From contig JALOPB010000017.1 in assembly GCA_025454115.1 (NCBI GenBank), positions 1 to 37,928 on the forward strand: a DNA stretch of 37,928 nucleotides, in the 5' to 3' direction. A model generated the notes under the pieces. The model ran no database searches, was not told the origin of the DNA, and was given only the letters and a program-made list of their open reading frames with translations. Positions 1 to 37,928 of the stretch are shown here, piece by piece (position 1 is the first letter of the stretch; the number at the start of each line of letters is the position of its first letter). The translations under genes and the position numbers were made by a program. Source of the stretch: Desulfobacterales bacterium. Lineage in GTDB: Bacteria > Desulfobacterota > Desulfobacteria > Desulfobacterales > SpSt-501.

Positions 1-112
1 CCTTGGTCACCCCCATGACCCGAAATCCGTGCTCATGGCTGATCGCCAGCACCCGCCGGGTGTTATGAACGATTTTCTCAAGATCGATTCGCAGCCGTGC
101 GTTCGACATCAT
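1..112 (-). CDS. PLP-dependent alanine/ornithine racemase-family protein, N-terminal fragment cut by the window edge
   Basis: Reverse complement reads MMSNARLRIDLEKIVHNTRRVLAISHEHGFRVMGVTK, resembling the N-terminus of alanine/ornithine racemase family proteins (IDLxKIxHN...GVTK with the PLP lysine). ATG at 112; continues past position 1. Confidence 0.7.
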   Translation of the reverse strand, partial: MMSNARLRIDLEKIVHNTRRVLAISHEHGFRVMGVTK

Positions 113-251
113 TTTTTCCTTTTAGCGCGTACACATATTGGATTCGTTAATGCTTATCTTAGCAAATAAACTTCAGCGGATAAAGCTGCTGGATTTCAAG
201 CGGAGTTTGCTGATAGGGTAAAGCCGGATTTTCCGATTTTAAAGGAAAAAC

Positions 252-799
252 ATGGCCGCTGCCATCATCACCGAATTTCATACGATCGTCATTCTTTATG
301 AAAATGACGATCTCATCGCCGTCGACAAGCCGATTAAGCTCGCCTCGATTCCCGAGCGCAACCGCGAAAAAATATCCCTCCTCAAGTTGTTATCCGAAGC
401 ACGCCAGCAAAAGCTTTTTGTCGTACACACCTTGCCATCGTCCATGGGCCAATTGAGGAAGACAGTGGTACCATCGACAAACCTCTAAGGCGATTCGGTT
501 CAGGCAGAATGGGAGAGGACCAGAAAAAAGGAAAGCCTTGCATCACTCAATATACAGTGGAAACGCGTTGCTCCGGATATACGCTGGTCAAGGTCCATCC
601 TCAGACCGGGCGCAAACACCAGATCCGCGCTCATTTTTTCAGCATCGGGCACCCGATTGTGGGGGACACGCTATATGGCGACACATCCATTCAAAAGAAA
701 TATCCCCGGCTGATGTTGCACGCGCTGGCCATCAGTTTTAGCTCGCCCGAACAGGAAGATCTATTAATCGAATCGCCGAGTCCGCTGGTTTTCCCTTAA
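252..799 (+). pseudogene. RluA-family 23S rRNA pseudouridine synthase, disrupted by an internal deletion and frameshift
   Basis: ORF 252..488 carries the N-terminal part (YENDDLIAVDKPIKLASIP...LFVVH). Another frame resumes with LAIVHGPIEEDSGTIDKPLRRFGSGRMGEDQKKGKPCITQYTVETRC..LVKVHPQTGRKHQIRAHFFSIGHPIVGDTLYG. The catalytic HRLDxxTSG segment is missing at the junction. Confidence 0.88.
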
Positions 800-1180
800 A
801 AAATTAAAGAAAAAAGATAACTTACCGATAATTCAATAGGATCAGTACGAATGGGGGCAGCCTCCGTTTTGTACAGAAATAATTATCCTATTTTCAATAA
901 GTTAATTGCCTAAAAGGAGAAAATGGATGGAGGTGAAAATGCCTGCCACCCAGTTGGTCTATACGCCTTTTCATTGCGCCAGGCTAAGCCGCAACGTAAT
1001 TCTGACTTCGATTCATTTTTTACCTGAAACAGATGGACACGCCGCGGTTGGATCGGATCAAGAAGTGGTTTTTGATTGCGCCGAAAAGAAAATCTGCGGT
1101 GTCTGCAGTGAGTGGGGCCGAACTCGAAGTTATGACTGGGAAAAGTGCTTTCATCCAAACTTAAAGAAACCCGTTTCAGA

Positions 1181-2350
1181 ATGAACTCTCGATTGCTGGA
1201 ATACATCTTAAACGGAAGCATCGTAATCAATTCCCTGGATGTTCTCGGGCATTGGATCAAGCGGTTTCCAGACAACCCGCAACTGTTGAAAATCTACGCA
1301 AACCTCCTGGCGGTGAATGGGCATCTCCAAGCAGCCGCCAACCATTATGACCGTGCAGCGCAGATTTATTTAAGAGAAGGCCAGTTTCTAAATGCTGTTG
1401 CAACCAAAATTGCGCAATGGCAAGCGGTCAAGCCGCGGAAGGACGATGTAGAGGATCTTTTTTCAGTTTTCCAAGGTCATACCTCTGATGGGAAACCGGC
1501 TACAGCATTTTGGAAGAGCCTGACCACGGACGAACTTCTGGATCTATGCCAAATCGTCGAGAATATAAGTTATCCTACCGGAATAACAGTTAAACAGCTT
1601 GGGGAGATAGAGCGAGTATTAAATTTTGTGGTGTCGGGAGAGCTCAAAGAGTCCAACTATCGGATGATCGAAGATCAACAGATCAAGTTCAAGAAACCCA
1701 TTCAAGTGCTGAAACCGAACGATATTTTTGGCGCTATATATCCCTTTTCTGAAGACATCCGGTCCCAGTCTCATATCGTAACTCTCAAGAGAACTGAACT
1801 GGTTAGTATCAAGAAGGAAAAAATCATTCGCCTGTGCAAGGTACACCCACACTTGGAGGCTAAGATTATCGACCTCCTTCAAGTCCGAGATTTCAGAAAA
1901 GCAGAAAATGGTTCTACATTAGCTCGAAAAGCGAAGCGCTACAACCTTACCACCCCAATATCTATTGAAATAATTCCAGATAAAGATGAAGCCACCTCGG
2001 TTCGAATGGCCGGATTTGCAAGAGATTGGTCCGTTTCTGGCCTGTGTTTTCTATCGCCGGATCATCTGATCGAAGATAGTCATGAGGCCGCCTTCAAAGC
2101 TATTCTTAATGGCCATAAGCCGGAGGTGAGGGTAATTTTATCTATAGAAAAAATGTCATTGGTTATTCTAGGCAAGATTGTCCGGAAGGAAAAGGTAGTG
2201 GATCATGGTAAAATTTATCTATCATTAGGAATCAGATTTGACGATTTGCCTCCAATGTTAGGTGGCGCATTTTTTGCTTTTGCGCAAAGCATGGGTTTTC
2301 TCAATCAGGGCTCAAATGCCCCCGGCATTTTCCCTGAGCATATGGATTGA
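1181..2350 (+). CDS. cNMP-binding-like domain plus C-terminal PilZ-like domain protein, with N-terminal TPR-like region
   Basis: ORF 1145..2350. The N-terminus has a TPR-like helix (NPQLLKIYANLLAVNGHLQAAANHYDRAAQIYL). The middle resembles a Crp-type beta-roll (VLNFVVSGELKES...LKPNDIFGAIYPFSED...LKRTELVSIKKEKI). The C-terminus resembles PilZ (RMAGFARDWSVSGLCFLS...LGIRFDDLPP). Start could be 1145 or 1181. Confidence 0.6.
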   Translation: MNSRLLEYILNGSIVINSLDVLGHWIKRFPDNPQLLKIYANLLAVNGHLQAAANHYDRAAQIYLREGQFLNAVATKIAQWQAVKPRKDDVEDLFSVFQGHTSDGKPATAFWKSLTTDELLDLCQIVENISYPTGITVKQLGEIERVLNFVVSGELKESNYRMIEDQQIKFKKPIQVLKPNDIFGAIYPFSEDIRSQSHIVTLKRTELVSIKKEKIIRLCKVHPHLEAKIIDLLQVRDFRKAENGSTLARKAKRYNLTTPISIEIIPDKDEATSVRMAGFARDWSVSGLCFLSPDHLIEDSHEAAFKAILNGHKPEVRVILSIEKMSLVILGKIVRKEKVVDHGKIYLSLGIRFDDLPPMLGGAFFAFAQSMGFLNQGSNAPGIFPEHMD

Positions 2351-2388
2351 TTCTGATTTCCACTTCTCGGCTATACAAAACAGAAGGA

Positions 2389-2649
2389 ATGATGATGAAC
2401 GTGGACGATGATAATACTGGTAGCCGGCTTATCGATCGGTCCCGCTGGAACAATCATGCTGCGACCAGCACCTTGCCGCCTGTGTTCAACACCAGCGAAG
2501 CCTGTCATTACCTCCGTATCTCGCGCCCCACATTTCTGAAATTGATTGCAACCGGCAAGATTCGAGCGCAGAAGCTCGGCAAGGGATGGAAAGTGCTGGA
2601 CACTGAACTCAAGCGCTTCCTTTTAGCCGGAGAGCTCACCCAGCAATAG
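2389..2649 (+). CDS. Helix-turn-helix (excisionase/MerR-type) DNA-binding protein
   Basis: VFNTSEACHYLRISRPTFLKLIATGKIRAQKLGKGWKVLDTELKRFL is typical of the excisionase-family HTH_17 domain. Likely start at 2389 behind AGAAGGA; the longest ORF starts at 2347. Confidence 0.8.
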   Translation: MMMNVDDDNTGSRLIDRSRWNNHAATSTLPPVFNTSEACHYLRISRPTFLKLIATGKIRAQKLGKGWKVLDTELKRFLLAGELTQQ

Positions 2650-2716
2650 CTCACCCTTTCATGCTGAAAACTATTCCCAAGCGCTCCGGTTCAACACGGC
2701 GCCAACTGACATATTT

Positions 2717-2734
2717 TTAATCAATCCTGATTAA
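2717..2734. promoter_or_regulatory. Perfect inverted repeat TTAATCA-atcc-TGATTAA upstream of the 4Fe-4S protein gene (possible operator)
   Basis: 7-bp arms read directly, about 100 bp upstream of the ATG at 2836. Confidence 0.35.
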
Positions 2735-2835
2735 TGCCTTCGTTGATTCCTGTCCTTTACAAAAGACGCAATGCATGCAAAAAAGCGTGCTAGCGTGATA
2801 TTGAACATAGCTGGTAGTGGCCTAGAAACCTTTTA

Positions 2836-3951
2836 ATGGAGAATTCCGTCATGTCCGATGTTTTTATCCAACTGCGAGAGCACCTGGACAGTCTGCCTTC
2901 AGGTTTTCCATCAACTGAAAGCGGGGTGGAATTGCGCATTCTGAAGCGGCTCTTTACACCGGACGAAGCTCAGTTGGCGTTGAAAGTAACCATGAAGCTC
3001 GAATCGGCAACCGCCATCGCCGAGAGGGCCGGACTTTCGCAAGCTGAAGCCGAAGCACGCCTCAAAAAGCTCTCCCGCAAGGGCCTTATTTTTAGTATTG
3101 AGAGCCCGGATCGGGAGCCTCGCTACATGGCCGCCCAATTTGTGATTGGAATCTGGGAATACCATGTGAACGATCTTGACCCCGAATTCGTGCGGGACAT
3201 GGACGAGTACCTGCCCTACCTGGGCCGGGAAGCTTTCGGCCGAATACCGCAGCTTCGAACCGTACCGGTCGGTCAAAGCATCCATGCGGGCCTGGAAGTC
3301 CTGCCCTACGAGAAGGCCGAGGAGATCGTTCGTCAGCAGTCGAAATTCTTAGTTGCGCCGTGCATCTGCCGCCGGGAACATCACATCAAAGGGGCGGGGT
3401 GCGACAAACTAATGGAGTCCTGTCTCGTTTTTAGCTGGGGCGCCGAATATTATGCCCGCAACGGGCTGGGGCGATTCATCACCCTGGAAGAAACGCTGGA
3501 GATAATAAAGAAAGCGGAGGCGGACGGCCTGGTGCTGCAACCGAGCAACGCTCAAGACATCGTGAACATCTGCTGCTGTTGCGGGGATTGCTGCCAGATG
3601 CTTCTGCATCTGAAAAAACACCCCAAACCCGCACTCGCAGTTTCCTCGCCGTTTAAAGCGGAGTATAACGCGGATCTCTGTGTGGGATGCGAGGCCTGCC
3701 TCGACCGCTGCCAGATGGAAGCCCTCACTATGGCGGATGGCCGTGCTGTGTTGAACCCCGACCGCTGCATCGGGTGTGGGCTGTGTGTCAGCACCTGCCC
3801 GAGCAGCGCGCTCACATTGACCCGCAAGCCTGTCGAACATCAACCGGAGATTCCCAAGAACCAGCGCGACGCCTTCATCCTACGGGCTCAGGCACGGGCT
3901 GCAGCGCGGATGGAGATGGAAGACAAACTCAGGCGCCACCATCGGATCTAA
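2836..3951 (+). CDS. 4Fe-4S ferredoxin-domain protein with N-terminal winged-helix-like region and extra Cys clusters
   Basis: Two C-terminal ferredoxin motifs (CVGCEACLDRCQMEAL, CIGCGLCVSTCPSSAL), a CCCCGDCC cluster and APCICRREHHIKGAGCDKLMESC. The N-terminus looks like a wHTH (ATAIAERAGLSQAEAEARLKKLSRKGLIFSI). Confidence 0.85.
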   Translation: MENSVMSDVFIQLREHLDSLPSGFPSTESGVELRILKRLFTPDEAQLALKVTMKLESATAIAERAGLSQAEAEARLKKLSRKGLIFSIESPDREPRYMAAQFVIGIWEYHVNDLDPEFVRDMDEYLPYLGREAFGRIPQLRTVPVGQSIHAGLEVLPYEKAEEIVRQQSKFLVAPCICRREHHIKGAGCDKLMESCLVFSWGAEYYARNGLGRFITLEETLEIIKKAEADGLVLQPSNAQDIVNICCCCGDCCQMLLHLKKHPKPALAVSSPFKAEYNADLCVGCEACLDRCQMEALTMADGRAVLNPDRCIGCGLCVSTCPSSALTLTRKPVEHQPEIPKNQRDAFILRAQARAAARMEMEDKLRRHHRI

Positions 3952-3969
3952 CTATGCGCAGCAACTCTC

Positions 3970-4614
3970 TCATTGCGATGGTTTAAAAAGGCCTCTCGGA
4001 TTAGCTCCCGCCAACCCGGCCTGATAGGAGCGCTCATCGACCGGGGACAGCCTATCCGCCAAGGCTGGCGGCAGCAGGTTGATGCGGCGGATCTCATCGG
4101 TGCGCCGGGCGATGAGATCTAAGGGCTCATCCTTCGTCATCCAATCGAAGCGGTCGAAGCGATTCAGGTTGAGCGGGCCGGTGTACCCGCGCAGGGTCTT
4201 TTCGCGTTCGATATTGTAGTACTGCTCGAAGTAAGACATCGCCAGCTCGCGCAGGTTGCGGTAAACCGGCTCGCGGAAACGCAAGCCGACGAAATTGGAT
4301 TTGGCGACCGCGCCCCAATGCCCGTCGATCTTGAAAAGGGCGAGCAGGTGCTCGTCGTCCCGACCGTTCGACAATAGGTCCAGTATCAGTGGCGGATGGC
4401 CGAGGCGGCGCAATGCAGCGGCAGCAAACACGGCCCCGTCGAAGCAGTGGGCGGTGCGCTCCCTCAGCACCCGCAATGGACATCGATAGAAGTCGTCGGT
4501 GCTGTAGGCGATATCATCCAGAAAGGCCTGTATCCTCGCCGGGCTTGTCAGCCCGCTGATCATTCCCCGTTCCGTATCGGCCAGCATGCGTTCAAACGTT
4601 TCAAACGGGGTCAT
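3970..4614 (-). CDS. Transglutaminase-like / papain-fold-like protein
   Basis: 214 aa with TAHCFDGAVFAAAALRRLGHPPLILDL followed by DDEHLLALFKIDGHWGAVAKSN, a Cys...His...Asn layout like the transglutaminase-like fold. Overlaps the 3' end of the exosortase gene by about 14 bp. Confidence 0.6.
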   Translation of the reverse strand: MTPFETFERMLADTERGMISGLTSPARIQAFLDDIAYSTDDFYRCPLRVLRERTAHCFDGAVFAAAALRRLGHPPLILDLLSNGRDDEHLLALFKIDGHWGAVAKSNFVGLRFREPVYRNLRELAMSYFEQYYNIEREKTLRGYTGPLNLNRFDRFDWMTKDEPLDLIARRTDEIRRINLLPPALADRLSPVDERSYQAGLAGANPRGLFKPSQ

Positions 4615-5149
4615 TCCATTTCCTCCTCAAGCGATTCGAATGCGCTGCCCATCGGCGCCACCGCCACCATATGCCCAGCGCCGCCATCATCAGAATGAGC
4701 TCCCACACCAACTCGTGGGCCAGATCGAACAGTGCCGGGTGAAAAACGCCGGTATGGAACAACTGGACAAGACGAATGAGGTTCAGGCCGACCAGCACAG
4801 GAATTCCTACGCACACGCCGATCAGTTTGGATCGCACGGATACCGGCGTTGCGGCGGTCAACGCTGCCAGGATAGCCGCGGGCAGCAAGCCCGTGCAGCG
4901 GTAATAGATCTCATAGGCAAACCCTTCGGGATGATGGATCTGAGAGCCAATCCGCACCGCCTCAATCTTTAAAGCATGCAGAAAGGCCAGCGTCATCCGA
5001 GCGGTCAGTTCTTCCCACGGGCCGAGGAGCCGTCCCAGCAGATCGTCGCGGTAGACCATCAAAAAAAGGAACATAATGGTTGAAACGCGGATTATAAAAC
5101 GCACTGTCGGGCGGCTCCAGGCCGAGCCGATGCAAAGGCCATCCATCAT
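4601..5149 (-). CDS. Exosortase/archaeosortase family protein
   Basis: 182 aa, several hydrophobic helices, with the ordered Cys/Arg/His catalytic set: EIYYRCTGLLPAAILAAL (Cys), IPVLVGLNLIRLVQLFHTGVFHPALFD (Arg), DLAHELVWELILMMAALGIWW (His). Confidence 0.85.
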   Translation of the reverse strand: MMDGLCIGSAWSRPTVRFIIRVSTIMFLFLMVYRDDLLGRLLGPWEELTARMTLAFLHALKIEAVRIGSQIHHPEGFAYEIYYRCTGLLPAAILAALTAATPVSVRSKLIGVCVGIPVLVGLNLIRLVQLFHTGVFHPALFDLAHELVWELILMMAALGIWWRWRRWAAHSNRLRRKWNDPV

Positions 5150-5150
5150 T

Positions 5151-6983
5151 TTATACCTGACCGGAATTTATCCGATTTCGTTTTATAACGATAATAGCAG
5201 CCCATGCGATGATAAAAACGACGGCGGTTAGTGATAAATCCGGCACTCTCACCGGTGCGCTGGCGGTCGTGCCGTTTGCAGTTGCGCTCAGCGTGGTCTC
5301 CCCTTTGGATTCTCCCTTCACGGTCGTTTGGGCCAGCCCGTTCGCGTCGGTGACGGCCGCGGCGGGCGTCACGCTGGCGACGGTCGCATTCCCGGTGTTG
5401 AAGGCGACCGACTTGGCGGCGACCGGAGCGCCGTTCTGGGTGACGATGGCCCTAGCGGTAGTGGATTCTCCGGTCTGCAGGTCGCTGGAATCTATCCTTA
5501 AGGACACTGCCAGGGAAGGCGGTGGTGGTCCTCCCGGGGCAACTGCGCTCAACAGGCCGGCGCCACAGGGCTGCGGGCATTGAGCTGCCGTTCGCGGCAA
5601 CGCATTCGCCTGCAAATTGGCCAGCACCTGGGATGACACGAGCGCGGGCTGTTGTGCCAGTATGAGAGCCGCCACGCCGGCCACATGCGGGGCTGCCATG
5701 GACGTCCCATTGTAATAGGCGTAGGTGCCGGCATTAGGGTGTACCAGGCTCAGGACCCCGTCCGGCCGACCGTCGCCGTTGTCGTCTCGGCGGACATCGC
5801 CGCCCGGGGCCATGATCTCCACGGTCGACCCATAGTTGGAATAGCGCGTGGCGAGATAGCCGCGGGCGTCGCCGGCCGCGACGGTGATGACGTTGTTGCA
5901 GCTGGCCGGAAACACCTGGGAGGCGTCCGTGGCATCGTTTCCCGCCGCCACCACGACCGTCGCCCCCATGGCGACCGCATCATTGATGGCTGACTGGGTG
6001 GACGGCGACATCGAGCAGGGATTGCCGGGGGGTGTCCCCAGGCTCATGTTGATGACTTTGGCAGGCGTGGAATTGGCGGGAACCCCCGGAACCGACAAGC
6101 CCGCGGCCCAGCGGATGCCGTCGTTGATGTCTGCGGTTGTGCCGCCGCACTTGCCCAAGACCCGGACGGCCTGGACTTTGACATTCCAGTTGATACCGGC
6201 CACCCCGATCCCGTTATTGGTGTGGCCCGCGCCGATGGTGCCGGCAACATGCGTTCCATGCCAGCTGTCTGGAAGCGCCGGGCTTCCGGGGTAGCATTCG
6301 CCGGCCGCCGCTGCATCCCCAGGGTCCGTCGGGTCGCTGTCCCGGCCGCCGCCGTCGTTGCCGATAAACGCATCGCTGATCATGTCGTACCCCGGTACCA
6401 CATTCGGAGATCCCTGGATATCAGGGTGGTTCGGCAGAATGCCCGTGTCGATAACGGCCACTACGACGGCGGAACTTCCGGTCGAGGCATCCCAGGCTCT
6501 CGGAAGATTGATGCCGCCCGGGGACTGCCCGGCCCCGGCCCCGTTTGAAAAGTAATGCCACTGCTCCGGGTAGCGCGGATCGTTGGGGATTTTGTCTGAG
6601 ATGCGCAGGATGTAGTTGGGCTGGGCATATTCGACATCCGGCCTGGCCGCGAACTGGCGAACGAGCTGCAGGGTGCGGTCCAGGAGTTGATCCCTCGACA
6701 TCGCACTACGGATGTTAGGGGCAATGCGGTAGATGATTTCACCGCCGGAGGTGACGCCTTGTTTCTCTTGAACCCCTAAGCGGCTTAAATCCGCTCCCCT
6801 GAGCCGGAGGGCGGGTTTCATGCGCACGATGACTTCGCCGGGCACGAATAAGGGTGTTGGCGGCGCTTTCTGTTCCATCAGCCGTTGGACGTCTTCTGGC
6901 GTGCGCTCCTGAGAGTAACCCATCGCCGCACTCATGAACACCATGATTCCGACGGCCATCGTTTTCATCCAAAAACGTTTCAT
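5151..6983 (-). CDS. Secreted S8 (subtilisin-like) serine protease with propeptide, bacterial Ig-like domain and C-terminal hydrophobic tail plus basic cluster
   Basis: Signal peptide MKRFWMKTMAVGIMVFMSAAMGYSQE; triad motifs VAVIDTGILPNHPDI, SWHGTHVAGTIGA, GTSMAAPHVAGVAALI; Ig-like region SLRIDSSDLQTGESTTARAIVTQNG...; C-terminus VPDLSLTAVVFIIAWAAIIVIKRNRINSGQV. Confidence 0.93.
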   Translation of the reverse strand: MKRFWMKTMAVGIMVFMSAAMGYSQERTPEDVQRLMEQKAPPTPLFVPGEVIVRMKPALRLRGADLSRLGVQEKQGVTSGGEIIYRIAPNIRSAMSRDQLLDRTLQLVRQFAARPDVEYAQPNYILRISDKIPNDPRYPEQWHYFSNGAGAGQSPGGINLPRAWDASTGSSAVVVAVIDTGILPNHPDIQGSPNVVPGYDMISDAFIGNDGGGRDSDPTDPGDAAAAGECYPGSPALPDSWHGTHVAGTIGAGHTNNGIGVAGINWNVKVQAVRVLGKCGGTTADINDGIRWAAGLSVPGVPANSTPAKVINMSLGTPPGNPCSMSPSTQSAINDAVAMGATVVVAAGNDATDASQVFPASCNNVITVAAGDARGYLATRYSNYGSTVEIMAPGGDVRRDDNGDGRPDGVLSLVHPNAGTYAYYNGTSMAAPHVAGVAALILAQQPALVSSQVLANLQANALPRTAAQCPQPCGAGLLSAVAPGGPPPPSLAVSLRIDSSDLQTGESTTARAIVTQNGAPVAAKSVAFNTGNATVASVTPAAAVTDANGLAQTTVKGESKGETTLSATANGTTASAPVRVPDLSLTAVVFIIAWAAIIVIKRNRINSGQV

Positions 6984-7468
6984 GGTAGCCTCCTTTCTGT
7001 CTGCTAAAGCAGTTCAAGGAAACCGATGGATTGTTTTTTTGCTTTTTGATCTGATCTGCACGTCCTTTTCAACGGGCTTGGGGAGCAGTTGGTAGCTTCG
7101 AAACCGAGCGGCTGTTGAACCCGTATAGAAACCGCGCAATGGAAGGATCAGGAAGAATATTAAACGCTCAGCTGATGTTTCAAAGCTAAGAATGGAAGGA
7201 AACTAAGGAGGGGCTCCGTCAAAGTCAAGCAATACCGGATCGGGCAAGGAGAAATCGCTCCGGTTTCGTTATGCGGTTCGGCAAAGGTGCCTTCAATCCA
7301 CGTGGAAAGCTGAGAAAATGGTTGATGCGGTTGAATCTCTGAGGAGCTTATACGCGAAATCAGATGACATGCCAATCGCGATGGCTTATAAACGGTTTTA
7401 GCCATCAACCGACCAGCCGGCGCTCACCTGAAAGCAGTCTCGCGGGTGCGGGTGCAGACAATACTTTG

Positions 7469-8395
7469 ATGATGCTCCAAGATATTCAACTGATGTCCCG
7501 AATTGCGGTTTCGATCGTCCTGGAGGCCGCTCCTTTTTTGCTACTCGGATCGCTAGTGTCGGCAGCCGTGGACCGATATGTGGACACGGAGCGCATCGTG
7601 AGCCGAATCCCTCAAGGGGCGCTTGGACGTATCACGGTCGGGCTATTGGGTGGAATGCTCATGCCTGTCTGCGAGTGCGGATCGGTACCCCTGGCGCGCC
7701 GGCTGCTGGAAAAGGGTGTCCCGCCGTTGAGCGCGGTTACCTACATGCTGGCTGCACCGGTTATTAACCCTGTGGTGATGTTGTCCACCTACGTGGCCTT
7801 CAGCGGGAACTTCCAAATGGTCGTTGGCCGGGTCTTTATAGTCGCCTGCAGTGCGGCTTTGACCGGATGGCTCTGCCGTGGCTACCTCCGCGCCGGTCGG
7901 CCGGCTGACTCCAAATGCTCGCTCTCGCTGTCGGACTTGAACCATCTTCATTCGCACGGCGCTCAAAGCCGGTCGACCGCTGGGTGCAACTGCCGAACGG
8001 TTTTGGATTTTCTCAGCAGCGGGGCTTCCGAGTTCCTGGAGATGGGGAAATACCTCGTTTTAGGCGCCCTGGCTTCGGCCGCCTTCAAGGTCTTCCTGCC
8101 CTGGCAGCTCGTTCAAGTGATAGCTGGCAGCATGCCCCTATCGATTGTCGTGTTGATGATTTTAGCGGTTCTGCTCTGCGTCTGTTCCGAGGCGGATGCC
8201 TTTGTCGCCGCTTCTTTTGTCTACGTGCCTCCGGCCGCGCAGCTGGGCTTCATGGCCTTGGGCGCCATGGTGGATCTCAAGCTAATAGGTATGTATTTTG
8301 GGGCGTTTCCAAAAAAAATGGCATGGACACTGGTCATCGTGCCGATGGTCTGCGTCCTCGGTTTAACCTTCTTTTCGGGATATCTGATCAGGTAG
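7469..8395 (+). CDS. YraQ/DUF318-family permease (SO_0444-type efflux transporter-like)
   Basis: Characteristic motif GGMLMPVCECGSVPLARRLLEKGVPPLSAVTYMLAAPVINPVVMLSTYVAF and a second half SEADAFVAASFV...LGAMVDLKLIGMYFG. Likely start at 7469 (MMLQDIQLMSR). Confidence 0.85.
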   Translation: MMLQDIQLMSRIAVSIVLEAAPFLLLGSLVSAAVDRYVDTERIVSRIPQGALGRITVGLLGGMLMPVCECGSVPLARRLLEKGVPPLSAVTYMLAAPVINPVVMLSTYVAFSGNFQMVVGRVFIVACSAALTGWLCRGYLRAGRPADSKCSLSLSDLNHLHSHGAQSRSTAGCNCRTVLDFLSSGASEFLEMGKYLVLGALASAAFKVFLPWQLVQVIAGSMPLSIVVLMILAVLLCVCSEADAFVAASFVYVPPAAQLGFMALGAMVDLKLIGMYFGAFPKKMAWTLVIVPMVCVLGLTFFSGYLIR

Positions 8396-8399
8396 GCGG

Positions 8400-9191
8400 A
8401 TGAAACGTGCCCTGCTGGCGCTGGATGGGGCGTTTGTCCTCGGGTTGGGGCTTTACATGCTGCTTCTCACCCGAGCCGAAGCCTATGCGGCGTTTATGAA
8501 CCCCAGGTTCCGCCCGCTCACCGCTGCGGCGGCCGTCGGGTTTTTGATCGTGGGAGCGGCATTCCTGCTTCGCCCGGCCGGAGGCACCAACATACTGCGC
8601 ACCCTGTGCTATGCAATCTTAGGTATGCTGGCCCTAACTGCCGGTGACGGCACTTTAAAGGGTTCGGCCGGCTTTGCTGTCAGGCCTCCTCCTGAGATCA
8701 GGGTCGATCCAGACCCATATTTGGTCTGGAACGGAGATCGTTATCTCAAGTCGAATCCGGCCCGGCTTTTCCTGTCCGTGCAGGCTGATCCGGCCGCACG
8801 GTCGGATCAACGCTATGCCACGAGGGGCATCGTCAAACGCAGCGCCCAACTGGACCGGCTTGGGAAATTCGCCCTGCTGCGCGGAAACATGGTGTGCTGT
8901 TTGGCGGATGCCATCGCCATGGGAATGATGGTTGCCGACGAAGGGGTTCCCCCACCGCGGGACGGAGATTGGATCGTGGTCTTCGGGCGATTGCAGCTGC
9001 TGCCCGAGGCCGTCTTCATCACCGATCTGGGCGGCACGGACGAAGTCCCATTCTCGATGGTTCAGGACAAGGCTTTTCTTGCTGTGGAGGCCATCGAAAA
9101 AATGGAGCGGCCGCGTTTTCCGTATGTCTTCGAGTTGCCGCTGTCCGGCAAGGGGCCGCTTCGCCTGACAGGCGGCGATGACGATTATTAG
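8400..9191 (+). CDS. TIGR03943-like putative permease subunit (YcgQ-like)
   Basis: N-terminal TM helices (AAFMNPRFRPLTAAAAVGFLIVGAAFLL) and a soluble C-terminal domain (RGNMVCCLADAIAMGMMV...DGDWIVVFGRL). Directly downstream of the permease with a 4-bp gap. Confidence 0.7.
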   Translation: MKRALLALDGAFVLGLGLYMLLLTRAEAYAAFMNPRFRPLTAAAAVGFLIVGAAFLLRPAGGTNILRTLCYAILGMLALTAGDGTLKGSAGFAVRPPPEIRVDPDPYLVWNGDRYLKSNPARLFLSVQADPAARSDQRYATRGIVKRSAQLDRLGKFALLRGNMVCCLADAIAMGMMVADEGVPPPRDGDWIVVFGRLQLLPEAVFITDLGGTDEVPFSMVQDKAFLAVEAIEKMERPRFPYVFELPLSGKGPLRLTGGDDDY

Positions 9192-9200
9192 GAAACCACC

Positions 9201-10010
9201 ATGGTGCCAATGTTGAAAAATCGATTGCCATTCAGACTGGGCACCACCTCGTATGTGATACCCGACGATATCATTCCAAACGTCCGGTTTCTGGCAAACC
9301 AGGTGGATGACGTTGAAATCGTGCTCTTCGAGTCGACCGGTTTTTCCAACATTCCCTCCGAGGAGACCGTCCGCGCGCTCAGGGGGCTTGCCGCGCAGCA
9401 CGATCTGACCTATACGGTTCACCTGCCGATCGACATTCACACCGGCCATGCCGAATCCGGCGAGCGCCACCGGGCGATAGACGTCTGTCGCCGCATCATC
9501 GCGCGCATGGGTCCCCTGGAACCCTTCGCCTACGTGCTTCACCTTGTCGGCGATCGCCGCGGGGACTCACCTTCCGACGACATACCGAGATGGCAGGCCC
9601 TTCACCGGGATTCCGTCCAGAGTCTCATTCAGGAGGTCCCGCCGGAGAAACTCTGCATCGAAAACCTGGACTATCCCTTCGATCTGACGGCTGACATCGT
9701 GCATGATCTCGGACTCTCTAACTGCACGGACATCGGCCATCTGCTGCTTTGCGGAAAAGATCCCCGCGACCATCTGAACCGCCATTTTGCTGAAACCCGG
9801 GTGTTCCATCTGCACGGCATTGAGAACGGTGTCGATCATCGTTCCGTCCATCATTTGGATGTGGACTTTCTACATTATTTGTTTCAGCGGATCTCAGGTA
9901 ACAGCTCAGCAGATCGCGTGCTCACGCTTGAAATTTTCAGAATGGAAGACTTTCTGAATTCGATGAATTGGATTGCAGGATGGCTCGATGAGAACAAACG
10001 CATCAGCTGA
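9201..10010 (+). CDS. Sugar-phosphate isomerase/epimerase-like TIM-barrel protein, CbiR-like (cobamide-remodelling phosphodiesterase)
   Basis: N-terminus LPFRLGTTSYVIPDDIIPNVRFLANQVDDVEIVLFES and metal-site segments YTVHLPIDIHTG, CIENLDYPFD, CTDIGHLLL, VFHLHGI, LTLEIF resemble CbiR/AP-endonuclease-2 family members. Confidence 0.65.
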   Translation: MVPMLKNRLPFRLGTTSYVIPDDIIPNVRFLANQVDDVEIVLFESTGFSNIPSEETVRALRGLAAQHDLTYTVHLPIDIHTGHAESGERHRAIDVCRRIIARMGPLEPFAYVLHLVGDRRGDSPSDDIPRWQALHRDSVQSLIQEVPPEKLCIENLDYPFDLTADIVHDLGLSNCTDIGHLLLCGKDPRDHLNRHFAETRVFHLHGIENGVDHRSVHHLDVDFLHYLFQRISGNSSADRVLTLEIFRMEDFLNSMNWIAGWLDENKRIS

Positions 10011-10089
10011 ACAGATGCTGCGGATGGCTGACATCTACACGCCGCTGTTCGACGATATGGTACACTTTCCAAAAGCGAACTGCAGGGAA

Positions 10090-10410
10090 TTAGCCTGTCT
10101 GCGTATTTTTCAACACTCTCAGCGCATTTTCAAGCTCTTCGGTTTGCCGATCGCTTTGCTCCGCCGCGTTGCGAATCCATCGGGCCGCCTCATCCGCTCC
10201 AGCTTTGCGTGCGTCCTCGGCCATGCTGCGATAGGTCGCGGCGTGGTCTCGGTTGTGCCGGATGCTATGTTGCAGACGGAGGATCAATCGTTCGCTGGGA
10301 GACAGCGAAGACCCAGCCACATGTTCGTCCTCATGATGGTGCGAATGCTCTTTTTCACTGTGATGATGCTGATGCTCATGATGATTGGGGACTGAATTCT
10401 CCCGGTGCAT
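10090..10410 (-). CDS. Small histidine-rich protein
   Basis: 106 aa beginning MHRENSVPNHHEHQHHHSEKEHSHHHEDEHVAG followed by a predicted helical region (PSERLILRLQHSIRHNRDHAATYRSMAEDARKAGADEAARWIRNAAEQSDRQTEELENAL). Confidence 0.65.
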   Translation of the reverse strand: MHRENSVPNHHEHQHHHSEKEHSHHHEDEHVAGSSLSPSERLILRLQHSIRHNRDHAATYRSMAEDARKAGADEAARWIRNAAEQSDRQTEELENALRVLKNTQTG

Positions 10411-10614
10411 AGTACAACTCCTCTCTTCAACCGCAGGTATGTAGTGCGAATATCCTGCAACCTAAAATAGCATTGTTCTTCAAAAAGATAAATAGGTCTA
10501 CGTCGAGCAGGCTTTGTTAACATCCCGATTTGACATCGATCTCGTTCCAGAATATCAATAAGCAATATATGTTACCCGACTTCTTCCCATCAATAGGAGA
10601 AACCAGCGGAGATT

Positions 10615-11505
10615 ATGAAGCGAATAAAACTGGCACGAATGGACTGTGAACGGGTCAGCCGCGAAATCGCCGATTTTGTCATCGATCAGGTTCAATACAC
10701 CCGAACCACCGGCTGTGTCGTGGGGCTTTCCGGCGGAGTGGATTCGAGCACAACGGCGGCTCTGATCAAGCGGGCCTTCGATCGTCATGCCGCTGCACGA
10801 TATGAACTGGTTGGCTACATCCTTCCCTCCGGTCTCAACAAGCATGCTGACATTCAGGACGCAGAGGGCGTGGCTCGGCACCTCGGCATCCGTTTCGAAA
10901 TCCACAGCATCGAACAGCCGGTGGAGGGCTTCCGCGCAACCAACTCCGAAGCCTTTGATAGCATTTTCCACAAAGGTAACATGATCTCACGCGTGCGGGC
11001 AAACGTGCTTTCCACCAAGGCGGCCACCGAACATAAGATCGTTGCCGGTACTGGCAACAAGGACGAGGATTTCGGGATTGGCTATTATACCCTCTTTGGC
11101 GACGGAGCGGTTCACCTCAGCCCGATTGGTGGTCTTTCCAAGCGACTGGTGCGCGAGATGGCGGGCTATCTGGGACTGGGCGACCATATTGTCAACCGGG
11201 TACCCACCGCGGGTCTCGAGCCCGAACAGAGCGACTATAAAGACTTGGGCTACGACTACGATGTCGTGGAATTGGTATCGGAGGGCTATGTACAGGGATT
11301 AACGCCCGCTGAACTCGCTCGCCACGAGCAGATCGCACCGCTGGTCGAAAATCAGTTGGCGCATTACCGGAGGGTATTCGTCGCTGCCAAGTTCACCAGT
11401 GTGCAGCAGGTAGTCGAAGATGTGTTACGCCGTCACGAAATCGCAAAGGGGAAGATGAAAATCATTCATCCCCCCTCACCCAAGATTTCATTTACCTACG
11501 AATGA
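10615..11505 (+). CDS. nadE: NAD+ synthase
   Basis: P-loop SGGVDSSTTAALIKRAF, GTGNKDEDFGIGYYTLFGDGAVHLSPIGGLSKRLVREMAGYLG, PTAGLEPEQSDYKDLGYDYD. Confidence 0.93.
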   Translation: MKRIKLARMDCERVSREIADFVIDQVQYTRTTGCVVGLSGGVDSSTTAALIKRAFDRHAAARYELVGYILPSGLNKHADIQDAEGVARHLGIRFEIHSIEQPVEGFRATNSEAFDSIFHKGNMISRVRANVLSTKAATEHKIVAGTGNKDEDFGIGYYTLFGDGAVHLSPIGGLSKRLVREMAGYLGLGDHIVNRVPTAGLEPEQSDYKDLGYDYDVVELVSEGYVQGLTPAELARHEQIAPLVENQLAHYRRVFVAAKFTSVQQVVEDVLRRHEIAKGKMKIIHPPSPKISFTYE

Positions 11506-11534
11506 AGAATCAGTTATTGAAAAAGATCCGGGAA

Positions 11535-12326
11535 TTAGGTTCTCAGGCATCTCAATTTGGCAAGATCTTCGGCATATCCGTAAAGATGGAGGCCCTTGCT
11601 CTCGACGATCATTTCCCCGTCCTTCACGCCGATTTCAGCAGCCATGTATTCTTTTAGGTTTTGAATGGCAGCCAGGTTGGCCGGAAACCCGTTCCACAAA
11701 TCCCAGGAACGGAAATAGATCACAAAGTGCAAAAGCCCGTCCTGAACCCGGGTGTCGATGGATCTCAGGCATGGCGGATCCAAAAGGGTAATGTCGGAAG
11801 GGTGGGCCACCTGCAGCACCATCTGATTATTGCGGTGGCCGAACTTCTTATAGGTTTCGATCACCCACTCGATCTGGTTCAGGTAGAGGCTGCCGTTTTC
11901 TTCAAAAAGAACCCTGCCGTCCACCTCCCGCCGATCGATGATCTCCTGGTTATCCTCCCGCCACCATTTCAATTTATCGCCGGTGATCGGAACTCGCGTC
12001 AAGCGCTCGCCATAGGTGTAGGATTCTCCGGGCTCCTTTCTCGCAGACATAAGGTATTCGATATAGGCTCGACTATAGCCTGGTCCGCCATAGATATAAT
12101 CATGTTCAACTGGGTTGGGGATTCCGCAACTCGGCGGGATGTCCGGAATAAGCGGCAGCGTACCCGGATATTTCACATGGCCGGTAAAAAAGTCATATTC
12201 TAACCGAGTTTGTCCGGCATAGGACCCACGATCGATCACAAACCGGCTGCCGTGATCCAAAATATTGTGAACCGCTTGGAACCAAAGATCGGGAAGATCA
12301 CGTGCCTGAATTTGATGGATGTTCAT
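11535..12326 (-). CDS. Divergent thymidylate synthase (ThyA)-family protein
   Basis: Catalytic-region match: DPPCLRSIDTRVQDGLLHFVIYFRSWDLWNGFPANLAAIQNLKEYMAAEIGVKDGEMIVESKGLHLYGYAEDLAKL, aligning by eye to ThyA PPCH...LYQRSCDVFLGLPFNIASY...GDxHLYxNH. Confidence 0.75.
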   Translation of the reverse strand: MNIHQIQARDLPDLWFQAVHNILDHGSRFVIDRGSYAGQTRLEYDFFTGHVKYPGTLPLIPDIPPSCGIPNPVEHDYIYGGPGYSRAYIEYLMSARKEPGESYTYGERLTRVPITGDKLKWWREDNQEIIDRREVDGRVLFEENGSLYLNQIEWVIETYKKFGHRNNQMVLQVAHPSDITLLDPPCLRSIDTRVQDGLLHFVIYFRSWDLWNGFPANLAAIQNLKEYMAAEIGVKDGEMIVESKGLHLYGYAEDLAKLRCLRT

Positions 12327-14777
<2,451 letters not shown>

Positions 14778-14791
14778 CTACTGAAAAATTT

Positions 14792-15919
14792 TTATAGTCT
14801 CATCGGCATGATAACACTTAAATAGGATTTGTCCTTTTCACCCTCGATAAGACAAGGTCTTTCCTCGTTTACAATGTTCAAGGACACATTTTCATCATCG
14901 ATAACGTTCAACGTATCAATGAAAAATTTAGGATTAAACATAACCGTTATTTTCTTACCATTGAATTCAATAGGCATGTCCTCTTTTGATTCACCAATTT
15001 CAGGATTAGTAGATGAAATCGTAAGTAGGTTTTGGTCAAAATTAAATATAACACCTTTATATTCATCCGAAGATAAAATGGACATCCGTTTGAGCATCAT
15101 TAAAAACATCTGACGATTCATGATTAGGTTGTGGCCGGCTGGCTTAATGATAATATCCGAATATTTTGGAAACTCACCCTCAAGCAATCGGATGATGAGC
15201 GTTTCACTATCTTTCTTAACGATAAAATTGTTATCTTTAAAGGCAGCACGAACACTTCCTTCTGTTTCCAAAAATTTTCCAACTTCAACCAAACTCTTTT
15301 TGGGTATGAGAACCCCGGTACCATAAATTAAACTATCCGTTGGTTCAAAAACAAAATCCGCCTTGGAAAGACGGCTGCCATCAGTGGACACCAATCTAAA
15401 AATTTTCTTTTCATTTTCTTCTATTCTCTCTGCATATACTCCGATAATATGCGTTCTACGATCATCAGCCGCAGCTCCGATAATAACCGATTTAGCTATC
15501 ATCTCGGATAGCATGGATGACTCAATTTCAAAAAAATCAGCACTTTCGATCTTCGGTATTTCCGGAAAATCATCAGGGTTCAATCCAACGATATGATATT
15601 CAACGTTTTTGTTTCCAATTTCAATCCAATGATTTTCTTTTTCTTGTAATAATATTTCGTCACTTGGAAAATCCTTAAATATTTCAAATAGTTTTCTAGA
15701 ATTAATGGCTGCCATTCCATGAGCTTCAACCTTTGCAGAGTAGTTGCCTTCAAACCCGGTTTCTAGGTCGGTAGCTGATAGGCAAAGACCAGCATCCGTT
15801 GTTCGTAGCAAGACATTGGTGGTAATGGCTAAATTGGTTTTTCGACCAGTAATACCTTGAATTCTTGCTAAAACCGGAAGAATGTCAGCTTTCCGAACAG
15901 TCACTCTCATCTTAATCAC
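14792..15919 (-). CDS. dnaN: DNA polymerase III subunit beta (sliding clamp)
   Basis: 375 aa: MRVTVRKADILPVLARIQGITGRKTNLAITTNVLLRTTDAGLCLSATDLETGFEG...C-terminal KSYLSVIMPMRL. Immediately upstream of gyrB. Confidence 0.95.
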   Translation of the reverse strand: MIKMRVTVRKADILPVLARIQGITGRKTNLAITTNVLLRTTDAGLCLSATDLETGFEGNYSAKVEAHGMAAINSRKLFEIFKDFPSDEILLQEKENHWIEIGNKNVEYHIVGLNPDDFPEIPKIESADFFEIESSMLSEMIAKSVIIGAAADDRRTHIIGVYAERIEENEKKIFRLVSTDGSRLSKADFVFEPTDSLIYGTGVLIPKKSLVEVGKFLETEGSVRAAFKDNNFIVKKDSETLIIRLLEGEFPKYSDIIIKPAGHNLIMNRQMFLMMLKRMSILSSDEYKGVIFNFDQNLLTISSTNPEIGESKEDMPIEFNGKKITVMFNPKFFIDTLNVIDDENVSLNIVNEERPCLIEGEKDKSYLSVIMPMRL

Positions 15920-15984
15920 CCTTACTCTTTTGTATGTTTAAGTTTTTTAAAAATAAAAGATAAATGATTAATAAGGAGTGTTAA

Positions 15985-16139
15985 TATGTTCATAACCTTT
16001 TAACTTATTAAAATAATTTATAAAAAATTAATGTTTAATGTCTAAAATAAATTCCTTAATTTAACGATTAAAGCCTTTTATGAGCATATGAGCTCGATAT
16101 GCTATAATCATATACGATTATGAACATTTTATGTTCAAA
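15985..16139. promoter_or_regulatory. AT-rich intergenic region with repeated TTATGARCA-type 9-mers and two inverted repeats; dnaN control region, possible replication-origin element
   Basis: TATGTTCATAA (15985-15995), TTATGAGCA (16078-16086), AGCATAT-gagctcg-ATATGCT (16083-16103), TTATGAACA (16118-16126), TGAACAT-ttt-ATGTTCA (16121-16137), all read directly upstream of dnaN. Confidence 0.45.
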
Positions 16140-16165
16140 TTATAAACCTTAAAAAGGGAACAGTT

Positions 16166-16726
16166 TCAAACGTCAATAGATCTGATCCATTTCTTAATAT
16201 TAGGAACAACCTTTGCGGACCATTTGGAGGTGACTCTTATTTTAATGAACGCCTTAAACGCCAGTTCAATAAAATTTGTAATTTTATTGAACTGTTCGGT
16301 CTTGTCCAGTAAGAAAATCTCCATTTCTTCCGGGCTTGGCGGAAGCGGTGGTCCTGGTGTTTTAAAGTTGCTTAAGTTGAGACTCTCCCCCTTTAAACTG
16401 AACTGCCATTGATGTTCCCCGGTTTTAAAAATAAGGCTTAGCTCAGTCAAAAGAGCGCCCTTTTTCAAAGCCAGACGCCCCTCTTCAAGTCCTGCATCAT
16501 CTCCTCTGATGGAAATACGTTCAAGGGATTTATTTTTCCGGTTTTCGAGAACGATACGGTTGCCTATTTCTAAGGCCGTACAGTCAGGGTCGATTACTCT
16601 GAAAGTATTCTGGTCAGTTTCGATGAGAAACCACAGCCAGGTGAGAAACTCATCCCCTAAGAAACGATAGCGGTTATATGCGACAGCCAGATCCAACATG
16701 ATATGAGAATATTTTCGTGTTGCCAA
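16166..16726 (-). CDS. Uncharacterised protein encoded directly downstream of the RdgC-like gene
   Basis: 186 aa ORF beginning right after the RdgC-like stop codon (16727/16726 junction); same strand, MATRKYSHIMLDLAVAYNRYRFLGDEFLTWLWFLIETDQ...; no family recognised. Confidence 0.75.
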   Translation of the reverse strand: MATRKYSHIMLDLAVAYNRYRFLGDEFLTWLWFLIETDQNTFRVIDPDCTALEIGNRIVLENRKNKSLERISIRGDDAGLEEGRLALKKGALLTELSLIFKTGEHQWQFSLKGESLNLSNFKTPGPPLPPSPEEMEIFLLDKTEQFNKITNFIELAFKAFIKIRVTSKWSAKVVPNIKKWIRSIDV

Positions 16727-17341
16727 TCAATCTGAAAAGGGTATAGGAGAAAGGCCTATCAAGACATCACGTTCCTGATCGGACAGGTCTGAAAGTAATT
16801 CAGCGGCCGTGTAGGGAAAAATACGAACCAATGAAAGGTCAAAGGAACGTTTGAATAGAGATTCCAAATCCTCGTTAGAAGAGCGAAGGCTTGAAAAAAA
16901 ATAAATATTCGACTTTTCATAATCCCATATTAAGTCGTAAACATTGGGAGTCGAGGGAATCCGTATCGCTAAATCCGTTATGACCTTGTCTTTAATAGCC
17001 TTCTTCTCGTCTTTGGATAAGAAGCGACGCTTGGTTTTATCTAAGCGCTTGAAGGTTTCAAGCGTCACGTATTTTTTTAGTAGTTTGGCGGGTATTGATT
17101 TACGATCCACGCGTAATGAAAAAATGAAGAAATTGCCAAACAGAAACGAGGACGTTTCAAAGTTTGGTGAAAATGGGTTTTCGAAAGATGTCCAACCAAC
17201 TGATTTTTCAGAGATATCCTCATCAATATCGGCAATGGCATTTTTTCTTAAGCCCTTGGCGACAGCTTCGGTTACCGGTTTTTCGATTTTGCCTTCGACA
17301 CGGTAGCGCGATATAGAAACAGATGACGATAAAAGTCCCAT
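16727..17341 (-). CDS. rdgC: RdgC-like recombination-associated protein
   Basis: Likely start at 17341: MGLLSSSVSISRYRVEGKIEKPVTEAVAKGLRKNAIADIDEDISEKSVGWTSFENPFSPNF...FFIFSLRVDRKSIPAKLLKKY...LSKDEKKAIKDKV, similar to the RdgC-annotated family. The longest ORF extends to 17482. Confidence 0.75.
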   Translation of the reverse strand: MGLLSSSVSISRYRVEGKIEKPVTEAVAKGLRKNAIADIDEDISEKSVGWTSFENPFSPNFETSSFLFGNFFIFSLRVDRKSIPAKLLKKYVTLETFKRLDKTKRRFLSKDEKKAIKDKVITDLAIRIPSTPNVYDLIWDYEKSNIYFFSSLRSSNEDLESLFKRSFDLSLVRIFPYTAAELLSDLSDQERDVLIGLSPIPFSD

Positions 17342-17361
17342 GTGATAAATTCCGAATAAAA

Positions 17362-17377
17362 ACACCACATATGGTGT
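17362..17377. promoter_or_regulatory. Inverted repeat ACACCA-CATA-TGGTGT between rdgC and the EndoQ-UvrD gene (possible operator)
   Basis: Read directly, 21 bp upstream of the rdgC start codon. Confidence 0.4.
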
Positions 17378-17396
17378 AAAATAAAAATTACATAAA

Positions 17397-17425
17397 TATA
17401 TAGCGTATTTACTTGCTTGTGACAA
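17397..17425 (-). promoter_or_regulatory. Putative sigma70-type promoter for rdgC (TTGTCA-N17-TATATA)
   Basis: On the minus strand: TTGTCA (17425-17420), 17-bp spacer, TATATA (17402-17397), directed toward rdgC. Confidence 0.45.
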
Positions 17426-17439
17426 GTTAAATTTTACAC

Positions 17440-20400
17440 ATGAAAATAATCGCTGATTTGCATGTCCATTCCAAGTATTCAAGAGCCACCGCGCAGGACC
17501 TCAACCTGGAAAACCTATATGTATTTGCCCAACTAAAGGGTATTCAATTGGTCGGAACAGGCGATATTAGCCATCCCGTCTGGTTTAGAGAAATTGAAGC
17601 CAAGCTTGAACCCGCTGAAGCCGGGCTGTTGCGATTAAAGGGCGATGCTGCCAAAGCGCAGGACGAAAGGGTACCGCTCAATTGTCGAGGAACGGTTCGC
17701 TTCGTTTTGGTAACTGAAATCAGTAACATATATAAAAAAGCGGGTCGAACACGCAAAAATCATAATCTGGTGTTTGTTCCTGATTTGGAAGCAGCTCATA
17801 AACTCAGTCATCGGCTTGAACGAATAGGTAATATCCACTCCGATGGCAGGCCGATCTTAGGGCTAGACGCCAGGGACCTGCTGGAGGTGGTGCTGGAAAC
17901 ATCCGATGAGGCCTTCCTCGTACCGGCTCACATATGGACTCCCTGGTTTTCGGTGTTAGGGTCCAAATCAGGTTTTGACTCCATTAGCGAGTGTTTTGGA
18001 GATCTAACCCCTCATGTGTTTGCGGCTGAGACAGGTTTATCATCTGACCCGCCAATGAATTGGCGGGTATCCAGTTTGGATGAAATCACATTGATCTCGA
18101 ACTCGGATGCTCACTCCCCCTCAAATCTGGGGCGAGAGGCCAATATCTTCGACATTGAGTTGACCTTCCATGCATTGCGCGACGCTATCAAAAGCGCGGA
18201 TCCAAGTCGTTTTTTGGGAACCATCGAATTTTATCCGGAAGAAGGCAAGTACCACTTGGATGGTCACCGCAGCTGCGGCGTGCGTTTCGAGCCCAAACAG
18301 ACCGTAGATCAGCATGGCATCTGTCCGCAATGTGGCAAACCCCTCACGATTGGCGTTCTTAACCGGGTGGAGCAGTTGGCAGACCGCTCGGAAGCCCCAA
18401 AACCTAAGAGGGCGCGTCCCTATAACAACCTCATTCCGCTTGGCAGCATACTCGCTGAAATTTTACAAGTTGGCCCGAAAAGCCAAAAAGTATTGAGGAC
18501 TTACCGCACGGCGATCGAAAAGCTAGGGCCGGAATTGGCCATTCTGAATCAGTTGGACGTTCAGCGGATAGAGGAAGCGGGGATTCCGCTTCTAGCCGAA
18601 GCGGTACTGCGCATGCGTGAGAAGAAAGTCGAGATCCGTCCGGGATTTGACGGTGAGTATGGTACGATTAAGATCTTCAGCTCAGCAGACAGAGCGCGGA
18701 TTCGCGGCCAGAGAAACTTATTTGTCATGTCTGCAGATTCTGAAATCACATTGGGATCTGACCATCATCCGGATCCAACGCCGCATCCGCCGCTTCGAAC
18801 ATCGGAGATATTAGCGACTCCCGTGATCGATCCACCCTGCCGCGAACGTAAGGATGGCATGCCATGTCTTAATGCGGATCAGCAACAAGCGGTTGTTCAT
18901 GAGGCCATGAGACTCTTGATCGTGGCTGGTCCAGGTACAGGCAAAACGCATAGCCTCTCATGCCGCATCGCGCATATGATTACCCAAAGGAAGGTCGAGC
19001 CCCGCACCATATTAGCCGTGACCTTTACCAATAAGGCGGCCGGGGAGATGCGCTCGCGGCTGCGTGCGATGTTAGGTGATTCAACGTCGTTGCCATTCAT
19101 CGCTACGTTCCATTCTCTTTGCCTCAAATGGTTGCAGGAAATGAACCTAAACGAGGTCATTACCCTCATCGACGAATCCGAGCAGACCGAGCTCGTTGGC
19201 GAAGCAGTCGAGCGGGTTGTCAATAGTGGAATCATGGTTTCATTGAAGCCGATGGTTCTTCAGGATCGAATTATGCGCGCCAAACAAAACATGATGGCAG
19301 CCGATCAGCTGGAATCGACTGAATCCGATTCTCCGGAGGACCAGGGTTTTTATGCTGTCTATCGCACTTACCAACAACTGCTCGATAGTCAACGACTGGC
19401 GGATTTCGAGGATCTTATATTTAAAGTAGTAAATCGAATGGAGACCGATCCAGGGTTTCGGCAAGCCTGCCGGGAACGATTTCAGCACGTACTTGTCGAT
19501 GAATACCAGGACTTGAACCATGGGCAATACCGTATGATACGGGCATTGGCGCCTCCCCATGCCGATAGCGGCAGTTTATGTGTTATCGGCGATCCGGATC
19601 AAGCCATCTATGGCTTTCGCGGTTCCGATTCCGCATATTTCCGAAAATTTATAGAAGACTATCCTGATTCCGGCACCGTCACCCTTGCACGCAACTACCG
19701 CTCAACCAAAACCATTCTTTCCGCATCTCACCAAATCATCACTCAGGGTGGTTACGGCCGTCCGCGGGTCTATTCAAACATTGACGGCATCGAGACCATC
19801 AGTGTTATCGAACTTCCGAATGAGCATTCCGAGGCTGAATGCATCGCCAGGATCATCGAGTCGTTGGTCGGCGGAACCGGGTTTCATTCGATCGACACCG
19901 GCCGAGTCAGGGACCCCCATGAACCGGCTGGGTTCGGTTATGGTGATTTTGCCGTTCTGATGCGCACCCATGATCAGATGCGCATCCTGGCCGATGGTTT
20001 CAAGAAGTCAGGTGTTCCTTTCCAGACGGCGAACCGACGACAGCTGTTCAACCAACGGGGCGTTATCGAGCTGATTTCGCTGTTAAAACTCATTTCCGCT
20101 GCGGGCGGTTATAGCGATTTCGCTAGGGTGGCGGCGGTGATTGCTCCCGCACTCGGTAATAAAGCGGTTCGGGCATTCAGGCAGTGGGGATTGAAAAACC
20201 GCCTGGCGGTTAGAGAAGGATTGTCGGCTGCCACACGCTTTCCGATTCATGGCCTTAGCCGCAGTCAGCAACGTCAGCTGGGAGAATTGGGGGGTCGACT
20301 AGCCGTCCTCGTCCAGGAAACCGCTCATCTTGCAACTGCTGAAACCATCGCTTATTTGAAGGCGATTCCGCCCATCGCCCGGCTGCTGGACGACGATGAG

Positions 20401-20800
20401 TCTCGATATGCCCTGGGCCGATTGGAGGCCCTATCTGAAAGTTCAGAATCCTTATCACCCGCGTGCGGAAAAAACGGTGTTGATGACGATGCACGCAGCC
20501 AAGGGTCTTGAATTTCCGGTCGTCTTCATTTCCGGCTGCGAAAATGGATTCATTCCTTTTAAGCGCAGGGATCAAGCCTCGGTCGACCTGGATGAGGAAC
20601 GGCGACTGTTCTATGTAGCCATGACCCGAGCGCGCCAGAGGCTATACTTAACAAGCGCTAACCGGCGTCAGATCTTCGGAAAAACAGAAAACCGTGAATG
20701 GTCTCATTTCTTAAGAGACATTGAGAATGGCTTGCTCAAAAACGAATCGCAGCGCAGCAAGCGGAGGAAACCCAAGGCCGACCAGCTTCAGCTATTCTGA
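17440..20800 (+). pseudogene. Endonuclease Q-like PHP domain fused to a UvrD/PcrA-type superfamily 1 helicase; frame broken near the C-terminus
   Basis: N-terminus DLHVHSKYSRATAQDLNL, GTGDISHPVW, LVTEISNIYKKAGRTRKNHNLVF, PAHIWTPWFSVLGSKSGFDSI, SNSDAHSPSNLGREANIF, CPQCGKPLTIGVLNRVEQLADR (EndoQ-like). Helicase motifs AGPGTGKTHSL, FTNKAAGEMRSRL, VLVDEYQDLNHGQYRMI, VIGDPDQAIYGFRGSD, LARNYRST. The frame ends at 20511; motifs V/VI (VLMTMHAAKGLEFPVVFISGCENG, EERRLFYVAMTRARQRLYLT) continue in another frame to 20800. Confidence 0.85.
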
Positions 20801-20882
20801 ACCGTACGCTTGCTCAAGTTTTTTTTGCGGCGACCGATATAGGGTGTATCTGATTAGAAAAACACACAATCTTAGGTTTTTC

Positions 20883-20912
20883 TTGATAAAAGTGCCAGTT
20901 GTTGTGTAAAAT
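20883..20912 (+). promoter_or_regulatory. Putative sigma70-type promoter for the lytic transglycosylase gene (TTGATA-N18-TAAAAT)
   Basis: TTGATA at 20883-20888, TAAAAT at 20907-20912 with extended -10 TGTG, about 40 bp upstream of the likely ATG at 20950. Confidence 0.4.
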
Positions 20913-20949
20913 AACATTATATTGTTTAAATCCACTGCACCCTTCGCGG

Positions 20950-21555
20950 ATGCCATCGGTTCTTGTGAATCGCAGATCCCATCAAATCGCTGGCTTTGCG
21001 ATAGTTGTCGCTGCGTTGCTGTTGATGATGAACCCATCTTCGGCTACGGCCGACATCTATCGGTATATTGACGAAAATGGGGTCATGCATTTCACCAACG
21101 CTCCGACTTCGTCAAAATTCAAACTATTCATGCGCGAACGCAAGGTCTTTATTTCCAAGCTCGATTCCAATCAGTTTGATCCGATCATCGCGGATGCATC
21201 AAAAAAATATGGCCTTGAAGCCCCGCTCATAAAGGCGGTCATCAAGGCCGAGTCCGATTTCGACCCCAACGCCATCTCCCACAAAGGCGCCCGGGGGTTG
21301 ATGCAGATCATGCCGATGAACTACCGGCTATTAAACGTGGAAAACCCCTTCGATCCCCATCAAAGCATCGATGCCGGCGCTCGCTACTTGCGCGACATGA
21401 TGGACCGTTACAACGGCAAGCTCAACCTCTCATTGGCTGCCTACAACGCCGGCCCCGGCGCCGTGGACCGCCACGGCGGCGTGCCTCCTTACCAGGAAAC
21501 CGAAGAATATATTGAGCGTGTGATGCGCTATTATCAACGTTACAAGAACTCGTAA
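20950..21555 (+). CDS. Periplasmic lytic transglycosylase (SLT domain) with N-terminal DUF4124-like segment
   Basis: ADIYRYIDENGVMHFTNAPTSSKFK, then EAPLIKAVIKAESDFDPNAISHKGARGLMQIMPMNYRLLNVENPFDPHQSIDAGARYLRDMMDRYNGKLNLSLAAYNAGPGAVDRHGGVPPYQETEEYIERV. Confidence 0.93.
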   Translation: MPSVLVNRRSHQIAGFAIVVAALLLMMNPSSATADIYRYIDENGVMHFTNAPTSSKFKLFMRERKVFISKLDSNQFDPIIADASKKYGLEAPLIKAVIKAESDFDPNAISHKGARGLMQIMPMNYRLLNVENPFDPHQSIDAGARYLRDMMDRYNGKLNLSLAAYNAGPGAVDRHGGVPPYQETEEYIERVMRYYQRYKNS

Positions 21556-21643
21556 CCCTTCCATCGGATCTTCTTTTTTCCGGCTTGCTGACTTTATACA
21601 GACACGGAACGGCCAATCCGGTCGCAATGGGTTGTAAGCCTCA

Positions 21644-23278
21644 TCAAGAAGTGACGCCGACAGACCCCTTGCCGGTCTGCTTGACGCGGAAAAGAGCCTT
21701 GTCCGCCCGTCCCAGCAGGCTGATGATGTCCTGGGCATCCTCTGGATAACTCGCCAGGCCAAAGCTTGCGCTCAGCCGAACGGAAAGGCCGCTTTCTTGA
21801 AGGTAAAGCGTACGCCCCATTTTTGAACGGATGGCCTCTACCTTGGACCTGGCGCTGGTTTTATTGTATCCGGGCAGCACCACGACAAACTCATCGCCGC
21901 CATAGGCCACACCGAAGCAAGGCTTTTTGATGAGGGATCGTATGGTTCGGGCCACTTCACGAAGGGCTTGGCTTCCGTTCAGGTGGCCATGGGTGTCGAC
22001 CACCCGCTTGAAATTATCCATGTCCATGAAAATCAAGGAAAAGGGGGTTTGCGAGACCCTGCTCTTGTTTATGATCTGCTCCAACGCCAGGTATAGGTAG
22101 CGAGTATTGTGAAGGCCGGTTAAGTTGTCGAGCAGAGAGAGTTTCTGCATTTTTCGATGGTCGCGACGAAGCGCCTCTTCCAATCGTTTTTGGCGAGTGT
22201 TGTCCACCATGATGCCCTCAATGAGGGGCTCGGCGGTTTCGTCCTGGCTCAAGCGGTAATTAGCTAAACCCCATACGGGTTTTCCATCTTTACGCCGTAA
22301 TTTCACCTCATAGTTGGCCAGAAAGCCCTTACGCTTTAGGGCCTTGATCATCCGCTGCCGCTCGGCGGGGTCATAATAAAGGTCCGCTGCTCCCGCATTG
22401 CGCCGCAGCATTTCCTCGGTGGAGGCATAGCCCAGGAACCGGGAATAGGCCGGATTGACTCGGATGAGTTCACCGGATAAGCTGCTTTGAAACATGCCCT
22501 GAACGGCGTTGCGATACATGTTATGGTAACGCTGCTCGGCCCGCCGCAGTTCCTCCTGAACGCCTTTCAATTCGGTCAGGTCGGTGAGAAAAATCATATA
22601 GCCGCCGATTTCGCCGGAATCATCCCGCAACGTGCTGCGGTTGAAAAGAGTCGGCAGGCTCCGGCCGCTCTGAGTGATCAAATTGGCCTCAAAGCTCATG
22701 TGGTCGCGGCTGGCTGAATAGACCTCAACCCGTTCGTGTTCGTAAATTCCGTCGATGCGTTTTCCGTTAAAATCCTCCGGAGCGTACCCGGTCATGGAGA
22801 GCAGGGTAGGGTTGACCTCCTGGATGCACATGTCACGGTCCAGCATCAAGAACCCTTCGGAAGTAGAATTTACGACCCTCTGGAATTTTTCTTCGATTAG
22901 ACGATGATCGGTCAAATCCTTAAGAAAGCAAAGTGTGGCCGGCCGTTCAAGCCAGGAGAAGGCTTCGGACTTCATCTCCACCCAGCGGACAGATCCGTTT
23001 GGGGCGACGATCTTGAAGCTGCAGCAACGTTGAGGGCTTTCCCCGCAGAGGCATTCTTTGGAGCGCCGCAGCACGATATCCAAATCTTCCGGATGGACGA
23101 CTCGCTGCAGGGAGCTGGAAGCCAGCTCGGTTTGAGAATACCCCAACAACTCTTCGGCTTTCGGGTTGGCGAACTGAATGCGGTCGTCCTGGATGACGAG
23201 AACGGCTTCGCTGACGCGTTCGATCATATGACGATAAGTTAAAGCGAAATCCACACTAGTGCTCCGGGTGAAGAACAA
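21644..23278 (-). CDS. Multi-PAS sensor diguanylate cyclase (PAS-PAS-PAS-GGDEF)
   Basis: Repeated PAS segments (AVLVIQDDRIQFANPKAEELLGY; GFLMLDRDMCIQEVNPTLLSMTGY; GMFQSSLSGELIRVNPAYSRFLGY), then LLDNLTGLHNTRYLY...FMDMDNFKRVVDTHGH...FGVAYGGDEFVVVLPG. Confidence 0.93.
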   Translation of the reverse strand: MFFTRSTSVDFALTYRHMIERVSEAVLVIQDDRIQFANPKAEELLGYSQTELASSSLQRVVHPEDLDIVLRRSKECLCGESPQRCCSFKIVAPNGSVRWVEMKSEAFSWLERPATLCFLKDLTDHRLIEEKFQRVVNSTSEGFLMLDRDMCIQEVNPTLLSMTGYAPEDFNGKRIDGIYEHERVEVYSASRDHMSFEANLITQSGRSLPTLFNRSTLRDDSGEIGGYMIFLTDLTELKGVQEELRRAEQRYHNMYRNAVQGMFQSSLSGELIRVNPAYSRFLGYASTEEMLRRNAGAADLYYDPAERQRMIKALKRKGFLANYEVKLRRKDGKPVWGLANYRLSQDETAEPLIEGIMVDNTRQKRLEEALRRDHRKMQKLSLLDNLTGLHNTRYLYLALEQIINKSRVSQTPFSLIFMDMDNFKRVVDTHGHLNGSQALREVARTIRSLIKKPCFGVAYGGDEFVVVLPGYNKTSARSKVEAIRSKMGRTLYLQESGLSVRLSASFGLASYPEDAQDIISLLGRADKALFRVKQTGKGSVGVTS

Positions 23279-25310
23279 CCGCTGTGCGCGTGGGCAGATA
23301 GAGGCTGAGCCAGTTCCGGCCTTCTATGGCCGTTTCGTCAGAAAGCGTAAAATGCGCTTGCCCCGCTTTGAGCCGCCCGTGGCCGCCGTAGTCTGGCGAA
23401 TCGCTGTCCAGGATCAACCGGTATTTTCCGGGCGGAGCGTCGATCCGGTAACCGACGTGAGATATGGTAGGGTGAAAACTGAACACGAACACCAAGCCTG
23501 CTCGTACAAAGGCAATAACCTTGTTCGCTCCATCCTCGTGTAGCAGCCGTGGCCGCTCGTCCTTGAATATCCGAAACGTCTTTACCAGCTCGATCATGCC
23601 GCGGTCGAAGCGGGCCAGATATTGGTATTTCAGATTCGAATCATCCAGCAGGTGCCATTGCCGGCGCGCGTATTTGTAGGACCAGTTGTTGCCGGCGCGC
23701 GGAAAATCGATCCACTCCGGGTGGCCGAATTCGTTTCCCATAAAATTGAGATAGCCGTTGCCGGCGCTGGCCAGCGTGATCAGGCGCATCATTTTGTGCA
23801 GGGCCATGCCCCTGGCAACGCGCAGGTGGCCGTCGCCGACCTGCATGTGCCAGTACATGTCCTCGCCGATCAGGCGGAAGATGAGCGACTGGTCGCCCAC
23901 GAGAGCCTGATCGTGGGATTCGGCGTAGCTGATGGTTTTTTCATCTTGGCGTCGGTTGGTCAGCTCGTGCCACAACTGGCCCATGGGCCAGTGTTCGTCG
24001 GGCACTTCCTTGATGACCTTGATCCAGTAGTCCGGGATACCCATGGCAAAGCGAAAGTCAAACCCAAAGCCGCCGTCTTTTTCAGGCACCGCAAGGCCCG
24101 GCATGCCACTGACGTCCTCGGCGACGGTGATGGCATCCGGCCGCAACGAGTGAACCACCCGGTTGGCTAGGGAAAGATACGTCAAGGCGTCTTCGTCGAC
24201 GTTGGGTGTGAAGTAGTCATCGTAAGACAGGAAGCTTTTCTCGATTCCGTGGTCGAGGTAAAGCATGCTGGTCACCCCATCGAAACGGAAGCCGTCAACC
24301 CGGTATTCGTCCAGCCAGAAGCGGCAGTTGGACAGCAAGAAATGAAGGACCTGGATCTTGCCGTAATCGAAGCAGCGCGAATCCCATGCCGCGTGACGCC
24401 CGCGCGGCAGGTCGTGAAAGTACTGGTGCAGCGTGCCGTCGTATCGGCTGAGCCCCTCGACTTCATTGGAAACGCCATGGGAGTGCACAAGATCCATGAT
24501 CACGGCGATCCCGGCGCTGTGGGCGGCATCCACCAGCGCTTTCAGATCCTCTGGGGTTCCAAAGCGCGAACTGGCCGCAAAGAAGCTCGATACCTGGTAG
24601 CCGAAAGAGCCGTAAAAAGGGTGCTCCTGAACCGCCATCAGTTGCAGCGTGTTGTACCCGGCGGCGACGATTCGCGGCAGAATTTTTGCCGTGAACTCCT
24701 GCCAGCTACCGATCTTTTCCTCGGCCTGAGCCATGCCAGGATGAACTTCATAAATGAGAGGTGCCTGCTTGCGAATTCGAAAAGCGGGGTGCCGCCATGC
24801 GTAGGGCGCCTCCGGCCGCCAGACCTGGGCGTTGAAAATAAGAGTGGCGGGGTCCTGGACCACCCGCCGAGCCCATGCCGGGATCCGGTCGCCCTTTCCA
24901 CCTCGCCAGTGGATGATCAAGCGGTATAAATCGCCATGTTTCAGAGTGCTTGAGGGAAGCCTCAACTCCCACACGCCCTCCACATTCTTGCGTGTTAAGG
25001 CAAACGCCTTTTTCTCTTTCCAGTTCGTGGCGTCTCCAACCATCAAGACACGGGTGGCGTTCGGCGCCCATTCCCTCAGCACCCATTGGCGGCCTCTGAG
25101 GTGCAGGCCGAAGTACTCATGCCCGGCCGCAAAATCAGCGATGGACATGCGGGCGCGCGTCAGACGTCTTTCAGTGCTTTCAACAAGGGTTAGGCGTCGT
25201 CGGATGACTTCGACATACGGCTGCAGGGCGGGATCGCGGCGTACGAGACGCTTGATAAGCCGTTCGATGTTGTGCGCCGGACTGTCCGATTTACGACCGG
25301 GGCGAGCCAT
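23256..25310 (-). CDS. glgB: 1,4-alpha-glucan branching enzyme (GH13), eukaryotic-type sequence
   Basis: 684 aa: YEVHPGMAQAEEKIGSWQEF, DLVHSHGVSNEVEGLSRYDG, VDGFRFDGVTSMLYLDHG, TVAEDVSGMPGL, YAESHDQALVGDQSL, GYLNFMGNEFGHPEWIDFPRAGNNWSYKYARRQWHLLDD. Confidence 0.95.
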   Translation of the reverse strand: MARPGRKSDSPAHNIERLIKRLVRRDPALQPYVEVIRRRLTLVESTERRLTRARMSIADFAAGHEYFGLHLRGRQWVLREWAPNATRVLMVGDATNWKEKKAFALTRKNVEGVWELRLPSSTLKHGDLYRLIIHWRGGKGDRIPAWARRVVQDPATLIFNAQVWRPEAPYAWRHPAFRIRKQAPLIYEVHPGMAQAEEKIGSWQEFTAKILPRIVAAGYNTLQLMAVQEHPFYGSFGYQVSSFFAASSRFGTPEDLKALVDAAHSAGIAVIMDLVHSHGVSNEVEGLSRYDGTLHQYFHDLPRGRHAAWDSRCFDYGKIQVLHFLLSNCRFWLDEYRVDGFRFDGVTSMLYLDHGIEKSFLSYDDYFTPNVDEDALTYLSLANRVVHSLRPDAITVAEDVSGMPGLAVPEKDGGFGFDFRFAMGIPDYWIKVIKEVPDEHWPMGQLWHELTNRRQDEKTISYAESHDQALVGDQSLIFRLIGEDMYWHMQVGDGHLRVARGMALHKMMRLITLASAGNGYLNFMGNEFGHPEWIDFPRAGNNWSYKYARRQWHLLDDSNLKYQYLARFDRGMIELVKTFRIFKDERPRLLHEDGANKVIAFVRAGLVFVFSFHPTISHVGYRIDAPPGKYRLILDSDSPDYGGHGRLKAGQAHFTLSDETAIEGRNWLSLYLPTRTAVVLHPEH

Positions 25311-25355
25311 TGATTCCTCGGATGATTCCTCTTCGCAGCGGTCTGCGGGGAGACT

Positions 25356-26870
25356 TTATTCTACAACCAGCGGTCGGTGCAGCATTTTTTCATAAAGCTT
25401 GATATACTGCCGCGCCGTTTGCTCGTGGGTGAAGGTTTCTGCGCTTTTTGTCATAATGCGCTTGATCTGCTTGGCCTTGACGGCGGCCGGGCGAAGGTAA
25501 AAACTCATGGCCTCCTCGATGGCCCAGAACAGGCCGCTGCTGTCGAAGAACTTGAAGAGGAACCCGTTACCGGTATTGGCGGACACATCCAGGTGCTGGA
25601 CGGTGTCGTGAATTCCGCCCGTGTCGTGGGCCACGGGCAGCGAACCATAGAGCGGAGCGATCATCTGAGGCAGGCCGCAAGGTTCGAAGCGCGAGGGCAT
25701 CAGAATGAAATCCGAAGCGGCGTATGCCAGATGCTCCATTTGTTCGCTGAAATCACAGATGGCGACGCGTTTGTGAAAGCTATGGTGGTTGACAATATCC
25801 TGAAAAACGCGCTGGTAGTCGCCGTTGGCCACAAAGACGACTTGAAGATTTTGATCCCACCACGTGGAGATCATCCGGTAGAAGATGTCCGCTAAAAGCT
25901 GGCAGCCTTTTTGGATCGGATCCAGGCGCGATGGCCAGAAAAACACCGGAGCGTTCACGTCTTCGATCAATCCCAGATTGCGCTGCAGGAAACGCTTGTT
26001 TTCGCGCTTGGCCTTGGCGTGGTTGTTCGGTCCGTAGTTCTGTTTGAGATCCGTATCGGTCTGAGGGTTGAACGCAGGGTCGGGCGCATTCAAAATTCCG
26101 AATGCACAGTCGGCATAATATTTATTGGCCAGCTCGCGGCGGATGGGCGCCTCCACGAAATGGTGCTGGCCGTCCACGATCTCCAGCAGGAAGGTGGGGC
26201 TCACCGTGTTGACGAAATGGGCGGCGAAGATCCCGCTCGTCAGGAAGTCCACCGGATTGGTATCTCGGGCCGCTTCGTAGGACGGGGCGTAGTTGATGTA
26301 ATAGAGATGCTGCCAGAAGCTGGCCGCATCGATGCCGCGGTCCTCAATGAACGCCATCGTGGATTTCACCGTGTGGATATTGTGAACGGTGAAGAGGCAT
26401 GGGATCCTCAGGCGCCGGGCGACGGGCGGGATCAACCCGGTCATCCAGTCGTTGCAATGGATCAGGTCGGGATGCACGCGAGGAATGATGTTGTTGATGA
26501 CCTCCCGCTGAAAGGCCAGCGCCAGTTTGATGTTTTCATCGCCGTATTTGGAATACACCCGGTTGATGTAAAAGAAGGCCCGGTCCTCCGCCAGGTGGAC
26601 GCGGTCGTCGGGCATCTTGCGCTGGATGCTGTTGATTTCTTCTTTGAGGAACGGCACCAAACGGTCGCTGAAGATCGAGCGGTAGTCCGGAAGCGCCACG
26701 TGCACGTCTGCTCCCTGATCCAGAAGTGCGCTCACGAGAGCGGCGGAAACGTCGGCCAACCCTCCCGCCTTGGCGGTGAAAAATGAAGCCAGGCTGCCCA
26801 TGCGGTCCGGCAGATAGGTCACTTCGGGGGTCACCACCAGTACCCTGGGGTTGGGGCGAGAGGTGTTCAT
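25356..26870 (-). CDS. glgA: Glycogen synthase (GT5 family)
   Basis: Likely start at 26870 (MNTSRPNPRVLVVTPEVTYL). FFTAKAGGLADVSAALVSALLDQG, DLIHCNDWMTGLIPPVARRL, FTVHNIHT, FILMPSRFEPCGLPQMIAPLYGSLPVAHDTGGIHDTV. The ORF extension to 27239 overlaps glgP and is spurious. Confidence 0.92.
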   Translation of the reverse strand: MNTSRPNPRVLVVTPEVTYLPDRMGSLASFFTAKAGGLADVSAALVSALLDQGADVHVALPDYRSIFSDRLVPFLKEEINSIQRKMPDDRVHLAEDRAFFYINRVYSKYGDENIKLALAFQREVINNIIPRVHPDLIHCNDWMTGLIPPVARRLRIPCLFTVHNIHTVKSTMAFIEDRGIDAASFWQHLYYINYAPSYEAARDTNPVDFLTSGIFAAHFVNTVSPTFLLEIVDGQHHFVEAPIRRELANKYYADCAFGILNAPDPAFNPQTDTDLKQNYGPNNHAKAKRENKRFLQRNLGLIEDVNAPVFFWPSRLDPIQKGCQLLADIFYRMISTWWDQNLQVVFVANGDYQRVFQDIVNHHSFHKRVAICDFSEQMEHLAYAASDFILMPSRFEPCGLPQMIAPLYGSLPVAHDTGGIHDTVQHLDVSANTGNGFLFKFFDSSGLFWAIEEAMSFYLRPAAVKAKQIKRIMTKSAETFTHEQTARQYIKLYEKMLHRPLVVE

Positions 26871-26896
26871 GGGTTTCTTCCTTTTCAATTCACAGC

Positions 26897-29452
26897 CTAC
26901 TCGGAGGCCCAGGTGAGCAGGCCGGGTGTATTTTTCAACCACGGATCGCCTTTCGGCGTTGCTCGGACTGAAAAACCGAAGCGGCCCGCGGCATCGCAAG
27001 TCAAGGTGCTGCTGAAAATATATCGGCCATGGCCGAGATCCTCCACTACGTCCATGGGAATCACCCGACTTTCCGCCAGCTCCGTGAAGCTCTTGTAAAG
27101 GCCGACGTACAGCTCGATATCGACTTCCTCCGGCCGCAGCTCGCCAAGAACAACTTCGGTCGTCACCTGAAAGGTATCTCCTACCCGCTGTGCGCCACGG
27201 GTTTTCCGCACCGGAGCACCGACCTGAACCTCCTTCCACAAGGAGCTAACCCGTATCGCTTGGTCGGAGAACCGTTTGGCCGCCTCTGCATGATTCGCGC
27301 TGAGCTGGTCGTACCAGCTTGCGGCAGGCGCATACATGGTTTCGGCATAATCTCTGACCATGCGCAGGCTGCAGAAACCCTCCATGGCCATTTTTATTGA
27401 AGCCCTCATTTTTTCCAGCCAACGTTTGGGGAGATCACCGTTTTTGCGGTCATAAAAACAGGGCACGACTTCATTCTCAAGAATGTTGTAAAGGGCCTGG
27501 CTTTCCACGGCGTCCTGATACGCGTGATCTTCGTACTCCTCGCCGTGGCCGATGTTCCATCCCGTGGATTCGCGGTAGCCTTCGCACCACCAGCCGTCGA
27601 GGATACTGAAGTTGAGGGCGCCGTTGATGGCCGCCTTCATGCCCGACGTGCCGCAGGCTTCAAACGGCCGGCGGGGGGTGTTCAGCCAGACGTCCGACCC
27701 CTGCAGTAGATGGCGAGCCAGGTGCATGTCGTAATCCTCCAGGAAAACAAAGCGCTCACGCACGGCGGGGCGGTTGGCAAACTGGAACAGCTGCTTGATC
27801 AAATCCTTGCCTTCATTGTCCCGCGGGTGGGCCTTGCCGGCGAATATGAACTGGACCGGGCCGCTGGCATTATTGATGATAGCCTCCAGGCGCTGCGGGT
27901 CTTGAATGAGAAGGAAGGCACGCTTGTAAGTAGCGAATCGTCGGGCGAAAGAGATGGTCAGGATGTCCGGATCGAGCGCTTTTTCTACCGCTTCGAGAAT
28001 CTTGCGGGGAGCGTTGCGGCGCTGATACTGCCTAACCAGCTGTTCCCGGCAGGTGCGCACGAGACGCGAACGGTTCAGCTCATGGGCCCGCCACAGCTCT
28101 TCGCTGTATATTTCGTCGATACGCTTGATGTTGTCCGGGCGCTGCGACCCCAGAAACCAATCCGACCCGAGATAGCGGTCGAAGAGGTTTCCGAATTCAT
28201 GGGATACGAACGTGGCGATGTGCACGCCATTGGTAATGTGTGTAATCGGAATTTCCTCCACCGGCCGTCCCGGCCAGAGGTGCGCCCACATGCGCCGGGC
28301 AACGCTGCCGTGCAGCTGGCTGACGCCATTGCAATTGGCGGCCAGTTGTACGCCCAGGATAAACATCGAAAGCGGTCCGTTTTCAGGAGTTCCCCGCGCC
28401 TGGCCCCACGACAGCAGGTTTTGATCGGTAGTGCCTAGCCGATCGGCCAGGGGTTTCAGATAGGGTTTGACCATGTCCGCGGGGAATTCGTCGTGACCGG
28501 CGGCGACCGGCGTGTGCGTCGTGAAGACGGTGGTGCGCGGAATGATTTGCAGGGCAACATTCAAGCCGATTTTTTTCTCTTCAACGATCTGGGCCAGTCG
28601 TTCCAAGCCCGCAAATGCACAATGCCCCTCGTTCATGTGAACGACTTTGGGCTTGATCCCCATCGCCTGCAAGGCGCGCATACCACCGATGCCCAGCAGC
28701 ACCTCCTGGGCCAACCGGACCTTGGATTCAGCCGCATAAAGTCGTGCCGTGACTTCACGGTGCTCCGGTGGATTTTCCAGAATGTTGGTATCGAGCAAGA
28801 AAAGGGGCACGCGGCCGATGAGGATCCGCCAGACAATGGCGTGGATGGGACCGTCCGCGCCACGGATGTTTACCCGGACTTCATTTCCGGCTTCATCCCG
28901 CATGCGTTGGATCGGTAGACTGTAGAAATCGGTTTCCGGATAGGTTTCCTGTTGCCACCCCTCATGGTTGAGGAATTGGCGAAAATACCCCTGACGGTGC
29001 ATGAGCCCGACCCCCACCAGCGGCAGACCGGTGTTGGAAGCGGCCTTCAAGTGGTCCCCGGCCAGGATGCCGAGACCGCCGGCGAATAAAGGCAGGCTTT
29101 CGTGCAGACCGAATTCCATGGAAAAATAAGCAATGCACTCACCCGGTGCAAACGGCATGTTGAAATTTATTTCGGGGTTGTTGACTCTTTTTTCAAACAG
29201 GCCCCGGACGCGTTCGAGGTGGCCGACATAGCTGGTGTCCCTGGAAAGCTTCTCCAGGCGGGCCTGGGGAACCCGGGTCAGAAACGGGATCGGGTTACGG
29301 CCGCACTCGGCCCACAGGCGGGGGTCGATACGCCGGAAGAGCTCAACCGCGTCCCGCGTCCAGCACCACCACATATTGTGAGACAGGGTCTCAAGAAAAG
29401 TAAGGTTTTCTGGAACGTTCGGCTGTACCTGGTAAGATTTGAAGCTTCGCAT
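26897..29452 (-). CDS. glgP: Alpha-glucan (glycogen/maltodextrin) phosphorylase
   Basis: 851 aa: NLTFLETLSHNMWWCWTRDAVELFRRIDP, YFSMEFGLHESLPLFAGGLGILAGDHLKAASNTGLPLVGVGLMHRQGYFRQ, TTHTPVAAGHDEF, SFARRFATYKRAFLL, VWLNTPRRPFEACGTSGMKAAINGALNFSILDGWWCEGY. Confidence 0.96.
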   Translation of the reverse strand: MRSFKSYQVQPNVPENLTFLETLSHNMWWCWTRDAVELFRRIDPRLWAECGRNPIPFLTRVPQARLEKLSRDTSYVGHLERVRGLFEKRVNNPEINFNMPFAPGECIAYFSMEFGLHESLPLFAGGLGILAGDHLKAASNTGLPLVGVGLMHRQGYFRQFLNHEGWQQETYPETDFYSLPIQRMRDEAGNEVRVNIRGADGPIHAIVWRILIGRVPLFLLDTNILENPPEHREVTARLYAAESKVRLAQEVLLGIGGMRALQAMGIKPKVVHMNEGHCAFAGLERLAQIVEEKKIGLNVALQIIPRTTVFTTHTPVAAGHDEFPADMVKPYLKPLADRLGTTDQNLLSWGQARGTPENGPLSMFILGVQLAANCNGVSQLHGSVARRMWAHLWPGRPVEEIPITHITNGVHIATFVSHEFGNLFDRYLGSDWFLGSQRPDNIKRIDEIYSEELWRAHELNRSRLVRTCREQLVRQYQRRNAPRKILEAVEKALDPDILTISFARRFATYKRAFLLIQDPQRLEAIINNASGPVQFIFAGKAHPRDNEGKDLIKQLFQFANRPAVRERFVFLEDYDMHLARHLLQGSDVWLNTPRRPFEACGTSGMKAAINGALNFSILDGWWCEGYRESTGWNIGHGEEYEDHAYQDAVESQALYNILENEVVPCFYDRKNGDLPKRWLEKMRASIKMAMEGFCSLRMVRDYAETMYAPAASWYDQLSANHAEAAKRFSDQAIRVSSLWKEVQVGAPVRKTRGAQRVGDTFQVTTEVVLGELRPEEVDIELYVGLYKSFTELAESRVIPMDVVEDLGHGRYIFSSTLTCDAAGRFGFSVRATPKGDPWLKNTPGLLTWASE

Positions 29453-29585
29453 AAATTTTAGATCCGGTTCCCCATTAGAGTTTTTATGGTTGATAACGAT
29501 GCTTAATGCTGCATTCTCGATCGGACTAAACCTGATCAGGATATAAGCCTATTCTAAAAAAATCAATACGTTCAGAGAGCGTAAG

Positions 29586-32500
29586 CTATCGCGACAATTT
29601 AAGCCACACACGTACCCATTCGCTGACGCCCCAGGCCTGGGCGTCGCAGCCGCGGGCGGTATGAGGGTAATCGCCGTCCAGGATTTCCGGGAGTTGACCC
29701 AGGCAGCCGGATTCCAGCAAGCCGATGCTGCTGGTAAGCCAGGACAGAGCGGTGTGCCTTCCGGGTTCTCCATAGGCAAGCGCCCATGCCTCGCAGTATG
29801 CCGGGAACGGCCAGGTCCAGGCCGTGCCGTTGTGATACGCCGGTTTGCGGCGGGTGTCCTCATCGCCACAGTAGGCTCCCCAGTAAGGGCGGTACGGGTC
29901 GTTGAGCGCTGAGCCGTTGTGTTGGATGGTAATCGGATAGTTAACGGGTCGGTCGGCCAGGCTGCGAATGGCCCCCGGGACCAGGAGCTCTTCGCAGGCC
30001 GCAAGGATGCGGCGCATGTGATCCGTTGTGTCGATCACTCCAAGGGTGATGGCCAGCAACTGGTTGGGCCGCAGCGCATCGTCCGGCCGGGCCGAATGCG
30101 CCGGCTGACCGGGGTCGGCATGCAGGCAGTCGGACAGGCACCCCGCCTCCGGCTGCCAGAAAAACCGCAGGAGTGATTCCCGCACTTGTTGGGCCAGCGC
30201 TTGCCACCGGGAGCGTTCCTTTTTTTCGATCCTGGACAGGAAGGCCAAGGCCGTATGCCAGAACACCTGGATTTCGACCGGATAGCCTTGCCGTGGGCTG
30301 CCGGCGGGAAAGTTGGTATCCATCCAGGTAAAGTGTGATGGGCTGAAGACCAGCCCGGACTCGGGGTCCATTCGTACACCGTTCGGCGTTCCGGCGATAT
30401 AGGAGCGGACGATCGAGCCGAGCACCTGTTTAACCCGGCGTCCGCCGCAGTCGCTTTTTAGGAATCCGTCATTGCCCTCGGCCGCAGCGAGGGCGGCGCA
30501 GGCCACGGCGAACCACAGCGGCGCATCCGAGGTGTCGCGGTTTCCGGCGTCGGTGCCTCGAATCATGTTGGGTAGGGTGCCGCGGCTTTCGTACTGTCCG
30601 AAGAGCTTCAACACGGCCCGTGCCGCTTCGAACCGCCCGGCTGCGATGAGGCCGCGCACGAAGATCAGTGAGTCTCGGCCCCAGTCGAGAAACCAGGGGT
30701 AGCCGGCAATGACGGTCCTCAGGTCTCCGCGGGCGACCACGTAATCGTCCAGCGTGGTGAGCATCAGCTCGATCGGTTTGCTCACGGGCGGCGTGTGGTT
30801 TTCCGCCGGTGCGCTCCCGGATGGCGCATCCATCGTCTGCGGTGAGGCGGTCGCCGCTGCCCGGCCGCTCAGGCTGACGGTTTCACCGCCGTGCAGGTTG
30901 ATTTCAAAATATCCCGGACTGAACAGGTCGCCGTGCGGGTCCTGGCCGCGTTCGGCGTCCTGAAGGTGATGAATCATGTAGCACCACTCCGCTTCCGGCG
31001 CGAAACGGCCGGCGCTGGTTGTTACGCTCAAGCTATGTTGCGCATCGGGGCAAAAGACAAATCCGTTGGGCGCTGGTCGGACCGCTGCGCGAAACTGATG
31101 TTCGGGTCCGCTAAACGCCTTGGTGGTGTCATGGAAGCTACGGTTTTCAATATCGGGTCGCAGGATCAGGCGCACCGGCGTGGCGTCTGCCAGCCGGGCG
31201 GGGTCGTCACCGGCGCGGTGACGGGTGAAGACCATGCGCAGCGAATTATGTCCGGGAACCATTTGCATCTCCGCCGTCAGCTGCACGTGCTGCCCCTGGC
31301 CGCTGGGGATTTTGTAGCGCCAACTGCCGGACTTGGCTTCTCGTAGGGTGAAGGCCTGCAGGCAGTCTAGATTGATGTCCTGGGAAAAGCCCTGATATAC
31401 CAGCCAGGCTCGGCAGCGCGTGAACATGACCCAGCGGTCCTCCGGGAAATCCGGATTGAAGTTGGCCGCCAGCAGGGCATCGTAACGGCTGGCCAGCGTA
31501 CCCCAGGCGACCGGAGTGCGCAGCATGGCTCCGCGGCCGTTTGTAGACAAAAAGTGCATTGGTTCCTTCAGGAATTCGGATCGGCCGAAAACCCGCCGCA
31601 CGTAGGCATCCTCGGCGCGCGGTAGCTGGAGCAGGGCTGCCAGTGCGTGTTGGGTACCGGTTGGCGTGTGCATAGCCAGTTTCAGCGACAGCGGGCGAAG
31701 ATGCTTCGGTGATCGTCGAGGAAGAAACAGACAAAACCGGGTGCCGTCCGCGCTGGGCAGGCTGTTTTCAACCGCTAAGGTACGGTCATTTTCCACCAGA
31801 CACGCCCGGAATCCGTGCTCGGAGGTGACCATTAAAAAATGGCCGGGCGGAATCATGACCGCCCTCCGCAAGTCGTGTGGCCACCGCCACCGGACGACTC
31901 TGCTTTCCTGGCCGAACGGGTTGAGTTCGGCGCAAAACTCAACGGCGTTTCCGCGCAGCTGCCCGGCGGCGCGTTGCACATCGATCTGTTCAAGGTCCTG
32001 CGAGCCGCGGTAAAAGGCGATAACCTGGAGCGCTTTTGCCTGGAGACGCTGCAACTCAATCCGTGGCGGCACGGCAAAGGGGTCGGAGGGCAACGCGGCC
32101 AACAGGTCCAGGTCGTGCGGATCCGGGCTCAGGCACATGACCTGGCCGGGTTCCAGGGGGCAGGCGCAAAGACCGTTACGCTCGATCACCTCCACCGTTT
32201 TCCCGGTGAGCAAGTCGGTGAGCCGCTCGTTCCGGAAGTCGGCCGCCTCCGGGCTCCAGGCGGCCGTTGTTGCCTGTTCAGGATCGAGGTTGACGGGAAT
32301 GATCAGGCGTGTGCCCGAGGGCGGGTGATGGCGCTGGATCACGATCTGGTTGCCGGCATCCTGCTCGATAAGCCTTATTTCGGCGTGGTCATGGAAGGCA
32401 GGGTGGTATTTGAGCAGATGCGATAGACGACGGATCTCCGCCACCTGGTTGATCGCAGCGCCCCAGTTCAGCGGACGCGCTTCATGTACGCTGATCTTAT

Positions 32501-33908
32501 CGACGGATAGCCATTCGACACCGTTGGCAAACCCGAAAGCACCCGAATGCGAGGCGAGCGCGCACAATGCCGTGCGCATCCGGGCGTAGACCGCAGATTT
32601 GGAAGCCAGCCGGAGGTTGTCGTGGGTCTCGGCGAAATGCACCGTGATGCCGTCGCTCCCGGCTATGTCGATCGCCTCCGGCAGGTAGTGCTCGATCTGG
32701 CCGCGGTCGTAGTTTTGAAACAGTTCAGAATAGGCCCAGTTCAGATTGGCGGTGTCGAGCAATTGGCGGGTGACCGAAATTTTGCCGCCCAGTCCTTCTA
32801 GCAGAAAGGTCGTGTCCGGATACTGCTCCCGCACCCGGGCGACGATATATTTCCAGGCTGCATGCGGAACCATGTAGCCCGCGTCGCAGCGAAAGCCGTC
32901 TACCCCGCGGCGACACCAGGTGAGGAATACCTCGGCCATGAACTGCCAAAGTTCCTCATGGCGATAGTCGAGCTTGGTGAGATCCTCCCACTGCACCCCC
33001 CAGGCGCCTGGGACTTCGATGCGTCCTTCGGGTGTGCGGACGAGCCATTCCGGGTGGTTTACGTGCAGGTTGGCGGCCCAGCCGGTGTGATTGATGGCGA
33101 TGTCCAGAAAAATCCGGGCGTTGCGGCGGTGCAGGGCGTCCACCAGTTCGATGAACTGTTCCATCGGGGTTGCCTTGGGGTCGAAAACGGCGAGAGCTGG
33201 GTCGACTCCGCGGAAACTGAGGGCAGCATAAGGGCTGCCGAAGCGTCCCATTCGACCATAAGTGGTGGGAGTGGGGTGGATCGGCAGCAGCATGAGAATG
33301 CGGCAACCGAGCTGGCCGACGATGAAGTCCAGCTCGGCGATAAGGTCACGAAACGTCCCCGAAGGCGGGATCACAGTATAGCGGGCGGCATCGAGAACTT
33401 GCAGGCACATTTCGCCGGGTGGCTCCAGGGGCGAAACGCCGGCCTTGTTTGGTCCGAATTGACGCACAAAAGCGTTGTAGATGATGTTCGCGCAGCAGGA
33501 CTCCGCCGGCTCGACGTTTAACACCGTATTGGCGCCGGGGGGCCAGAGGGGGGAGGATTCACTCTGTCTCAGGAAGAAGCACTTGGCTTCAAAATGGCCG
33601 ACTTCGCACAGCGCCAGTCGAGCCTCAAAGCGGTCTTCGGCAACCTGGCGCATGGGCATATCGAACCAGTCGCGGCCCAGCGGGGTTTCATGAAAATGGA
33701 CGCTGCGGATGATCTCCGTGCGGGTGGTGTCGGCATGGCCGATATTGGTGCGGATCCATGCCGAACCGTTCAATCCGCCCCGCACGCTCAGCGTGAAAAG
33801 GATGCTGTCCCCGCAGAAGTAGACTCCCTTGCTGCCGGGTGCCGGCTCCTGGATGAGCGCATCGGAATGCTGCATCATGATCTCCGATCGGTTGAACTGA
33901 GGGTCCAC
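29586..33908 (-). CDS. Bifunctional glycogen debranching enzyme-like protein: GH13 alpha-amylase-type domain plus C-terminal amylo-alpha-1,6-glucosidase (GH133-like) domain
   Basis: 1440 aa. GH13 part: ILMLLPIHPTPTTYGRMG, FLDIAINHTGW, VDGFRCDAGYMVP, FLLEGLGG, FAETHDNLRLAS. C-terminal part: GYPWFLDWGRDSLIFVRGLIAAGRFEAARAVLKLFGQYESRGTLPNMIRG, WMDTNFPAGSPRQGYPVEIQVFWHTALAFL, YHNGTAWTWPFPAYCEAW. Confidence 0.9.
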   Translation of the reverse strand: MDPQFNRSEIMMQHSDALIQEPAPGSKGVYFCGDSILFTLSVRGGLNGSAWIRTNIGHADTTRTEIIRSVHFHETPLGRDWFDMPMRQVAEDRFEARLALCEVGHFEAKCFFLRQSESSPLWPPGANTVLNVEPAESCCANIIYNAFVRQFGPNKAGVSPLEPPGEMCLQVLDAARYTVIPPSGTFRDLIAELDFIVGQLGCRILMLLPIHPTPTTYGRMGRFGSPYAALSFRGVDPALAVFDPKATPMEQFIELVDALHRRNARIFLDIAINHTGWAANLHVNHPEWLVRTPEGRIEVPGAWGVQWEDLTKLDYRHEELWQFMAEVFLTWCRRGVDGFRCDAGYMVPHAAWKYIVARVREQYPDTTFLLEGLGGKISVTRQLLDTANLNWAYSELFQNYDRGQIEHYLPEAIDIAGSDGITVHFAETHDNLRLASKSAVYARMRTALCALASHSGAFGFANGVEWLSVDKISVHEARPLNWGAAINQVAEIRRLSHLLKYHPAFHDHAEIRLIEQDAGNQIVIQRHHPPSGTRLIIPVNLDPEQATTAAWSPEAADFRNERLTDLLTGKTVEVIERNGLCACPLEPGQVMCLSPDPHDLDLLAALPSDPFAVPPRIELQRLQAKALQVIAFYRGSQDLEQIDVQRAAGQLRGNAVEFCAELNPFGQESRVVRWRWPHDLRRAVMIPPGHFLMVTSEHGFRACLVENDRTLAVENSLPSADGTRFCLFLPRRSPKHLRPLSLKLAMHTPTGTQHALAALLQLPRAEDAYVRRVFGRSEFLKEPMHFLSTNGRGAMLRTPVAWGTLASRYDALLAANFNPDFPEDRWVMFTRCRAWLVYQGFSQDINLDCLQAFTLREAKSGSWRYKIPSGQGQHVQLTAEMQMVPGHNSLRMVFTRHRAGDDPARLADATPVRLILRPDIENRSFHDTTKAFSGPEHQFRAAVRPAPNGFVFCPDAQHSLSVTTSAGRFAPEAEWCYMIHHLQDAERGQDPHGDLFSPGYFEINLHGGETVSLSGRAAATASPQTMDAPSGSAPAENHTPPVSKPIELMLTTLDDYVVARGDLRTVIAGYPWFLDWGRDSLIFVRGLIAAGRFEAARAVLKLFGQYESRGTLPNMIRGTDAGNRDTSDAPLWFAVACAALAAAEGNDGFLKSDCGGRRVKQVLGSIVRSYIAGTPNGVRMDPESGLVFSPSHFTWMDTNFPAGSPRQGYPVEIQVFWHTALAFLSRIEKKERSRWQALAQQVRESLLRFFWQPEAGCLSDCLHADPGQPAHSARPDDALRPNQLLAITLGVIDTTDHMRRILAACEELLVPGAIRSLADRPVNYPITIQHNGSALNDPYRPYWGAYCGDEDTRRKPAYHNGTAWTWPFPAYCEAWALAYGEPGRHTALSWLTSSIGLLESGCLGQLPEILDGDYPHTARGCDAQAWGVSEWVRVWLKLSR

Positions 33909-34127
33909 AAACCAACAAGATCAAATGTAGACCTGTCTTGAAGAGCAGATAATTGTTCAGTCTAGATTAGATTAGCTTAAAAATCTAATGGAAAAAAGCG
34001 CTAACAGGGGGATTTTCTCTTGCAAAATAAAAAAAGGACGCTAAGCTGAAAACAAGGATTTACGGTTGAAAACTGCGCCCAGTGGCACCTGGAGAGGCGC
34101 TCCACGCTGGAGAGCAGGAGGACTCGA

Positions 34128-34565
34128 TTGGTTCGAAAATTCTGTTTGGCTTTGGGAGTATGGTGGCTCTTTTGGTCGGGCGGGGCCGCGGCGGTTCAGG
34201 CTCAGGCCCCGCCCAAGGGCGGGGCGAATTCCGGCACTGCCAAGCTGGCCCTGGTGCAGGCGCTGGTTTGCGAGGACGTAAAGGAGGGGATTCCATCCAA
34301 TCCGGCCATTGCATTTTCCATCTCCGTCGGTAAGATTTATTGCTACACGTTGTTCGACCATATCACGGAGGACACCGTCGTTTATCACCACTGGTTTTTT
34401 CGAGACAAGCCCAGCGCCCGGATCCGGCTTGCCGTCAAGCATCCGCGCTGGAGCACGTTCAGCAGCATTCAGTTGCGGGAGGCCGATAAGGGCCCCTGGC
34501 GTGTGGAAATCATCGACGCCGGAGGCCGCCTTTTAAAAAATTTGCGCTTCAGCGTGACGGATTAG
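34128..34565 (+). CDS. DUF2914-domain exported protein
   Basis: 145 aa with signal peptide; LVQALVCEDVKEGIPSNPAIAFSISVGKIYCYTLFDHITEDTVVYHHWFFRDKPSARIRLAVKHPRWSTFSSIQLREADKGPWRVEIIDAGGRLLKNLRFSV resembles DUF2914. Confidence 0.75.
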   Translation: MVRKFCLALGVWWLFWSGGAAAVQAQAPPKGGANSGTAKLALVQALVCEDVKEGIPSNPAIAFSISVGKIYCYTLFDHITEDTVVYHHWFFRDKPSARIRLAVKHPRWSTFSSIQLREADKGPWRVEIIDAGGRLLKNLRFSVTD

Positions 34566-34571
34566 GCTTCG

Positions 34572-36008
34572 ATGGAAAAAGTGCTCCAATTCTTATCGGG
34601 CTTCCGCTGGCAGGATGTCGTCGACATCGGGTTGAACAGCTACATCTTGTTTCGCTTTTATGTTCTCTTCCGCGGTACGTACGTGTTCCGAGTTCTCATC
34701 GGCCTGACCATGCTGTGGTTTTTCCAGCAGATGGCCTCCTTCATGGGTCTGATCGTCACCAGCTGGGTGGTACAGGGCATCGTCGCCGTGGCGGCCCTGA
34801 TCATCGTTGTGGTCTTCCGAAATGAAATCCGCAGCGTGCTCCAGGCGCGAAACTTCAGAACCATTTTCTGGGGTTTTACCTCGAAGACCCGCATCGCGCC
34901 CATTGACATCATTGCTGAAAGCGCTTTTGAGCTGGCCCGTCGTCGGCACGGTGCCTTGATCGTCATCCCCGGGGAGGAAGACATTCAGGAGATGATCCAG
35001 AGCGGCGTCGCCTGGAACGGGGATATCTCCCGAGAGATGATCTTGAGCGTTTTCTACCCGGACAACCCCGTCCACGATGGGGCGGCTGTCATTGAAAGCG
35101 ATCGGGTCGCCCGGGTGGGAGTCATTCTGCCCCTGTCGCGGCGGGAGGACCTCCCGTCTTACCTGGGCACCCGGCATCGGGCCGCCCTCGGTCTTGCGGA
35201 AGCCACCGACTCCCTGGTAATCGTCGTTTCCGAGCAAAGGGGCGAGGTGAGCGTTGCTAAGGGGGTGCGGCTTCAGGCAATCGGCAGCCCGCGCCAATTG
35301 GCCGAGAAACTGGAGGAGCATTTCGGGGTTGCCGACGAGCAGAGCCTGCCCGCCAAAAGAGAACGCGTGGAGGTCACCACTGCGGCTCTGGTGTCATTGC
35401 TGTTCATCACCGGATTTTGGTTCAGCATCTCCCGCGGCCTGGAAACCCTGGTCACGTTCGATGTTCCGATCGAGTACCAGAACCGCAACCCCAACATGGA
35501 AATCGTGCATGCCTCGGTAAACGCTGTCCGCCTGAACTTGAGCGGGTCAGGCACGCTGGTCAAGTCTACGCGCCCGGACCAGGTCCGGGTGAAACTGGAT
35601 CTGAGCACGGCCGCTGTCGGCCAGAACGACTTTGCGATTACCGCCGGCAACATCAGTCTTCCGCCCGGTCTGGCGCTTAAAAACGTCAACCCACAAAACA
35701 TCATTGTGGATCTGGATATCACTGTGCGGAAGGATTTGCCGGTACAGGTCGACTGGGCTGGACGGCTTTCGGAGAACCTGATTCTGGCCGAAGCCACGGT
35801 GGACCCGTCGCGGGTGGAGATTGCCGGCGGCAAGCGCGTCCTCGAAAACCTGCAGACCATCTATACCGAGAAAGTCCCGCTGGACCGGCTCAGGGAAGGT
35901 GCCGGCGTGATTGAGGTGCCGCTCGCCATCCAGCCCGCTTCCCTTAAAGCCGCCTCGGGGTCGAATGAAAAGGTTGCCGTCAAGTATCTCACTCGCAAAC
36001 GCGAGTAG
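34572..36008 (+). CDS. cdaA: CdaA-type membrane diadenylate cyclase fused to C-terminal YbbR-like domains
   Basis: N-terminal TM helices; DAC domain with APIDIIAESAFELARRRHGALIVI, YPDNPVHDGAAVIESDRV (DGA motif), YLGTRHRAALGLAEATDSLVIVVSEQRGEVSVA (RHR motif); C-terminal YbbR-like repeats (VTFDVPIEYQNRNPNMEI..., LDITVRKDLPVQVDWAGRLSENLILAEATVDPSRVEIAGGKRVLENL). Confidence 0.9.
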   Translation: MEKVLQFLSGFRWQDVVDIGLNSYILFRFYVLFRGTYVFRVLIGLTMLWFFQQMASFMGLIVTSWVVQGIVAVAALIIVVVFRNEIRSVLQARNFRTIFWGFTSKTRIAPIDIIAESAFELARRRHGALIVIPGEEDIQEMIQSGVAWNGDISREMILSVFYPDNPVHDGAAVIESDRVARVGVILPLSRREDLPSYLGTRHRAALGLAEATDSLVIVVSEQRGEVSVAKGVRLQAIGSPRQLAEKLEEHFGVADEQSLPAKRERVEVTTAALVSLLFITGFWFSISRGLETLVTFDVPIEYQNRNPNMEIVHASVNAVRLNLSGSGTLVKSTRPDQVRVKLDLSTAAVGQNDFAITAGNISLPPGLALKNVNPQNIIVDLDITVRKDLPVQVDWAGRLSENLILAEATVDPSRVEIAGGKRVLENLQTIYTEKVPLDRLREGAGVIEVPLAIQPASLKAASGSNEKVAVKYLTRKRE

Positions 36009-36050
36009 GACGGCGAAATGATGCCACCCCTCAGTATCCGAAGAAGGGGG

Positions 36051-37466
36051 TTATAGAACCAGGTCGCGCTCGATCACTGTGCCGGCCTTGACGACGGCCG
36101 GACGGCTGCCGCTGTTGCTGATGGTGACCGTGCCGCGGATCACGACGTCTTGTTCGAAACGCACGTCGCCGTTGATGGTGAGGGCATCGCAGTCCGCCAG
36201 CGAGGGCGTGCCCGCCTGGAAGCGCTCCTCCAGCAGGTCGAATTTTCCGTAGTATTTCGAATCGAGCTTGATTTTGATGGCTTCGTTTCTGCCGGCGGCC
36301 TGGCGCGCGGGGTTGAGCGTTAGTCCCTCGCGCTCGGAATAGATGAAGCAGTCCGAGCGTACGGCCAGCAGGTCGTTGCAGGTTTTGACCGGAAGGAAGC
36401 GCGCACGCGGCACGTTGACCGCGGCCGCCCCCTCGAAGAGCGAGATCCCTGACCCCATGGCGGTTTCGATCTGGTAGACAGGGGGGCTTTCCTCGTCGCG
36501 TGGGTCGAGCGTCTTGGGGTTCACGATCATCGGCAGATCGATGATGCGTGCTTTATCGATGAGGTCCCTCAGGAACTCCAGGTTGACCCAGATGTTATTG
36601 GTGTTGAAGAAGCGATAGCGCTGGATGTCCTGGAAGGCGGCGATTTCCTCCCGGGGGCACTGGGCCGCTTCGCGCAGGATGAGGCGGCCGTTGCGATGGC
36701 GGGCGAGATGCCCGCCTTTGATGTCGGATGGGGTTTTTTCAGCGACCTCCATCATGAAAGGCAGCCGCTTTTCAGCGAAATAGCCGAGCAGGGATTCATC
36801 AATGCCGGCGCCTAAATTGTCCGAATTGCAAATAAAGCCATAGCGGACCCCTTCCTCCAAAAGCTTTTGAAGCATCCCGGAAGCATAGAGCGCGGCGTAT
36901 ACATCTCCGTGGCCGGGGGGGTTCCACTCCAGCTCGCGATTATGGGGCCAGCTGGCCGGCGCCAGCTCCCCCTGCAGGATCTTGGGAAATTTATGTTGCA
37001 GAAAGCAGAGCGGCGGTCGGGCCGGCTTGAGCTTCGTAATTTCCGAAAGCGTCGACGTGTGGGTGTTGAAGCTGTTCATCAGCGCGATGCGCACGGAAGC
37101 CAGCTCGGCCTGGCGCAGGATGATCTGCAGAAACGAAAGCCCCGGTTTCACTTTCAGCAGCGATTTGGGGCCGACCAGCCCCATGGATGTGCCCAGACCG
37201 CCGTTCAGCACGATGCGAACCGCCTGGTTCAGCGCCCGGCGCCCGCCGTCCGCGTACCCGGCCAGCTCGGAGGCCCTGGGGATTTCTCTGAGCTGGATCG
37301 GAAGGATGTCCGCATCGTGAATCAATCCGCTCTCGCCGCCCACCAGCCGGCGGTAGTAATGTGCGAACGTGTCGATGACCAGCGGCTTCAAGCCCGCCTG
37401 GGCCATCTTGGCGGCGAACTCCGCTAGGTGGGGAATCATCCGCGGCTGCGCCATCGGCTGCCTCAT
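36051..37466 (-). CDS. UTP--glucose-1-phosphate uridylyltransferase (eukaryotic-type UDPGP family)
   Basis: 471 aa: VRIVLNGGLGTSMGLVGPKSLLKVKPGLSFLQIILRQ, ALMNSFNTHTSTL, PGHGDVYAALYASGMLQKLLEEGVRYGFICNSDNLGAGIDESLLGYFAEKRLPFMMEVAEKTPSDIKGGHLA. Confidence 0.9.
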   Translation of the reverse strand: MRQPMAQPRMIPHLAEFAAKMAQAGLKPLVIDTFAHYYRRLVGGESGLIHDADILPIQLREIPRASELAGYADGGRRALNQAVRIVLNGGLGTSMGLVGPKSLLKVKPGLSFLQIILRQAELASVRIALMNSFNTHTSTLSEITKLKPARPPLCFLQHKFPKILQGELAPASWPHNRELEWNPPGHGDVYAALYASGMLQKLLEEGVRYGFICNSDNLGAGIDESLLGYFAEKRLPFMMEVAEKTPSDIKGGHLARHRNGRLILREAAQCPREEIAAFQDIQRYRFFNTNNIWVNLEFLRDLIDKARIIDLPMIVNPKTLDPRDEESPPVYQIETAMGSGISLFEGAAAVNVPRARFLPVKTCNDLLAVRSDCFIYSEREGLTLNPARQAAGRNEAIKIKLDSKYYGKFDLLEERFQAGTPSLADCDALTINGDVRFEQDVVIRGTVTISNSGSRPAVVKAGTVIERDLVL

Positions 37467-37484
37467 CCTGAAGGTTCCTCCGTA

Positions 37485-37928
37485 TCAGGCGATTGGGACG
37501 ACCCAGCCCTTGGGATCTTCGGCGCGGCCGTACTGGATGTCGGTGATGGCCGTGTAAAACCGCTGGGCCAAGGGTCCGACCCTGCCGTCGCCGACGGTTA
37601 CCAGCCGGTCTGCATATTTGATCTGGCCGACGGGCGAGATCACCGCGGCGGTGCCCGATCCGAATACCTCCTGAAGCTTTCCGGTTTCCAGTGCCGTCAG
37701 CACCTCATCGATGCTGATGCGCCGTTCGGATACCCTCAGCCCCCATATGCGTCCGAGCTGCAGGACCGTGTCCCGGGTGATGCCGGGCAGGATGCTGCCC
37801 TGAAGGGCCGGGGTAATGACCTCTCCGTCGATGACGAAGAAAATGTTCATGGCGCCTACTTCTTCGATGTACTTGCGGTCCACGCCGTCCAGCCACAGCA
37901 CCTGGGTGAAGCCGGCATCGTGGGCTTT
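37485..37928 (-). CDS. ilvE: Branched-chain amino acid aminotransferase, C-terminal fragment (5' end beyond window)
   Basis: VLWLDGVDRKYIEEVGAMNIFFVIDGEVITPALQGSILPGITRDTVLQLGRIWGLRVSERRISIDEV...EVFGSGTAAVISPVGQIKY...GPLAQRFYTAITDIQYG. Confidence 0.92.
   Translation of the reverse strand, partial: KAHDAGFTQVLWLDGVDRKYIEEVGAMNIFFVIDGEVITPALQGSILPGITRDTVLQLGRIWGLRVSERRISIDEVLTALETGKLQEVFGSGTAAVISPVGQIKYADRLVTVGDGRVGPLAQRFYTAITDIQYGRAEDPKGWVVPIA

Follow-up and report, generated by a model that had tools for sequence, protein, structure and literature searches.

A subtilase with a divergent C-terminal tail as the probable dedicated target of its neighbouring XrtH-like exosortase in Desulfobacterales

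In a 37,928-nucleotide stretch of Desulfobacterales bacterium DNA (GenBank assembly GCA_025454115.1, contig JALOPB010000017.1; hereafter the window), an S8 subtilase gene, an exosortase gene and a third gene are packed on the minus strand, which raises the question of whether they constitute a single sorting system and which of their products is its target. In the original prediction, the subtilase was regarded as a substrate dedicated to the neighbouring exosortase, the third protein as a transglutaminase-like accessory enzyme, and the whole as a system of a composition not known to have been described. The gene organization underlying this proposal was confirmed: the three open reading frames lie where they had been placed (Table 1), the subtilase and exosortase genes follow each other without gap, and the exosortase and third genes overlap by 14 bp.

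Table 1. Positions in the window of the three genes and of the subtilase tail
Feature	Position	Strand	Basis
S8 subtilase, 610 aa	5151..6983	minus	ORF listing, family searches, motifs
Tripartite C-terminal tail of the S8 subtilase: VPDLS 580-584, hydrophobic helix about 585-600, KRNR 601-604	5172..5246	minus	
Predicted XrtH-like exosortase, 182 aa, C85/R126/H145	4601..5149	minus	
Predicted CPR-C4/vasohibin-like cysteine protease (third gene), 214 aa, C57-H89-L111	3970..4614	minus	homology

The sorting enzyme was first examined by family searches. It passed the cut-offs of PF09721 (34.8 bits, cut-off 25.7) and of the general exosortase/archaeosortase signature TIGR04178 (48.5 bits, cut-off 23). 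Its best subfamily model was that of exosortase H (TIGR04177), with a score of 81 bits which stays under the cut-off of 86. In the genome of the window (G000), no IPTL-CTERM match over cut-off was detected, and exosortase H membership found no confirmation through accompanying IPTLxxWG-CTERM proteins. The Cys, Arg and His residues that had been pointed out in this order correspond to C85, R126 and H145. These are invariant across 31 aligned compact exosortases, in which the invariant columns total only six, and residues of this type have been proposed to be catalytic (Haft et al. 2006, PMC1569441). The predicted structure was confident (pLDDT 92.5) and contained helices, the ordered Cys, Arg and His in a multi-helix membrane protein being those expected of the superfamily. 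Comparison of this model with PDB folds gave nothing significant (all E > 1), and zero matches were obtained with the exosortase profile against PDB chains.

In the phylogenetic tree, the exosortases of the window and of a congener locus (L034, see below) form a lone long branch of 3.1 changes per site, loosely grouped with proteins from G555 and G397 and two from G056 (support 92/92); this grouping was drawn open. When the whole collection was scanned with the exosortase as query, a single relative was retrieved. From its sequence, the enzyme is classified as a predicted divergent XrtH-like exosortase. Two G056 exosortases are each followed by an unassigned protein of the membrane of about 172 aa (L043, 8630-9148; L101, 7397-7912) matching no NCBIfam model, and the gene after the G252 and G214 exosortases encodes a different membrane protein of 221-236 aa.

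The subtilase matched Peptidase_S8 (PF00082) with 184 bits and displays the Asp, His and Ser motifs of this family (VIDTG at 177, HGTH at 242 and GTSMAAPHVAG at 426). Its N-terminal part comprises a predicted signal peptide and a propeptide-like region, and a Big_1 Ig-like domain (506-578) precedes the tail VPDLSLTAVVFIIAWAAIIVIKRNR (residues 580-604), in which the short segment, the hydrophobic helix and the basic cluster of the original prediction are all present. None of the CTERM models gave a match over cut-off or a credible match on this tail; Loki-CTERM reached 18.1 bits (cut-off 19.9) on the L034 tail only, and the IPTLxxWG-CTERM model (TIGR04174) left the tail, which is devoid of WG, unmatched. 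Proteins encoded beside other XrtH-like exosortases frequently carry xPTLSEWG, a helix and an Arg cluster at their C-terminus, and VPDLS can be superimposed on xPTLSEWG, again without WG. The 8-mer containing VPDLS is the top match to the motif in the whole 610-aa protein and is located where required. Since the probability of this match is about 0.01 when five registers beside the helix are allowed and about 0.09 when all registers of the tail are, the likeness of VPDLS to xPTLSEWG, and with it the resemblance of the tail to an IPTL-type motif, is suggestive only.

In order to appreciate the conservation of the pair, the window was compared with L034 (Desulfobacterales BIN27), a congener locus that probably belongs to the G412 genome, as both show 86% exosortase identity. 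The same three genes are found there with 86-95% identity, and the VPDLS-TM-KRNR tail is kept together with the exosortase. The dN/dS values between the window and L034 were 0.20 for the exosortase, 0.09 for the S8 protein, 0.15 for its last 40 codons and 0.10 for the third gene. The three-gene arrangement is thus conserved under purifying selection in the congener and is not due to chance. This version of the pair is known from two close genomes only; a close S8 protein and the exosortase are jointly missing from five congeners (G322, G377, G438, G459 and G475), and in the genus the exosortase only ever occurs alongside this S8 protein.

A search of G000 and G412 for the same tail, as proposed in the original prediction, was carried out with a profile derived from both S8 tails. 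This profile matched only the two S8 proteins, and no further protein C-terminus was found in either genome, as the hits ranked after them do not correspond to matching C-termini. The subtilase is the sole carrier of the cognate tail in its genome, as judged with a profile built from two sequences and an assembly of G000 that is 85% complete, from which a further substrate could be absent; G412 is estimated to be 100% complete. The adjacency of the conserved pair, the restriction of the tail to it and the possible assignment of the other sorting tails to another exosortase (see below) make it very probable that the protease is a substrate dedicated to the adjacent exosortase, as had been proposed.

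An explanation to be weighed against this one is that the S8 tail acts purely as a membrane anchor, like that of mycosin-type subtilases, and that the exosortase serves another substrate or none. Among NCBIfam models, mycosin indeed matches the S8 protein best, though far under cut-off, and the weak likeness of the tail to IPTL points in the same direction. However, none of the 28 S8 relatives collected from the class has such a helix or tail at its C-terminus, and the exosortase does not occur in the genus apart from this S8 protein, the sole tail carrier found. A simple anchor is consequently an unlikely explanation.

The three genes could also form one system in which the third enzyme is an accessory in the same pathway. 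The overlap of the genes in both pair-carrying genomes makes co-expression likely, and the third gene, downstream of the pair, is probably co-transcribed with it. The transglutaminase identity was rejected, as the PF01841 match (15.9 bits) lies under the cut-off of 23. Residues 7-196 of the third protein align instead with CPR-C4 (PDB 7OB6, E = 3.2e-41), a vasohibin-related protease whose Cys-His-Leu triad was defined in PMC9108980. The corresponding C57-H89-L111 is invariant in ten homologues, and its spacing is that of the triad at 61-93-115 in CPR-C4; unlike the latter, which belongs to the Candidate Phyla Radiation, this homologue by sequence occurs in Desulfobacterota. The third gene is therefore predicted to encode a cysteine protease of the CPR-C4/vasohibin type.

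Against an accessory role, the third gene occurs without the S8 and exosortase genes in all five congeners cited above, in four of which it converges directly on the Fe-S gene found beside the window copy as well. Homologues with 62-67% identity were found in genomes of other families in unrelated surroundings, the conservation over several families of the phylum ranging from 62 to 75% identity, and none was found beside other exosortases among the collected exosortase loci. Furthermore, the third protein has no predicted signal peptide and should thus remain cytoplasmic.

The history of the locus argues in the same sense. At L078 (G438), 11 bp separate the end of a cupin gene from the third gene downstream of it, whereas at L034 the same cupin gene (7511-7840) is upstream of the S8 gene, the S8 and exosortase genes being placed between it and the third gene. 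The window has lost the cupin gene by a deletion of about 330 bp, its last codons remaining at about 7280-7320; short GCTTTYC repeats flank this deletion. An insertion of the pair in the ancestor of both genomes, the direction of which we infer, would be simpler than repeated loss. The third gene is judged to have been at this place before the pair, to be its neighbour and not its partner, and to be independent of it. An accessory role in the pathway appears very improbable, and the three-gene system initially put forward is unsupported, while the S8-exosortase pair is well supported as real and dedicated.

Finally, the view that the exosortase serves the PEP-CTERM proteins of the genome, its adjacency to the S8 gene being accidental, is the least credible of all: G000 has three matches over cut-off and G412 has four, but all are unlike the S8 tail, the compact enzyme is of the XrtH and not of the XrtA/C type, and a separate full-length XrtC/XrtA-like exosortase on contig C26 of G000 (L040) adjoins one PEP-CTERM match, so that these remaining sorting tails can be assigned to it.

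The reading that we retain as likely is a dedicated two-gene sorting system in which the subtilase is the target of the neighbouring exosortase. Following the exosortase model, from which we infer recognition, cleavage, acceptor and final location alike, the signal peptide would direct the export of the subtilase, and the C-terminal helix and basic cluster would then retain it in the inner membrane. Once the adjacent exosortase has recognized the VPDLS-TM-KRNR tail, C85, aided by R126 and H145, would cut at or near the VPDLS motif. The protease would then be released, or passed to an acceptor and displayed beyond the inner membrane.

Such an association is partly familiar. Pairs of a sorting enzyme with a single target were described by Haft and Varghese (2011, PMC3237569), who documented rhombosortase/GlyGly-CTERM in detail and reported S8 proteases among the bearers of sorting tails. 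As in those pairs, enzyme and sole target are encoded here by neighbouring genes, but the enzyme is an exosortase and not a rhombosortase. With exosortase H/IPTLxxWG-CTERM, the pair shares a compact enzyme of 160-200 aa, an adjacent target and xPxLS right before the helix; it differs by the subfamily score under cut-off, the tail without WG and the long separate branch. No paper joining exosortase, subtilisin and adjacent genes was found in the literature search. The claim of a system not yet described thus holds for the divergent tail and the exosortase lineage, which are new, and not for the dedicated pair as a kind. More tentatively, the pair may represent a distinct lineage of exosortases that has VPDLS, devoid of WG, as its tail signature and an active extracellular protease as sole target, travelling as a mobile two-gene cassette.

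A second S8-exosortase pair was observed in another family. In G555, an unrelated 701-aa S8 protein gene overlaps that of an XrtH-like exosortase by 4 bp (L083, 2733-5413); this independent pair, with the different tail VTPVTTALGLLAIGLSFLLTGIASFRERGKE, is followed by amylase-like genes, and no second copy was found in the family of G555. Among the collected exosortase loci, S8 neighbours occur only in the window lineage and in G555, a count which is a lower bound because in many of these loci the flanking sequence extends for only about 1.5 kb.

To our knowledge, cleavage by exosortases is still poorly established biochemically, and one enzyme with one assayable substrate, a subtilase, in two genes offers a small and testable set-up. 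The locus also illustrates that gene overlap alone can mislead, as the vasohibin-type third gene exists there without the pair. If the pair does represent a distinct lineage and a mobile cassette, the G555 pair with its other tail would imply more than one recruitment of compact exosortases to S8 proteases.
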